Positions 1 to 64,000 of a stretch of 64,000 nt of DNA are shown piece after piece. A program made the translations under genes and the position numbers. The DNA is from Pseudomonadota bacterium (GTDB lineage: Bacteria; Desulfobacterota; Binatia; Binatales; Binataceae): NCBI GenBank assembly GCA_021324885.1, contig JAJPIF010000014.1, forward strand, positions 62,001 through 126,000, in the 5' to 3' direction. The number at the start of each line of letters is the position of its first letter. Positions within the stretch are counted from its first letter, which is position 1. The notes beneath the pieces were generated by a model. It was not told the origin of the DNA and did no database searches. It saw only the letters and a list, made by a program, of their open reading frames with translations.

Positions 1-187
1 AAGCGCGCTGGTTCCTGTGGTCAGAAGCAGCAGGACCCTGCTCCATTGAAGGTGCCGACCCGCGGCGAGCCTTCCGAGGTTTGGGCGGACCGTGGTATTC
101 GGGAACAGGTCGGCGGTCGGTAAAAGCCGAGGCGTAACTCGAATCGATCGGCCGGCACTACATTCGTCCACCGCGACGGTGAGGGTT

Positions 188-1069
188 ATGGAAGCAGATA
201 AGATAGGCGTCGTTTGTCCGGTGGAAAATCTGAGCGCCGCCGAAGCCGCCGCGACCATCAGGAAGGCGCAGCGGCTCGGATACGCCTCATTCTGGATCGG
301 CGAACTGGTGGTCGGGCGCGATCCCTTCGCGATGGCGGCTTTTCTTTTGAGCCAGACCGAGCGCATCAAGGTGGGACTGAGCGTGGCGATTATCTGGAAG
401 CGCCAGCCGGCCACGATGATGAACGCCGCGCGGACGCTGGCCGGCCTGTTCGACAATCGCTTCGTCCTGACGATGGGCGCGAGCCATCGGCCGTTCATCA
501 ACCGCTACGGGATGCATTACGACAAGCCCTACCGCTACATGTGCGAGTATGTCGAAAAGATGAAAGCGGCACCTTTCCTGGGACCCAGGCTGGCGCAGGA
601 ACCGCCCGTTTTGCTGGCTGCGCTGATGCCGAAGATGCTGCGGCTGGCGGGCCAGACCGACGGCGCGATCGTCACCAACGGCACGCCCGAACTGACCGCG
701 CGCGTGCGCGCGGCATTGGGCCCGGGCAAGAAGGTGTACGTGATCCAGAAGATGCTACTGGAGACCGACGCGCAGCGGGCGCGCGCCGCCGGCCGCTCGA
801 TGTTCAGTTTCTATATGCGGCTGCCCAACTATGCCAACAGCGTGCGCTCGCTGGGATTCAGCGAGGCCGACTTAAGCGGCGGCGTCAGCGACCGCCTGGT
901 TGACGCGCTGCTGGCGTGGGGCACGGAAGACCAGTTGCGCGCCGCGCTGGACGCGCAGTTGAAGGCCGGCGCCGATCACGTCTGTATTCTGCCGCTGGCA
1001 GCCGGCGCCCCCGCCGCTGGCGTCCCGCTGCTCGATCAGCGTACCTTCGAGGCGCTTGCCCCGCGCTAG
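188..1069 (+). CDS. LLM-class (luciferase-like, F420-dependent-type) oxidoreductase
   Basis: ORF 92..1069, likely start ATG 188 (MEADKIGVVCPVENLSAAEAA...). TIM-barrel LLM-like pattern (YASFWIGELVVGRDPFAMAAFLLSQTERIKVGLSV). Confidence 0.75.
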   Translation: MEADKIGVVCPVENLSAAEAAATIRKAQRLGYASFWIGELVVGRDPFAMAAFLLSQTERIKVGLSVAIIWKRQPATMMNAARTLAGLFDNRFVLTMGASHRPFINRYGMHYDKPYRYMCEYVEKMKAAPFLGPRLAQEPPVLLAALMPKMLRLAGQTDGAIVTNGTPELTARVRAALGPGKKVYVIQKMLLETDAQRARAAGRSMFSFYMRLPNYANSVRSLGFSEADLSGGVSDRLVDALLAWGTEDQLRAALDAQLKAGADHVCILPLAAGAPAAGVPLLDQRTFEALAPR

Positions 1070-1095
1070 CGAAGCCGTATGACTGGTTTGACGCG

Positions 1096-2010
1096 ATGAA
1101 CCGGCTTTCCCAACCGCGTTGCCCGCCGCCTCTGGACCGTCCGCTGATCCGTCTGATGTGGATCATTCCCGCGGCTTTGGGTCTGTGGACGCTGATACTG
1201 GCCGGCTTCGCTTTCCTGCTTGGAAATCCAATTGGTTTGCGGGCTGCGGGTGAGATTGAGGTCAGCCTCGCCGACTCGGGTCAGGGCGCGCCGGGAGGCG
1301 CTCGCAGCGGCGATAACAGCCCAGCTCGTGCCGCGGGGACAAGCAAAAAGTACGCTGGTTCAGCGCCGGGCGGACCAGTTACGGCGTCAAGGTCCCACGC
1401 GGTGGCGTTGTCCAGACCGCATCCAAAGCGGCCGGGAAGGCGGGCACATTCGCTCGATCATAACCCGCGATTCAGCGGTCGCGACGAGGACGCCGGAGCT
1501 GAATCATCAGCACATCGGCAGTATGAAGCGTCTGCAGCCAGGGCAATCGCGCCAACTGCGGGCGAACAGCCCAAGCCGCAGCAGCCGCCGCGCACCGCAA
1601 TCGCCGGTCTCGGAAATGGTACGCCAAAGCCGAATGGCGCAGGCGGCTTGGGTGCGAGCGCCAAAGCAGGGGCAGGTAATGGTAGCGGCGCTGGAGGTGA
1701 AACGGTCGCTGGCGGCGCCAATCAGGTCTATAACCTGGTTGACCATCCGCCGGTGCCGGTTTCCAGGGTCATGCCGGCATATCCCGGCGCCGCCCGGGCC
1801 CAGGGAATTGAAGGCGAGGTCGTGCTGCGCGCGATTGTTGATCAGGATGGAGCGGTGGAGCGCAACATCGTGGTGGTGCAGTCAATTCCGCAGCTCGATC
1901 AGGCCGCGATACAGGCGCTGCGGCAATGGCGTTTCGAGCCGGGACGGGACGCCGCCGATCATCCGGTGCGCGTGCTGATTGAGGTGCCGCTGCGATTCCG
2001 GCTGAGGTGA
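1096..2010 (+). CDS. TonB-family energy transducer-like protein (N-terminal TM, low-complexity linker, TonB C-terminal domain)
   Basis: ATG 1096; TM segment LMWIIPAALGLWTLILAGFAFLLG; C-terminus PVSRVMPAYPGAARAQGIEGEVVLRAIVDQDGAVERNIVVVQSIPQLDQAAIQALRQWRFEPG is typical of TonB-C. Confidence 0.8.
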   Translation: MNRLSQPRCPPPLDRPLIRLMWIIPAALGLWTLILAGFAFLLGNPIGLRAAGEIEVSLADSGQGAPGGARSGDNSPARAAGTSKKYAGSAPGGPVTASRSHAVALSRPHPKRPGRRAHSLDHNPRFSGRDEDAGAESSAHRQYEASAARAIAPTAGEQPKPQQPPRTAIAGLGNGTPKPNGAGGLGASAKAGAGNGSGAGGETVAGGANQVYNLVDHPPVPVSRVMPAYPGAARAQGIEGEVVLRAIVDQDGAVERNIVVVQSIPQLDQAAIQALRQWRFEPGRDAADHPVRVLIEVPLRFRLR

Positions 2011-2069
2011 GGGAAGAGAAAAACAGAGGCCAGGCAGTGGTACGGAATCCTTTTCTCCGTGCCCACTTC

Positions 2070-2579
2070 TCATTTCTCTTTCCTCGCTTCTATCTCTTCT
2101 TTCCTCCGTGTCTGTTCCTGGCGGCGGCGGTCGCTGATTAGATCCTCCAATTCGTGCATGAACTCTTCGATATCCTTGAACGAGCGGTACACGGAGGCGA
2201 AGCGGACGTAGGCGACCTGGTCGATTTCGTGGAGTTCCTTCATGACGGCGCCGCCGATGAAGGAGCTGGGGACTTCCTTACCGCCGTGTTCGAGCACGGC
2301 GGCCTCGACCCGATCGGCGACCCGCTCGATCACTTCCATCGAGACCGGGCGCTTTTCACAGGCTTTTTTGAGACCGGCGATAATCTTGAGGCGATCGTAA
2401 GGCTCGCGCCGGCCGTCTTTTTTGATCACCATTGGTGCGATCTCTTCGACCCGCTCGTAGGTGGTGAAGCGGCGCTTGCAGCCGGAGCAGACCCGGCGGC
2501 GGCGGATTGCGGTGGCGTCGGCGGAAAGACGCGAGTCGATGACACGATTGCCGCTGTGCCGGCAGAAGGGGCAGCGCAT
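2070..2579 (-). CDS. nrdR: Transcriptional repressor NrdR
   Basis: [45 protein letters not shown]: zinc ribbon plus ATP-cone, hallmark NrdR. Confidence 0.95.
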
Positions 2580-2748
2580 CGGTCAGGTCGGAAGTACCCC
2601 GTGGGTATCGCTCGCGTCGGACGGCATGAAGCGGGCACGTCCCCAGCTTACGCGCGGCGCCGGCGCCTGACGGCAGATGCGATCCCGGCGGGGGAAAAAT
2701 GGTGAACACATTGGATTCAGAGCGTGCGGGCGCCTGAATCCATACAGG

Positions 2749-2988
2749 TCAGCTCTTATGCGCCTGGATATAGTCAACGACGTCCTTTACGGTACGGATT
2801 TTCTCGGCTTCTTCATCCGAAATCTCCATCCCGTACTCTTCCTCCAGCGCCATCACCAACTCCACGATATCCAGTGAATCCGCACCCAAATCCTCGATAA
2901 ATGAAGCTTCCGGCGTGACCTCATTGGCAGCCACACCAAGCTGCTCGCTGATGATCTCGCGGACTCTGGTTTCAACGTCTGCAGCCAT
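2749..2988 (-). CDS. acpP: Acyl carrier protein
   Basis: 79 aa with [39 protein letters not shown]; phosphopantetheine Ser in GADSLD. Confidence 0.95.
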
Positions 2989-3175
2989 CGATAACTATTT
3001 CCTCCTGCGGCAGCATTCCCTACAGCCATGAAGACCTGCGTGCGTGCCGGACAATTAAAAAGCCCACCTCAAGCCGCGCGATCACGTTCCGAATCAGTGA
3101 CACAGGCGGCCGGGTAAGCGCAAGGCGCAAGCATAAGGACTTACGGCCGGCCGCGCAAGTCAGGATTCGCACCGC

Positions 3176-4123
3176 TCAGGCTTGTAATCCACCGAGCGCC
3201 GTCACCGCGGCCGCCAATGAGGCGGGGTCTTCCACCGGATGCATGGTGACGTCGCGGCTGATGCGGCGCATCAGGCCCGAGAGCACCCGTCCCGCACCGA
3301 GTTCGACGGCGTTGGTAACGCCGGCGGCAACCAGCGTGCGCATCGAGTCCTCCCATTTGACCGGGGCGGTTATCTGTTCGACCAGCAGCGGCACGACGCG
3401 GCCGGGATCGCGATTGACCTGCGCGTCGACGTTGGCGATCACGCCGAAGGAAAGCGGCTTGACCGTAACTGCGGCCAGCACCGGCGCCATCCGCTCCTGC
3501 GCCGGTTTCATCAGCGGACAATGGAACGGGGCGCTGACGTTAAGTTCCACCGACATCCGGCCGCCGCGCTCCTTGGCAATCCCGACGGCGCGTCTGACTG
3601 CCGCGGTATGGCCGGCAACCACGATCTGGCCGGGCGCGTTAAGGTTGGCTGGCACCACGATCTCGTGGCCGCCGCAAGCTGTCTTGCAAACCTCCCTGAC
3701 GATGTCCATTTCCAGCCCGATCAAAGCGGCCATCGCGCCCTGTCCCGCCGGACATGCTTCCTGCATCAGACGCCCGCGCTCGCGCACCGCGCGCACGGCG
3801 TCGGCAAAGTCCAGCGCGCCGGCCGCGACCAGGGCGCTGTACTCACCCAGCGAATGGCCGGCGGCCAGCTCAGGTGTCAGCGGCAATTCCGATTGCAATG
3901 CGCGCAGGGCCGCGATCGAGGTGGTGAGGATCGCGGGCTGCGTGTTGGCGGTCAGCCGCAACTCCTCTTCGGGACCCTCGAAGCAAAGCCGGGAAAGCCT
4001 GATGCCCAAGGCGTCGTCCGCCTGCTCGAAAACGGCTTTGGCGGCGGGAAACTGCTGGGCGAGCTGGAGGCCCATGCCGACTTTCTGGGATCCCTGACCG
4101 GGAAAAAGCAAGGCGATTTTCAT
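3176..4123 (-). CDS. fabD: Malonyl-CoA:ACP transacylase
   Basis: MKIALLFPGQGSQKVGMG and GHSLGEYSALVAAGAL active-site motif. Confidence 0.95.
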   Translation of the reverse strand: MKIALLFPGQGSQKVGMGLQLAQQFPAAKAVFEQADDALGIRLSRLCFEGPEEELRLTANTQPAILTTSIAALRALQSELPLTPELAAGHSLGEYSALVAAGALDFADAVRAVRERGRLMQEACPAGQGAMAALIGLEMDIVREVCKTACGGHEIVVPANLNAPGQIVVAGHTAAVRRAVGIAKERGGRMSVELNVSAPFHCPLMKPAQERMAPVLAAVTVKPLSFGVIANVDAQVNRDPGRVVPLLVEQITAPVKWEDSMRTLVAAGVTNAVELGAGRVLSGLMRRISRDVTMHPVEDPASLAAAVTALGGLQA

Positions 4124-4129
4124 ATTTTG

Positions 4130-5482
4130 TCAGTGCTTGAGAGGTTCGGGCCTGCTTGACGGCGCTGCTCCCGTGATCTCTCTGGGTTTGGCCGCGCTCT
4201 TTTCATGTGAATTTTCAGTTGTGCGCGGGCCGGGTGGAGGGATCGATTCCGGCTCGGTTGCGCGGATGGCCTCGGGCTTGGCGCCTGCCACCGCGCCGTT
4301 GAGCGAACCAGTGCGAGGACGGACCGTTGACGCCGGTTGCGCTTCGGCCTTCGCCGCGCCCGAATCCGGATGGCCGTCGCTTTTCTTGAGCTCGTTTTCC
4401 TTGGCGCGCAGATGCAGCCGCTCGCGCATGCGTCCGAAGATTGCCCGGATTCCCTTGCCCCCGGTTGGACTGTGAACGGCCGCGGACATTTTGCCCAGCA
4501 ATTCGTTGATGTCGCGGTTGAGCGCTTCGCCCAGCGATTGGTTGGCGGCCGCGCGCAGCGCGTTGCGGATCGCCCGGGCGTCGGAGGAGCCGTGGGCGAT
4601 GATGGCGCGGCCGGACAGGCCGAGCAGCGGCGCGCCGCCATATTCGGACGGATCCAGCCGCTCGCGCACCGCGCGCAGGCGTTTGCGAATCAGCAGGTAG
4701 GATAGCCGTCCCGCCATGCTGGTTGCATAGACGTCGTGCAAACCCGCGAGCACGAACCGGGCGCAGCCTTCCATCGTTTTCAGCGCGATGTTGCCGGTGA
4801 AGCCGTCGGTGACGACCACGTCGGCTTTGCCCAGGTTTATATCGCGGCCTTCAACGTAACCGATGTAGTTGATGTAGGGCGCGGACTGAGAGAGCATGGC
4901 GGCGGCGGTACGCGTCAGTTCGGTGCCCTTGGAGGACTCTTCGCCGTTGGCCAGGATTGCCACCCGGGGCGCGGGCAGGTTACGCAATCGACGCATGTAC
5001 GCGCTGCCCATCACGGCAAATTGCGCGAGGTTGACCGGCTTGACCTCGGTATTGGCGCCGGCGTCCACCAGCAACGTGATTGCGTCGATGGTGGGCACGA
5101 TCGAGGCGATCGCCGGACGGTCGATACCAGCGAGGTTGCCCAAAAGCGTGATCCCGATCGTCATCATCGCGCCGGAATTGCCAGCGCTGATTACGGCGTC
5201 CACTTCGCCGCGCTTAAGCAGTTGGTAGCAGGCGTGGAGCGAGGACTGCGGCTTGGACAGGACGACCTCCAGCGGCGGGTCGTCCATCGTCACGACTTCG
5301 GGAGCATGTTCGATGGTCAGGTTCAGGCCGCCGCATTCGTATTCGGCCAGTTCCTTTTCCAGGGTGGCGCGGATGCCGACCAGGACGACGTGCAGATTGA
5401 GTTCGCGGGCAGCCAGCACGGCGCCTTCGACGGCGGCGCGCGGCGCATAGTCGCCGCCCATCGCGTCCAATGCGATTCTCAC
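4130..5482 (-). CDS. plsX: Phosphate acyltransferase PlsX with long disordered C-terminal extension
   Basis: MRIALDAMGGDYAPRAAVEGAVLAARE; GNSGAMM; VVTDGFTGNIALKTMEG. About 100 aa of low-complexity tail after the core. Confidence 0.93.
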   Translation of the reverse strand: MRIALDAMGGDYAPRAAVEGAVLAARELNLHVVLVGIRATLEKELAEYECGGLNLTIEHAPEVVTMDDPPLEVVLSKPQSSLHACYQLLKRGEVDAVISAGNSGAMMTIGITLLGNLAGIDRPAIASIVPTIDAITLLVDAGANTEVKPVNLAQFAVMGSAYMRRLRNLPAPRVAILANGEESSKGTELTRTAAAMLSQSAPYINYIGYVEGRDINLGKADVVVTDGFTGNIALKTMEGCARFVLAGLHDVYATSMAGRLSYLLIRKRLRAVRERLDPSEYGGAPLLGLSGRAIIAHGSSDARAIRNALRAAANQSLGEALNRDINELLGKMSAAVHSPTGGKGIRAIFGRMRERLHLRAKENELKKSDGHPDSGAAKAEAQPASTVRPRTGSLNGAVAGAKPEAIRATEPESIPPPGPRTTENSHEKSAAKPREITGAAPSSRPEPLKH

Positions 5483-5497
5483 CGCGCTCTCCGCCGC

Positions 5498-5677
5498 TTA
5501 CTCCTTGACTTCGGCCAGTTGACGCCCGCGGTAGGTGCCGCAATGGCGGCAGATGCGATGGGGCAGCGTGGGTTCCCCGCATTGCGGGCAGGCGATCGCG
5601 TTGACCGGCCTGAGCGCGTCGTGGGCACGGCGCTGGTCGCGTTTGGATTTCGAGGTGCGGCGTTTGGGTACCGGCAT
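5498..5677 (-). CDS. rpmF: 50S ribosomal protein L32 (59 aa; below the ORF-track length cutoff)
   Basis: Translated by hand: [59 protein letters not shown], with CxxC/CxxC zinc ribbon; sits directly before plsX. Confidence 0.93.
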
Positions 5678-5732
5678 GGGGGTCTGTTCTTCCTTTGTTG
5701 TCAGTTTAACGTCTGATGAATCGCGCCTGGTT

Positions 5733-6308
5733 TCAGCGGCGCGAAACCTTGAGTGAACGCAAGGCGTCGAGCCTGGGATCGAGGTTCGACGCTGAACACG
5801 AACAGGAGTTCAGATTAAGATTGATGCCGCATTGAGGACACAATCCGCGGCATCCGTCGCCGCACACCGGCGGCGCTGACAGCGCCAGCAGCAATTGCTC
5901 GCGCACCAGGGGCGAAACGTCCACCTCTTCTCCCTGGTAGGTGGAGAATTCCAAATCCTCGGCGTTGAGATTTCTGCCGCCGTCTTCGCCTATCGATTTG
6001 GGAGCCAGAACGAAGCGAAAGTCGCGCCGGCGATGCAGCGGGAAATCCTCCGCGCAGCGCGCGCAGGTGGCGGTCAGTTCGGCGTCGAGCGAGCCCGAGA
6101 AAAAGATTTCCATTCCCGAACGGTAATAGGAAAGATGGATAGCGTAGGGCCGCTGGACGCGATATTCGCAGACCGGCCCCTGTTCCAACAGCCGATTAAC
6201 GTCAGCTTGCGGCTCGTGGTAATCGAGCGTCTTGACCTTGGCCGAAATATCTTCAACTCGTAATTTCACCGGAGTGCCCGCACCGGACTGAGAAAGGCAG
6301 CCGGTCAA
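5733..6308 (-). CDS. YceD/DUF177 family protein
   Basis: Position upstream of rpmF and C-terminal [17 protein letters not shown] motif typical of DUF177. Start may be internal. Confidence 0.85.
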
Positions 6309-6369
6309 AAAATTATGGCATTTCGCTCGCCTGGTTCAAATATGGTCCACGGTCAAGTCCTGCCGGCAA

Positions 6370-7053
6370 TCAGCGCGGCCTGGGCCCGCGTCTTGCCGCG
6401 GTTTTCACTCCCACCTGTGGACAATCGGGCAGCAGCGCGCATTGCGCACAGCGCGGGGCGCGCGCCACGCAAATCAAGCGTCCATGAAGTATCAGACGCA
6501 TCGAAAACGCCGTCCACTGCTGCGGCGGCAGGATTTCACTGAGGTCCGCTTCGATGCGGTCGGGGTCGGTTTCGGTGGTCAATCCCAGGCGATAGGCGAC
6601 TCGCCGAACATGAGTATCGACCACCAATCCCGGTTTGCCGAAGACATGGCCCAGTAAAACATTGGCGGTTTTGCGCCCAACCCCGGGCAAAGTGACCAGA
6701 TCCTCCATCCGGGAGGGCACCTCGCCGTTGAAGCGCGCCATGATTTCCTGGGCGGCGCCTTTGAGCGCCCTGGTCTTCTGGCGAAAGAAACCGGTGCTCG
6801 CGATCAGTCTTTCGATTTTGTCAACCGGCGCGGCCGCCATCGCGGCGACATCGGGGATTTCGGCAAACAGCACCGGGGTGACCTTGTTGACGCGCTCGTC
6901 GGTGCATTGGGCGGACAGAATCGTCGCCACCAGGCATTGCCATGGAGTTTTGAAATCCAGGCTGATGCGGGCCTGCGGATAAAGTTTGGCCAGCGTGGCG
7001 GCGATTCGCGCCGCTCTGGCGCGCAAGGCGGATTTGCTCTCGTCCCCGGCCAT
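6370..7053 (-). CDS. nth: Endonuclease III
   Basis: LPGVGRKTANVLLGHVFGKPGLVVDTHVRRVAYRLGLT (HhH) and C-terminal [4Fe-4S] cysteines CVARAPRCAQCALLPDC. Start chosen at ATG 7053 (TGAAATG junction with upstream glpD). Confidence 0.93.
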   Translation of the reverse strand: MAGDESKSALRARAARIAATLAKLYPQARISLDFKTPWQCLVATILSAQCTDERVNKVTPVLFAEIPDVAAMAAAPVDKIERLIASTGFFRQKTRALKGAAQEIMARFNGEVPSRMEDLVTLPGVGRKTANVLLGHVFGKPGLVVDTHVRRVAYRLGLTTETDPDRIEADLSEILPPQQWTAFSMRLILHGRLICVARAPRCAQCALLPDCPQVGVKTAARRGPRPR

Positions 7054-7054
7054 T

Positions 7055-8674
7055 TCAGAATTTTCGGCTGGCGGCAAGCGCGGCGCCAAACTGCCCAACC
7101 TCAAGGTTTACACGTTCCGCTGTCCATCCCAGCTCCGAACCCATCAGACATGCCGCCCTGGGCGCCACGGCCTCAGCCTGGGCGGGATTGCGCCGCGCCA
7201 GCGCGGTCCGCCGTACCATGAAATCCTCCAGCGTACGCGCCATCTCGAAACGCGCCGCAAACACGGCTTCAACCGCCAGTATAGGACATTGCGGACCGAG
7301 CGGTTGTCCGAGCCACGGCTGTTGTTCGACTATCGCCTCCAGCAGCGCGAGCCGGGTACCGTAGCGCTCGGCCAGTTCGGTGCGCGGGGCGGCGGTGATA
7401 GTATCCGCGGGCGGGAGGGTTTGGGAACAGGGGCGCGCTCCCGGCAGCGGCGTCGTCAGGGTCGGCGATTTGCCGGACGGCTTTCCCAGTTCGCGACAGA
7501 CCAGGTCCACGACGCGCTCGGCGATCCGGCGATGGGTCGTCAGCTTGCCCCCCGCGATCGATACCATCCCGCTGTTGGCGGCGAGGATCAGTTCCTCGCG
7601 CGGGAGCATCGAGGGAGCCTTGATTCCCTTGACCGCAACCAGGCTGCGCAATCCCGCGAAGCTGGTCGCCACGTCCTGGTAATCGAGCCGCGCGTCCGCG
7701 ACGGTTTTTGAGACCACTTTGAGCAGGTAATCGACATCCGCGGCCTGCGCGTGGACCTGCTCGGGTGCGCCGTCGTAGTCGGTGTCGGTTGTACCCAGCA
7801 GGACCCAATCGCGATTGCGGATCAGAAAAACGATCCGGCCCTGTCCGTCGGACAGCACCAGCGAATTGCGCACGGGCACGCGCTCAGGCTTGAGCATCAG
7901 ATGCACGCCCTTGGTCAATCGGAGGGTGGGTTCGGCGCCGGGATCATCCATCCGGCGGACTGCGTCGACCCACGGTCCGGACGCGTTAACGAAAATCCCG
8001 GCCCGGATCGCGAGGCCGCTGCCGCTGGCAACGTCTTCGACGTGCGCGGCGCGGATTGTGCCGGCGCGTTTGTCGAAGCCTGTGAGTTCCATGTAATTGG
8101 CCGCCGCGGCGCCATGAACAATTGCGTCCAGCACGTTTTCCAGCGTCAGACGCGAGTCATCCGCGTGACCGTCATAGTAAAGCGCGCCGCCGCGCAAGCC
8201 TCCGCGCGCCAGCGCCGGTTCGATCGCCGCGATCGCGTCGGCGCTGAGCCGCTGATGGCGATAGGGCGGGGGCGTGAGGGCGAGCAGGTCATAGACGAAC
8301 AGGCCCGCGGACAGAGCCAGTCGCGACACGGTCCGCCCGCTGTAAACTGGAAAAAGAAACGGGATGGGACGGACCAGATGAGGTGCGGTGATTCGGCTCA
8401 GCCGTTCGCGTTCGTGCAGGGCTTCGTAAACCAGGCGCAACTGGCCCTGCGGCAGATAGCGCAAACCGCCATGAATCAGCTTGGTGGAGCACGAGGAAGT
8501 CTGACCGGCGAAATCGCCCTTATCGATCAGCGCGACGCGCAGCCCGCGCATCGCGGCGTCGCGCGCCACCGCGGCGCCGTTGATGCCGCCGCCGATGACG
8601 GCGAGATCGAATTGTTCAGTCCTCAGTCGGTGGATCTGTTCGTCGCGCGAAAGAGGATGGCTGGCCAACTGCAA
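7055..8674 (-). CDS. glpD: Glycerol-3-phosphate dehydrogenase (FAD-dependent)
   Basis: FDLAVIGGGINGAAVARDAAMRGLRVALIDKGDFAGQTSSCSTKLIHGGLRYL; VSIAGGKLTTHRRIAE. Confidence 0.92.
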   Translation of the reverse strand: MQLASHPLSRDEQIHRLRTEQFDLAVIGGGINGAAVARDAAMRGLRVALIDKGDFAGQTSSCSTKLIHGGLRYLPQGQLRLVYEALHERERLSRITAPHLVRPIPFLFPVYSGRTVSRLALSAGLFVYDLLALTPPPYRHQRLSADAIAAIEPALARGGLRGGALYYDGHADDSRLTLENVLDAIVHGAAAANYMELTGFDKRAGTIRAAHVEDVASGSGLAIRAGIFVNASGPWVDAVRRMDDPGAEPTLRLTKGVHLMLKPERVPVRNSLVLSDGQGRIVFLIRNRDWVLLGTTDTDYDGAPEQVHAQAADVDYLLKVVSKTVADARLDYQDVATSFAGLRSLVAVKGIKAPSMLPREELILAANSGMVSIAGGKLTTHRRIAERVVDLVCRELGKPSGKSPTLTTPLPGARPCSQTLPPADTITAAPRTELAERYGTRLALLEAIVEQQPWLGQPLGPQCPILAVEAVFAARFEMARTLEDFMVRRTALARRNPAQAEAVAPRAACLMGSELGWTAERVNLEVGQFGAALAASRKF

Positions 8675-8698
8675 GGCACCGGCGGCTGATAGCGCGCT

Positions 8699-9304
8699 TT
8701 ATTCCTCGGATTCTTCCTGGAATGAGTAGCGCTCTTCCAGCCATGGATCGGCGCGGTTGTGGTAGCCGCGAACTTCCCAGAATCCGCGCACATCCCGGGC
8801 CAGAAATTCGATTGCGCGCACCCATTTGGCGCTCTTCCAGGCATACAGTTTGGGCACCACCAAACGCAGCGGAAAACCGTGGTCGGGCGTCAAATCCTGC
8901 CCGTCGTGCCGGTCCGCCAGCATCACATCGTGGTCGAGGAAATACTGCAGCGGCAAGTTCGTCGTATAGCCGCCGTCGCAATGGATCAGGACGAAGCGGG
9001 CGTCCGGCTTGAGTTTGACCAGCTTCATCAGATCCTCCACCTTCACGCCCTCCCACACGTTGTCCAGCCGCGACCACGTGGTTACGCAATGGAAATCCGC
9101 GACCATCCGGCTGCGGGGCAGCGCGCGAAACTGTTCGTAATTGAATTTCAGCTCCTGCTCGACTTCGCCCAGGACCCGGAAATCCCATGTCTGCGGATTG
9201 AATCGGGGAACGGGTCCATAGGTCAGCACGGGAAATTTGGTGGTGAGATATTGTCCCGGCGGCACCCGCTTGCTGATATCGTCGGGTTTCAGAATCCTGC
9301 CCAT
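8699..9304 (-). CDS. Sulfite-oxidase-like molybdopterin-dependent oxidoreductase
   Basis: FHCVTTWSRLDNVWEGV (molybdenum-ligand Cys region), DHGFPLRLVVPKLYAWKSAKWVRAIEF. Confidence 0.88.
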   Translation of the reverse strand: MGRILKPDDISKRVPPGQYLTTKFPVLTYGPVPRFNPQTWDFRVLGEVEQELKFNYEQFRALPRSRMVADFHCVTTWSRLDNVWEGVKVEDLMKLVKLKPDARFVLIHCDGGYTTNLPLQYFLDHDVMLADRHDGQDLTPDHGFPLRLVVPKLYAWKSAKWVRAIEFLARDVRGFWEVRGYHNRADPWLEERYSFQEESEE

Positions 9305-9319
9305 AGCCTGATTTAATAG

Positions 9320-10381
9320 CTAAGCGCGATCGGCGGCGGAAGAGGCCGACGAATGCATCGCGCCGATGACGGCGTCGGTCATCTGCATGGTGGTGGCGCT
9401 GCCGCCCAGGTCGCGGGTGAGCGTCGCGCCCGACTGCAGCACGTCGCCGACGGCCAGCCGGATGCGGCGGGATTCATGGGCATGGCCCAGGAACTCCAGC
9501 AGCATCGCGCCGCTTAAGATCGCAGCAATCGGATTGGCGAGCCCCTTGCCCGCGATATCCGGAGCGGTCCCGTGCACCGCTTCGAAAATCGCGCCCTTGT
9601 CGCCGTAGTTGGCGCCCGGCACCACGCCCAATCCGCCAACCAGACCGGCGCACAGGTCCGAGACGATGTCACCGTAGAGATTTTCCAGCAGCAGCACGTC
9701 GAAGGACTGCGGATCGGTGACCAGGCGCATACAGGCGGCGTCGACGATCTGTTCTTCGTAGCGGATTTCGGAAAATTCCGAGGATATCTCGCGCGCGCAC
9801 TTGAGAAACAATCCGTCGGACAGCTTCATGATGTTGGCCTTGTGAATCGCGGTCACGCAAGCGCGCCCCTCCCGCCGCGCGTATTCGAAGGCGAAGCGGG
9901 CGATCCGCCGCGACGCTTTCGCCGTAATCACCTTGATGCTTTCAACCACGCCGGGCGTTATCTGATGTTCCAGGCCAGCATAGAGGTCTTCGGTATTTTC
10001 GCGGACCACGACCAAATCAACGTCGCGAAAGGGCGTGTGGACGCCTTTGAAGCTGTGGACCGGGCGCAGATTCGCGTAAAGGTTGAAGGTCTTGCGCAAA
10101 TAGACATTGATCGATCGGTAGCCCTCGCCGACGCGGGTTTCCAGCGGGCCTTTGAGGGCGACGCCGGTCTGGCGCAGGGACTTGATGAGCGCATCGGGGA
10201 CCGGATTGCCAACGCGCTTGAACGCGGCCATCCCGGCCAATTGCTCGTCCCAACGGATCTTGACGCCGGTCTGTTCGATCACCGCAACCGCGGCGGATAT
10301 CACTTCCGGTCCGATGCCGTCGCCCGGAATCAGGGTGACGACGCGCGCGGAATTGGAGGACGAATCTTTCTTCATAATCAA
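9320..10381 (-). CDS. NAD(P)-dependent isocitrate/isopropylmalate dehydrogenase family protein
   Basis: VTLIPGDGIGPEVISAAVAV; DLVVVRENTEDLYAGLEHQITPGVVESIKVITAKAS; AVHGTAPDIAGKGLANPIAAILSGAMLL. Confidence 0.9.
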   Translation of the reverse strand: MIMKKDSSSNSARVVTLIPGDGIGPEVISAAVAVIEQTGVKIRWDEQLAGMAAFKRVGNPVPDALIKSLRQTGVALKGPLETRVGEGYRSINVYLRKTFNLYANLRPVHSFKGVHTPFRDVDLVVVRENTEDLYAGLEHQITPGVVESIKVITAKASRRIARFAFEYARREGRACVTAIHKANIMKLSDGLFLKCAREISSEFSEIRYEEQIVDAACMRLVTDPQSFDVLLLENLYGDIVSDLCAGLVGGLGVVPGANYGDKGAIFEAVHGTAPDIAGKGLANPIAAILSGAMLLEFLGHAHESRRIRLAVGDVLQSGATLTRDLGGSATTMQMTDAVIGAMHSSASSAADRA

Positions 10382-10399
10382 AACTGGGCGGACGATGCC

Positions 10400-11716
10400 T
10401 CAATAGTTTACCAGAGCGATAAAGATGTCGGAGACATTTGTACCTGTGGGACCGGTCTGGAACAAATCGCCGCATTCTTTAAACAGCGCGTAGGAATTGT
10501 TGCGGGCCAGATATTCGGATGGACTGCGCCCCGCTGCACGGGCGCGCGCGACCGTCTGCGAGCTGGCGAAAGCGCCGGCCGCGTCAGTGGGTCCGTCAAT
10601 TCCGTCGGTTCCCGCACACAACGCGACGATGCGCGCGTGCGGCGCGAGGCGATCGAGCTCGATGGCCAGCGAAAGCGCCAATTCCTGAGCGCGTCCGCCC
10701 TTTCCGCTGCCGCGCACCGTAACCACGGGTTCCCCGCCCGCCAGCACGCATCGATTCTCACCGCTCAATGCGCTCAGATGGGCCGCCAGCGCACGGCCGA
10801 GGTCGGAGGCTTCGCCATAAAGTTCCCGCCATCGCTCGACCTTGTAACCTAGCGACGACGCCGCGACCGCCGCACCATCCAGGGCGGCGGCGTTGTCGCC
10901 AATAATAATGTTGGTCGCGCGCTCCAGAACCGGATCGCCCGGTTTGACGGTTTCTTCAAAGTCTCCGGCCGCACCCGCTTCCAGATGTTCCCGCACTCGT
11001 TCCGGCGTGCGGCCCCACAGCGAATGGCGAATCAGAACGCCGCGCGCCTCTTCGTAGGTGGTCCGGTCGGGGGCGGTCGGACCGGAGCCGATCGTGGCCA
11101 GGTCGTTGCCGCGTACGTCGGACAGAATCAGGCTGAGGACTTGCGCCCCGTGGCAATGGCGCAGCAGGCACCCGCCCTTGATCGCCGACAGATGCTTGCG
11201 CACGGTGTTAACCTCGATGACTGACGCGCGCGCCCGCAAAAGCGAGTTGGTCACCGCGATTTTGTCTTCCAGCGTCACCGGTTCGGCCGGTGCCGCGAGC
11301 ATAGCGGAGGCGCCGCCGCTGAGCAGGACCAGCAGCAGGTCCTCGGGCGTCAACCCGTCAACCATCGCCAGCGCCGCGAGCGCCGCGCTGACCGAGTTAT
11401 GGTCGGGGATCGGATGGCCCGCGCGGAAAATCCGGGTGGCGGCAATTTCGCGCGTCTCGCCCGCCGGTACGACAGCGACGGACGCGGCGATGCGTCCTGC
11501 CAGTTGCTGATTGGCCGGATACAGCATCCGCGACGCCGCCTTGCCGACCGCCAGGACAAACACGCGTTTGGCCCCGGCAATCAGATCGGGCACGGTTTGC
11601 GCCCCGTTCAGTTCACCGCGCAATGCGGCTGCGGTGAGGCGGTCGGGCGCGACCGCGTCAAGCGCGGCCTGAAAAATACGCACCAGATGCTCGCGGGCCT
11701 GATTCTCGAACTGCAT
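10400..11716 (-). CDS. Glycerate 2-kinase (type-2 glycerate kinase, GckA/TtuD family)
   Basis: VLAVGKAASRM, LVLLSGGASAMLAAPAE, AGGEPVVTVRGSGKGGRAQELALSLA, GTDGIDGPTDAAGAF. Confidence 0.9.
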   Translation of the reverse strand: MQFENQAREHLVRIFQAALDAVAPDRLTAAALRGELNGAQTVPDLIAGAKRVFVLAVGKAASRMLYPANQQLAGRIAASVAVVPAGETREIAATRIFRAGHPIPDHNSVSAALAALAMVDGLTPEDLLLVLLSGGASAMLAAPAEPVTLEDKIAVTNSLLRARASVIEVNTVRKHLSAIKGGCLLRHCHGAQVLSLILSDVRGNDLATIGSGPTAPDRTTYEEARGVLIRHSLWGRTPERVREHLEAGAAGDFEETVKPGDPVLERATNIIIGDNAAALDGAAVAASSLGYKVERWRELYGEASDLGRALAAHLSALSGENRCVLAGGEPVVTVRGSGKGGRAQELALSLAIELDRLAPHARIVALCAGTDGIDGPTDAAGAFASSQTVARARAAGRSPSEYLARNNSYALFKECGDLFQTGPTGTNVSDIFIALVNY

Positions 11717-11898
11717 TGTGCTGGTTTAGTTTATCAGCCCCGTCAGCCTTCCAAAACGGCCCGCTCAGGGACCGCGGCCAGGCCTCGCGGCACTTTCTTC
11801 CCGCGCCGATGGCTGTTACTAACACAGGACGCGCGCGGAGTTGCTGCAGCGGGTCGGCTTTTGGGACTCGCCCGGGTAATTCCACGCCATGGACGTGT

Positions 11899-13572
11899 AT
11901 GAAACGGATTATGTGGAAGAGCCGCGTGAGCCTCCTGGCGGCGCTATGGCTGGTGCTTGCCGCAGCCGGGGCCGCCCCTGCGGTGATTGCCAAACACGCG
12001 ATGGTGGCGGCGGAACATCCGTTGGGTGCCGATGCCGGCGTGCGGATTCTCAAAGCCGGCGGCAACGCGGTGGACGCGGCGGTGGCGACCGGGCTGGCCG
12101 TGTGCGTGGCCAATCCTTCCTCGTGCGGGATCGGCGGGGGCGGCTTCATGCTGATCTACATGGCGCAGACCGGCAGGATTTACGCGCTCGATTTTCGTGA
12201 GACCGCCCCACACGCGGTCACCGAATCCACTTTCATGCGCAACGGCAAACCGGATGAGGCCCTCTTGCGCAAAGGGCCGCTTGCGGTCGCTGTTCCGGGT
12301 CAGGTCGCCGGGTTTGAAGCGGCGCTCAAGCGTTTTGGCACAATGAAGTTTTCGCAGGTCGCGCAGCCCGCGATCGAACTGGCTCGCGACGGCTTTCCCT
12401 GCGGCGAGCATCTGGCCAAAGAAATCGCGCGCACCGCCCCCCTTCTGACCCAGGACGAAGGCCTGAAGTCAGTTTTCCTCCATCCCGACGGTTCTCCCCG
12501 CAAGGAAGGCGAGACCATCACGCAACCCGAACTGGCCGCGACGCTGCAGGCGTTCGATGACCATCCGGTGGAGACCTTTTATCACGGTGAACTGGCCGCC
12601 CGGATTGCCGATTTCGTCAAAGGGCGGGGTGGAGTCCTGAGCGCGGAGGATCTCGCTTCATACAAATCAATCTGGCGCGCCCCGCTCCATCGCGGCTACC
12701 GCGGCTACCAGGTTTACTCGATGCCGCCGCCGTCTTCGGGCGGCGGGATGCTGCTGGAGGCCCTGGAGATCCTGGAGCCGGGCGGCACCCCCGGACTGGG
12801 GCTGAATTCCCCGCCTTACCTGGCGCGGCTGATCGAGACGATGCGCCAGATCTTTATCGACCGTGCGATTTTCTACGGCGATCCGGAATTCGTTCGCGTG
12901 CCGATCGATTTTTTGCTCTCGCCCCAGCGCATCGACGGCATCCGCCGCAAGGCTTTCCAGATTCATCCTCCCGCCGCGGTGCCGGAAGCTCCGCGCGATC
13001 ACGGGACATCCCATCTTTGCGTGATTGACCGTCAAGGCAACATCGTTTCGCTTACGACCACGATTAACACCGCCTTTGGCGCCAAGCTGACGGTCCCGCA
13101 CACCGGTATCGTTCTCAACAATGAGATGGACGACTTCGCGCTGGCGCCGGGTATCGCCAACGTCTATGGACTGCGGGGCTCGGGTCCCAACTCGATCGCT
13201 CCGGGCAAGCGACCGCTGTCCAGCATGACTCCCACTATCGTGCTGAAAAGCGGCTCGCCGGTTTTGACGGCGGGAGGATCCGGTGGACCGACGATTGTCA
13301 CCGCCACCTTGCAGGTGCTGCTCAACGTGCTCGATTTCCACCTTGACGCCGAACGCGCGATTCGCTCCCCGCGCATCCACGACCAGTACTATCCCGCCGC
13401 GGTTTTCGTGGAGGATGCGATGCCGGTGTCGGTGCGCGACGCCCTGGCCGAAATGGGATTTCAGATCAAGGCGGTGCCGATGCTCGGTGATGAAGAGGCG
13501 ATCCAGATAACTGCCGACGGTTACGTCGGCGCGGCCGATCCGCGCAAGGGGGGCGCGGCTGTCGGTTATTAG
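11899..13572 (+). CDS. ggt: Gamma-glutamyltransferase (signal peptide)
   Basis: Start ATG 11899 gives a signal peptide; nucleophile region DHGTSHLCVIDRQGNIVSLTTTINTAFGAKLTVPHTGIVLNNEMDDF. Confidence 0.92.
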   Translation: MKRIMWKSRVSLLAALWLVLAAAGAAPAVIAKHAMVAAEHPLGADAGVRILKAGGNAVDAAVATGLAVCVANPSSCGIGGGGFMLIYMAQTGRIYALDFRETAPHAVTESTFMRNGKPDEALLRKGPLAVAVPGQVAGFEAALKRFGTMKFSQVAQPAIELARDGFPCGEHLAKEIARTAPLLTQDEGLKSVFLHPDGSPRKEGETITQPELAATLQAFDDHPVETFYHGELAARIADFVKGRGGVLSAEDLASYKSIWRAPLHRGYRGYQVYSMPPPSSGGGMLLEALEILEPGGTPGLGLNSPPYLARLIETMRQIFIDRAIFYGDPEFVRVPIDFLLSPQRIDGIRRKAFQIHPPAAVPEAPRDHGTSHLCVIDRQGNIVSLTTTINTAFGAKLTVPHTGIVLNNEMDDFALAPGIANVYGLRGSGPNSIAPGKRPLSSMTPTIVLKSGSPVLTAGGSGGPTIVTATLQVLLNVLDFHLDAERAIRSPRIHDQYYPAAVFVEDAMPVSVRDALAEMGFQIKAVPMLGDEEAIQITADGYVGAADPRKGGAAVGY

Positions 13573-13624
13573 TGTGCGGCCGTCTCACCTCGCGCCCGCA
13601 CATCCGGTAGACTCCAACGATTGT

Positions 13625-15310
13625 ATGACGGCTGGTAGCTCTCAAGCCGCGGCCCCGGTTTTATCTGGCCCCGATACTGGCGCGCCGGCGCCGATGAGCA
13701 GGCGCGAGGTGGCGCAAGCGGCCGCGCTTGGCCTGCTCGGCCTGGTGGTATTTTTCTTCCATCTGGGCAGCTACGGTCTGTTCGAGCCCGATGAGGCGCG
13801 CTATGCCGAGATCGCGCGCGAGATGATCGCGACCGGCAGTTTCATCGTTCCTCATCTCAACTATGTTCCCTATATCGAAAAACCGCCGTTGCTTTATTGG
13901 ACGACGTCGCTGGCCTTTTACCTGCTGGGCACCACCGAATTCGCGGCCCGGCTGGTTCCCGCGCTGAGCGCGATGGCCGGCGTGGTCGCTACATGGTGGT
14001 TTGCGCGCCGCACCTTTGGCTATCGCCGCGCGATGCTGGCCGCCGCGATTCTTATCACCAGTCCGTTGTACGCGGCGATGGCGCAGGTGCTTACCACCGA
14101 CATGCTGCTCACCGCGTGCCTGGCCGTCACCTTTTTCAGCCTGTTCCTGCAATGGCGCGAAGGCGGGCGCTGGTGGATGGTTTCATACCTTGCGATGGCG
14201 CTGGCGGTCCTGACCAAAGGTCCGGAGGGAGTAGTGCTCCCCACTGTGGCGGCGATCCTGTTCTTACAACGCCGCCACGAGTTAAAAGGTGCGCTCGCCC
14301 GCTTTCATGCCTGGGGCGGGCTGCTGATCGTGCTGGCCGTGAGCTTGCCGTGGTTTGTAATCGTGGCGGCGCGCCTGCCGGGTTTTCTTTATTTTTATGT
14401 CGTCGGTGAGCATTTCAAGCGCGCTTTCGAAGCCAGCTACAGTCACGACCAGCCTTTCTATTTCTATCTGCCCGTGATTATTGCCGGGATGCTGCCGTGG
14501 TCGATTTGTATGCCGCTGCTCACGCGGGGAACGCGCGGGTCTGCGCGTTCGTGGTGTGGATGTTCGGCGGTGGTCGTGCTGGTGTTGTTTTCGATCGCCA
14601 ACGCCAAGCTGATCCCGTATGTCCTGCCCGCGCTGCCGCTGCTGGCTGTGCTGCTGGCCGACTCGATCTTGTGCGCCGTCGAAAATGGCGGCGCGGCGCT
14701 GGTCAAGTGGCTCGGACCGGCATTGTGTATCGGCGGGATCGGCGCGATCGTGTTCGCCGCCCTCGCACCGATGATTCACAATCGCGATATTGCCTTGCTG
14801 CCGCGCGTCATCGCAGTATCGGGCGCGATAATTCTGATTGGCGGATTATGGTCATCCTGGGAGCTGTGGCGCGAGCGTTTCGAGCGGGGACTGGCAATAA
14901 TCGCGCTTGCTGCGGCGTCGGTGCTGATTGCTGCAACTTATGGCCGTATCGATGTCCAGGCGCTCCATTCCTGGGCGCCGCTGGCGCGAGCGATCCAATC
15001 CCGCGCGCCTTCGGCGACCCTGATCGACTACCATCGCTATCCCCAGGCGATTGCGTTTTACACTCGCCGCCGCGTGCTGGTGGCCGGTCCCTTTCTCAGC
15101 GAACTGAGTTTCGGTGCGGCCCATAGCGCCGATCGCGAACGCTATTTTCCCGCCACCGACTCCGACCTGATCGCCCGCTGGCACAAGGAGCAGTCCGCAG
15201 TGTTGATTATCGACCAGAGCGATTACCGGCGGCTTGCGCCCCAGTTGGGGCCGGCGCGGATTATCGCCAGCCAGGGACATAAACTGGCCGTGGCCAGGGA
15301 GCCGGGCTGA
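13625..15310 (+). CDS. ArnT/PMT-like (GT83 family) membrane glycosyltransferase
   Basis: LFEPDEARYAEIAREMIATGSFIVPHLNYVPYIEKPPLLYW: ArnT-type N-terminal catalytic loop; many TMs. Confidence 0.85.
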   Translation: MTAGSSQAAAPVLSGPDTGAPAPMSRREVAQAAALGLLGLVVFFFHLGSYGLFEPDEARYAEIAREMIATGSFIVPHLNYVPYIEKPPLLYWTTSLAFYLLGTTEFAARLVPALSAMAGVVATWWFARRTFGYRRAMLAAAILITSPLYAAMAQVLTTDMLLTACLAVTFFSLFLQWREGGRWWMVSYLAMALAVLTKGPEGVVLPTVAAILFLQRRHELKGALARFHAWGGLLIVLAVSLPWFVIVAARLPGFLYFYVVGEHFKRAFEASYSHDQPFYFYLPVIIAGMLPWSICMPLLTRGTRGSARSWCGCSAVVVLVLFSIANAKLIPYVLPALPLLAVLLADSILCAVENGGAALVKWLGPALCIGGIGAIVFAALAPMIHNRDIALLPRVIAVSGAIILIGGLWSSWELWRERFERGLAIIALAAASVLIAATYGRIDVQALHSWAPLARAIQSRAPSATLIDYHRYPQAIAFYTRRRVLVAGPFLSELSFGAAHSADRERYFPATDSDLIARWHKEQSAVLIIDQSDYRRLAPQLGPARIIASQGHKLAVAREPG

Positions 15311-15311
15311 G

Positions 15312-16334
15312 ATGTCCGGCGCGCCAGCCAAATTTGAACCGGTTGCGGCCTCCGAACCGGTGCGCGAGCGTCGCGCAATCGGCAGCTACGTACTCAAGGC
15401 GGTCCTGGGCGTCGCTATCCTGAGCTTCGTGCTGAGCCGCGTGAACCTGCATCAGCTGGTCCATCTGCTGACGCGCGAGCGCCCCGCCTATTTTCTGGCC
15501 GCCACGCTGATCTACGTGGCGGGCCAGATGGTGGCGGCATATCGATGGCGGATGCTGGCGCGCATGGTGGGTATTGTCGGCAGGTACCTGGAGTTTCTGC
15601 TCTATTTCTTTATCGGCGCGTTTACCAATCTGTTCGTTCCCGGATTGATCGGCGGCGATGCGGCACGGGCGCTGTACCTGGGCCGACGCCATCGCCAGAT
15701 TGGCAAGGCGGTCGCCTCGGTGGTCGCCGACCGTGCTTTTGGCCTGCTGGCGCTGATCTGGCTGACCGCGGTGTGCGTGGCGATACTTGGACGCGGGGTT
15801 TTCCCATCCTCCATCACCACCCCGATCGTCCTGATCGGCTTGGGTACGGCCGCCGGCTATCTTCTGATGCCCCTCGTATCCGGATTGGAGAAATACCTGC
15901 CCCGCCGTATCGCGGCGACGGTCGCGATGCTCTCGCCTTACCTCAATGGACGAATCGCGCTGCTGCCCGTGATCGGTCTTTCTCTCCTCCTTCATCTGAT
16001 CCAGGTGGCCGCGCAATACGTCCTCGGGCTGGGTCTGGGCCTGAGTTTTCCGGTGTGGATGTTTCTACTGTGCGTACCCACGACCAACACCCTTGCGTCG
16101 GTGCCGATCACGTTTAACGGCCTCGGAGTGCGTGAGGGGATGTACGTGGTGCTGTTTGGGATGGCCGGAGTGGGCAAAGCCGACGCCGCTGCGATGGGCC
16201 TGCTCTGGTTTGGGATTACCACCTTCGCAGGTCTGTGCGCCTCGGCCGCCTTCATCGCGGCGCCGACCCCAATCGAACGTCAGGCGCCGCTTGATAAGCG
16301 CGCTTCGGAAAGCTCGGGTAACCGCCCAAAATAG
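15312..16334 (+). CDS. Lysylphosphatidylglycerol synthase TM region/UPF0104 family membrane protein; HpnL candidate by context
   Basis: Start ATG 15312, 1 bp after previous stop; NLFVPGLIGGDAARALYLGRR is typical of the UPF0104/AglD/HpnL fold; adjacent to hpnJ/hpnI. Confidence 0.75.
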   Translation: MSGAPAKFEPVAASEPVRERRAIGSYVLKAVLGVAILSFVLSRVNLHQLVHLLTRERPAYFLAATLIYVAGQMVAAYRWRMLARMVGIVGRYLEFLLYFFIGAFTNLFVPGLIGGDAARALYLGRRHRQIGKAVASVVADRAFGLLALIWLTAVCVAILGRGVFPSSITTPIVLIGLGTAAGYLLMPLVSGLEKYLPRRIAATVAMLSPYLNGRIALLPVIGLSLLLHLIQVAAQYVLGLGLGLSFPVWMFLLCVPTTNTLASVPITFNGLGVREGMYVVLFGMAGVGKADAAAMGLLWFGITTFAGLCASAAFIAAPTPIERQAPLDKRASESSGNRPK

Positions 16335-16384
16335 TCGATTTTGCCGGGAAAATGCCCTGTCGCTCGCTCTGATAGGGATTTAAC

Positions 16385-16413
16385 TTGCCTTAGTGTAAGC
16401 GCGTTTGTAACAT
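16385..16413 (+). promoter_or_regulatory. Putative sigma70-like promoter upstream of hpnJ
   Basis: TTGCCT (16385-16390), 17-bp spacer, TAACAT (16408-16413). Each box 4/6 to consensus; about 40 bp before the ATG. Confidence 0.3.
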
Positions 16414-16452
16414 TGGACTAACCAATCGGACAGGATGTTGTGAGGGGCCTGC

Positions 16453-17892
16453 ATGGATTACATGAAAACCTTGTTCCTTAATCCCCCGTCTTACGACGAT
16501 TTTGACGGCGGCGCGGGCTCTCGCTATCAGGCAACTCGCGAGGTGTGGTCCTTCTGGTATCCAACCTGGTTGGCTTATCCGGCCGGAATGATCCCTGGAG
16601 CGCGGCTGCTCGATGCTCCACCGCATGGCTACAACCTCGCCCGCACGGTCGAGGAAGCCAAAAACTACGATTTTATTGTGCTCCACACCTCGACGCCGTC
16701 GCTGCGGATGGACAGCCGGACGGCAGAGGCGATCAAGGCCGCCAATCCCAATGCGATCATTGCCTTTGTCGGCGGCCATCCGACGGCCGCCCCCGAGGAA
16801 ACGCTCAAAGTTTCAGAAGCGATCGATATCGCCGGGCGCAAAGAGTTCGACTATTCGATGGTCGAAGTGGCGCAAGGGATGGATTGGAGCCGGATCGGCG
16901 GTATCAGCTACCGCAAAAACGGCGTGATATCGCATAATCCCGACCGCCCCCTGATGACGGGCGAGGAACTCGATCGGCTGCCCTTTGTCACCGAAGTTTA
17001 CCATCGCAACCTCGATTACCTGAAATACAACAGTCCGTACTGCCAGTATCCCTACGTCTCGATTTATACGGGGCGCGGATGCCCGGCCAAGTGCACCTTT
17101 TGCCTGTGGCCGCAGGTGACGCAGGGCCATAGCTATCGCACCCGCAGCCCCGAGAACGTTTACGAGGAAGTGGCGGCGATGAAGGCCAAATTTCCCAAAA
17201 TGAAGGAGGTCTTCTTCGACGACGATACCTTTACCGCCGATCCTCCGCGCGCCCGCAAAATCGCGCAGTTACTCAAGCCGCTGGGAATTACCTGGTCAAC
17301 CAACTCCCGCGCCAACGTCGATTTCGAAACGCTCAAGATCCTCAAGGAAGGCGGACTGCGGCTGTTCGTGGTCGGCTACGAAAGCGGCAACGCGCAGATT
17401 CTCAAGAACATCAAAAAAGGCGTCGGGCTGGAGCGGGCGCGCCGCTTCACCAAAGACTGCCACCAGCTCGGCATCCTGATCCACGGCACCTTCATCCTCG
17501 GGCTGCCCGGCGAAACCAAAGAGACTATCGAGGAATCGATCCGCTTCGCCCGCGAGATGGACTGCGAAACCATCCAGGTGTCGCTGGCCTCGCCGTATCC
17601 GGGCACCGAACTGTTCCGCCAGGTCAGCGAAGCCGGCTATCTGGCGGTCGATCCTCTGCTGGACGAATCGGGTTACCAGCGTTGCACGGTCAACTACCCG
17701 GGATTAAGCGCGGATGAGATTTACGGCGCGGTCGAGCGCTTCTATCGCAGCTTTTATTTCCGTCCCCGCTATATTTTCAAATCGCTGCGCAAGATGGCGA
17801 CCTCGACCGAGGAGTGCAAGCGCCTGGTGAAGGAGGGAGTCCAGTTCATCTCCACCATGCGCCAGCGGCGGGCGCAGTCGGCTTCAGCGTAA
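16453..17892 (+). CDS. hpnJ: Hopanoid biosynthesis-associated B12-binding radical SAM protein HpnJ
   Basis: KTLFLNPPSYDDFDGGAGSRYQATREVWSFWYPTWLAYPAGMIPGARLLDAPPHG and radical SAM motif GRGCPAKCTFCLWPQ. Confidence 0.9.
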   Translation: MDYMKTLFLNPPSYDDFDGGAGSRYQATREVWSFWYPTWLAYPAGMIPGARLLDAPPHGYNLARTVEEAKNYDFIVLHTSTPSLRMDSRTAEAIKAANPNAIIAFVGGHPTAAPEETLKVSEAIDIAGRKEFDYSMVEVAQGMDWSRIGGISYRKNGVISHNPDRPLMTGEELDRLPFVTEVYHRNLDYLKYNSPYCQYPYVSIYTGRGCPAKCTFCLWPQVTQGHSYRTRSPENVYEEVAAMKAKFPKMKEVFFDDDTFTADPPRARKIAQLLKPLGITWSTNSRANVDFETLKILKEGGLRLFVVGYESGNAQILKNIKKGVGLERARRFTKDCHQLGILIHGTFILGLPGETKETIEESIRFAREMDCETIQVSLASPYPGTELFRQVSEAGYLAVDPLLDESGYQRCTVNYPGLSADEIYGAVERFYRSFYFRPRYIFKSLRKMATSTEECKRLVKEGVQFISTMRQRRAQSASA

Positions 17893-18138
17893 GGCGATGG
17901 TTCAGGGGCAAACGCAACTTGAACTGCGGTTGGATTTGAATGCATCGCGACGGCGGCCCTGTGTTGGTCCGGAATTTCACCTGGATGCGAAACCTGGTCT
18001 CCGTCCGCAATCGCTGATGACAGGGGCAGGGCCGGAGAACCATTTTGTGGTTCGTGAACTGGCTCAAGGGGAACTCTTGAACCGATTGGCTGGCTTTAAC
18101 CGTATATTTTCCGGTGCTTCGGCGCGCGGGTGCTCCCA

Positions 18139-19392
18139 ATGAATTGGCTGCGTGACCTGGCGCTTGCCGGGATTTTTATCTCCGCCGGTTATTACGCCGC
18201 CACCGTTGCCGCGGCCTATCGATTCAGAAAACGGGCGTCGGCGCCGCCGCGCCCGCTGCCGAAAATCGCGCCGCGCGCCGTCCTGCTGAAACCGCTTCAC
18301 GGCGTCAACGACAGCCTGGCCGATAACCTGCTGAGCTTCATGGAGGTCGATTATCCGCGCAAGGAATACGTGTTCGGCGTCTCCAGTTACGAGGATCCGG
18401 CTGTTCACGTCCCGTTGGCGATCAAGCCGCGCTATCAGACCTCGCAGATCACGCTGACCGTGGGCGGCGATCCATCGGCGGCCAACCGCAAAATCGGCAA
18501 GCTGATCCGGATGGTGCCGCGCGCCACAAGGCCCGATGTTTTCGTCCTCAGCGACGCTGACATCGCCGTCGAAACCGATTATCTGCGCCGCGTGATCGGC
18601 GACCTGTACGCGGACGACAAACTGGGGCTGGTCACCTGCGCGTACCGCGCGCGGCCCTCCCGCCCCGACCTCGGCGGGCGCCTGGAGGCGCTTTATATCA
18701 ACACCGACTTCATGCCGATGGCGATACTGGCGGACACCTTCGAGCCGCTCCATTACGCTTTCGGCGCGACCATCGCCATCAAACGCGAGGTGCTGGAGGA
18801 AATCGGCGGCTTCGAAGCGATCAAGGATCTGCTCGCCGACGATTTCCATCTGGGAAACCGCGCCGTCCAGCACGGCTATAAAATCGGCCTTTCCAGCGCC
18901 CTGGTGACAATCGTCCCGGGCGAGCGCACCTTCTCCGATTTCTGGCACCATCAATTGCGATGGGCCCGGACCTATCGCACCGTGCGCCCGATAAGCCTCG
19001 GCACCATTCTCACCCACGGTCCCTTCTGGGCCGTGCTGCTGGTGCTCAGTGGCGGATTGAGCGCGGGCTCAATTGCGATTGCGGCGGCGGCGGTCGCGGC
19101 ACGGCTGGCGATGGGCGCGGCGATGATCAAGGGTCTGGCCAGGCTGCCCTTGTCGCTGTCGGATCTCGGCCTTCTGATCGTTAAGGACTTCTGCATCACG
19201 GGAATCTGGTTCGCGAGCCTGCTTGGCAACACCGTGCGATGGGGCCAGCGGCAGTACAGGATCACTGCGGACGGCCGCCTCGAAGAGATCCGCTCGCAGG
19301 CAATCCAACCGGCTCAGGAGGCTTCCCAGCGTCAAGCGCTGAGCGCGATGGCGTCCCCTGAAATCTCAGACGCTTCGCCCGGTACCCGCTGA
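18139..19392 (+). CDS. hpnI: Hopanoid biosynthesis-associated glycosyltransferase HpnI (ceramide-glucosyltransferase-like)
   Basis: GT2/GT21 fold: VLLKPLHGVNDSLADNLLSFMEVDYPRKEYVFGVSSYEDPAV; DVFVLSDADIAVETDYLRR; LGNRAVQHGYKIGLS; DFWHHQLRWARTYRTVRP. Confidence 0.88.
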   Translation: MNWLRDLALAGIFISAGYYAATVAAAYRFRKRASAPPRPLPKIAPRAVLLKPLHGVNDSLADNLLSFMEVDYPRKEYVFGVSSYEDPAVHVPLAIKPRYQTSQITLTVGGDPSAANRKIGKLIRMVPRATRPDVFVLSDADIAVETDYLRRVIGDLYADDKLGLVTCAYRARPSRPDLGGRLEALYINTDFMPMAILADTFEPLHYAFGATIAIKREVLEEIGGFEAIKDLLADDFHLGNRAVQHGYKIGLSSALVTIVPGERTFSDFWHHQLRWARTYRTVRPISLGTILTHGPFWAVLLVLSGGLSAGSIAIAAAAVAARLAMGAAMIKGLARLPLSLSDLGLLIVKDFCITGIWFASLLGNTVRWGQRQYRITADGRLEEIRSQAIQPAQEASQRQALSAMASPEISDASPGTR

Positions 19393-19427
19393 CTTCGGTT
19401 GACCGCAAAGTTCATCGCCCTCAAATT

Positions 19428-20612
19428 CTACCAGCGAGGTTTGGTGTCGAGCGGGACGCCGAGTGCGACCTTGCCGATAAATTCGCGGGCGCGGGTGTTG
19501 GATAGGGGATGGTTGATGCCGGCGCGGACGTCGCGAAACAGCCGCTCGAGCGGGTTGCGGCGCAAAAAACCGTGCGCTCCGGCGATCTCCATACAGTAGT
19601 CAACGATCCGGATCGCGTTGTTCACGGCTGCATACTTGGCGGTAATCAGGCGCGCCAGCCCCTGTTCGCCGGTGAATGATTCCCGATTTTCCACGTAATC
19701 GCGCGCCGTCGTCAGATACAGCGCGCGTGACTGCGCCAGCAGCACTTGTGCATCCGCGAACGCGAATTGGACGCCCGGCAAATAATTTATCGGCCGCTCC
19801 AGCATAAAGGGCTTGTGGCGCTGCGCGAATTCGCGGGTGAAATTCAGCGCCGCCGCCGCGACGCCCGTGTACACCGCGGCAATCGAAAGCTCGAACCACG
19901 CGAAAAGCGATATCGCTTCAGCGCCCAGCGGACCGACCGGACGCGGATCGGCCATCGCAGCGGCCGGCACGCGCACGTCCTTCAGGATCAAATCGTGGCT
20001 GGCGGTCGCGCGCATCCCCATCGCGTCCCAGCTTTCGATCAGTTGGAGACCCGGCGTGGTGCGTCCGACCACGAAGGTGGCGGAGCACAATTGTCCGTTG
20101 TTCTCCACCGTCGCCATCACCATGAAGTAATCCACCACCGGAGACAGGCTGGTGAACACCTTGCGCCCGTTGAGCACGTAGGCTTCGCCGTCGCGATGCG
20201 CCCTGGTGGCGAACAGTCCCCAATCGCCGCCGCCCTCGGGTTCACTGAGTCCGCCGCCGATAATCTTTCGCTGCCGGCCGACCAATTCAAGGAACAAGCC
20301 CTGCTCCGGACGCTCCTGTGGCGCGGCCCGTTCGACCATGCTGCCGAGGCCGAACAGATGCATGTTGATGGCGAGGGCGGTGGCGCCGCATCCCTGGGCC
20401 AGCCGCTCCTGGCAAGTCACGAAATCCAGCAGGTTCGCGCCCAGTCCGCCGTAACGTTCGGGAATCACCAGCGCGGTGTAACCTGATTGCTTCAGGGCCT
20501 CGATATTCTCGAAGGGAAAACTGTTTTCGCGATCGTAGCGCTCAGCGCGGGCGGCAAACTCGTCAGCGAGTTTCGCGGCCAGTTCAAGGAGTTGCTTTTG
20601 CTTATCGGACAT
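19428..20612 (-). CDS. Acyl-CoA dehydrogenase family protein
   Basis: Start ATG 20612 (MSDKQKQLLELAAKLADEFAARAERYDRENSFPFENIEALKQSGYTALVIPERYGGLG). The ORF-track N-terminal extension to 21278 is antisense to the UbiB-like gene and is rejected. Confidence 0.88.
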   Translation of the reverse strand: MSDKQKQLLELAAKLADEFAARAERYDRENSFPFENIEALKQSGYTALVIPERYGGLGANLLDFVTCQERLAQGCGATALAINMHLFGLGSMVERAAPQERPEQGLFLELVGRQRKIIGGGLSEPEGGGDWGLFATRAHRDGEAYVLNGRKVFTSLSPVVDYFMVMATVENNGQLCSATFVVGRTTPGLQLIESWDAMGMRATASHDLILKDVRVPAAAMADPRPVGPLGAEAISLFAWFELSIAAVYTGVAAAALNFTREFAQRHKPFMLERPINYLPGVQFAFADAQVLLAQSRALYLTTARDYVENRESFTGEQGLARLITAKYAAVNNAIRIVDYCMEIAGAHGFLRRNPLERLFRDVRAGINHPLSNTRAREFIGKVALGVPLDTKPRW

Positions 20613-20761
20613 CCGTAAATCCTGCGCCCCAAACCTTCGGGAAGACTGCGCCCGATCATGGCGCAAAATTCGTGCAGAATGCCAGCAGAACACCGAAATC
20701 CGCGAAATATCCCGACACCATCGCCAAGGAGTTGGAAAATCGATGCGTTCTTCCGGACATT

Positions 20762-22285
20762 TCATGCGCCGCGGGCGCCGCTCTTTCTCCTCGCTCCCAT
20801 CAGCGCATAAGGCATCATCGTCTGCATCATATCGACCTTCGAATCCAGGCTCTTGCCCAGACCGCTGAGCAGACCCATCACGCGGCTGACCAGCAGAATA
20901 TCTCCCGGCACTTCGACGATCGGGTTGGCGTGCAGCGCGCGCGGCAGTTCGTCGGACATCTCCTTCATCAGGTCCTGATCGGCATAGGCCTTGCCGCGCC
21001 GCACGACGTTGCCGACCAAAAGGTCCGAAACCTTGACCATCCCCTCCAATGAGCCGTCGCGCGTCCTGAATCCGAGGTCGGCAAAGGCTTGCATGATTGC
21101 GGCCTGATCGGAGGTCAGGACGGCGAGGGTAAGGCGCACGATGCCTTCGCGGAAGGCGGGCGGAAAGTCCTTGGCGAGGCCGAAATCCAACAGGATCAGC
21201 CTGGGCCCCGGCTGCACCAGGATATTGCCGGGATGGGGATCGGCCTGGAAAAACCCGTCGCGCAGAATCTGTTCGCAATAGATCTCGACCAGTTTCTGCG
21301 CAACCTGATGACGATCGATATTGGAGTCCTTGAGTTCGGTGATTTTCACCCCTTCCATGAATTCCATCGTGAGCACGCGGCGCGAGCTGTATTCCCAGTA
21401 AATCTTCGGCACCGCCACGTCAGGACGCGCCGCGAAGTTGCGCGCGATCCGCTCGCAGTTGCGTCCCTCGTTGATGAAGTCGAGTTCGAGGGGGATGTAT
21501 TTGAGCATCTCGCGCGCAACCACGGTGAAATCGAAATGCGGCTCCAGCCACGCCAGGATTCTCAGCACGAACGTCAGGTTGCGCAGATCAGCATGGACGC
21601 GCGACTCGATTCCGGGATATTGCACCTTGACGGCGCATCGGCGCCCGTCCGCCAGCCGCGCCTCGTGCACCTGGGCCAGCGAAGCGGACGCGATCGGCCG
21701 CTCATCGAAAAAGGCAAAGATGGCTTGCAGCGGCTTGCCCAATTCGCGCTCGATCTGGGCGCGGATCATTGCGAAGGGGCGCGGAGGAACGCGGTCATGC
21801 AGCACCGACAGAGTGTTCACCCATTCATCGGGCAGGATATCGGCGCGCGTACCGATGAACTGGCAGGTCTTGATCAGAAGACCTTCGAGCTTGATCGCAG
21901 TACGGTACAGCGCGCGCGCCGACCTGAGGTCATGACGCCGGTAGCGCTGGGCGGATTTGGCGCCGCTGACGAAGCGGCTCCATAACTGAATCGCTTTGTA
22001 ACCGGCATAAACCCGTGTCGCCAGGATCAGGACGATCGCGAACCGCCACATCCGCTCCCATCGTCCCACTTCTTCCAGGCTATAGCCGAAATTGCGGGTT
22101 ATGGTTTTGCTGCTGTTGGTAACTGACACACCACTATTCGTATCCAGGGTGACTCCGATTTTGCATCCAGGGCGACCCCGTGAGCCGCCCGCGCGATAAA
22201 TTCGCCGACACGCCCACTGTCGCCGCAAGCCGTCCCGGCATATTGTTGGTTTGGCGTCCAAACCTTCCGGGTCGCTCGAAAGCAA
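20762..22285 (-). CDS. ABC1/AarF/UbiB-family atypical kinase (start uncertain)
   Basis: PIASASLAQVHEARLADGRRCAVKVQYPGIE; GFFQADPHPGNILVQPGPRLILLDFGLAKDF. First ~60-80 aa look non-coding; true start perhaps near 22050-22135. Confidence 0.9.
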   Translation of the reverse strand: MLSSDPEGLDAKPTICRDGLRRQWACRRIYRAGGSRGRPGCKIGVTLDTNSGVSVTNSSKTITRNFGYSLEEVGRWERMWRFAIVLILATRVYAGYKAIQLWSRFVSGAKSAQRYRRHDLRSARALYRTAIKLEGLLIKTCQFIGTRADILPDEWVNTLSVLHDRVPPRPFAMIRAQIERELGKPLQAIFAFFDERPIASASLAQVHEARLADGRRCAVKVQYPGIESRVHADLRNLTFVLRILAWLEPHFDFTVVAREMLKYIPLELDFINEGRNCERIARNFAARPDVAVPKIYWEYSSRRVLTMEFMEGVKITELKDSNIDRHQVAQKLVEIYCEQILRDGFFQADPHPGNILVQPGPRLILLDFGLAKDFPPAFREGIVRLTLAVLTSDQAAIMQAFADLGFRTRDGSLEGMVKVSDLLVGNVVRRGKAYADQDLMKEMSDELPRALHANPIVEVPGDILLVSRVMGLLSGLGKSLDSKVDMMQTMMPYALMGARRKSGARGA

Positions 22286-22407
22286 ACCGGTGGCGTCAGC
22301 GTTGATTGTACTTGAACGCGGAATTTACTTACAGTCGAACGGTCCGGCGATCGCGTGATCGGCGGGCGTGCGCGGCAATCCCGAGGGTCTGGCCGGATTC
22401 GATTTGA

Positions 22408-23754
22408 ATGACAGCGCAAAACACAACTGAAGTCCCGGACGCGAAGCTGGCGGATCGGCGGGGTCCGATCATCAGCCGGATCACGCGGCGTTACTATGTG
22501 CTGTGGTGGGTTTACGCGTTTGGCGGCGGGTTTGTGTTCGGCGTCTATCCCCTGTTTTTGCGATCGCGGGGACTGTCGGAACTGGAGACCAACAGCGTCC
22601 TGGCAACTTACTTCCTGGTGACGTTTCTCACCGATGTTCCCACCGGGGCCTTTGCCGACGCGCTCAGCCGGCGCGCGGCCTTCGTGCTCGGATGCTCGCT
22701 GCGCACATTTTCCTTCGCGCTGTATTTTTTCGCCCATCATTATCTATTGTTCCTGCTCGCCGAGAGCATCGACGCCGTCGGCACCACCTTTTGCAACGGC
22801 GCGATCGACGCGTGGGCGGTGGACTCGCTCGACCACGCCGGTTTCACCGGGCTGAAGGATCGAATCTTCTCGCGCGTATCTCAGCTCACCACCGCCGGAT
22901 GGCTGCTCTCCGCGATGATTGGTTCGTACGTGGCCAACGTCAATCTCGCGTGGCCATGGCTCCTTGGCTCTGCCGGATACCTGACCAGCCTGTTCGTGGG
23001 CGCGGCGCTGATGCGCGGAGGCCCGGAGAAAATCGCGGCGCGCCCGGCGCTGGCCGAATTGATTTACCAAGTGGCCCAGCGCACGCGCGGTGGGTTGCGC
23101 GACGGATTTAGCATCCGTCCGGTCCTGCTGCTGGCGCTGGCCGGCGCGGTCCAGGTGGCGGCCTGGGCGCCATACTTTATGTTCTGGCCCCAGTATTTTC
23201 ATGAAAACCTCGGCGTCGCGATCTGGATGATCGGATGGCTTTACTGCCTCTTCAGCACCGGACGGCTAACCGGCGCCGAATTGATCGTGCGGTTTCAGCC
23301 GGCGAGCTCCAACCGCGCGTCATTGTTAACGATGCTTGCGCTGGGCACCGGGAGCATGCTGCTGGGCGCCGCGCTGACGCACAACCTGGAAGCGACGCTG
23401 GCGATGCTGTTCGCGATGAACATGTGCAGCGGGGCGCTGCAACCGGTCAGCCAGGCCTGGATCAACGAACATCTGGAGGCGCGCAACCGCGCCACGCTGC
23501 TGTCGTTTCAAAGCACGTTCGCGACCTTTGGCGGTGCGATGGGCCTGCTGCTGTGCGGATGGATATCTGATCGGCATGGACTGCTGGCGGGATGGACCGC
23601 GGCGGGAGTGATCGGCTTGTGCCCGGCGGTCTTTTACTGGATGCTGCGGGGCGAAAAGGTGCGCGGCGCGGCGATGCCCGAGTCCGCCGCTGAGACGCGT
23701 CAGGCAGCGCAGACCCGTCGCGCGGCGGCCGACGCTTCGTCCGTCGCGCAATAG
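22408..23754 (+). CDS. MFS transporter
   Basis: Twelve-TM-type pattern; YFLVTFLTDVPTGAFADALSRRAAFVLGCSLRT resembles MFS motif A. Confidence 0.88.
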   Translation: MTAQNTTEVPDAKLADRRGPIISRITRRYYVLWWVYAFGGGFVFGVYPLFLRSRGLSELETNSVLATYFLVTFLTDVPTGAFADALSRRAAFVLGCSLRTFSFALYFFAHHYLLFLLAESIDAVGTTFCNGAIDAWAVDSLDHAGFTGLKDRIFSRVSQLTTAGWLLSAMIGSYVANVNLAWPWLLGSAGYLTSLFVGAALMRGGPEKIAARPALAELIYQVAQRTRGGLRDGFSIRPVLLLALAGAVQVAAWAPYFMFWPQYFHENLGVAIWMIGWLYCLFSTGRLTGAELIVRFQPASSNRASLLTMLALGTGSMLLGAALTHNLEATLAMLFAMNMCSGALQPVSQAWINEHLEARNRATLLSFQSTFATFGGAMGLLLCGWISDRHGLLAGWTAAGVIGLCPAVFYWMLRGEKVRGAAMPESAAETRQAAQTRRAAADASSVAQ

Positions 23755-23816
23755 CTCGTGACTATTGCATCCATAGCAACACAGCGGTGAGGCTTGCGCC
23801 GGTTGCGTTGAGCGGC

Positions 23817-24689
23817 TCAAGGCTGGCGGGCGCGGCTGATTACTTCCTTGCTGCTGTCGTACGCGGTTCGGGCCGCCTCCGCAATCGGAAGTTCCTGCTG
23901 CTGCGGTGAGATGATCTCCACCGAGATGGGTGCGTTGACGCCAATCTGATCGAGCAGGCGGACAAAGTCGATCAGCGGAAACACTCCCTTGCCCGGCGCA
24001 CATCGATGGAGCGTGTCATACAGCATATCCGTCTGGCTGGCGGCCATCCTGGGCGCATCGTCGAACTGTATGGCCACGATTTGATCGGGCGGCACGCAAC
24101 GCAGCGTCGCGGCGTCGGCGCCGCTGTGGAAATAATGCCACGAATCAACCAGCAGCCCGCCGTTGCGCCGCCCGGCCATCCGGCAGATTTCCCACGCCGT
24201 TGCGGGGTCGGGGATTCCAGTCCAGGGTAGAAATTCGATGGCGACGAGCAGTCCATGGGCCGCTGCGCGATCGCACAGCGCCGCGAATCGCTCCGCCGCT
24301 GCTTCGATCGGCTCCATCTCGGGGGCTGGGCGCAACTCCCCGACGTTGATGTGCCGCGGGCCGAAAGTATCGGCCATCCGGTACATCCGATCTTCGATTT
24401 TACGTGCTGCCGCGCCGCGCTCACCGCCATGCGCCCAGTCGGAGACGAACTCCAATTCGGCGATGCCAATCCCATGGTCATTGAGAATGGAGCGCATTTC
24501 CGCGTCGCTTAATCCTGCCGCCCGGCAGGTATCGTAATCCTCCGCTGTCCAACCGATCCCGGCAAAACCCGCCGCAGCGGCCGCCGCCACGCGCTGCGCA
24601 AAGGAATGGCGCGCCGGCTTCATCACATCGGCGCCTGAAATCGTGTAATGGCTGGCAATCAGATCATCGGGACCAAGCGCGCGGTCCAT
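23817..24689 (-). CDS. Sugar phosphate isomerase/epimerase-like TIM barrel protein
   Basis: AAAAAGFAGIGWTAEDYDTCRAAGLSDAEMRSIL; LLVAIEFLPWTGIPDPATAWEICRMAGRRNGGLLVDSWHYFHSGAD. Confidence 0.82.
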   Translation of the reverse strand: MDRALGPDDLIASHYTISGADVMKPARHSFAQRVAAAAAAGFAGIGWTAEDYDTCRAAGLSDAEMRSILNDHGIGIAELEFVSDWAHGGERGAAARKIEDRMYRMADTFGPRHINVGELRPAPEMEPIEAAAERFAALCDRAAAHGLLVAIEFLPWTGIPDPATAWEICRMAGRRNGGLLVDSWHYFHSGADAATLRCVPPDQIVAIQFDDAPRMAASQTDMLYDTLHRCAPGKGVFPLIDFVRLLDQIGVNAPISVEIISPQQQELPIAEAARTAYDSSKEVISRARQP

Positions 24690-24765
24690 TGGGATCTCCT
24701 CGAATCTTAACCTGCAGCGTTCCCCATCCTCATTCGGTCAGAAAGAAGGCAAAGGATGAGGCGGT

Positions 24766-25935
24766 CTAGCCGGGACCGCCCTCCGCCGCGGCCGTCTCCG
24801 TACCGTGGTTTACGGTCAGACCTTTGCGCACGCGCACACGCAGCGTGGGACGGCCGGGAACCTCGACCTTGAGGCTGCGATAGCCGCCGCGTTCCGGATC
24901 GGGAGAGGTAAATCCGAGGGTGTACTGCTGGCGCAACTCCTCGCTGATCGATTTGGTCGCCTGGCTCAGCAACTCGCCGTCTCCCACCTCGCGGATGATG
25001 TAGGTCTTGGCTCCGGTTTCGGTGGACAGGATCTGGAGCGTGCGGGCGTCAACCCGGTCGTCGGAAGAGCCGCCCAGCAAAAAGGGACCAAAGACAACGC
25101 CGATGCCGGGCGTTGACACATTGGGATCGCCGATTCCGATCGAATACACCAGCACGCCCTGACGCCGGGCCTGCGCGACCACCTGGTCGATGCTCGACGA
25201 GCTGGCCGTATCCATCCCGTCGGTGACGACGAGCAGCGCCTTTTTATCGTAGCGCCCGCGCTGCACCATTATCAGGCCGTCGAGAATAACGTCGTACAGC
25301 GCCGTGCGTCCGTAAGCATGCAGCAGTGCCAGCCGGCTCATCACCGCCGCATGATCGGTAGTGAATGGCTGGAGCAGGTAGGGGTTGTCAGAAAAGGCAA
25401 ACAGAAAAACGTCGTCGCGGGGATTGAGATCGTTGATAAACTCGGCAATCGCGGCTTTGGCCTGAGGGATTTTGGGTTCCATGCTGCCCGAAGTATCGAC
25501 CAGGATGCCGATCGAAACTGGAGCGTTAAGGTCCTTGCGGAAAAACTCGATGGGACGCTGCTGGCCGTCCTCGTAAAGACGGAAATCGTCCTTGGTGAGG
25601 TCGGTGATGTGGCTTCCAGTCTGATCAGTCACGGTAACCGTGGCCTGAGCATAGCCCGGCTGCGCGCGAAGTTGGCGCGAAGGAATTTCCAACTCCGGTC
25701 CGACCTGAGGAGCCAGACCCGGAATGGGCGCCGGCAACGCCGCCTGGGGCTGGCGCGGACCCGCCGGTATTTCCAGGACTGAACTGCCGCCTGATCCCTG
25801 GCTGTGGGGTATGATCGGAGCGGGCTCGACCCCGTCCTGTTGCGCCAGGGCGATAGCATACATCAACAATGAAACTGACGTTGCCAAAACCACCAGAGAT
25901 AACGATCTCAGCGCGCCCGTTTTGGTTGCTCTCAC
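24766..25935 (-). CDS. VWFA-domain secreted protein
   Basis: Signal sequence; MIDAS motif SIGILVDTSGSMEPKIPQAKAAI; LLVVTDGMDTASSS; EDGQQRPIEFFRKDLNAP as in acidobacterial-type VWFA-related proteins. Confidence 0.85.
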   Translation of the reverse strand: MRATKTGALRSLSLVVLATSVSLLMYAIALAQQDGVEPAPIIPHSQGSGGSSVLEIPAGPRQPQAALPAPIPGLAPQVGPELEIPSRQLRAQPGYAQATVTVTDQTGSHITDLTKDDFRLYEDGQQRPIEFFRKDLNAPVSIGILVDTSGSMEPKIPQAKAAIAEFINDLNPRDDVFLFAFSDNPYLLQPFTTDHAAVMSRLALLHAYGRTALYDVILDGLIMVQRGRYDKKALLVVTDGMDTASSSSIDQVVAQARRQGVLVYSIGIGDPNVSTPGIGVVFGPFLLGGSSDDRVDARTLQILSTETGAKTYIIREVGDGELLSQATKSISEELRQQYTLGFTSPDPERGGYRSLKVEVPGRPTLRVRVRKGLTVNHGTETAAAEGGPG

Positions 25936-26109
25936 GACGGTTACCCCCGCGTAATCATCTTGCTACTTGCATAGGGTGGCGGCAAGCTACTGCTGTATAC
26001 GCGAGCGCAATCAGCGCAACTTTTTTCCGCAAAGGCGAAGGTGGAGGGAAAGCGCGGTTGACAGGATCCGAGTAATTTGTCCGATTCGGCGCCAATTTCC
26101 TCTCTCAGG

Positions 26110-27021
26110 ATGGGAACCATGACCGCGGCCGAGCCGTGGCACTTTGAGCGGATTTCGCTGCGCAACGGAATCGGGTTGCGCGCCGCGGTGGCGGGCGACG
26201 GTCCGCTGGTCATCATGCTCCATGGTTTTCCCGAGAGCTGGTACTCATGGCGCCATCAGTTGCGCGCCCTGGCGCCCCTTTATAAGTGCGTCGCTCCCGA
26301 ATTGCGCGGCTATGGCGAAAGCGACGCCCCGCACGGAATCCACCACTACCGTGTCGAGGAGTTGGTTGGCGACCTGCGCGGCGTCATCCATCATTTCGGA
26401 TGCGAGCGGGCGGCGGTGATTGGGCATGATTGGGGCGGAGCGATTGCGTGGGTGGCATCGCTTATGCACCCTGAGGTAATTGAACGGCTGGTGATACTGA
26501 ATTGTCCACATCCGCGCCAGATGCGGCGGCTTCTGCGCTCAAATTTCAGGCAGTTGCTCCGCAGTTGGTATATTTTCTTCTTCCAGCTCCCGTGGCTACC
26601 CGAACTGGTACTGCGCGCCGGCAATTTCTTTCTGCCGCTACAGGCGATGCGCGCGGGCGCGGTTCACAAAGAAGCTTTCAGCGATCAGGACCTGGAGCAT
26701 TTCCGCCAGGCGCTAAGCCGGCCCTATGCGCTGACCGCCGCTCTCAATTACTACCGTGCGCTGGCGCGCCGGGATTTGACCGGCGAGCCGCCTGCGGGTC
26801 ATTGGCTGGCGCGAAAAGTGGCGGCGCCGACCCTGCTCATCTGGGGCGAGCAGGACATCGCCTTGACCCGCGAGTTGACCTGCGGGATGGAAGATTTGTT
26901 TGCGCGCGACTTTACCATTAAGTATGTGGCGGACTCCGGTCATTGGGTGCAGCAGGAAAAGCCCGAACTGGTCAATCAATTGATCACCGAGTTTCTCTCC
27001 ACGCCGGTTGCGCAGGCCTGA
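26110..27021 (+). CDS. Alpha/beta hydrolase (epoxide hydrolase/haloalkane dehalogenase-like)
   Basis: PLVIMLHGFPESWYSWRHQLRALAPLYKCVAPELRGYGESD; AVIGHDWGGAIAW nucleophile elbow (GHDWGG). Confidence 0.88.
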   Translation: MGTMTAAEPWHFERISLRNGIGLRAAVAGDGPLVIMLHGFPESWYSWRHQLRALAPLYKCVAPELRGYGESDAPHGIHHYRVEELVGDLRGVIHHFGCERAAVIGHDWGGAIAWVASLMHPEVIERLVILNCPHPRQMRRLLRSNFRQLLRSWYIFFFQLPWLPELVLRAGNFFLPLQAMRAGAVHKEAFSDQDLEHFRQALSRPYALTAALNYYRALARRDLTGEPPAGHWLARKVAAPTLLIWGEQDIALTRELTCGMEDLFARDFTIKYVADSGHWVQQEKPELVNQLITEFLSTPVAQA

Positions 27022-27063
27022 ACCATTGATGTGCAGCCATTGCCAGGTTTTGAAGGGTAACTG

Positions 27064-27873
27064 ATGAAGCGACGGTTTGTTGCAGCCGCCCTGACGGCGC
27101 TCCTTATAATCGTGATGCCCTGGACGGCTCGCGGCCAGAATGTCACGCCCGAAAGCCTCGGCAGTTCCGGGCTGATTGTGGCGGGAGCCGCCGGGGATCG
27201 GCGCGCGGTTGGGATCGGATTTTTCGTCGAGGTTCCCAGCCGCAGTTTCAAGGGCCAATCCTTCATCTACCTGGTCACGGCGCGTCATGTGCTGCTCGAC
27301 AGCTCCGGCCGTCCGCTGCCGCGGATTTCGTTTGTGATCGCGCATGGCAAGGCCGGCGGGCCGGTCACCTCATCACTGCCCTCAGCCGATCAATGGTATT
27401 TCGACCCGCACGACCGCTTTGCGGATGTCGCGGCGCTGCCGTTTTCGCCGCCTGGCGTGGATTTCACCACCGTTCCAATCGGCAGCGTGCTGGAGGGATC
27501 GGGTTCGGAAAATCTGGGCGCCGACGCCTATTACGTGTCGTTGCTGAACGATGAACAGTCCGCCCCGATTATGACGGTTCACTTCGGCCGGGTTTCCGTG
27601 GCCGATATGGTGGCGGGGAACATCCCGGGCGTTGGCCCGCAGCATCTATGCTTCCTTGAGGGATTGAGCGCGCCGCAACTGAGCGGGTCGCCCGTCTATA
27701 TCCGCGGCGCCGACCGCATCTGGCTGTGGGGCTTGATCGAGGCGAAATCCTCGATGGAAGCGGCGGGCAATGGCGGGACACCAGGCATGATCGGCGTCCT
27801 GCCGGCCCTGAAAATTGCCGAGACCGTCAAGGCGATGGCTGCCGCCCAGGATCGCCATGCGTCCAATCTTTGA
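27064..27873 (+). CDS. Secreted trypsin-like peptidase candidate
   Basis: Signal peptide; possible triad His in YLVTARHVLLD, Asp in DRFADVAALPF, Ser in QLSGSPVYI. Confidence 0.5.
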   Translation: MKRRFVAAALTALLIIVMPWTARGQNVTPESLGSSGLIVAGAAGDRRAVGIGFFVEVPSRSFKGQSFIYLVTARHVLLDSSGRPLPRISFVIAHGKAGGPVTSSLPSADQWYFDPHDRFADVAALPFSPPGVDFTTVPIGSVLEGSGSENLGADAYYVSLLNDEQSAPIMTVHFGRVSVADMVAGNIPGVGPQHLCFLEGLSAPQLSGSPVYIRGADRIWLWGLIEAKSSMEAAGNGGTPGMIGVLPALKIAETVKAMAAAQDRHASNL

Positions 27874-28039
27874 TTGCGACATTCCGCGTTGATTCAAAAC
27901 CTGCTTCCGGTCCGCTTGCACGAGCCGGAACAGGAAGGTGATGGGAACGGCTGCGCTCCGTTGCACTTCCGGGTAATTGAAGTCGCAAGGGCTTTGGTAC
28001 ACTCTTTCAGGGTGACCGGTTTAACCGACGCTTTCGTTT

Positions 28040-29296
28040 ATGCATGCTCTCGTAGGTCAAAATTTTCTCGATGATCTGGCGCTGGTGTTGTGCGTGGCGG
28101 CGGTTGCGACGGTGTTCTTCCAGTTGCTGCGCCAGCCGTTGGTGGTCGGCTACCTGGTCGCCGGAATGGTCGTGGGGCCGCACGTTCCACTGCCGATTTA
28201 CGTCAATCCCGAGCGGATTCGGGAAATCTCCGACCTCGGAGTTATCCTGCTGATTTTTTCGATCGGCCTGGAATTCAGGTTTCGCCGCCTGCTGCGCCTC
28301 GCACCCACTGCCGGACTGGTCACCCTGTTCCAGGTCACAACCATGATTGTGCTGGGGTACACGGCGGCACGCTGGATGGGCTGGACGCCGATGGAAGCGC
28401 TATTCACCGGCGCTATCGTTTCCATTTCCAGCACCACGGTCGTGGCCAAAGCCTTCGAGGAGCATAGGGTCGAAGGCCGCGTCCGCGAGTTGTCCCTGGG
28501 AATACTTCTGGCCGAGGACCTGACGGCGATCATCCTGCTTGCCGTGCTGGCCACGCTGGCGGGAGGAGAGGCGTTCACGCTCTATTCATTTTCTCTGACC
28601 GGGGGACGGCTGATTGCCTTTCTGGCCGGGCTCGCCGCTATTGGATACCTGATCGTGCCTTACGCGATTGCTGGCGTGGCGCGTTTGGGGCGCGCCGAAA
28701 CGCTGCTGATCGCCGCGGTCGGGGTCTGCTTTGCGTTCGCGATGACGGCGGCGCAGGCGGGTTACTCGGTCGCGTTGGGGGCGTTTGTAGCGGGTTCGCT
28801 GGTGGCGGAATCCGGCTACGGCGCCAAGGTCGAACAGGAGATCGGGCCGGTGCGCGACATCTTCGGCGCCATTTTTTTCGTCTCGGTCGGGATGCTGATT
28901 CAGCCCAATCTGCTGATCCAGCATTGGCGCGCGGTAGCCCTGATCACCAGCGTGGTGGTCGCGGGCAAAATCATGGGAGTCTCGGGCGCCGCGATGGCGA
29001 TCGGCGAGCGCCCCACGGTCGCGATCAGGACCGGGTTTGCGCTGGCCCAAATCGGTGAATTCTCCTTCATCATCGCGGAGGTCGCCCGCTCAAACGGCGC
29101 CGGACGGGATTTTCTGTATTCGATGGCGGTCGCGGTTTCGACCATCACGGCCTTCCTGACCCCCTTCCTGATCCGCGCCTCCGAACCCGCCGCCCAACTG
29201 ATCGAGCGCACGGTCCCGGCCCCGCTCGCCGCCGTAGTGGCCCAATACGTAGGCTGGGCCGGCCGCCTGCGCGGTAACCTGCGGATCGAAGAGTGA
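28040..29296 (+). CDS. CPA2 family cation:proton antiporter (KefB-like membrane domain)
   Basis: VVGYLVAGMVVGPHVPLP; DLGVILLIFSIGLEFRFRRLLRLAPTAG; FTGAIVSISSTTVVAKAFEE. Confidence 0.9.
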   Translation: MHALVGQNFLDDLALVLCVAAVATVFFQLLRQPLVVGYLVAGMVVGPHVPLPIYVNPERIREISDLGVILLIFSIGLEFRFRRLLRLAPTAGLVTLFQVTTMIVLGYTAARWMGWTPMEALFTGAIVSISSTTVVAKAFEEHRVEGRVRELSLGILLAEDLTAIILLAVLATLAGGEAFTLYSFSLTGGRLIAFLAGLAAIGYLIVPYAIAGVARLGRAETLLIAAVGVCFAFAMTAAQAGYSVALGAFVAGSLVAESGYGAKVEQEIGPVRDIFGAIFFVSVGMLIQPNLLIQHWRAVALITSVVVAGKIMGVSGAAMAIGERPTVAIRTGFALAQIGEFSFIIAEVARSNGAGRDFLYSMAVAVSTITAFLTPFLIRASEPAAQLIERTVPAPLAAVVAQYVGWAGRLRGNLRIEE

Positions 29297-29434
29297 TACC
29301 CAATTGGATCTTCTCTTCCTAACGGCAGGACGGCCTCTTGCGGCCCCCAGGCTTCCACGGCGCTATCAGTCGGCGCACGATCGGTAAATAAATATTCAGC
29401 GCAGAGCGTTTGGTCATGTTGAAAGGTCCGAGTC

Positions 29435-29932
29435 ATGGACGTCAAACCAATCGGAGCCGATGAGGGTCTGATCTATCGCGACCTGCGGCTGCGCGCGCTG
29501 GCGGACTCCCCCGACGCTTTCGGCGACACTTTGGAACACGCCCTTGGCACGCCACGGGAAACATGGATCGAAAGAGCGCGGGAGATCGCCGCTGACGGAG
29601 GCCACGAGCAACTGTTCATCGCGCGCGATAATGGAATCCCCTGCGGCACCACATACGTGCGGATGGCATCAGGTGTTGCTCACATCTACGCAATGTGGGT
29701 CGATCCGGCCTTCAGGCGACGTGGCATCGCGTCGGGCCTCCTCGCTACCGCAACCGCGTGGGCCGAGAATCGAGGCGCAACGCTCCTGGAGCTTTGGGTG
29801 ACGGCGGGCAATGACGGCGCTGCCAGATTATATGAGCGGGCTGGCTTCCAACTCACCGGCCGGCAAGACGCTTTACGTCCCGGCTCAAAGCTGAAAATCC
29901 ATGAAATGGCGCGCCAGTGCGGCAGAAGATGA
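29435..29932 (+). CDS. GNAT family N-acetyltransferase
   Basis: MWVDPAFRRRGIASGLLATATAWAENRGATLLELWVTAGNDGAARLYERAGFQLTG. Confidence 0.88.
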   Translation: MDVKPIGADEGLIYRDLRLRALADSPDAFGDTLEHALGTPRETWIERAREIAADGGHEQLFIARDNGIPCGTTYVRMASGVAHIYAMWVDPAFRRRGIASGLLATATAWAENRGATLLELWVTAGNDGAARLYERAGFQLTGRQDALRPGSKLKIHEMARQCGRR

Positions 29933-30203
29933 GCCTCGCTTAACGCTTGGGGCCGCGGGGAAGTTGAAGTCTGGGGTCGTCCACGCGATGCCACAGGCCC
30001 TTGGCGCTGCCGCCGGCGAGGTCAAACGGACCCCGCACCGCGTCTTTGAAACATCCGCGAGTATGCAAACGCGCATCCCGGATTGCGCCGACGCCGCCAG
30101 CGCGTTGATAGCCCGCCCCCCGCGGCTACTTGCTTTACTCGGCGCGAGCGGTTACCAACAATAGGTCCGATAGCCGCGCTTGCGGCGGCGATCCACCAAG
30201 TGC

Positions 30204-30279
30204 TCCCCGGTAGCTCAGTCGGTAGAGCGGACGGCTGTTAACCGTCAAGTCGCTGGTTCGAATCCGGCCCGGGGAGCCA
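30204..30279 (+). tRNA. tRNA-Asn(GTT), 3' CCA encoded
   Basis: Acceptor TCCCCGG/CCGGGGA, D-arm GCTCAGTCGGTAGAGC, anticodon arm GACGG-CTGTTAA-CCGTC, T-loop GGTTCGAATCC; discriminator G then CCA at 30277-30279. Confidence 0.96.
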
Positions 30280-30457
30280 GTCATCGGCGGAGGAGCCCGC
30301 CCCAGCCGTCGATACGAACGATTTTTCTCAGTCTGCCGCTGAAGCCTGATTGACGTTTTTTGAAAAAACTTTTTGCAACAGCGCCTTCGATTTACCGATT
30401 ATGATGTTGCCGGTTGGCAATTTATCGCCCGCCGCCCGATAGCCGAGCCGTGACGCC

Positions 30458-31717
30458 TCACGCTTGAGCGGCCGCTGGTTGGACGGATTGTTGGACGCGC
30501 AGGGGAGTGCAGGCGATGGTGGCGATACTACCGGCGGCCAGCAACGCCACGAACGTTTCGAAGGCGTAGAGATAGCTGCCGCGCAGGTCGAAGATGCGGC
30601 CGGCGATCAGCGGTCCCAGGGCGGCGCCCGCGGTGTGGAAGAAGCCGATCAGACCGTAGAGCGAGCCGAAGCGCCGCAACCCCATCGATTCGGCCATCAC
30701 CAGCGGCAGCACAGCCAGCGGCGCGCCGAAGGTCAGGCCATAGACCGCGACGAAACCGATTAGCGGCAGTTCGCGGCGCGCGCCGATCAGGAACAGGATT
30801 CCCGCGGCCATCCCCAGTAAAGCCGCGCTGAGCGCCGCGCGCGGTCCGGCCCGATCCGCGGTCCATCCCATCACGAGTTTTCCCAGGCCGCCCAATGCGA
30901 GCATCACGCTCAATGCGAATGCGGCGCGTCCCGGCGCATAGCCGATTCCGATCAGGTAGGGCACGCAATGCAAATTGGTGCCGGAAACCGCGACCGCGAA
31001 GCACAGCGTCGCGATCGACAGCATCCAGAAGGAGCGGCTGGCCAGCGCCGCGCCGGTTTCCATTCCGGGCAGCCTGGCGGCGGCATCCGCCACGCCGGAG
31101 TGCTTTTGGTCCGGCGGGCGCGTGCGCACCAGGATCAGGACGATTGGGACCACGACCACGAACACCGGCGCCGCCAGTATCAGATAGCCCAGGCGCCAGC
31201 CCATCAGGCGGATTACGCGATCCGAAATCAGCGTCATCACCATTCCGCCGATCGACGTCCCCGCCATCGTCAGTCCCATCGCAATGCCTCGCCGCGCGCC
31301 GAACCAGTTGGCGATCACCATCGAGCACGGCAACAGGGTCGCAGCCCCGATTCCCAGCCCCAGTAGCAGGTAGGCAGCGACCATCACCGGATATGAATGG
31401 GCCATGCTGGCGATCGTGAATCCACACGCCGCGCAAATCGCGCCGGCGGCGATCACGAGTCGCGCCTCGACTCGGTCGAGGATCCATCCGATAAACGGCG
31501 CGCTGACGCCGGCGGCCAATGCCAGCGCGGTCTGCAGAGATGAAAGGCGCGCGCGGCTCCATCCGAAACTGCGAATGAGCGGCGTAAAGAAAACCCCGGC
31601 CGTGTTGTAGCCCGATCCGAAGATGAAAAAGAGGGTGATAAACAGCGCCGCCACGACCAGCCATGCGCGGGGCGGCGTGTCGCGATCGACCGGCAGGCCC
31701 TGATGTTGTCCGGTCAC
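30458..31717 (-). CDS. MFS transporter (MCT/OFA-like)
   Basis: SFGWSRARLSSLQTALALAAGVSAPFIGWILDRVEARLVIAAGAI; GWTADRAGPRAALSAALLGMAAG. Confidence 0.88.
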   Translation of the reverse strand: MTGQHQGLPVDRDTPPRAWLVVAALFITLFFIFGSGYNTAGVFFTPLIRSFGWSRARLSSLQTALALAAGVSAPFIGWILDRVEARLVIAAGAICAACGFTIASMAHSYPVMVAAYLLLGLGIGAATLLPCSMVIANWFGARRGIAMGLTMAGTSIGGMVMTLISDRVIRLMGWRLGYLILAAPVFVVVVPIVLILVRTRPPDQKHSGVADAAARLPGMETGAALASRSFWMLSIATLCFAVAVSGTNLHCVPYLIGIGYAPGRAAFALSVMLALGGLGKLVMGWTADRAGPRAALSAALLGMAAGILFLIGARRELPLIGFVAVYGLTFGAPLAVLPLVMAESMGLRRFGSLYGLIGFFHTAGAALGPLIAGRIFDLRGSYLYAFETFVALLAAGSIATIACTPLRVQQSVQPAAAQA

Positions 31718-32331
31718 TGCGCGGCGCTCATCGGCACATAGCCTTCGACGCCGTCCTTCATGCGGATCTTCAGATAACTCAGCGCCTGGCCGATAACGTG
31801 GATATATTTGCCGCGATGCACTTCGGCGAGCTTGTCGGAGAATTCATTGGGCGCCGCATAAACCGGCGAATCCGCGGTGAGCAGGAACTGTTTGTCGTAC
31901 GGAGTCACCAGATAGACGGACGACGGCTCGATATAAGCCGTGCGGCCGTCCTTTAATTGCACCTGCAGATACGATTTGGTCGAACCCGTGACCTGGACGT
32001 ACTTGCCCGCGCTCAGCGTGCCGATCTGCTCGCTGCGTTTGCTGGCGCGGGCGTAGATCGGTGCTCCCACCGTCTTGACCTTAAGTCGCGCATTGGCCGG
32101 CTCGACCAGGGTTTCCACGGCGGGCGCTGCGACGCGGCGGCGCCGGCGATGGCGCACGCGCTTTTTATGATGGACCGGAGCGGGGGCCGGAGCAGCTTCC
32201 GGCGGTGCCACTCCTGCGGGCGGTGGCACCTCGGACGGGGGCGGAGGTGGGGGCTCGCCGGTCTGCGCGCGCACAGCCGGCGGCGCGGTCAGGGTGAGCG
32301 CGAGGAGCAGCACAAAGGTGAAACGGCGCAT
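31714..32331 (-). CDS. Secreted Pro-rich protein with two tandem SH3b-like domains
   Basis: Signal peptide, Pro-rich linker, Lys/Arg cluster HHKKRVRHRRRRR, then two repeats (GAPIYARASKRSEQIGTLSAGKYVQVTGSTKSYLQVQLKDG..., DSPVYAAPNEFSDKLAEVHRGKYIHVIGQALSYLKIRMKDG...). 4-bp overlap with downstream MFS gene. Confidence 0.75.
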   Translation of the reverse strand: MRRFTFVLLLALTLTAPPAVRAQTGEPPPPPPSEVPPPAGVAPPEAAPAPAPVHHKKRVRHRRRRRVAAPAVETLVEPANARLKVKTVGAPIYARASKRSEQIGTLSAGKYVQVTGSTKSYLQVQLKDGRTAYIEPSSVYLVTPYDKQFLLTADSPVYAAPNEFSDKLAEVHRGKYIHVIGQALSYLKIRMKDGVEGYVPMSAAQ

Positions 32332-32442
32332 TGCTAACCTTTCCTGAGCCCCGGTTTAGTCAGGGCGTCTGCATATTAGACGTAGGGATCGTCGGCAACG
32401 TCTCAGGCAACGCAACGATCAGCATTACTCGGCCATCTGAAT

Positions 32443-33960
32443 TCAGTCTGCAATCGCGGCGGGTTCTTCCTCGATAATCGTGTGCCGCCCGCGGCGGCCG
32501 GACAACTCCGCGCCGGCATGATGGGGCAGCGGCACGAACACCAGCGACCCCAGCAATCCCAGGCCGCCGGTCAAAAGGAACGCCGGCACGATGTCGCGGG
32601 CGGTGAGCGCCCTGGAATGATCGATTGCCATCCCGACGCGCAGCGCGAGCGCCGCGATAGCCACGCCCAGGCTGATACTCAACTGCTGTCCCATGCTGGC
32701 CAGGCTGCTGGCATTGCTCATCAGTCGCTGCGGCACGTCCGCGTAGCCCAGCGCGTTGATACAAGTGAATTGTAAAGAGCGGAAGAAGCCGCCGGAGAAC
32801 AGGACGATCGCGATGACCAGGTGCGGGGTGGTGGGCCGGAACAGCGCGCAACAGAGCATGAAGGCCGCGCTGATTACGCCGTTGAAAATCAGCAACGTCC
32901 GGAAGCCGAACCAGCGGATAATCGGGTTGATCATGATCTTCATCGAGAGGGCGCCCAGCGCGCTGGCGAAGATGATCAGTCCCGACTTGAACGGATTGAT
33001 GCCGAAGGCCAGTTGCAGCAGCAGCGCCAGCAGAAACGGCATCGCGCCGATTCCCATCCGAAACAGCCCGCCGCCGACGGTCGAAACCCGGAAGGTCGGA
33101 ATCGAGAGCAATCCCAAATCGATAATCGGATGGCGGGCGCGCCGATAATGCAGCACGTACAATCCCATCGAGACAGCGCCGCCAATCATGAGGGCGGCCA
33201 CCAGCGCGGGCGGAAGTTCGCCGCGCCCCACCGACTCGAAGCCGAAGACCAACGCCGCCAACCCGATTCCGGTCAGCGTGAATCCAAGCAGGTCGAGCGG
33301 GGGAACGTTTTCCTCCCGGATGTCCTTGATGAACAGCGTCACCATCACGATTCCGAGCAGGCAGATCGGTACGTTGATGAAGAAAATCCAGCGCCAGGTG
33401 CTGTAGGTGACGATGAAGCCGCCCACCGGCGGTCCGACCACGGGTCCGATCAGGGCGGGGATACTCAAGTAGGACATTGCGGTCACCAGATGGCGTTTCG
33501 GGACCGTTTTCAGGATTACCAGGCGTCCGACCGGCACCATCATCGCGCCGCCGCATCCTTGGAGAATTCGCGCGCCCACCAGCTCGGGCAGCGACTGAGA
33601 AAGCCCGCACAGCACGGAGCCGATGGTGAAAATCACAATTGCGGCGCGGAAGATGAGCCGGGCGCCGAAACGATCGGCGACCCAGGCGCTGACCGGAATG
33701 AATACGGCCAGACTCAGCAGATACGACGTGATCGCCAGGTTAAGCCGGATCGGGTCTTCGTGCAGCGACCGAGCCATCGCGGGCAGCGCCGTTGTAATAA
33801 CGGTGGAGTCGAGCAACTCCATGAACAGGGCGCAGCCGACGATAAGCGGGACCAGGACTTCGGTGAATTCGCCGTCCTGCGCTGGAGCGCAAGCGTCAAG
33901 CGCAGAGGACCCGGTTGAATTTGAGCGCAGCGGTGGGGGCTGTTGAAAAAACCTGAACAA
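32443..33960 (-). CDS. DHA2/EmrB-QacA family MFS drug transporter
   Basis: LIVGCALFMELLDSTVITTALPAMARSLHEDPIRLNLAITSYLLSLAVFIPVSAWVADRFGARLIFRAAI. Confidence 0.92.
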   Translation of the reverse strand: MFRFFQQPPPLRSNSTGSSALDACAPAQDGEFTEVLVPLIVGCALFMELLDSTVITTALPAMARSLHEDPIRLNLAITSYLLSLAVFIPVSAWVADRFGARLIFRAAIVIFTIGSVLCGLSQSLPELVGARILQGCGGAMMVPVGRLVILKTVPKRHLVTAMSYLSIPALIGPVVGPPVGGFIVTYSTWRWIFFINVPICLLGIVMVTLFIKDIREENVPPLDLLGFTLTGIGLAALVFGFESVGRGELPPALVAALMIGGAVSMGLYVLHYRRARHPIIDLGLLSIPTFRVSTVGGGLFRMGIGAMPFLLALLLQLAFGINPFKSGLIIFASALGALSMKIMINPIIRWFGFRTLLIFNGVISAAFMLCCALFRPTTPHLVIAIVLFSGGFFRSLQFTCINALGYADVPQRLMSNASSLASMGQQLSISLGVAIAALALRVGMAIDHSRALTARDIVPAFLLTGGLGLLGSLVFVPLPHHAGAELSGRRGRHTIIEEEPAAIAD

Positions 33961-34088
33961 GCATTTCCTCCGGCGGCAGCCATGATCTCCTGCCGGGGCT
34001 TCAGCATCACGTCTCGCCGCTGGACTTGGTTCGGCAGTTCAGCGGCACCTCTGATGCAGATTATGCCAGCAGGCAACGGTTGGGACTA

Positions 34089-36959
34089 CTACGATTGGTT
34101 AAGCAGTTGCGCCAGATGGATTGGGCGGCGGCCAGGGCAGAAATGCGCGATTTGCGAACGGCAGGAAAAGCCGTCGCTGACCACGATTGTATCGGGTCGG
34201 GCAGCGCGGACCGCGGGAAGCAGCACGCGCTCGCCGATTGCGCGGGAGACTTCGTAGTGTTCCGCGTTATAGCCGAACGGACCGGCCATCCCGCAGCATC
34301 CTGAGTCCGGCGTCTGCAGTTCCAATCCCGAAATTCGCTTCAGGATCGCGATCTCGTTATCCAGTCCGGCGATCGCCTTCTGATGGCAATGGCCATGGAG
34401 CAGCACGGCGCGCCCGGACAGAGCGGGCAGGACGATTGCGTCCGCTTCGCGCGCCAGGAATTCGTCCAGCATCAGGCTTGATTGGGCGATTTTCGCGGGC
34501 CGCCGATCCTTCGGAAACAGCGCTGGCAGCTCGTCGCGAAACGTCAGCACGCAACTGGGTTCGAGTCCGACGATGCTCCGGCCAGCATCGACCAACGGAG
34601 TCAGCGTGTCCATTATCCGGGTCAGCCAGCGCCTTGCCAGATCGAGCATCCCCTGGTCGAAAAGAGGGCGGCCGCAACAGAGATCCACGGGGGGAAGCTC
34701 GATATCAAAGCCGCAGCGCTCCAGCAGCTCTACCGCGGCCCGTCCGACGTCGGGGTCGAAGAAGTTGGTGAAGGTGTCGGGGAACAGGACCACTTTGCGC
34801 CCGCGCACGGCGCTCGCTGATCGACGGTAAAACCAGGTACGAAAGGGCTGGGCGGCAAACGCCGGCAGCTTGCGGTCGGGATGAATCCCGAAAAGCCTGC
34901 GCATGATGGATTGTGCCATATTCAGCCGCATCAGGCGGTTGACCGCAGCGGGCGCGAATTGCGCGAGCGCGCCAGCCTGATGGATGCGGCCGAAGAGCTG
35001 AGCCGAAAGCGGCCGGCGATGGCGCTGGTAGTAATGCGACAGGAACTCCGCTTTGTAAGTTGCCATGTCCACACCAGCCGGACATTCACGCTTGCATCCT
35101 TTGCAGGCCAGGCACAGGTCCAGCGCGTCGTAGAGCGCGTCATCGGCCGGCTTGCCGTGAAGGAAATTCCCCGTGAGCGCCTCGAACAGCAGATGGGCGC
35201 GCCCGCGCGTGGAATGCGCTTCCTCGCGCGTCGCCATGTATGAAGGGCACATGGTGCCGCCGTCGGTGCGGCGGCATTTGCCAATCCCGACGCATCGCGA
35301 GGCTGCTCCCGCAAAACCATGGTCGGCGCTGAAATCGAAATTGGTTTGCCGGCTTTTCAGTCGGCCGTTTCGACTATGCTGCGGGGAAGCGGCCAGACGC
35401 AGATGAGCGTCGAGAGCGTCGGGGGCGACGATCACGCCCGGATTCATGCGATTGTCGGGATCGAAGATGCGTTTGAATTCCGCGAAGGCCTCGATCAATT
35501 CAGGCGGGAAGATCTTCGGCAGCAGTTCGGAGCGCGCCCGTCCGTCGCCATGCTCGCCGGACAGCGAACCGCCGAACTCGGCGACCAGATCAGCGATGTC
35601 CTCCACCGAATGGCGAAACTGGCGCACGCCATCTGGCGTGGAAAAATCGAAATTGATCCGGCAATGGACGCATCCGTCGCCAAAATGGCCATAGAAGGTG
35701 GCGGCCTCAAGCCGATGTGCGGCCAGCAAGCTGTCGAAACGGCGCAGGAATCCGCCCAGTTTTTCCGGCGCAACGGCGGTGTCTTCGGCGCCCGGCCAGG
35801 TGCGCGGACGGCCGGCGATAACGGCGCTGGCGCCCAGTCCCGACTCGCGCAATTCCCACACGGCGGCCTGTTCGCGCTCATCGCTGAACAATTTGCAGGT
35901 CGGGCGCACCGGGAATCGCTCGGCCGCGCGGGCCAGCTCCGCCGCGCGCCCGCGCGCCTGCTCCGCGGTGTCGGCGCCGAATTCGACCATCAGGTAGCCG
36001 CCGCCCGGTGGAAGCCTCCGCTCGACTTCCGATCCGCCCACCTTCATCCGGCACAATTCGACCAGGCGTTGGTCGAATCCCTCCAGCGCCTGCGGACGAT
36101 GCTCGAGGATCAATGGCACCTGGTCCGCCGCTTCGAACATCCCCTTGAATCCCATTACCAGCAGCGCGCGATAGCGCGGACGCGGCACCAACCGCACCGT
36201 CGCGGATTGAGTGATGGCCAGCGTGCCTTCGGACCCCACCAGGGCGCGGGCGACGTTGAAGCCGTTTTCGGGCAGGAGCTGGTCGAGGTTATAGCCGGAA
36301 ACGCGGCGCGGAATACGGGGAAATCCGGCGCGAATCGCCTCGCCGTAGCGCTCTGGCAAAGCCTTCAAGCGCGAGAAGATCAACTGCGATCGTTCTTCCG
36401 CAGCGCCGGCCTCCGTGCCGGCGTCCAACCGCAGTCGGGTGCCATCATAAAGCAGCGCGTCGAGCCCGATCAGATTGTCAACCGTCTTGCCCCATTGGAC
36501 CGAATGGGCGCCGCAGGAATTGTTGCCGATCATACCGCCCAGGCAGCATCGATTTTTGGTCGTCGGATCGGGCGCGAACTGAAGGTCGAATTTGGCGGCG
36601 GCCTGGTTGAGCTGCGTCAACACGACGCCGGGCTCGACGACCGCTGTCCGCGCTTCGGGATCGATTTTCACAATCGAGTTGAGGTACTTGGAAAAGTCCA
36701 GGACCAGCGCGGCATTGCAGGTCTGACCGCCCAGCGAGGTGCCGCCGCCACGCGCTAAAATCGGTATCTGGTTGTCGCGCGCCAACGCGAGTGCGGCGCC
36801 GACGTCGCCCTCGTGCCGGGGTATGACGACGCCGAGCGGGATCAGGCGATAGTTGGAGGCGTCGGTGGAGTACAGCGCGCGGCTGCCCTCATCAAAGCGG
36901 ACCTCGCCCTCAACGCGGCGCCGCAGCTCATCCTGAAAGACTGGGAGAGAGACTTTCAC
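34089..36959 (-). CDS. FAD-binding oxidase fused to Fe-S/CCG heterodisulfide-like domains (GlcD/GlcF-like fusion; D-2-hydroxyacid dehydrogenase type)
   Basis: FAD-binding: PILARGGGTSLGGQTCNAALVLDFSKYLN; Fe-S: CVGIGKCRR...MCPSYMATREEAHSTRGRAHLL and CLACKGCKRECPAGVDMATYKAEFL; CCG motifs VDLCCGRPLFDQG and DSGCCGMAGPFGY. Confidence 0.92.
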   Translation of the reverse strand: MKVSLPVFQDELRRRVEGEVRFDEGSRALYSTDASNYRLIPLGVVIPRHEGDVGAALALARDNQIPILARGGGTSLGGQTCNAALVLDFSKYLNSIVKIDPEARTAVVEPGVVLTQLNQAAAKFDLQFAPDPTTKNRCCLGGMIGNNSCGAHSVQWGKTVDNLIGLDALLYDGTRLRLDAGTEAGAAEERSQLIFSRLKALPERYGEAIRAGFPRIPRRVSGYNLDQLLPENGFNVARALVGSEGTLAITQSATVRLVPRPRYRALLVMGFKGMFEAADQVPLILEHRPQALEGFDQRLVELCRMKVGGSEVERRLPPGGGYLMVEFGADTAEQARGRAAELARAAERFPVRPTCKLFSDEREQAAVWELRESGLGASAVIAGRPRTWPGAEDTAVAPEKLGGFLRRFDSLLAAHRLEAATFYGHFGDGCVHCRINFDFSTPDGVRQFRHSVEDIADLVAEFGGSLSGEHGDGRARSELLPKIFPPELIEAFAEFKRIFDPDNRMNPGVIVAPDALDAHLRLAASPQHSRNGRLKSRQTNFDFSADHGFAGAASRCVGIGKCRRTDGGTMCPSYMATREEAHSTRGRAHLLFEALTGNFLHGKPADDALYDALDLCLACKGCKRECPAGVDMATYKAEFLSHYYQRHRRPLSAQLFGRIHQAGALAQFAPAAVNRLMRLNMAQSIMRRLFGIHPDRKLPAFAAQPFRTWFYRRSASAVRGRKVVLFPDTFTNFFDPDVGRAAVELLERCGFDIELPPVDLCCGRPLFDQGMLDLARRWLTRIMDTLTPLVDAGRSIVGLEPSCVLTFRDELPALFPKDRRPAKIAQSSLMLDEFLAREADAIVLPALSGRAVLLHGHCHQKAIAGLDNEIAILKRISGLELQTPDSGCCGMAGPFGYNAEHYEVSRAIGERVLLPAVRAARPDTIVVSDGFSCRSQIAHFCPGRRPIHLAQLLNQS

Positions 36960-36966
36960 CTCAATT

Positions 36967-36985
36967 CTCTCCCTTTGAGGGAGAG
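36967..36985. repeat. REP-like intergenic palindrome
   Basis: CTCTCCCT-TTG-AGGGAGAG, perfect 8-bp stem with 3-nt loop in the 51-bp gap between two genes. Confidence 0.5.
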
Positions 36986-37010
36986 AGCGTTCAGCGCCCG
37001 CTGCGCGGAC

Positions 37011-38051
37011 TCACGCCGGGTTGATCGCGATCTTTCCCATCACCTCGTTGCGTTCCATTATTTCCTGCGCCCTGCCAAGTTCCTTGAGCGGCAGCACCTT
37101 GCCGACCACCGGTTTGATCTGGCCGGACTCCACGAAGCGCAGGGCGTCGATCAGCTCCGCTTTGTTGCCCAGATGGGAGCCCAGGTAGTTCTGCTGCTTG
37201 TTCCACAGCAGGCGGATGTCCATGTGGGCGTCGAAGCCGGAGGTGGCGCCGCAGACGACGATAGTGCCGCCCCATTTCAGGCACTGCATCGAGATTGGCC
37301 AGGTGTCGGCGCCGGTATGCTCGAAGACGATGTCGGCGCGCTTGCCGCCGGTGAACTTGCGGACTTCCTTGAAAACATCCTGTTTGGTGCGATTGATCAC
37401 GAACTCGGCGCCCAGTTCGCTGCACATTTTCAGTTTGTCGTCGCCCGAAGCGACGGCGATGGGACGGGCGTTGAACAGCTTCGCCACCTGAATCGCCATG
37501 ATGCCCAGGCCACCGGCGGCGCCCCAGATCAGGACAAAGTCGCCGGCGCGGATTTTGGCCCGCGTCACCAGCATCCGCCACACCGTGACCAGCACCAGCG
37601 GCAGCGACGCGGCTTCTTCATGGCTAAGTTTGGCCGGCTTGGGCAGCACGTTGACGGCGGGAAGCTTGCAGAATTCGGCGTGACCGCCGTCGAGCGGACC
37701 GGTCTGGAAGCCCCAGATCTTGAAGTCTTTACAGAAGAATTCGTTGCCGGCGGTACACTGTTCGCATTCGCGGCACGACAGTCCGCAGTGGGAAATCACC
37801 TCGTCGCCCACCTTGACGTTGTGCACGCCGGGTCCGATTTCGGCGACCACACCGGAAACGTCGGACCCCGAAATGTGGGGTAGAATGATTTCCATGCCGG
37901 GCAGACCCCGACGCGCCCAGATATCGTTGTAGTTGCACGCAGAGGCCTTAACCTGGATCAGGACCTCGTTGTGACCGACCTTGGGACGTGGAGTTTCCTT
38001 GTATTGAAGAACCTCCGGTCCGCCATTTGCTTCGAAAATGACCGCCTTCAT
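37011..38051 (-). CDS. MDR-superfamily enoyl-(CoA) reductase; resembles crotonyl-CoA carboxylase/reductase core
   Basis: CNYNDIWARRG (no catalytic-Zn Cys), structural-Zn CGLSCRECEQCTAGNEFFC, DFKIWGFQTG, GDFVLIWGAAGGLGIMAIQVAKLF, DIVFEHTGADT, NYLGSHLGNKAEL. Confidence 0.82.
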   Translation of the reverse strand: MKAVIFEANGGPEVLQYKETPRPKVGHNEVLIQVKASACNYNDIWARRGLPGMEIILPHISGSDVSGVVAEIGPGVHNVKVGDEVISHCGLSCRECEQCTAGNEFFCKDFKIWGFQTGPLDGGHAEFCKLPAVNVLPKPAKLSHEEAASLPLVLVTVWRMLVTRAKIRAGDFVLIWGAAGGLGIMAIQVAKLFNARPIAVASGDDKLKMCSELGAEFVINRTKQDVFKEVRKFTGGKRADIVFEHTGADTWPISMQCLKWGGTIVVCGATSGFDAHMDIRLLWNKQQNYLGSHLGNKAELIDALRFVESGQIKPVVGKVLPLKELGRAQEIMERNEVMGKIAINPA

Positions 38052-38390
38052 ATCGTGATGCTCCGCTTGTGACGCAAAGTTTGCTTAAGAATCTTAAATC
38101 CGAAAGCTCAACATAGGTAGCCTTTTGTCGTTTTTTACACAACAGCCGCTCGGTCGCGCCGCCCGCTACCCACGCGGGTTCAGCCATACGCCGGGAGGGT
38201 CGGCCGCGGCGCCAGTTGATTGATCCAATGCAATTCCATAGAAATCAACCGGCTTGCGGCGCTTTTTCCATCCACCAGGCGCCTGGATGCTCTCCGGCCT
38301 GTAAAGCGCTGCGAGGTTGGCACGGATCGTCGCTGTGCGATGATATCCAGCAGTCGCACGGTCAATGAAAGACCGGCATAGTGGTATAAA

Positions 38391-38870
38391 ATGGCTGTCA
38401 GAAAAATCGAGCGGGGGCATTACTTCGAGGATTTCGAAGTCGGCCGCGTCTTCAAACATCATTGGGGCCGCACCATCAATGAAGGGGATAATTCCCTCTT
38501 CACCAGCGTGACGATGAATTTCAACCCGGTCTACTTCAACCGCGAGTACGCCCGCAGCCTGGGTTTCAACGATATCATCGTCAATCACATGCTGGTCCTG
38601 AACGTGGTTTTTGGGCTGTCAGTGGAAGACCTCAGCGAGCGCGCCATCGCGCACCTGGGATATGAGAAGGTGAAATTTCTGGGCACGGTCTATCCGGGCG
38701 ACACTCTGACTTCGCAATCGGAGGTGCTTTCCAAGCGCGACGCTTCGCGGCCCGATCGCGGAGTGGTCAGGTTCCGCACCAGCGGATTCAATCAGCGGGG
38801 CGAAAAGGTGCTCGAATACGAACGTCCCGTGTTGATTCGCAAACGCAATCCCGCGCCCGCCAAGGAGTGA
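38391..38870 (+). CDS. MaoC-family hot-dog dehydratase/hydratase (copy 1)
   Basis: GHYFEDFEVGRVFKHHWGRTINEGDNSLFTSVTMNFNPVYFNREYA. TGATG overlap with next gene. Confidence 0.88.
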   Translation: MAVRKIERGHYFEDFEVGRVFKHHWGRTINEGDNSLFTSVTMNFNPVYFNREYARSLGFNDIIVNHMLVLNVVFGLSVEDLSERAIAHLGYEKVKFLGTVYPGDTLTSQSEVLSKRDASRPDRGVVRFRTSGFNQRGEKVLEYERPVLIRKRNPAPAKE

Positions 38871-40042
38871 TGCAGATGCCCGCCGTTACACCGGAACACG
38901 AGGAAATCCGCCGTTCGGTGCGCGAGTTTGTCGAGCATGAAGTGGCGCCGATCGCCAACGACCTCGACCGCCAGGAGGCCCAGATCCCCGAGCATATCAT
39001 CAGCAAGATGGCCGAACTGGGCTACTTCGGCATCATCTTCCCGCCCGAGGAGGGCGGGATGGGCCTGGACTACATCTCGATGGCGATCGTTACCGAGGAG
39101 TTGTCGCGGGGGTGGCTGTCAGTCGGATCGGTGATGACGCGCAATCTGATTACCGGCAGCCTGCTCCACAACAACGGTACTCCCGAGCAGAAGAAGAACA
39201 TCCTGCCGAAAATCGCGCGCGGCGAGGTAATGACGGCGGCGGCTTTCACGGAGCCCGACACCGGATCGGACACGGCGTCGCTCAAACTGCGCGCGGTCAG
39301 GCAGGGCGACGGCTATTTGCTCAAGGGCGCCAAGATGTGGTGCACCTTCGCCAATCGGGCCAATATCCTGACCGTGATGACGCGAACCGACCCCGACCTG
39401 TCCAAAAAGCATCGGGGGCTGTCCCTGATGTTGTTCGAGAAGACGCCCGGTGACGATTTCGCGCCGCCCCATCTGACCGGATCGCGCATCCCGACCATCG
39501 GCTATCACGGCATGAACAGCTATGCGCTGTCCTTCGACGACGCCTATGTTCCGGCGGGCAACCTGATCGGCGGCAAAGAAGGGCAGGGCTTCTACCAATT
39601 GATGACCACTTACGAAGCGGCGCGCATCCAGACTGCGGCGCGCGGCGTCGGGGTGGCGCAGGCGGCGTTGGAATGCGCAGTGAAATATGCCAAAGAGCGG
39701 ACGCAGTTCGGCGTTCCGATCGGCAACCACCAGGTGATCCGCCATAAGCTGGCGCACATGGCGGTCGAGATCGAAGCGGCGCGCCAACTCGCCTATTTTG
39801 CCGCGTCGCAAAAGGATACGGGCAAGCGCTGCGATTACGAGGCGGGACTGGCCAAGGTGTTCGCCGCCGAGATGGCGGAACGGGTCACGCGCGAGGCGAT
39901 GCAGGTACACGGCGGCTACGGCTATTCGATGGAGTTCAACGCGCAGCGCTTCTGGCGCGACGCGCGGGTGCTGTCGATCTTCGAGGGCACCAGCGAAATC
40001 CAGCTTGAAGTAATCGGCCGCCGCATCATGGAACAATCCTGA
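38867..40042 (+). CDS. Acyl-CoA dehydrogenase (candidate methylsuccinyl-CoA dehydrogenase-like by context)
   Basis: AAFTEPDTGSDTASLKLRAV; YHGMNSYALSFDDAYVPAGNLIGGKEGQGFYQLMTTYEAARIQTAARGVGVAQAAL; IFEGTSEIQLEVIGRRIME. Confidence 0.9.
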   Translation: MMQMPAVTPEHEEIRRSVREFVEHEVAPIANDLDRQEAQIPEHIISKMAELGYFGIIFPPEEGGMGLDYISMAIVTEELSRGWLSVGSVMTRNLITGSLLHNNGTPEQKKNILPKIARGEVMTAAAFTEPDTGSDTASLKLRAVRQGDGYLLKGAKMWCTFANRANILTVMTRTDPDLSKKHRGLSLMLFEKTPGDDFAPPHLTGSRIPTIGYHGMNSYALSFDDAYVPAGNLIGGKEGQGFYQLMTTYEAARIQTAARGVGVAQAALECAVKYAKERTQFGVPIGNHQVIRHKLAHMAVEIEAARQLAYFAASQKDTGKRCDYEAGLAKVFAAEMAERVTREAMQVHGGYGYSMEFNAQRFWRDARVLSIFEGTSEIQLEVIGRRIMEQS

Positions 40043-40059
40043 GGCCGGGAACGCAACCG

Positions 40060-40545
40060 ATGAGCATCACATCAGAGGGCAGCTATTTCGAAGACTTCAC
40101 CGTGGGCGACACGCTGATCCATCAGCGCGGCCGCACTATCACCGAGACCGACAACCACATGTTCACCTCACTGGTGATGAACACCGCGGAACTCCATTTC
40201 AATCAGAATTTGGTAGAGCGCGAGCCGGAAACCTATTTCAACGGGCGGCGCGTGGTGTATGGCGGAGTCGTGCTCGCCTTCGTGGTGGGTCTGGCCTCCG
40301 AGGACACCAGCGAAAATGCGATCGCCGAACTGGAAATGGACAACGGGCGCCATACCAATCCGGTCTTCCACGGCGACACGCTTTATGCCGAATCCACGGT
40401 TTTGGAAAAACGCGATTCGCACCGCCCCGACGCCGGAATTGTCAAGTTCAAGCTGGTGGGCAAGCGGCCCGACGGCACCGTCGTGGTTGAGATCGAGCGT
40501 TCGGTGCTGATCAAGCGCAAATCATATTTTCTTAAAAAATCCTGA
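40060..40545 (+). CDS. MaoC-family hot-dog dehydratase/hydratase (copy 2)
   Basis: GSYFEDFTVGDTLIHQRGRTITETDNHMFTSLVMNTAELHFNQNLVE. Confidence 0.88.
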   Translation: MSITSEGSYFEDFTVGDTLIHQRGRTITETDNHMFTSLVMNTAELHFNQNLVEREPETYFNGRRVVYGGVVLAFVVGLASEDTSENAIAELEMDNGRHTNPVFHGDTLYAESTVLEKRDSHRPDAGIVKFKLVGKRPDGTVVVEIERSVLIKRKSYFLKKS

Positions 40546-40557
40546 GAGGCTCAGACG

Positions 40558-41595
40558 ATGTTTGTTCTCGACGGCGGCAAACGCTTTGTGATTCCACGCA
40601 CCGAGATGACCTATCCCGGCCATAACCTCAAGCTGCATCAGAACGCCGCCGATCCGGTCAAGGCGCCGGTTGATCATGTGATGGCGGATTTCGAGGACGC
40701 CTGCCCCTACGAATTCAAAGGCGAGAAAAGCCGCAAGGTGATGGTCGAGGCGCTCAACACGCTGGATTTCGGCAACAAGGTCGTCACCATCCGGCCCAAC
40801 AATATCCACTCCAGCTTCTTTAAGGGCGATATGGAGGCGGTGATGCTGGGCGCGCCCAACCGCTTCCACGGCATTATCCTGCCCAAAACGCGCGGGCCCG
40901 AGGAAATTGTCGCGGTCTCCAAACTGCTCGATGATCTCGAGAAGCGCGGCGGATGGAAATACAAAATCCAGATCGAATCGCTGATCGAGACTCCGCACGC
41001 GCTGATCAGGGCTTACGAGATCGCGAGCGCGTCGGAGCGGATGGCGGGGCTGATTTTCGGCATCGCCGATTTTGCCGCCAACCTCGGTATCCGCGAGATC
41101 GTCGAGGATCAGAACCGCAATTTCCACTATTGCAAACAGGCGGTGGTGGTGGCGGCTAAAGCGGCGGGTCTGCACGCGATCGACAACGTTTATCTGCGTC
41201 TGGTGCGCAAGGACGATCCGCCTGAGCGCGTGGCCGAAATCGAGCGCGGCCTGCGCGAAAAGAACATCGGCGCCGCCAATCTGGGGATGGACGGCACCTG
41301 GGTGATCCATCCGCAGCAGGCCGCGATCGCCAACGCCTGCTTCTCGCCCACGGCCGAGCAAATCGAGGAGGCCCGCCGCGTCGTCAAGCTCTACCATGAG
41401 AAAGGCGGCGGCTCGATGGCCGACCCGAAGACCGGCGATATGATCGACGAGGCCACGATCAAGATCGCGCTGATGGACCTCGCCAAGGGCGTCCAGATGG
41501 GCTTGGTATCGCAGGAAGAACTGGCCGACTGGTCCGCCCGCAGCCGCGAGATCACCGGCTACGACATCCTACAGTTGATGCGCCGCGTGCAGTAG
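40558..41595 (+). CDS. HpcH/HpaI-CitE superfamily CoA-ester lyase (malyl-/beta-methylmalyl-/citramalyl-CoA lyase-like)
   Basis: VDHVMADFEDACPYEFKGEKSR; VTIRPNNIHSSFFKGD; IQIESLIETPHALIRAYEIAS; GIADFAANLG; GMDGTWVIHPQQAAIANACFSP. Confidence 0.88.
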   Translation: MFVLDGGKRFVIPRTEMTYPGHNLKLHQNAADPVKAPVDHVMADFEDACPYEFKGEKSRKVMVEALNTLDFGNKVVTIRPNNIHSSFFKGDMEAVMLGAPNRFHGIILPKTRGPEEIVAVSKLLDDLEKRGGWKYKIQIESLIETPHALIRAYEIASASERMAGLIFGIADFAANLGIREIVEDQNRNFHYCKQAVVVAAKAAGLHAIDNVYLRLVRKDDPPERVAEIERGLREKNIGAANLGMDGTWVIHPQQAAIANACFSPTAEQIEEARRVVKLYHEKGGGSMADPKTGDMIDEATIKIALMDLAKGVQMGLVSQEELADWSARSREITGYDILQLMRRVQ

Positions 41596-41758
41596 CCGCC
41601 TCTGAAGGCGCAAAGTTGGATCGAGCAGGTTGCGGACAAACGATTTTCGGCGCTCTGCCAAGGGAGATCGCGCCCTTCCTGGCGCTCTCTTCGGGAGAGG
41701 CGGGGTTACGATCCTGTAGTGGAATGGAACAGCGGGTTAAGCCGCGGCGCCGTTATCG

Positions 41759-43567
41759 CTACGTCGAACCATCCTGCCGCCGAAGCAGCAGCATGTTGCC
41801 GGTACCGTCCAGGTAGGTTGGGCCGCTTTTCAAAACCGGCAGATAATCACGCATCTGTCGCGAGGCCAGGGCCTTGTAGGTGTCCTCGCCGACTATCAGG
41901 TACTCAGGCCAGCGCGCGGGATCGATGGCTACGACCGGAATAGTCATTCCACTGTAAAATGCGACATCATAGTTGAGTCCGAAAACATAGGCGGCCTTTG
42001 CCGTGCCGATAGTGCGCGCCGCCTGAGCGGCGAAATCCCTGAGAGTGATTGTGTTGGCGGTCGCGGGGAGCACGTACAGATTTGCCACCATCGAAAGGCA
42101 CGCAACCCCAGCCGCGGTGCAGGCCGCGAATTTGCCCGGCCCCGGAGCGGTTCGAGCCAGCAGATAGCCAATGGCGATCATGGCGGCGGCGATTGCCACA
42201 ACCGCCAGTCCATGGGCGCTGATCGCGGCGGCGAGCTGCGGTACGAACCCCGACGCCTTGATATCAAAGGCGGCCAGCGGTTTGCGCGCAAGATCGGGCC
42301 AAAGTTTGATCAGAGCGGCGCCGATTACACCCGCTATCGCCGCCGCGGCGAAGAACAGTCCCATCGCGGCCGACAGGATGCGCATGCACACTGGCGTTGA
42401 GATTCGCTCGAGTTCCCCGGCCAGATAAAGTCCGGCCATCGCGGCCAGCGCCGGATACAACGCAAGCAGGTAAACGCCGCGTTTGGCCTCGGCGAAGCTG
42501 TAGAACAGCAGGACGACGGCCAACCAGATCACGAGATAACGCAGGCGCGGATCGCGCGTCTTATCGCTGCGGGCCAGATGGAAAATTACGGCCGGCAGCA
42601 GGAGCGACCACGGCAGAAACCCGGCGAGCAGGGCCAATTCGACGAAGTAAAACGGATGGCCATGGCCGGGGTTCATCCCGGCGCGGTTGAGATAGGTATA
42701 AACATTTTCAGCCAGGATCTGTTTGTCAAAAAAGGCTTTGCCCCCGATCATGATCGCGGCGCCATACCAGCCGCCGGCCAGCACGCCCACCACGATCGCG
42801 CCCTTCACCAGATCGAGCCGCGCCAGCAGGTTTAATCGGCGCTCGACAGCCATAAACACCAGCGCGACCAGCGCGGGCAACACCACGCCGACCGGACCTT
42901 TGGCCAGCACCGCGAGGGCGAGCGCAAAATAAAGGGGCAGCCGGCGCGCGGTCAAATCCTCCGCTATCATCAGGAACTCGAAAAACGCGACTTCCATGAA
43001 AAAGGTCAGCGTCATATCGACCCGCGCGCCGCCGGCGGCCTGAAGATACTGGAAATTCGTGGCCAGGATGAGTGCGGCGAACAGGCCTGTGGCGGCGCTG
43101 AACAACCTGCGCACGTACAGATAGCAGCAAAGCACTCCCAGCGTCGCCAGGATCGCCGAAGGGAGGCGAATCGTCCATTCACCCAGCCCGCCGCTGATCA
43201 GCGCAAGTGACGCAATCAGCCAATGCATCAGCAGCGGTTTGGAAGGAATCTCCACTCCCGCGCGCATCGGCAACAGGAATGAAACGAGGCTGTGGCCTTT
43301 GAGCATATCAAGCACGGTCACCGCCTCGCGCGGTTCGCCTTTGGTATAGAGCGGATAACCGCCCAGGTTCACGAAAAAAGCGCTCAGACACAAAAGCGTC
43401 AGCAAGGGAATGGCAAACCGCGGCGCCGCCGCCCGCTCCAACCACTGCTCGACAAACTTTGCAGCCGCTGCAGGACTTTGCGGCGCAGACCGGCTGCAGG
43501 CCGCAGGCGCGGCGCTTTGCTCGATGTCAGGGAGTCGTTGCGCTGATCCTTCCGCGTTGGTCACCAC
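41759..43567 (-). CDS. ArnT/PMT-like (GT83) membrane glycosyltransferase
   Basis: FFVNLGGYPLYTKGEPREAVTVLDMLKGHSLVSFLLPMRAGVEIPSKPLLMHWLIA; multiple TMs; FAEAKRGVYLLALYPALAAMAGLYLA. Confidence 0.83.
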   Translation of the reverse strand: MVTNAEGSAQRLPDIEQSAAPAACSRSAPQSPAAAAKFVEQWLERAAAPRFAIPLLTLLCLSAFFVNLGGYPLYTKGEPREAVTVLDMLKGHSLVSFLLPMRAGVEIPSKPLLMHWLIASLALISGGLGEWTIRLPSAILATLGVLCCYLYVRRLFSAATGLFAALILATNFQYLQAAGGARVDMTLTFFMEVAFFEFLMIAEDLTARRLPLYFALALAVLAKGPVGVVLPALVALVFMAVERRLNLLARLDLVKGAIVVGVLAGGWYGAAIMIGGKAFFDKQILAENVYTYLNRAGMNPGHGHPFYFVELALLAGFLPWSLLLPAVIFHLARSDKTRDPRLRYLVIWLAVVLLFYSFAEAKRGVYLLALYPALAAMAGLYLAGELERISTPVCMRILSAAMGLFFAAAAIAGVIGAALIKLWPDLARKPLAAFDIKASGFVPQLAAAISAHGLAVVAIAAAMIAIGYLLARTAPGPGKFAACTAAGVACLSMVANLYVLPATANTITLRDFAAQAARTIGTAKAAYVFGLNYDVAFYSGMTIPVVAIDPARWPEYLIVGEDTYKALASRQMRDYLPVLKSGPTYLDGTGNMLLLRRQDGST

Positions 43568-43839
43568 ACGGACTTAAACATACGGCGTCCGGCGGCGAAA
43601 GATAGCCGCCTGCTTGAACTGAATTGAAGACCGGTGCGGATGTTGGCGCATCCGCACCGGGCTGGCCTGACGTGCCGCAAGCATCGCGGACACAATCGAG
43701 GCTGGCCCCGATATTTTAGCGCAACAGGATACCCGGTGAATGGCGATTTGTGCGAGACTTGGGATGGCGCAAACGCCTCGCTGATACGATGCAGGTCAAG
43801 CGATCCGATGTCGCAGACGAACATTCCTTTGGATTGGCG

Positions 43840-44766
43840 ATGAACAACACGGTGCAACTGTCAGTCTATCCGCATAACGCCAGGCCGCCCGCCGCGATCC
43901 ATGAACTGGCATCGGCGATTGAAAAAGACGGCGGCGCCGCGCTGGCCGCCTATCAGGAACCACTGGGTTCGCATTGGCAGCTTTTTGCGATGGTTCCGGC
44001 GGCGAAACTGAAGCCCACGCCGTTTCAGCGCGACCTCTCTGCGGCTCACCTCAAACGCCTTACGGAGGTAATGAAGAAGCTGGACCGCTTTACCGAGCCG
44101 GTCGTGGTGGTGCGCGAGAAGGACGCCTATTGGACCCCCAACGGGAACCATCGGCGCGCGGCAGCGGCGAAGCTGGGAGGCGGCTTCATACCGGCGATCG
44201 TTATTCCGGAGCCGGCGGTAGCTTTCCAAATACTGGCGCTTAACACGGAGAAGGCTCACAACCTCAAAGACAAAGCGCTGGAAGTGATCAGGATGTATCG
44301 CGCCCACCTGGAGCGCACGCCGCAGGCGGCCGAGAAGGATTTCGCCTTTGAGTTCGAGCGCGCATACTTCGCCACGCTTGGAATCCTGTACGAGAAGAAC
44401 CGGCGTTTTTCAGGCGGCGTCTATGCGCCGCTGCTGAGCCGGGTCGATAACTTTCTGAGCGCGAAACTGAGCGAGGCGATCAAGGAGCGCGAGGAGCGGG
44501 CGGCACAAATCGAGCGCGCCGCGCAGGTGCTGGCGGCGCTGGTGGCGCGCGGCAAAAAGCGCGGACTATCGCATCCCTACCTGAAAAATTACATCGTGGC
44601 GCGATGCAATCCACTGACACGGGCGCGAAAAAATCTGCCGAGCTGCCGCGCGGCCTTGAACAGCCTGATTAAGGCGCTGGAGGAATTCGATCTGGGCGCG
44701 GTGCATTTCGGCCAGATTCAAAGCGCGGCGCAAATTGCCGCGGCCGTCGCGGTCGAGCCGCAATAG
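43840..44766 (+). CDS. Orphan ParB N-terminal-like domain protein
   Basis: MVPAAKLKPTPFQRDLSAAHLKRLTEVMKK (box I-like), AYWTPNGNHRRAAAAKLGGGFIPAIVI (box II-like), ILALNTEKAHNLKDKALEVIRMYR (box III-like). Start could be 43750, 43789 or 43840. Confidence 0.72.
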   Translation: MNNTVQLSVYPHNARPPAAIHELASAIEKDGGAALAAYQEPLGSHWQLFAMVPAAKLKPTPFQRDLSAAHLKRLTEVMKKLDRFTEPVVVVREKDAYWTPNGNHRRAAAAKLGGGFIPAIVIPEPAVAFQILALNTEKAHNLKDKALEVIRMYRAHLERTPQAAEKDFAFEFERAYFATLGILYEKNRRFSGGVYAPLLSRVDNFLSAKLSEAIKEREERAAQIERAAQVLAALVARGKKRGLSHPYLKNYIVARCNPLTRARKNLPSCRAALNSLIKALEEFDLGAVHFGQIQSAAQIAAAVAVEPQ

Positions 44767-44906
44767 CCGAATAGCGCGCAGTTTTGTTCGTATTAGCGGC
44801 TTGATTCGCTCTGGCGGTCCGACTTGCTTGACGCCTGAGGCGCACAAAGTAACAATAAGTTGGCCACCCTTGATTGTGTCCGCTGTGCTCGGGCGCATCA
44901 GGCCAG

Positions 44907-44938
44907 CCCGGCGCGGGCGCGGCAACGCCCGCGCCGGG
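44907..44938. repeat. Strong GC inverted repeat (13-bp perfect stem, 6-nt loop)
   Basis: CCCGGCGCGGGCG-CGGCAA-CGCCCGCGCCGGG in a convergent intergenic region; no T-tract follows. Confidence 0.6.
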
Positions 44939-45437
44939 TGATTCCAGGACCGACTTTCCTCGCCCCCTCCACGCTCGCCGATATCGGCGCGGTCAGTTCA
45001 ATTACGTCGCGCAATGCCGCGCATCTGTGAGCGCCAGGAATCCGATCTGACCGCCAATTCATCCGTTTGCGATACAAAGTCATCAATTACATTTCATTCG
45101 CTACTACGCCGACTCAGGATTCGAGCTTACGACTACTGAAGTATACATCGCGGCTTTGGCGTAGCAAGTAGATCTTACGCGCGGCGCGAGGTTTTCGGAA
45201 TAAAATGCAGCTTCACCCGCGCACAATTTGCACGAAATGGATTCTGAACCAAGCGAGCCGTTCGGAAATGAGTAGTCAGAACGAAATTTATTAACTAATA
45301 GATATATTTGATGCGGTATGTGTGTCAGCAGATCGCATAAAAAAGATTTTCCGCAATCTGCTTCTCTCGCTCTGGTTTGTCCCGAAGGAGAGAAGCCGGG
45401 GAAGGCAGCCATCTTTTATCCAGGTCGCGGGCGGCGG

Positions 45438-45463
45438 AAAAAAAAGGGCCGCCGAAGCGGCCC
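45438..45463 (-). terminator. Rho-independent terminator of the DUF1329 gene
   Basis: On minus strand GGGCCGC-TTCG-GCGGCCC followed by eight Ts, about 25 bp past the stop at 45490. Confidence 0.9.
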
Positions 45464-45489
45464 CTGGGGATCGAAGCAATTGGAGTTTG

Positions 45490-46839
45490 CTATCTCATGA
45501 CGGTGTCGAGACCGCCGGGCGACGATAACGTGGCGACGTCGCGGTACTTCGCCGGCACCTCGTCATCGATCGTCGAGCGCTCGTCGTTGTTGGCGGTGGC
45601 ATGCTTGTTCTGGAAATCCCACTCCAGGCTCATCCCGGTGGTGTAGGTCAGGATTGTGTTTTCACCGTGGAACTCATGCGGCACCAACGCCTCCCACAGC
45701 ACTTTGTAGAGCTTGCCGGTGCGGTCGTAGCCCTCCGCCCCCTCCATCGCGCCGATCTTGGTCTGCCGGTCAATATAGAACACGCGATGCGAGTAGCAGT
45801 AGGCGCCCATGATCGGGAGCGGCTGCAGATCGATAATGTCGTAGGTGCGGAGTTCCCATTTGTTGGTTCCGGCTTTGGGCCATCCGGGCAGGGTGCCCGA
45901 ACTGGTGCCGCCGCCGCCGATATAAGCCGCCGCCGAGTAGGCCTTGGCCGGATCCATAATCACGGTCAGCAGCTTCTTGGCGCCCAGGTAGTGCGCGTCG
46001 AAGTTGGTGGGCATCCATCCGCCGTCGTCCTGGACGTAATCGGTGCCCAGCACCGGCGAGCATCGCGCGGCCGATGACAAGCGCAGCGAACGGCGCAGCG
46101 AAGGCAGAAAGACGTAGTTCTCCTGGAACCGCGCCGGGTCCGACGGCTGAAGCTGCAGTTCGGTGGTGTACTTCGACTGTTCGGGCGAAGCGATCAGGTA
46201 GCGGGCGGCAAACAGGACCCCGTTTGCGTAAGGCAAGGTGACGGGCATGCCAGGCTCGCTCAGATGGGACAACTGGTACCAGGTATCGTCGGTTTCCTCT
46301 TTCGATACGTTGTCGTACTGATCGACGATCCAGTCGTAAGTGTAGTAATGGAGAATCGCCGGCCGGAACACGAGCCAGGCATTGTACATGATTTCGGCGG
46401 CTTTGTTGGGCCCGCTGGGATTGGGAAAAGGCACACCCGCGGTATAGTTCTTGATGGTCCAGCCGCCAGTCGAGAGTTTTTCCAGAGTCGCCTGTCCGCC
46501 GTACTTTTCGGTGTCCTCACGAAATTTTTTCGGCAGGGGAAAATCATGGGTGGGGCCGACCTCGATCGTGAACTCCGGTTGCGGCCCGATTTTCCAGTGA
46601 TAATCGCCGCTGTACAGCGCCTGCAACCAGACCGGCATGAACTGGCGGTATTGTTTCCAGTTCTGCACAGTGATTTTGGTGCCGGGTGCCACGGTGTCGG
46701 CCGAGGTGGCATCGGCGAGGGCCTTGAAATTGGCCTCGTCGAACATGGTTTCCGCGCGCGCGTTGCGGACCAGGAACAGGAGCGCGCACAGGCTTGCGAG
46801 CCCTCCAAGCACGGTCAGGGTTCGTATTCTCATTTCCAA
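45490..46839 (-). CDS. DUF1329 domain-containing secreted protein
   Basis: Signal peptide; KFREDTEKYGGQATLEKLSTGGWTIKNYTAGVPFPNPSGPNKAAEIMYNAW; YSHRVFYIDRQTKIGAMEGAEGYDRTGKLYKVLWEAL. Confidence 0.82.
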   Translation of the reverse strand: MEMRIRTLTVLGGLASLCALLFLVRNARAETMFDEANFKALADATSADTVAPGTKITVQNWKQYRQFMPVWLQALYSGDYHWKIGPQPEFTIEVGPTHDFPLPKKFREDTEKYGGQATLEKLSTGGWTIKNYTAGVPFPNPSGPNKAAEIMYNAWLVFRPAILHYYTYDWIVDQYDNVSKEETDDTWYQLSHLSEPGMPVTLPYANGVLFAARYLIASPEQSKYTTELQLQPSDPARFQENYVFLPSLRRSLRLSSAARCSPVLGTDYVQDDGGWMPTNFDAHYLGAKKLLTVIMDPAKAYSAAAYIGGGGTSSGTLPGWPKAGTNKWELRTYDIIDLQPLPIMGAYCYSHRVFYIDRQTKIGAMEGAEGYDRTGKLYKVLWEALVPHEFHGENTILTYTTGMSLEWDFQNKHATANNDERSTIDDEVPAKYRDVATLSSPGGLDTVMR

Positions 46840-47244
46840 ACTATCCTCCCGTTTCCGAGCAGCGCTCGGTTGTCAGCGCATCAATTCGAAACCGGCTGGA
46901 TGGAACAATTCACAGTGGCGGCTGACGGATCGAGCTGGCGGTCGCCGCCGGCAGGAGGATTCGGGCGCGCAGCTTAAACTGCGGCCCTCCATGTGAAACC
47001 CCATGGTAAGCACCCCATCCCCGAAGAATTTTTCGAGCCAGCCAAGCCTGGAGTGCAAAGTAGCAGTCAGTCGGAGCAACCACGCGGGGCCGCACGCACA
47101 CGCCTTCAGAGCAGTCCATCAAGGCCAGTAGCTGTCTCGTATTAGTTGTTCAGCCAAAAGGTGTCAAGCGAACCGCAAGACCCTCAGCGGACGCCCCGAA
47201 AAATCGCGGTTGAGGCACTTTTGATGGAGCGCCGGACCGCCATT

Positions 47245-48498
47245 TCAATCGCCATCCAGGACGATGCCGGGAGCGGGAAACCCGCGGCACATCGAGCGGA
47301 CCTCTTCGCCGATCCGCGCGATTGCCGCGTCGTCGTTGACCTGCCGGATCACCTGGTCGATCCAGCCCGCCACCTGCCGCATCTGCTCCTCGCCCATCCC
47401 ACGGGAGGTTACGGCGGGAGTGCCCAGCCGGATACCGCTGGGATTGAAGGGTTTGCGCGGGTCATAAGGAACGGTGTTGTAGTTGCAGATTATCGCGGCT
47501 TTCTCCAGCGCCCTGGCGGCTTTCTTTCCCGGCACGTTTTTGTTCGTCAAATCGACCAGGATCAGATGGTTATCGGTGCCGCCCGAGACCAGATCGAAGC
47601 CGCGGTCCATCAATTCTTCCGCCATCGCGCGGGCATTGCGGACAATCTGATGCCCATAATGCTTGAATGCGGGCGTTGACGCTTCCTTGAGCGCAACCCC
47701 GATGGCGGCGGTCGTGTGATTGTGCGGGCCGCCCTGCAGGCCGGGAAAGACGCTGCGGTCGATGCGGTCGGCGAATTCCTTGCGGCACAGGATCATTGCC
47801 CCGCGCGGCCCGCGCAGCGTCTTGTGGACGGTCGTCGTAACCACGTCGGCATAAGGAAACGGACTGGGATGGGCTCCGGCGACCACCAGACCGGCGATGT
47901 GCGCGATGTCAGCCAGCAGCAGAGCGCCGACTTCCTTCGCAATTTCGCCAAAGATGCGGAAGTCGATCTGGCGCGGATAGGCGGTGGCTCCCGCCACGAT
48001 CATCTGCGGGCGTTCGCGCAACGCCATCTCACGTACGGCGTCATAATCCAGCCGCCGCGTTTCACGATCCACCGTGTACTGGACCGATTTCCAGAATTGC
48101 CCGGTAACGCTGATGTTCCAGCCATGGCTCAGATGACCGCCATGCGGCAGCGCCATCCCCATGATCTTGTCGCCCGGTTTGAGCAGCGCGCAGTACACGG
48201 CAAGGTTGGCAGGCGACCCGGAATAGGGCTGGACGTTGGCGTGCTCGGCGCCGAACAGCGTCTTCGCGCGCTCGATCACCATCGTTTCCAGTTGGTCCAC
48301 ATAGCGCTGCCCTTCGTAGTAGCGCCTGGTCGGATAACCTTCGGAATACTTGTTGGTCAGAACCGAGCCGCTGGCTTCGAGCACGGCCCGCGAGACGTAA
48401 TTTTCCGATGGGATCAGGCGCACGCTTTCCACCTGGTAGCGTTCTTCCTGTCTGATCAGCTCGTAAATTTCCGGATCGGTCTCTTTGAGTGCCTGCAC
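47245..48498 (-). CDS. glyA: Serine hydroxymethyltransferase
   Basis: RLIPSENYVSRAVLEASGSVLTNKYSEGYPTRRYYEGQRYVDQLE; VVTTTVHKTLRGPRGAMILCR. Confidence 0.96.
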   Translation of the reverse strand: MQALKETDPEIYELIRQEERYQVESVRLIPSENYVSRAVLEASGSVLTNKYSEGYPTRRYYEGQRYVDQLETMVIERAKTLFGAEHANVQPYSGSPANLAVYCALLKPGDKIMGMALPHGGHLSHGWNISVTGQFWKSVQYTVDRETRRLDYDAVREMALRERPQMIVAGATAYPRQIDFRIFGEIAKEVGALLLADIAHIAGLVVAGAHPSPFPYADVVTTTVHKTLRGPRGAMILCRKEFADRIDRSVFPGLQGGPHNHTTAAIGVALKEASTPAFKHYGHQIVRNARAMAEELMDRGFDLVSGGTDNHLILVDLTNKNVPGKKAARALEKAAIICNYNTVPYDPRKPFNPSGIRLGTPAVTSRGMGEEQMRQVAGWIDQVIRQVNDDAAIARIGEEVRSMCRGFPAPGIVLDGD

Positions 48499-48635
48499 GT
48501 CGTGAACTCCTGAGCCCTAGCTTACCGCCAGGGCAGGTGCCATTCCACGATTGAGCGCAGAGCCGGGCTGGATAATCGCGATCGAGGTGCTTTCGCGCAT
48601 TTTCATGCGCTGCAAAAGTGGATAGATAAATCTGC

Positions 48636-50003
48636 CTATTGCAGGTCGGGTGGCGTGACCTTTGCGATCCACGCGCGATAATTGCCATCGTAGCCTCGTG
48701 CGCGCTGCAGTGCCTTGATCCGCTCGTGCAGGCGCGCAACCGCCTGCGCCGACAGCGGCGGCTTGGCCGCGATGGCGACGGCGACATCCTCGGCCTGCTG
48801 ATGGGCGCGGCTGCGCTCCGCCTTGCCCAGCGACAGACACTCCTCGCTCAGGCCCAGATAGCTTTCCGCCACCCGGATTCCGATTTCAGTGCCGCTTTCG
48901 AGCGAATCCTTGATGTTGCCCTTTCCGCTGAGGACGTTGCCTGCGGCAAAAACCGCGGTGTCGTTGTCCAGCAGCAGTCCGCAGCGGGCGTCGGCGTAAC
49001 GGTAAACCTCGCCCTCAGTTGGAATATCCGCAATGGGTTCAGGGATGCTGCCGATTGAACTGACGACGAAGGGAGCGCGCACTTCCTCCTCGGTGTGCGG
49101 GATTATCCGCGCCTGGCCGTCGACCACTTCCGTCCTGCTCAGGCGCAAACCCACCAGGCGTCCGTCCTGTTCGATCAGCCCGGTGGGGGCGCGAAGGTCC
49201 TGGAATTCGAATAGATATTTGCGCTGCGCCTTTTCCAGAATCTTGGCGCGCGCCTGGCGCAACGCTTCGGCCCGCTTCGCGGTGGCGTCGGACGGGATAT
49301 CCGACAGCGGCATGTCCAGAACGCGCCGGCGATAGAACAGCCGGCAGGGCGCGATTCCCAGTTGCGCCCAGGTCAGGCCGTGATGCTTGAGCACGGCTTC
49401 GATCCCCTCGCGCTCCAGCTTGACCATGTCCTCGATGATATTTCTGGCGGCCAGGGCGTCGAGCGTGGCGGTGATCTGGAGCACCTTCACCACGTCGATC
49501 GAGGCCAAACCGCCGCCGATGACGATGCCACCTGGGGGCAGTTCGTAGCGCGTACCCTGATAACTTTTTTCCTGATGATGATTGAACCAGTAAATCAGGG
49601 AGTTCTGGTAGATCAGGCCGCGGCCGACAAACCGATCGGCTCCTTCCAGCGGAAAAGGCCGATCGCGCCACGCTCCGTTGGCCAGGATGAGGGCGCTAAG
49701 GCCCCAATGATGGGCCAGATCGTCGAACTGAAGGTCGCGGCCGAGCTGGGTCAGCGGCACGAATTCGATATTTGGATGGTCCAGCCGCGAGTTGATTTCT
49801 TCATACTCCTCCTTGCGCTGCTTGACATGCCATCGCGGCAGACCGTCTTCAATTTTGCCGTAAGGACGCGGGTTTTGCTCGAACACTGCAACCAGTGCTC
49901 CGCGCTCGGCAAGTATATGAGCAACCTCGGAACCAGCGGTCGCGCCGCCAATCACCGCGACCACATGGCGCGCGAGAGAGTTATCGATGGCCATAGCTTT
50001 CAC
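48636..50003 (-). CDS. FAD/NAD(P)-binding oxidoreductase (ferredoxin-NADP reductase/GltD-like)
   Basis: VVAVIGGATAGSEVAHILAERGALVAVFEQNPRPYGKIEDGLPRWH; GGIVIGGGLASIDVVKVL; VFAAGNVLSGKGNIKDSLESG. Confidence 0.78.
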   Translation of the reverse strand: MKAMAIDNSLARHVVAVIGGATAGSEVAHILAERGALVAVFEQNPRPYGKIEDGLPRWHVKQRKEEYEEINSRLDHPNIEFVPLTQLGRDLQFDDLAHHWGLSALILANGAWRDRPFPLEGADRFVGRGLIYQNSLIYWFNHHQEKSYQGTRYELPPGGIVIGGGLASIDVVKVLQITATLDALAARNIIEDMVKLEREGIEAVLKHHGLTWAQLGIAPCRLFYRRRVLDMPLSDIPSDATAKRAEALRQARAKILEKAQRKYLFEFQDLRAPTGLIEQDGRLVGLRLSRTEVVDGQARIIPHTEEEVRAPFVVSSIGSIPEPIADIPTEGEVYRYADARCGLLLDNDTAVFAAGNVLSGKGNIKDSLESGTEIGIRVAESYLGLSEECLSLGKAERSRAHQQAEDVAVAIAAKPPLSAQAVARLHERIKALQRARGYDGNYRAWIAKVTPPDLQ

Positions 50004-50251
50004 ATCCGGTCGAAAATTTCTTGCGGGCTCGGGAACCGGCCGGAACTCGTGGCCTAATCATTTTACACCTTACGCCCGGCCCAATGTCGGCGTGTGAGCA
50101 TAGGACAGGAGCATCATTGGCTCAACCACCTTATCAGGAGGATGTTCCACTGCTCTTTGCTGCTGCGCGTGACTACGCCGCAGCCTTGCACGGTCGGGCG
50201 CCGGCGTGGTTTCGTATTGATCGACCCGATGAGGCGGCGTTGATCGATCCG

Positions 50252-50926
50252 ATGAAGCGTCACAAACCCTTTCTTCCGGCTGTAATTGCGATGGTTTGGT
50301 TTGGCTGCCTGTTGATGGCGACACCCCTTGCGGTTCGTGCCGACAGCGACGTGGCGGTCGGTGAGCAGCACGAAATGCCGTTCCCAGCGGATCAAACGCT
50401 GGATCTGGTCGAGGGAGTGCTGCGCGGTGAAGGCCTTCTGTTCGACGTGTTGCCGGATAATTCGATCGTAACTTTGTGGAAACCGGCCGACACCAGCGCC
50501 GGCTTTTTCCATTCGTTGGCCGGGATGAATCCCCGGTATCGCTACGAAATCACCCTCGTCCCGGAAGGCGGATCCAAGACCAAAGTTATCGTCAACGTGC
50601 GCACCGAATATATCCCGGAGGCGGAAATCGCCAAATATAAGGCGAGCCAGCGTTTCAATATGTTCAAGGAACTGGATCAATTGGCCGCCGATCTCCCGCC
50701 CGCCAGCCGTACGCCCAATCGCGGCGGCGTCAATTTCACGCTGCTCCCAAATGAGGACCTCAAGGGTTTGGCCCGCCGGGTGACCGGCAATGCCGACAAC
50801 TGGAAGGCGATTGCCGACCGCAACGGCCTGACCTCGCCCACTGACGTGACGCCGTTTCAAACCATCTGGGTGCCCGATTCGCTGATCAAGGGCGCCACGC
50901 AACCGCCCCAGCCACGGTCCCCCTGA
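50252..50926 (+). CDS. Secreted LysM-like domain protein
   Basis: Start ATG 50252 gives a signal sequence; C-terminal NFTLLPNEDLKGLARRVTGNADNWKAIADRNGLTSPTDVTPFQTIWVPDSL. Confidence 0.6.
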   Translation: MKRHKPFLPAVIAMVWFGCLLMATPLAVRADSDVAVGEQHEMPFPADQTLDLVEGVLRGEGLLFDVLPDNSIVTLWKPADTSAGFFHSLAGMNPRYRYEITLVPEGGSKTKVIVNVRTEYIPEAEIAKYKASQRFNMFKELDQLAADLPPASRTPNRGGVNFTLLPNEDLKGLARRVTGNADNWKAIADRNGLTSPTDVTPFQTIWVPDSLIKGATQPPQPRSP

Positions 50927-50981
50927 AAAGTTTGCCTATCGGCTGGCGGCCGCCCAGCGCAGGGGCGGAATTCCCGTTTCC

Positions 50982-51290
50982 CTAATCGGTGGGAGAAGTG
51001 ACTTCAGCATCCCCCTCGTATTCGGGACACAGGCCTGAGGGACTGACGGCTGCAATCACCGTAAGGAACTGCTCAAAGGTCATGTGCAGGTTGACAAATC
51101 CACCCTGGCAGAACACCCATCCGTAGTAGTCGAGAATCTCATCGGGTATCATGACCGGCAAACGAGGAGGGGTGGTGACAATAGGGAACGGACGCGGACC
51201 CGGAGAAGGCGTGAAAGGCGTTTCAGCCTTTTTTTTGACGGCATCGTCTTCCCACAGCGGGATGACTTTGCCTTTTAAATTGCTCGCCAT
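50982..51290 (-). CDS. Hypothetical protein (102 aa)
   Basis: Complete ORF divergent from uppP; proline-rich centre; no family recognised. Confidence 0.5.
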   Translation of the reverse strand: MASNLKGKVIPLWEDDAVKKKAETPFTPSPGPRPFPIVTTPPRLPVMIPDEILDYYGWVFCQGGFVNLHMTFEQFLTVIAAVSPSGLCPEYEGDAEVTSPTD

Positions 51291-51443
51291 AACGTCAGAG
51301 TTTGTCTCTTTGGGCTGACCTTCGCCTGCTCATCAGTATTCTCGGCAATGACCATCAGAGTCAAGGCTTTGTAACACACTATTAATCGATCGGTCAGGCC
51401 CCTGGCTGAGGGCGGGGTCGGTCCTTTGGGTGGATGAAAAGTA

Positions 51444-52229
51444 ATGTCTACAGAATTTCATGCGGCGATATTGGGTATGGTCCAGGGGCTGACGGAATTC
51501 CTGCCGGTTTCCAGTTCCGCCCATCTCACTCTGATTCCGTGGTTTTTCGGATGGTCCGATCCGGGCCTGGCCTTCGACGTGGCCCTGCATCTGGGCTCGC
51601 TGCTGGCGCTGCTGGTTTACTATCGCAAGGACTGGATTTCGATTATCAACGGGGCGGTCAGCGGCGAGCGGCGCGGACGCCGGCTCCTGTTCCTGTTGTT
51701 GGCGGCCTCGATTCCTGGGGCGATTTTCGGCGTCCTGTTTGAAAAGGAGGCGGAGACCGTCTTCCGCTCTCCGCTGCTGATCGCATTCACCCTGTCGATT
51801 CTGGGTGTGATGCTGTGGCTGGCCGACGTCAAATCGCCGCAAAAGCGCAATCTCGACGAGATCAGGATGACCGACGCGTTGCTGATCGGGCTGGCGCAGG
51901 CGTTTGCGCTGATCCCCGGCGTTTCGCGCTCCGGCGCTACCATCACCGTTGCCCGCGCGCTCGGAATAAACCGCCAGGATGCGGCCAATTTTTCATTCCT
52001 GATGTCCGCGCCGATTATCGCCGGCGCCGGGATGCTCAAGGCCCACGAATTTCTGCGCGCGGGTGTAACGGCGGTATTGGCGGCGGGGTTCGTGGCTTCC
52101 GCGGTTTTCAGCCTCCTCGCGATCGCGGTGCTGATCGCCTACGTGCGCACCCGCACCTACAAGATCTTCGTTTGGTACCGCCTCGTTCTGGCCGCCATGA
52201 TAGTGGCGCTGCTGTTTATGCGCGTATGA
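51444..52229 (+). CDS. uppP: Undecaprenyl-diphosphatase
   Basis: AAILGMVQGLTEFLPVSSSAHLTLIPWFFGW and AFALIPGVSRSGATITVARALG signature motifs. Confidence 0.95.
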   Translation: MSTEFHAAILGMVQGLTEFLPVSSSAHLTLIPWFFGWSDPGLAFDVALHLGSLLALLVYYRKDWISIINGAVSGERRGRRLLFLLLAASIPGAIFGVLFEKEAETVFRSPLLIAFTLSILGVMLWLADVKSPQKRNLDEIRMTDALLIGLAQAFALIPGVSRSGATITVARALGINRQDAANFSFLMSAPIIAGAGMLKAHEFLRAGVTAVLAAGFVASAVFSLLAIAVLIAYVRTRTYKIFVWYRLVLAAMIVALLFMRV

Positions 52230-53200
52230 AAAATGGGGTGGTTTCGACAGATTCGCTTCAATCTCCACCGAACTCTTTGAGCGCCGGTTTGGGGATGGTC
52301 GCGATTACCACGGTAGCGGGTGCGTTGCTGCCGATCGTGACCCGCTATGGCGCGACTCATATCGATCCGCTGCTGTTCTGTTCGGGCGCGACGGTTGTCG
52401 CCGCGCTGTGCGCGCTGGCCGCGATTGGCGTCCGCGGATTCGCGACGTTGCTTGACCGGCGCTATCGATTGCCGCTGATGCTGATCTCGCTGTCGGGAAG
52501 CTTCCTGCCGGCTCTGGCGCTGGTGTACGGGTTGCAGCGGGTCAGCGCCGTCAGCGCCGTCCTGCTGCTTCAAATCGAACCGATCTACTCGCTGGCGATC
52601 GCCACCCTCGTGGTGGGTGAAGCGCCCTCGCCGCGCCAGGCGATCGCAACGGCGGTCGTGCTTGGCGCAATCGTGTTTGCGTTCTGGAGCCGAACGGGTA
52701 TGGACATCAACCGCGGTGCGTTGCTGGTGGCATTGACGCCCCTGACGTGGCAACTCTCCCACGTCATTACTTTGCGCGTAATGCCGCCGCTGCGTCCGAT
52801 CACGGTTACCGCGGCGCGCAACGCCTACGCGGCGATCCTGCTGGCGACACTGATCGCCATCCGGCGGCCGTCGGCCCTAGGCGAGTTGGCCAATCCCAAC
52901 GTGGCCGCGATCCTGCTGGTGACCGGTGCGTTGGTGTATTTTGGGGGAACGCTGACCTGGTACGGCGCCATCAGCCGGCTTTCCCTGAGTTGGACCACCG
53001 CGGTGGTCGTGCCTGGCTCACCGGTTTTGGCCCTGGTGTTCGCGGCTGCCCTGCTGGGTGAACGGGCCGGGGCGCGCCAATTGTTGGCCATCGCGATTGC
53101 CGTGGCGGGCATTCTCTGGTTGCTGCTCGCCAGCGACCCCTCGCGTCCCGGCGCCGCCGCAATCGAAGCGATCGAAGTGCCGGCGCCGCCCGGTGCCTGA
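52226..53200 (+). CDS. EamA/DMT-family transporter
   Basis: ATG 52226 overlaps uppP stop (ATGA); ten-TM pattern with two EamA repeats (GLQRVSAVSAVLLLQIEPIYSLAIATLVVGEAPSPRQAIATAVVLGAI). Confidence 0.82.
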   Translation: MKNGVVSTDSLQSPPNSLSAGLGMVAITTVAGALLPIVTRYGATHIDPLLFCSGATVVAALCALAAIGVRGFATLLDRRYRLPLMLISLSGSFLPALALVYGLQRVSAVSAVLLLQIEPIYSLAIATLVVGEAPSPRQAIATAVVLGAIVFAFWSRTGMDINRGALLVALTPLTWQLSHVITLRVMPPLRPITVTAARNAYAAILLATLIAIRRPSALGELANPNVAAILLVTGALVYFGGTLTWYGAISRLSLSWTTAVVVPGSPVLALVFAAALLGERAGARQLLAIAIAVAGILWLLLASDPSRPGAAAIEAIEVPAPPGA

Positions 53201-53229
53201 GCCAAATCATGACGCCCAGGCATCGCGTA

Positions 53230-53259
53230 TTGACTGTCAGGGTCTGGTGGTCTTTAGTT
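53230..53259 (+). promoter_or_regulatory. Putative sigma70-like promoter of CDGSH gene
   Basis: TTGACT, 18-bp spacer, TTAGTT, about 55 bp upstream of the ATG. Confidence 0.3.
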
Positions 53260-53313
53260 TTGCCTGCTGCGGGTTGCAGCCATTTGTAGTTCCAGAAAAT
53301 CAAGGAGTCAGCG

Positions 53314-53517
53314 ATGGCACGTTTGGTCAAGCACGAGCAGAACCTGCCCTATGAGATTCCCGAAGGCACGGAGCTTCCCGTTTACATTTGCGCCTGCGGG
53401 TTGTCCAAGACCAAACCGTTTTGCGATGGTTCCCATCGCAGGACCAAAGACGAGAACGCCGGCGAGATCTATGTCTATGACGAAAACAGCCGCGTCCCGG
53501 TGATCAAGCAGTACTGA
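53314..53517 (+). CDS. CDGSH iron-sulfur domain protein (67 aa)
   Basis: VYICACGLSKTKPFCDGSHRRTK matches C-x-C-x2-(S/T)-x3-P-x-C-D-G-(S/A/T)-H; AAGGAG upstream of ATG. Confidence 0.92.
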   Translation: MARLVKHEQNLPYEIPEGTELPVYICACGLSKTKPFCDGSHRRTKDENAGEIYVYDENSRVPVIKQY

Positions 53518-53697
53518 GTCGATTGCTGCCAGCGCTTGCGGCGAGCAGGGTCGCGGACTGCTGGAAGCGCGAGCGCTCGCAGTAACCGCAGGATGGTCCG
53601 GGAGGCGTTGGGAAAGGTTTCCGCAGACGAACTCGGCAGACGGTTTCAAACCCGTTTCCGGGTGCGGCGGTCGCGTCCCGCTGGCGGGCTGCCAAAA

Positions 53698-54366
53698 TTA
53701 TTGGACGGCGCTGGCGAACAAGCGATAGATCTCTTCCGCGATTTCCTGCAGATGGGCTTCATCCCGCGCGGGGTCGTACCAGTTGCCCAACGAGTTAAGC
53801 GCGCCAAACAGCAGGGAGACCAGGATTCGCGATCGAGCGCGGCTCAATTGTTTGCCGTTGGCTCGCGCCAGGTCGGTCAGCAAAGCGCGGCCGGTCTCGG
53901 CGTACTGGCGCTCCATTTCACGAATCCTCGACAGGTATGTCTGCGACAGCTTGCTGGTTTCCTGCAGCAGCACCTTGGCTTCGGCGGGACTGGAGATTGC
54001 CGAGGTGAAATGGTTCTCGATAAACAGGCGTAGTTTTTCCGCCGGATCGGTGATTTGGGCGGAGCGCTCCTCGTACGATTTGATCAGGCGCTCCAGGCCC
54101 CGTTCCGCCACCAGGTAGAGCAGCTCCTCCTTGTTGCGCAGATAGTAGTAGATGCGCGGGAACGAGATGTTGGCGCGCGCCGCGATTTCCCTGATCGAGG
54201 CGAGGCCGAAGCTCTTTTCAGCGAACAGGCTGGCAGCCGAACCGAGGATGTTCTCGACGTTGGCATCATGACGGCGCTGACCGCGCCGCTTGCCCTTGGT
54301 GGGGCGCGCCGCTCCGGCGGAACCGACTGCTTTGGTCGTTTTGCGCAAGGCCTTGTCGTTTGCCAC
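53698..54366 (-). CDS. TetR-family transcriptional regulator (GTG start)
   Basis: NVENILGSAASLFAEKSFGLASIREIAARANISFPRIYYYLRNKEELLYLVAERGL HTH; GTG at 54366 starts VANDKALRK. Confidence 0.88.
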   Translation of the reverse strand: MANDKALRKTTKAVGSAGAARPTKGKRRGQRRHDANVENILGSAASLFAEKSFGLASIREIAARANISFPRIYYYLRNKEELLYLVAERGLERLIKSYEERSAQITDPAEKLRLFIENHFTSAISSPAEAKVLLQETSKLSQTYLSRIREMERQYAETGRALLTDLARANGKQLSRARSRILVSLLFGALNSLGNWYDPARDEAHLQEIAEEIYRLFASAVQ

Positions 54367-54670
54367 GTCAGGTGTCCTCGCTCGTGCCACCGTTGCAATT
54401 AGCCTCCCTGCGGTGATCCGGTACTGACGGCAAAGCGCCGCTTTCAGCCGGATTTGCACGCTAATGATACCGGAAACGGCACCGCGCGCAAACGCCGGAC
54501 CAGCCTTTCCCGCGGCCAAACACTGCAGTGTACTACGATGGTACTGCTGAGCTTTCCAGAATGCTCCAAACGACACGCCCGCTGTTGGCATACCCATGTA
54601 TCCGCCGGAACTCGAGGCGTACCGGGCCGCCATCGCGGGGTTAACTCAACGCGCCAGGGGGACGGCGCGG

Positions 54671-54871
54671 TCAGGCTGAAGCCAGCTTCACGTGTTTGTT
54701 GCAAGCCTTCAGAGTGGCGCTTCCGTCGCCCGCGAACACCTCGATTACACATCCGCATTGCCAGTAGAAATCGTCGAAAGCGCCATTGTCGTCGATACGC
54801 TCATCGCAGGTCTTCATGCGGTTGTCAGGTTCCGCGCCCAGCACATTCGCAAACGTGTCGTAAGTTGCCAT
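54671..54871 (-). CDS. Small hypothetical protein (66 aa)
   Basis: MATYDTFANVLGAEPDNRMKTCDERIDDNGAFDDFYWQCGCVIEVFAGDGSATLKACNKHVKLASA; strong GGAGG ribosome-binding site 9 nt before ATG. Confidence 0.7.
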   Translation of the reverse strand: MATYDTFANVLGAEPDNRMKTCDERIDDNGAFDDFYWQCGCVIEVFAGDGSATLKACNKHVKLASA

Positions 54872-55047
54872 TTCAAATTTCCTCCGCCCGGGCGTCGCCG
54901 CTCTGACGGTTAAATTCCGCTCAGCTCCTTAACCGGGCCTATTATTTCAGTTCCTGACCGCATCGTGCGGCGTTGCAGATCCTTCAGTGATGTTAAGAAC
55001 CATTTAGATGAACGATTTTCAAGAGCCGCCCATGCCTCGTCGTGTTT

Positions 55048-55674
55048 TCAGTCCCGCTTGACGCCCACCACCGCATAGACCGGGTCCGCGTACCCGTGCT
55101 CGCATTGACGCTCAATTGTCTGGATCCGCTCGAAGCCGCCGCAGTCTTCGAAGTAACGTCTGACCAACTCCACCCGCTGCGCTTCACTTGACCGCTGCCA
55201 GATCCATACCGCTTTGGTTGGGAACATCCGGTTCGAAAACGAAACCACGAAGGGCGCGCCGCCGCGCAGCACGCGCGCGACTTCGCTGAACACTTCCACC
55301 GGCCTGATCAGGTATTGGATCGACACCGTCAGCGTCGCGCCCTGGAAGCGGCGGTCGTCAAAAGGCAGGCGCGGATCGCGATTGAGATCGTGCACGACCA
55401 CCGACGTCAGCGCCGGGTTGTCTTCCATCTCGGCGCGATTGAGCCCCAATCCCACGACCTCGGCGGGACTGAGCGCGGGCGGCAGATGGGACCGCCAGCT
55501 GCTCATCAGGTCGAGCAGCACGGCATGGGTTGGAAGGTGCTCCTGGAAGATTTCACCGATTGTTTGTATTGCCCAATCGTCGATATGCACCACGAAGCGC
55601 GGAAAGCTGTAAAACAGCGCGTCGTCATCCTCGTCGAGACGGCGGAAGAAATCCGGTGGCAGCGGCTCAGCCAT
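55048..55674 (-). CDS. SAM-dependent methyltransferase-like protein
   Basis: THAVLLDLMSSWRSHLPP...VVGLGLNRAEMEDNPALTSVVVHDLNRDPRLPFDDRRFQGATLTVSIQYLIRPVEVFSEVARVLRGGAPFVVSFSNR. Confidence 0.82.
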   Translation of the reverse strand: MAEPLPPDFFRRLDEDDDALFYSFPRFVVHIDDWAIQTIGEIFQEHLPTHAVLLDLMSSWRSHLPPALSPAEVVGLGLNRAEMEDNPALTSVVVHDLNRDPRLPFDDRRFQGATLTVSIQYLIRPVEVFSEVARVLRGGAPFVVSFSNRMFPTKAVWIWQRSSEAQRVELVRRYFEDCGGFERIQTIERQCEHGYADPVYAVVGVKRD

Positions 55675-55777
55675 AAACCTCCTGTCGAACGCGATTGTAA
55701 TGGATTGGGGCCGCGACCCGCAAAAGGATTATCCGCGATGGGGTTTGCGCTGGCCTGGATTCCCCGTCTGGCGTTTA

Positions 55778-57112
55778 ATGATTCGGGTCATGCGTCAATT
55801 CCAACTGCCGCGGGAATCGGTGGAGGGTGCCCAAAGCGGCTCCCCGACCCGTCTCCCGATCTATTTTTTTGCGACTTCGATCTTCTTCTTCGCCCTGGGT
55901 ACGGCCAGCGCGCCATGGGCCGCGGCCAGGCTCAACGAATACTTCTATCAACTGCCAGTCCTGGCCTGGGTTCACATTTTCACCCTGGGGTGGATCACGC
56001 CGGCGATCCTGGGCGCGATGTTCTGCTACGCGCCCACGGGCGCAACCACGGACCTCGGTTTTCCGCGTCTCGCGATCGCGCAGGTGCTGCTGTACTGGCT
56101 GGGTGCGACCGGCGTGATGGCGCACTTCCTGCTCGGCAGCTGGGACGGTGTATGGATGGCCGGCATGGTGGTGGCGGCGACGGTGGTGATGTTCGCGCTC
56201 AACGTGGTGCCCTGGATGGCGCCGAAGTTCGGGCGCGGCGGCGCCGAAACGGGTCTGTTGATCGCGCTCTTTTTTCTTCTGTGCGCCAGTTGCCTGGGCA
56301 CGCTGCTGGCTTTTGACAAGGAGCGCAATCTGCTGGCGGGGACGGTAATGAGCAATTTGTCGGCCCACGCGCATCTGGCCGTCCTCGGATGGGTAACGGT
56401 TGCGATTTGCGCCCTTTCCTACCGCTTCATGACCGCGATGGCCCGGGACAAGCCGCGTGTGCCCCATTGGGCGCTGGCGCAGATCTTGGCGTTGGCCGCC
56501 GTCAGCATCGGACTGTCTGTGACGCTAATCGCGGGAGTCGGCGGGGTGACCTTTTGGGCGGGTGCGGCGGGCGCGCTGCTGATTGCTTACGCTATCAAGT
56601 TGCGGAAATTTGCCGGTCTGCGCCTGCTCACCGGAGATCCCGTGATGCGCCACGCCAATGCCGGCCTGTTTTTCCTGGCGCTGGCGATAAGCGGCGGAAT
56701 TTACCTGGCCGCCGGCGGCATCAACAGCATGTTGGACGCGCGTTTGGCCGCCGCCTATGGCGTGGCCGGGCTGCTGGGATGGGTCAGCAATTTCATTATC
56801 GGCATGTCCTACGGCCTTTTTCCCGAATTGGTGGCGCGGATTCGATCGGCCCTGGACTGGCCGTTTATGAGCGTGGAGGAGCTATCGATCAACGCCGCCA
56901 GGTCGCCGGTCTTTTACGTCTTCAATGCGGGCGTTCTGATCATGGCTGCGGGCCTGGTTGGCGGCCAGCTCGCGATTGCGAAGTCCGGCGCCGCCTTGAT
57001 CGCGATCGGGGGTATTGTCTACAGCGTGGCGACCGGATGGACGCTCAGTTTCGCCTACCGGCGTGGCGGCGCTGAAGCCGACGACCGCCTGCTGCGTGCG
57101 GCACAGGATTAG
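55778..57112 (+). CDS. Polytopic membrane protein, possibly heme-copper oxidase subunit I-like or NnrS-like
   Basis: Many TMs with spaced His (LAWVHIFTLGWITPAILGAMF, NLSAHAHLAVLGWVTVAICALSYRF, RHANAGLFFLALAISGG). Exact family not certain. Confidence 0.6.
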   Translation: MIRVMRQFQLPRESVEGAQSGSPTRLPIYFFATSIFFFALGTASAPWAAARLNEYFYQLPVLAWVHIFTLGWITPAILGAMFCYAPTGATTDLGFPRLAIAQVLLYWLGATGVMAHFLLGSWDGVWMAGMVVAATVVMFALNVVPWMAPKFGRGGAETGLLIALFFLLCASCLGTLLAFDKERNLLAGTVMSNLSAHAHLAVLGWVTVAICALSYRFMTAMARDKPRVPHWALAQILALAAVSIGLSVTLIAGVGGVTFWAGAAGALLIAYAIKLRKFAGLRLLTGDPVMRHANAGLFFLALAISGGIYLAAGGINSMLDARLAAAYGVAGLLGWVSNFIIGMSYGLFPELVARIRSALDWPFMSVEELSINAARSPVFYVFNAGVLIMAAGLVGGQLAIAKSGAALIAIGGIVYSVATGWTLSFAYRRGGAEADDRLLRAAQD

Positions 57113-57172
57113 AATCGATGTTTGATTGTAATGCTCCTGCCGCTAAGCTTAATCGCAGCGGGAATCAATGAG

Positions 57173-58306
57173 ATGAAAGTCCTGGTTATCGGCGGGGGCA
57201 TAATCGGCAACGCGGTTGCCTGGCGGCTGGCTCGCGCCGGCATCGAAGTCACAATCGTGGAGCGGGGCAGGGCGGGGCAGGAGTCCTCATGGGCCGCCGC
57301 GGGCATGATTGCGCCGCAAGCGGAGGCCGAAGGACCCGGTCCGTTTCTGCGCTTGTGCGTGCAGGCCAAGCAGACCTTCGAGGCGCTCCTCCCCGAACTC
57401 ATCGCGGAAAGCGGCGTCGATCCCCAATACGACATGGCCAGCGGCGTGCTCTATCTTGCGCTCAACCAGAACGATCGCGCGGAGCTGGCGGCGCGCGCCC
57501 AATGGCAGCGCGAGGCGGGCCTGGAGGTGGAGGAAATCAGCGGCGAGAAGGCGCGCGCGATAAGCCCGATGGTTTCACCCGGTGCGGTCCACGCCCTGTA
57601 CATGCCCAACGAGAACCGGGTTGACAATCGCCAGCTCACCCAGGCCTTTCTCAACGCCGCGCTCAAGGCCGGAGCGCATCTAATCGAGGATAGCTGGGTC
57701 GAAACGATCGAAACGCGAGGCGGCAGATTCGCCGGCCTGCGAATCCAGGGCGGGCGGTTGATCGAAGGCGACGGGGCGGTCAACGCCGCTGGTTCGTGGG
57801 CGAGTCAGATCCGGGGGATGGAAGCGGACAATGTCCGGCTGTATCCGGTGCGCGGTCAAATCGTGTGTTTTCAGGCACGCCCCAACCTGTTTGGCCCTTC
57901 CATATTCTCGCTGCGCGGATATGCCGTGCCGCGCCGCGATGGACGCGTGCTGACCGGCTCGACCCGCGAGATGGCCCGCTACAGCAAGGATGTGACGCTT
58001 GAAGGGATGGAAAGTATCGTGCGCGCGGCAAAGGAGATGTTGCCGTCCCTGGGTGCGCTGCGCTTTCGTGAGGCCTGGGCCGGTCTGCGCCCGGCCACCG
58101 ACGACTTCCTGCCAGTCCTCGGCGCCTCCCCGACCATTGCCGGTCTGTACTATGCGACCGGACATTTTCGCAGCGGAATTCTTCTGGCGGCGCTCACCGG
58201 CAAGCTGATGGCGTCGATAATCACGGGCCGCGAGCCGGAAACCGATATCAGTCCGTTCACGCCAGCCCGCTTCAGCCGGTCCCATCCGAATGCACCGCGG
58301 AGCTAG
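57173..58306 (+). CDS. thiO: Glycine oxidase ThiO/FAD-dependent DAO-family oxidoreductase
   Basis: MKVLVIGGGIIGNAVAWRLARAGIEVTIVERGRAGQESSWAAAGMIAPQAEAEGPGPFLRLC; YYATGHFRSGILLAALTGKLMA. Confidence 0.85.
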   Translation: MKVLVIGGGIIGNAVAWRLARAGIEVTIVERGRAGQESSWAAAGMIAPQAEAEGPGPFLRLCVQAKQTFEALLPELIAESGVDPQYDMASGVLYLALNQNDRAELAARAQWQREAGLEVEEISGEKARAISPMVSPGAVHALYMPNENRVDNRQLTQAFLNAALKAGAHLIEDSWVETIETRGGRFAGLRIQGGRLIEGDGAVNAAGSWASQIRGMEADNVRLYPVRGQIVCFQARPNLFGPSIFSLRGYAVPRRDGRVLTGSTREMARYSKDVTLEGMESIVRAAKEMLPSLGALRFREAWAGLRPATDDFLPVLGASPTIAGLYYATGHFRSGILLAALTGKLMASIITGREPETDISPFTPARFSRSHPNAPRS

Positions 58307-58308
58307 TT

Positions 58309-58659
58309 ATGCGCCTGCTTGCTCTGGTGAAAGATCTGATGTTCCGCTCGAAGATCGACGCAGTATGCGAATCGCTGGGCGTTGAGGTCGCCTATGTCTC
58401 GGCCGTCGAGCTTTTGCCCCCGCGCTGTGCCGAGATCTCACCGCAGGTGGTCGTGGTCGATCTGTCGGAGAGGACCTTTGAGGCCGAAACCACGATGGCC
58501 GAGATACGCAAATGCGCCCCTGGCGCGCGCGTGATCGGATTCGCTTCGCACGTGGATTTAAAATCGCTGGCCGGCGCGCGCCAGGCCGGATTCACCCGCG
58601 TCCTGTCGCGCCAGGAGTTTGCTGCTCAATTGCCCGCGCTGCTGAAATCCGCACCATAG
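58309..58659 (+). CDS. Response-regulator-receiver-like small protein
   Basis: 116 aa alternating beta/alpha pattern with VVVVDLSERTFE and ARVIGFASHVDLKSLAGARQAGFTRVLSRQEF; 2 bp after thiO stop. Confidence 0.55.
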   Translation: MRLLALVKDLMFRSKIDAVCESLGVEVAYVSAVELLPPRCAEISPQVVVVDLSERTFEAETTMAEIRKCAPGARVIGFASHVDLKSLAGARQAGFTRVLSRQEFAAQLPALLKSAP

Positions 58660-58677
58660 GCGGGCTCGGCCGCCCGC

Positions 58678-59475
58678 TCACTCCCAATCGGGCCCCTGGC
58701 CCGGTACGTATGGGTTGCCGGAATGCGCGGTGAAGCCGCCATCCGCTACGATACAGGCGCCGGTGACGAAGGAGGCCTCCTCGGAGGCCAGAAACAGCAT
58801 CACGTTGGCGATTTCAGAGGGCTGCGCGAAGCGGCCGATCGGAATATGGCTGGCGAAGGTTTCCTTGAATCCCCTGGGCCGCGCCAGCGTGCGCATGAAG
58901 CCCGGGGTTTCGGTCGAACCCGGACAGACCGCGTTACAGCGGATACCCTTGCGCGCGTACTCGATCGCGGTGTTGCGCGTCAGCGCGATCACGCCCGCCT
59001 TGACCACCGCATACGCCGCCAGCTTGTAATCGCTGACCAGGCCGGCGGTTGAGGACGTGTTCAGAATCACGCCAGCGCGCTGCCTGACCATGATCGGCAG
59101 CACCAACTTGGTGGCGTAAAAGTAAGCGGTCAGGCTCACGTCCAGCGTGCGCTGCCATTCATCAAGTGCAAGGTCCGCGACGCGCCCGACTCCGGTGTAA
59201 ACCGCGTTGTTGAGCAGCACGTCGATACGTCCGAACCTGTCCGCGGTGGTTTGCACCATCCGTTCGACCTCGGACGGTTTGGCGACGTTGACGGTCACGT
59301 ATTCGGCGCCGCCGCCCGCGGCTTTGATTTCGCTGGCGACGCGGGCGGCGCCGGCCTCGTCGCGATCCGCAATCATGATCGTGGCTCCCTCGCGGGCAAA
59401 GGTTTTGGCGGTGGCTTCGCCGATTCCGGAGCCGCCGCCGGTGATGAGTGCGATTTTTCCTTGAAGACGCATCAT
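58678..59475 (-). CDS. SDR-family oxidoreductase
   Basis: MRLQGKIALITGGGSGIGEATAKTFAREGATIMIADRDEAGA; NNAVYTG; catalytic YAVVK. Confidence 0.93.
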   Translation of the reverse strand: MMRLQGKIALITGGGSGIGEATAKTFAREGATIMIADRDEAGAARVASEIKAAGGGAEYVTVNVAKPSEVERMVQTTADRFGRIDVLLNNAVYTGVGRVADLALDEWQRTLDVSLTAYFYATKLVLPIMVRQRAGVILNTSSTAGLVSDYKLAAYAVVKAGVIALTRNTAIEYARKGIRCNAVCPGSTETPGFMRTLARPRGFKETFASHIPIGRFAQPSEIANVMLFLASEEASFVTGACIVADGGFTAHSGNPYVPGQGPDWE

Positions 59476-59497
59476 GGATTCCTCAATGGTCCGCGAT

Positions 59498-60733
59498 TCA
59501 GATAACGCCGTCGCGCCGCAGCGCGTCGATCTCGGATTGGCTGAGCCCGAGCAGATCGCCATAGATTAGTTGATTGTCCTGGCCCAGGGCGGGAGCGCCG
59601 CGCCAGATCGTTGCCGGCGTCGCCGAGAATTTGGGTACGGCGGCGATTCCTTTGACGGTGCCGGCCTGACCGTCCTGCCATTGGATATGCATCGCGCGCG
59701 CCTGATAATGCGGGTTTTCCGCGCATTCACTGCTGGACATAATCTTCGAGCAGGGTACGCCGATTTCACCCAGTTCGCGCAAGACCTCGTCCGCGGTGCG
59801 CCGCGCCACCCAGTCGCGGAACAGCGCGTCGAATTCCAGGCCCTCGGGCGAGTTGACGTGCCATGCCGCGTGCTGCCATTTCGGCTCCCCGGGATCGAGC
59901 CCGAGCAGTTTGCATAAGCGGCCGTACTGCTCGCGCAAGGCCGCGATCATCAGCCACTGGTCTTTGGCCCGAAACGTATCCAGCGGCTGCGCCCCCGGCG
60001 ACTTGTTGCCGCCGCGCTGCGCGATCGCGCCGCGCTGGAAAAATTCAATCATGGTGGGCCCCAGATGCTTGTGCACGACCTCGTACTTGGCCACATCGAT
60101 CGCCTGGCCCTTGCCGCCGGCGCGCACATGAATCAGCGCCGCCAGCGAAGACCATAACGTGCACAGCGCGGTCATATAGTCGGCGATGTACGGCATCGCG
60201 CGTCCGGGCGGCTGCGGATCGGGAAATCCGACGTTGGCCATCATGCCGCCGAAGGCCTGGGCGATCGAGTCATGATCGCTTCCCTCCACATGATCGGAAT
60301 GGGTGCGGCCCAGGCCCGAAACACGCGCGATTACCAGGCGCGGATTGCGCTTGAGCACGGTCTCGTCGTCCAGGCCGAGTTTGTCCCACAACCCGGGCGG
60401 CGAACTTTCCATCCAGATGTCGGCGCGCTCGAGCAGACGCATCAGCAGTTCCGGGCCGCGCGCCGGATCCAGCGTGACGCAAAACATGTTGCGCCGTTCC
60501 TGGATCCAGTTCGAGCCGACCCAATGTCCCTCGCCAGCCTCCACCTTCATCCCGGAAGTCCGATACGGATCGCCCTGGCGCGGCGGCTCGATCTGGATCA
60601 CCTCGGCGCCGATTTCCGCCGCCAGCGAAGCGGCAAAGGGTTGGGCGATATTGGTTCCGGTCGACACGATTCGAACCCCGCTTAAGGCGCCGAACGCTTG
60701 CGGCACCAGGTTCCTGTCATTCGCCATCGGCAC
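59498..60733 (-). CDS. CaiB/BaiF family (class III) CoA-transferase
   Basis: LSGVRIVSTGTNIAQPFAASLAAEIGAEVIQIEPPRQGDPYRTSGM; VARVSGLGRT; LGEIGVPCSKIMSSSECAENPHYQAR. Confidence 0.9.
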   Translation of the reverse strand: MPMANDRNLVPQAFGALSGVRIVSTGTNIAQPFAASLAAEIGAEVIQIEPPRQGDPYRTSGMKVEAGEGHWVGSNWIQERRNMFCVTLDPARGPELLMRLLERADIWMESSPPGLWDKLGLDDETVLKRNPRLVIARVSGLGRTHSDHVEGSDHDSIAQAFGGMMANVGFPDPQPPGRAMPYIADYMTALCTLWSSLAALIHVRAGGKGQAIDVAKYEVVHKHLGPTMIEFFQRGAIAQRGGNKSPGAQPLDTFRAKDQWLMIAALREQYGRLCKLLGLDPGEPKWQHAAWHVNSPEGLEFDALFRDWVARRTADEVLRELGEIGVPCSKIMSSSECAENPHYQARAMHIQWQDGQAGTVKGIAAVPKFSATPATIWRGAPALGQDNQLIYGDLLGLSQSEIDALRRDGVI

Positions 60734-60922
60734 AGCCTTTCCGTTGAGGTTTTGCCAGCAAACGGACCTAGGCTTTCATATCCTCGCGCTGCGAAGCAAA
60801 GCGCGGCGGCAAATTCCCGCGGGCCTGGTTCATTGCGGCCCTGTGAGCGCTCAAGCTATGGTCTCATATCGGATCGCTCGCCGCGCGATGGCGGGAGCAG
60901 ACGCCGACGGAGGAAACTTGAG

Positions 60923-61321
60923 ATGCGTCTGATGCACACGATGATACGGGTCAACGACCTGGAGGAATCGCTGAAGTTCTACTGCGACAAACTGGGGATG
61001 AAGCTGCTGCGCAAGAATGATTATCCGGGCGGCGAGTTCACCCTGGCGTTCGTCGGCTTCGGCCCGATCCGCGAGACCGCCGTGATCGAGCTGACCTACA
61101 ACTGGGGCAGGCATAAATACGAAATCGGCGACGCCTTTGGCCATCTTGCGATCGGCGTGGACGACGTCTACCGCGTGTGCGAAGAGCTGCGCGCCAAAGG
61201 CGTCAAGGTGGTGCGCGAACCCGGTCCGATGGCGCACGGCAAATCGGTGATCGCTTTCATCGAAGACCCCAACGGTTATCGAATCGAACTGGTCGAGGAC
61301 CGGGTCGGAGGCGACGCCTAG
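60923..61321 (+). CDS. gloA: Lactoylglutathione lyase/VOC family protein
   Basis: MRLMHTMIRVNDLEESLKFYCDKLGMKLLRKNDYPGGEFTLAFVGFG; FGHLAIGVDDVYRVCEEL; FIEDPNGYRIELVE. Confidence 0.9.
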   Translation: MRLMHTMIRVNDLEESLKFYCDKLGMKLLRKNDYPGGEFTLAFVGFGPIRETAVIELTYNWGRHKYEIGDAFGHLAIGVDDVYRVCEELRAKGVKVVREPGPMAHGKSVIAFIEDPNGYRIELVEDRVGGDA

Positions 61322-61323
61322 CC

Positions 61324-62343
61324 ATGAAAGCGATTCTTTACAAAGGGCGCAACCAGCTTGAATTGGGCGAACTGCCCACACCGTCGCCCGCCGCGGGCGA
61401 GGTGCTACTCAAGGTGCACGATTGCGGAATCTGCGGATCCGATCTGCACGCCGTGCAATTCGGGCTGGGACTCAAGCCGGATTGCGTTCTGGGACATGAA
61501 TTCTGCGGCGAAATCGCCGCCGTCGGGCGCGAGGTCCGGGGCTTTGAGACGGGTGAGCGGGTGGCCGTGCTGCCCTTCGCCTCGTGTGGCGAATGCGAGC
61601 ATTGCCGGCGCGGACAGGGTTATCACTGCGCGAAAATGAAAGCGCTCGGATTGGGTCCGCTCCCCGGCGCTTATGCCGAATACGTCGCCTGTTCCGCAGC
61701 CAGTTTGCTCAAGCTTCCCGACCGCCTCAATTCCCGCCAGGGCGCTTTGGTCGAACCGTTGTCAGTGGGCCTGCACGCGGTGAAACGCCCCCATCTGCAG
61801 CCGGGAACTCCCTGCGTGGTGATGGGCGCGGGACCTGTGGGTCTGGCGGTGCTGTTGTGGTGCAAGGCCATGGGCGCTGACCCCGTCGTGGTGTCGGAAA
61901 TCGCGCCCGGACGCCGCGAGCTGGCGCAAAAGCTGGGTGCCAGCGCAGTCGTCAATCCGCGCGAGTACAATCCCGCCGCCAAAGTGCGGGACCTCTGCGG
62001 ACGCCTGCCCCAGGTCATCTTCGAATGCATCGGCGTCAAGTCCACGATGAGCGAGGCGGTCGGACTGGTGGACAAATGCGGACAGGTGGTGGTGGTCGGG
62101 GTCTGCATGGAGCCCGATCAGATCATGCCCCTGCAGTGGATTTTCAAGGAGGTCACCGTCCACTTCGCGCTGGCCTACAGCCGCGCCGATTTCGAAGAAA
62201 CGATTGCGGCGCTGGCGACATCGAAGATCGATGCTGATTCGATGGTTACCGACATCATCGGTCTGGAGCAGGTGCCGGCGACCTTTGCGGCATTGAGCCG
62301 GCCCACCACTCAAGCCAAGGTGCTGATTGAATTTCCGCATTGA
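61324..62343 (+). CDS. Zinc-binding alcohol dehydrogenase family protein (butanediol/sorbitol dehydrogenase-like)
   Basis: HDCGICGSDLHAVQFG; LGHEFCGEIAAVG; CGECEHCRRGQGYHC; GAGPVGLAVLLWCKAMGADPVVVSE. Confidence 0.9.
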   Translation: MKAILYKGRNQLELGELPTPSPAAGEVLLKVHDCGICGSDLHAVQFGLGLKPDCVLGHEFCGEIAAVGREVRGFETGERVAVLPFASCGECEHCRRGQGYHCAKMKALGLGPLPGAYAEYVACSAASLLKLPDRLNSRQGALVEPLSVGLHAVKRPHLQPGTPCVVMGAGPVGLAVLLWCKAMGADPVVVSEIAPGRRELAQKLGASAVVNPREYNPAAKVRDLCGRLPQVIFECIGVKSTMSEAVGLVDKCGQVVVVGVCMEPDQIMPLQWIFKEVTVHFALAYSRADFEETIAALATSKIDADSMVTDIIGLEQVPATFAALSRPTTQAKVLIEFPH

Positions 62344-62491
62344 GTTCGCAGCCGACATGAAAATGTGACCGGCGCGCCTTCCAGCCCGGCTCGACGGCTC
62401 AGGCGGCTTTTCTCCTTAAATCAGCGCCATGGTAGATTGCAGGCGCGCCGGCCTCAGATGAAAGCGGGCGCCGGCGCGGCGCTGACAGCGG

Positions 62492-63598
62492 ATGAACCTG
62501 ATGCGAGGGGATGAGATAAGCGTAGAAGCGGTCAGGACTCGCGAAGCAATGACCGAATTCGCGATGTTCCCGTTCCAGGTCTATGGTGAACGGGACGCGT
62601 GGTGGCCGCCCGATGTCCAGAACGAAATCGACCTGATCGCGGGCCGCGCGCCGATTACCGCTTATCTGGAGCTGATGCCGTTGGTGGCGCGCCGGGCCGG
62701 TAAAATAGCGGCCCGCGTCACCGCAGTGGTCAACTTCAGATACAACCGCCATTGGAACGAACTCATAGGACAGCTCATCCATTTTGAGGCGCTGCCGGGG
62801 CAAACTGAAGTGGCCTGCGCGATGCTCGAGGAGGCTGTGCAGTGGCTGCGCAGCAAAGGCATGAAGGCGGCGCGCAGCGGGTTTGCCGCTTTTTTGGATT
62901 ATCCCTACGCCATCGATCAGTATGGCAGCTTGCCGTCTTTCCTGCTGAGAAACACTCCGGATTTTTATCATACCTGCTTCAAGGAAGCCGGATTCACGAC
63001 TGAAAAGGGGATGAGCGACTTCACCATCCCGCTGACGGGGCCAACGCTCGCCAGTTATCCGGCCATGATCCGCAAAGCCGCCGACCACGGTATCCAGGTC
63101 AAAACCTGGCGCGAGCACGGCTTTTTGGACGCGGTTGATCGGTGGACCGATGTCACCAACTCCGCCTTCGAGCGCCATTGGGGATGGAATCCCATCACCC
63201 GTGAGGAGGTGCGCCCGATGCTCGCGGGATTAGCGCGCACCGAAGTCGGTGACCTGTCGACCATAGCGATCGCTGGTGGCGAAGTGGTCGGATCGGTGTT
63301 CGCGGTTCCGGATTTCAGCGGCCGATTGGCCCGGCTGCGTCAGGGGCTGCGTTTGGATCCGCAGCGCGGCGGCGGCACGCGGGGAGCATTGATAAATATC
63401 GGCGTGCTGGAGCCATGGCGCGGAAAATCCGTCAATCTGGCCATGGCGGCGCTTTCATTCAGCACGATGGCGCAACGCCGGATGAAATACGCCGGTTACA
63501 CCCTCGTGCTCGACGACAATTATCCCTCCCGACGCACCGCACAAAAGCTGGGTGGGACGGTGACCGGTAATTTTGTTGTCTACCGGCGCGACTTTTAG
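62492..63598 (+). CDS. GNAT-like acetyltransferase-fold protein
   Basis: C-terminal TRGALINIGVLEPWRGKSVNLAMAALSFSTMAQRRMKYAGYTLVLDDNYPSRRTAQKLGGTVTGNFVVYRRDF; N-terminal FPFQVYGERDAWWPP. Confidence 0.65.
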   Translation: MNLMRGDEISVEAVRTREAMTEFAMFPFQVYGERDAWWPPDVQNEIDLIAGRAPITAYLELMPLVARRAGKIAARVTAVVNFRYNRHWNELIGQLIHFEALPGQTEVACAMLEEAVQWLRSKGMKAARSGFAAFLDYPYAIDQYGSLPSFLLRNTPDFYHTCFKEAGFTTEKGMSDFTIPLTGPTLASYPAMIRKAADHGIQVKTWREHGFLDAVDRWTDVTNSAFERHWGWNPITREEVRPMLAGLARTEVGDLSTIAIAGGEVVGSVFAVPDFSGRLARLRQGLRLDPQRGGGTRGALINIGVLEPWRGKSVNLAMAALSFSTMAQRRMKYAGYTLVLDDNYPSRRTAQKLGGTVTGNFVVYRRDF

Positions 63599-63703
63599 GC
63601 CCGCCTCCCGATTTTGTGCTCAGCCCGTGCGGATCGAACCGGATTTGCGGTGTAAGATCGATGGCGTGGCAGGCTTTGTGGATGGCCCGGCTTGAGAGCC
63701 GGT

Positions 63704-63734
63704 TTGAGCGGTGGTATTTTTGACCGGTTATACT
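63704..63734 (+). promoter_or_regulatory. Putative promoter of rpsF
   Basis: TTGAGC (63704-63709), 19-bp spacer, TATACT (63729-63734), about 50 bp before rpsF. Confidence 0.3.
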
Positions 63735-63786
63735 CCTTGCTCCTGCCGTGTTCAGGGGCTCGAAGTTCGATCCATAAGGAGGATTT

Positions 63787-64000
63787 GTGCGGCGTTACGA
63801 AACAGTTTTCATCCTGCGCCCCGATCTCGGGGAAGCCCAGATAAAACAGTGCGTCAAACGCGTTGAAGATATTGTCGGCAACGGCGGCGGCGACCTGATC
63901 GAAACCGACGAATGGGGAATTCGCGACCTTGCCTATCGGATCAGGCGCGAGCGTCGCGGCTACTATGTCCGCCTCGATTACGTCGCGCCCGGCGCGGTCA
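63787..64000 (+). CDS. rpsF: 30S ribosomal protein S6 (partial, runs off window; GTG start)
   Basis: Translated by hand: VRRYETVFILRPDLGEAQIKQCVKRVEDIVGNGGGDLIETDEWGIRDLAYRIRRERRGYYVRLDYVAPGAV; AAGGAGG upstream. Confidence 0.95.
   Translation, partial: MRRYETVFILRPDLGEAQIKQCVKRVEDIVGNGGGDLIETDEWGIRDLAYRIRRERRGYYVRLDYVAPGAV

Follow-up and report, generated by a model that had tools for sequence, protein, structure and literature searches.

No CO2-fixing carboxylases are known to be faster than the crotonyl-CoA carboxylase/reductases (CCRs; PMC10176493). In KsCcr, the enzyme of Kitasatospora setae, the CO2 pocket consists of N81, F170, E171 and H365, each with a described role. Glu171 is one of four residues said to be key to CO2 binding, and the E171A change halves the CO2-hydrating activity (PMC10966969). 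Two other MDR enzymes, the propionyl-CoA synthase of Erythrobacter NAP1 and the acrylyl-CoA reductase of Nitrosopumilus maritimus, have been described as engineered or latent carboxylases (PMC10176493, PMC7918591). The ethylmalonyl-CoA pathway has been predicted for most orders of Binatota (Murphy et al. 2021, PMC8262859). We found no report in the literature of a Gln at the position of KsCcr Glu171.

The window analysed here, a stretch of 64,000 nucleotides, comes from a soil-dwelling member of Binatota, an uncultured phylum. It contains the gene of an MDR reductase, here named RED, whose open reading frame has a single stop, at its end, and translates into 346 aa. We consider it likely that RED acts in place of CCR, carrying out the reductive carboxylation of the ethylmalonyl-CoA pathway, and that its Gln116 holds a bridging water. 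The translation contains ACNYND (N40-Y41-N42), IWGFQT at 112–117, VFEH at 242–245 and GSH with H293, all at the places given in the preliminary description of this DNA.

Features of the RED locus, with positions in the window
Feature	Position	Strand	Basis or remark
FAD-linked oxidase fused to Fe-S/CCG domains (GlcD-GlcF/YdiJ-like)	34089..36959	-	downstream of RED
RED, CCR-sister MDR reductase, 346 aa	37011..38051	-	ORF translation
His293 codon (= KsCcr His365)	37173..37175	-	alignment
Phe115-Gln116 codons (= KsCcr Phe170-Glu171), Gln departs from CCR	37704..37709	-	alignment
Structural zinc lobe, four Cys (C93/C96/C99/C107)	37731..37775	-	alignment
Asn42 codon (= KsCcr Asn81)	37926..37928	-	alignment
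MaoC-like hydratase half 1 (mesaconyl-CoA hydratase-like)	38391..38870	+	divergent from RED
Acyl-CoA dehydrogenase (ACAD), methylsuccinyl-CoA dehydrogenase signature	38867..40042	+	structure match, signature residues
MaoC-like hydratase half 2	40060..40545	+	
CitE-superfamily lyase, probable beta-methylmalyl-CoA lyase	40558..41595	+	

In a phmmer alignment of RED with KsCcr (6na3_A), N42, F115, Q116 and H293 correspond to N81, F170, E171 and H365, and no gap adjoins any of the four RED residues. The 6na3_A index is offset by +2 from the published KsCcr numbering, and with this offset all four pocket residues agree. The motifs thus fall on the CO2-site positions of CCR, and the earlier proposal of a CCR-type CO2 pocket, with Phe and His kept and Glu changed to Gln, is borne out by this gap-free alignment. 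Our analysis also showed that N, F, Q and H are invariant in 17 out of 17 RED orthologues from Binataceae MAGs (68–95% identity), each of which therefore has the counterparts of Asn81, Phe170 and His365 and departs from CCR at Glu171. As only 175 of the 346 positions are invariant across these orthologues, the pocket pattern appears to be more than chance, and its presence without exception shows that Gln116 is fixed and not a product of drift. The 27 aligned CCRs carry N, F/Y, E and H at these positions, with Glu in all of them, while eight other close MDRs (2eih and haloarchaeal, Chloroflexi, proteobacterial and Paenibacillus sequences) carry L/H, E/V, H/D/M/T and T/N/G. N42, W113, W176, F243 and H293 are common to CCRs (25–27 out of 27) and missing from all eight other relatives. 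N42 is diagnostic; N40, the other Asn of NYN, is not, since 8/8 non-CCR relatives have it too. Since Glu171 is described as key to CO2 binding in KsCcr, its replacement counts against RED as a carboxylase.

RED also possesses a four-Cys structural zinc lobe (C93-x2-C96-x2-C99-x7-C107), which is degenerate or lost in the aligned CCRs. The alignment revealed no catalytic-zinc Cys in RED, the place equivalent to Cys38 being taken by Asn40. It also showed that RED has neither the N-terminal extension of CCR nor the insert of about 20 residues that follows INR in the cofactor domain. The lobe, the missing extension and the missing catalytic Cys had all been read correctly from the sequence beforehand. 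RED scores below the curated cut-off of the CCR family TIGR01751 (305.9 vs 378.55 bits), a further point against it as a carboxylase. It is likewise below the acrylyl-CoA reductase cut-offs of NF051456 AcuI (45.3 vs 440 bits) and NF041172 (177 vs 500 bits).

The genes around RED would fit later steps of the ethylmalonyl-CoA pathway. The best match of the ACAD among solved structures is methylsuccinyl-CoA dehydrogenase 6es9, and it is 48% identical to the PdMCD core. By the published determinants of PdMCD (PMC5798300), it keeps the equivalents of R252, A285, F287, R421 and E535, has His in place of R376, and is devoid of the N-terminal extension. The MaoC genes are two half-size PF19315/MaoC genes. 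The CitE lyase matches malyl/beta-methylmalyl-CoA lyases and has the Mcl catalytic residues. In several other families of Binatia, genes of its orthologues are clustered with those of the mutase and an Mcd-like protein. Elsewhere in the window genome, three mutase-family genes were found, one of which (L052) is of the MeaA/Ecm type. Its product has 656 aa and a B12 domain, and is 43–44% identical to Methylobacterium plasmid homologues and 42–43% identical to records annotated meaA. We infer that, among the mutases of MeaA type, this one is Ecm. In most Binataceae, an ArsA-like ATPase gene adjoins this type of mutase gene (loci L223–L236), and the ATPase may be a mutase chaperone.

No CCR above the cut-off was found in the window genome. 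Among 35 Binataceae genomes, RED was present in 15, CCR in 11 (including the CCR of G025, which is split across two contigs), neither in 9, and both in none; a CCR elsewhere in the RED genomes is rejected, none scoring above the cut-off. In eight CCR genomes, CCR adjoins a divergent MaoC-ACAD-MaoC-CitE operon 81–86% identical to that of the window. The FAD-oxidase gene lies on the other side of CCR in seven of the eight, and in the remaining one (G012) the contig ends there. In the window genus, it is RED that occupies this slot between the FAD oxidase and MaoC-ACAD-MaoC-CitE. Most of the other RED genera lack the three middle genes, and their RED gene is divergent from CitE. The best reading of these arrangements is that RED replaced CCR, or CCR replaced RED, in one gene slot. 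On the mutase and lyase trees, one change suffices for the RED/CCR switch, and many independent replacements are unsupported. The genomes are thus not independent, the co-occurrence counts overstate the number of independent observations, and Fisher values computed from them do not amount to independent tests. Our scan of contigs for RED reaches close relatives only, and RED may occur outside Binataceae.

Several other arrangements were seen at these loci. G009 has two RED copies (L106, L107), 69–73% identical to the RED of the window, and at L106 a mutase gene lies directly downstream on the same strand. The FAD-oxidase/Fe-S/CCG gene flanks RED in many RED genomes as well as CCR in Binataceae; the conservation of its position suggests that its function is connected, perhaps as an oxidase of glyoxylate/glycolate or 2-hydroxyacids. 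A gene for PntB, the beta subunit of NAD(P) transhydrogenase, adjoins RED in G007 (L104, 7928–9313), which is in keeping with a demand for NADPH. In G022 (L240, 4039–9952), the CitE gene follows those of a two-part mutase and of an acyl-CoA dehydrogenase, unlike its usual place beside RED.

The L052-type mutase was found in 15/15 RED, 10/11 CCR and 1/9 of the Binataceae genomes with neither, and the 12 genera that bear it are exactly the seven RED and the five CCR genera. Isocitrate lyase was found in 0/15, 0/11 and 4/9, respectively, and the window genome has no match to it (PF00463). At E ≤ 1e-85, no Mcd orthologue was found in RED genera other than that of the window, except for one match in G014. 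Neither this match nor the one in G026, from the same genus, rises above the level of ordinary acyl-CoA dehydrogenases, and the G026 protein does not carry the Mcd signature. The absence of Mcd from the other RED genera is a point against RED as the carboxylase of this pathway. In four Binatia genomes (G041, L212; G053, L213; G037 and G045, L214–L216), genes of the mutase and of an Mcd-like dehydrogenase are present, and CCR and RED are both absent. The lower pathway can thus occur where both reductases are missing, a further point against the proposed role of RED, and these organisms may enter the pathway by some other route or put it to some other use. The Mcd-like proteins of other Binatia families have I/V at A285/F287.

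From the pocket alignment and these gene sets we infer the substrate of RED, its cofactor, the carboxylation and the part played by Gln116, as follows. NADPH would give a hydride to C3 of crotonyl-CoA. The resulting enolate would attack CO2, which Asn42 would orient and Phe115 would shield, while His293 and Gln116 would hold the bridging water as the counterparts of His365 and Glu171 in KsCcr. The predicted product, (2S)-ethylmalonyl-CoA, would then pass through the mutase, the methylsuccinyl-CoA dehydrogenase, the MaoC pair and the CitE lyase, the last of which would yield glyoxylate and propionyl-CoA. The preliminary description had left a choice between a plain reductase, a latent carboxylase and an intermediate form. 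As RED is found in the CCR slot of an ethylmalonyl-CoA-pathway locus, in a genome without CCR, a working carboxylase is predicted as likelier than a latent one.

RED might instead be a non-carboxylating crotonyl-CoA reductase, with a biotin-dependent carboxylase turning butyryl-CoA into ethylmalonyl-CoA, so that the mutase would receive its substrate all the same. There is precedent for biotin enzymes that take the place of a CCR homologue and act on saturated acyl-CoAs as carboxylases (PMC5187497), each of the 17 orthologues has Gln for one of the four residues of the CO2 pocket, and the genomes with mutase and Mcd-like dehydrogenase alone point to a possible other entry. However, the invariant N, F and H would be unneeded by a plain reductase, and close non-CCR homologues have L/H, E/V and T/N/G in their place. 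The RED locus showed no gene of a biotin carboxylase, and the RED gene takes the CCR slot. We therefore regard this two-step route as unlikely.

The substrate could also be some other CoA ester, such as acrylyl-CoA or a branched or longer one, which RED as an enoyl-CoA reductase/carboxylase would feed into a non-classical route together with the lyase and the mutase. RED genera g4–g8 and g13, which have RED, lyase and mutase and no recognisable Mcd, would fit such a route, as would AibC (5k1s), an enoyl-CoA reductase that is among the next structural relatives of RED. Against this, putative genes of all the later steps except the mutase lie beside RED in the window genus, and CCR genomes are arranged alike, which makes another substrate improbable.

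In a tree of 61 sequences built on all columns, RED and CCR split from all other sequences with an SH-aLRT of 100. The RED and CCR branch remained at 99/99 after removal of every motif column, so that convergence of the motifs is rejected as the driver of the tree. With these columns removed, the CCR clade alone had a support of 100/100; RED as one clade had weak support (69/30). RED stands outside the CCR clade, as its sister, and its joining to 2eih (p-AU 0.036) or to 2eih and the haloarchaeal rows (p-AU 0.033) was disfavoured. The tree left out the Nitrosopumilus acrylyl-CoA reductase and propionyl-CoA synthase. An intermediate form, as suggested earlier, fits this position as a CCR sister that has kept the zinc lobe of other MDRs. 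A CCR degenerating by drift is rejected, given the Gln invariant in 17 orthologues and the branching outside CCR. On a plasmid of Halostagnicola larsenii (L163, 2963–7044), genes of an acyl-CoA dehydrogenase, a methylmalonyl-CoA-mutase-family protein and an MDR reductase are consecutive; this reductase is 40% identical to RED and does not have the CO2-pocket residues.

The AlphaFold2 model of RED (pLDDT 93.5, pTM 0.92) had its best Foldseek matches in 2eih (TM 0.95) and in CCR structures, with a TM of 0.91 by query length to 6owe, a CCR with ethylmalonyl-CoA. Although 2eih, the best solved match to RED in both sequence and fold, is annotated as an alcohol dehydrogenase, it is highly improbable that RED is an ordinary MDR alcohol dehydrogenase or quinone reductase merely resembling CCR, and we reject this on the missing catalytic-zinc Cys, the trees, which place RED nearer to CCR than to 2eih even without the motifs, and the CCR slot with its gene linkage.

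RED as a putative substitute for CCR bears on how CCRs arose from ordinary reductases and on the role of Glu171. On a wider reading, which we hold to be evenly balanced, nature would possess a second lineage of reductive carboxylases with a branch of its own: RED, a compact, zinc-lobed sister of CCR, would fix CO2 efficiently with Gln for the supposedly required Glu, replace CCR in a functioning pathway and preserve a stage of its origin from MDR reductases. If RED carboxylates, nature tolerates Gln in place of Glu171, neither the N-terminal extension nor the insert is required, and 2eih-type enzymes, RED and CCR form a natural series along which the acquisition of CO2 binding can be followed. 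Should RED act as a reductase only, it is a naturally occurring near-carboxylase, a single pocket residue away, and a good background for a Q116E gain of function. Annotation by the CCR cut-off would miss RED, and the pathway of these uncultured bacteria would be recorded as broken.

Like the CCRs (TIGR01751; KsCcr 6owe, MexCcr 4gi2), RED has the MDR fold, the pocket Asn, Phe and His, the IWGF, FEH and GSH motifs, and the same slot and pathway partners in Binataceae. Unlike them, to which it is 34–40% identical, it has Gln for Glu171, keeps the zinc lobe, and is without the N-terminal extension and the insert after INR. RED resembles 2eih-type MDRs (the Thermus 'alcohol dehydrogenase') and their haloarchaeal relatives in length, zinc lobe and an identity of about 37–44%. 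However, these have NHLD, ILGEHR or IIGEHV, and GST where RED has NYND, IWGFQT and GSH, and they fall outside the RED and CCR branch. With the NAP1 propionyl-CoA synthase and the N. maritimus acrylyl-CoA reductase, RED shares the standing of an MDR reductase viewed as a carboxylase in waiting. Those enzymes, from whose descriptions RED is set apart, carboxylate only as a side reaction until engineered, whereas RED natively has three of the four pocket residues, a conservative change at the fourth, and the gene slot of CCR.
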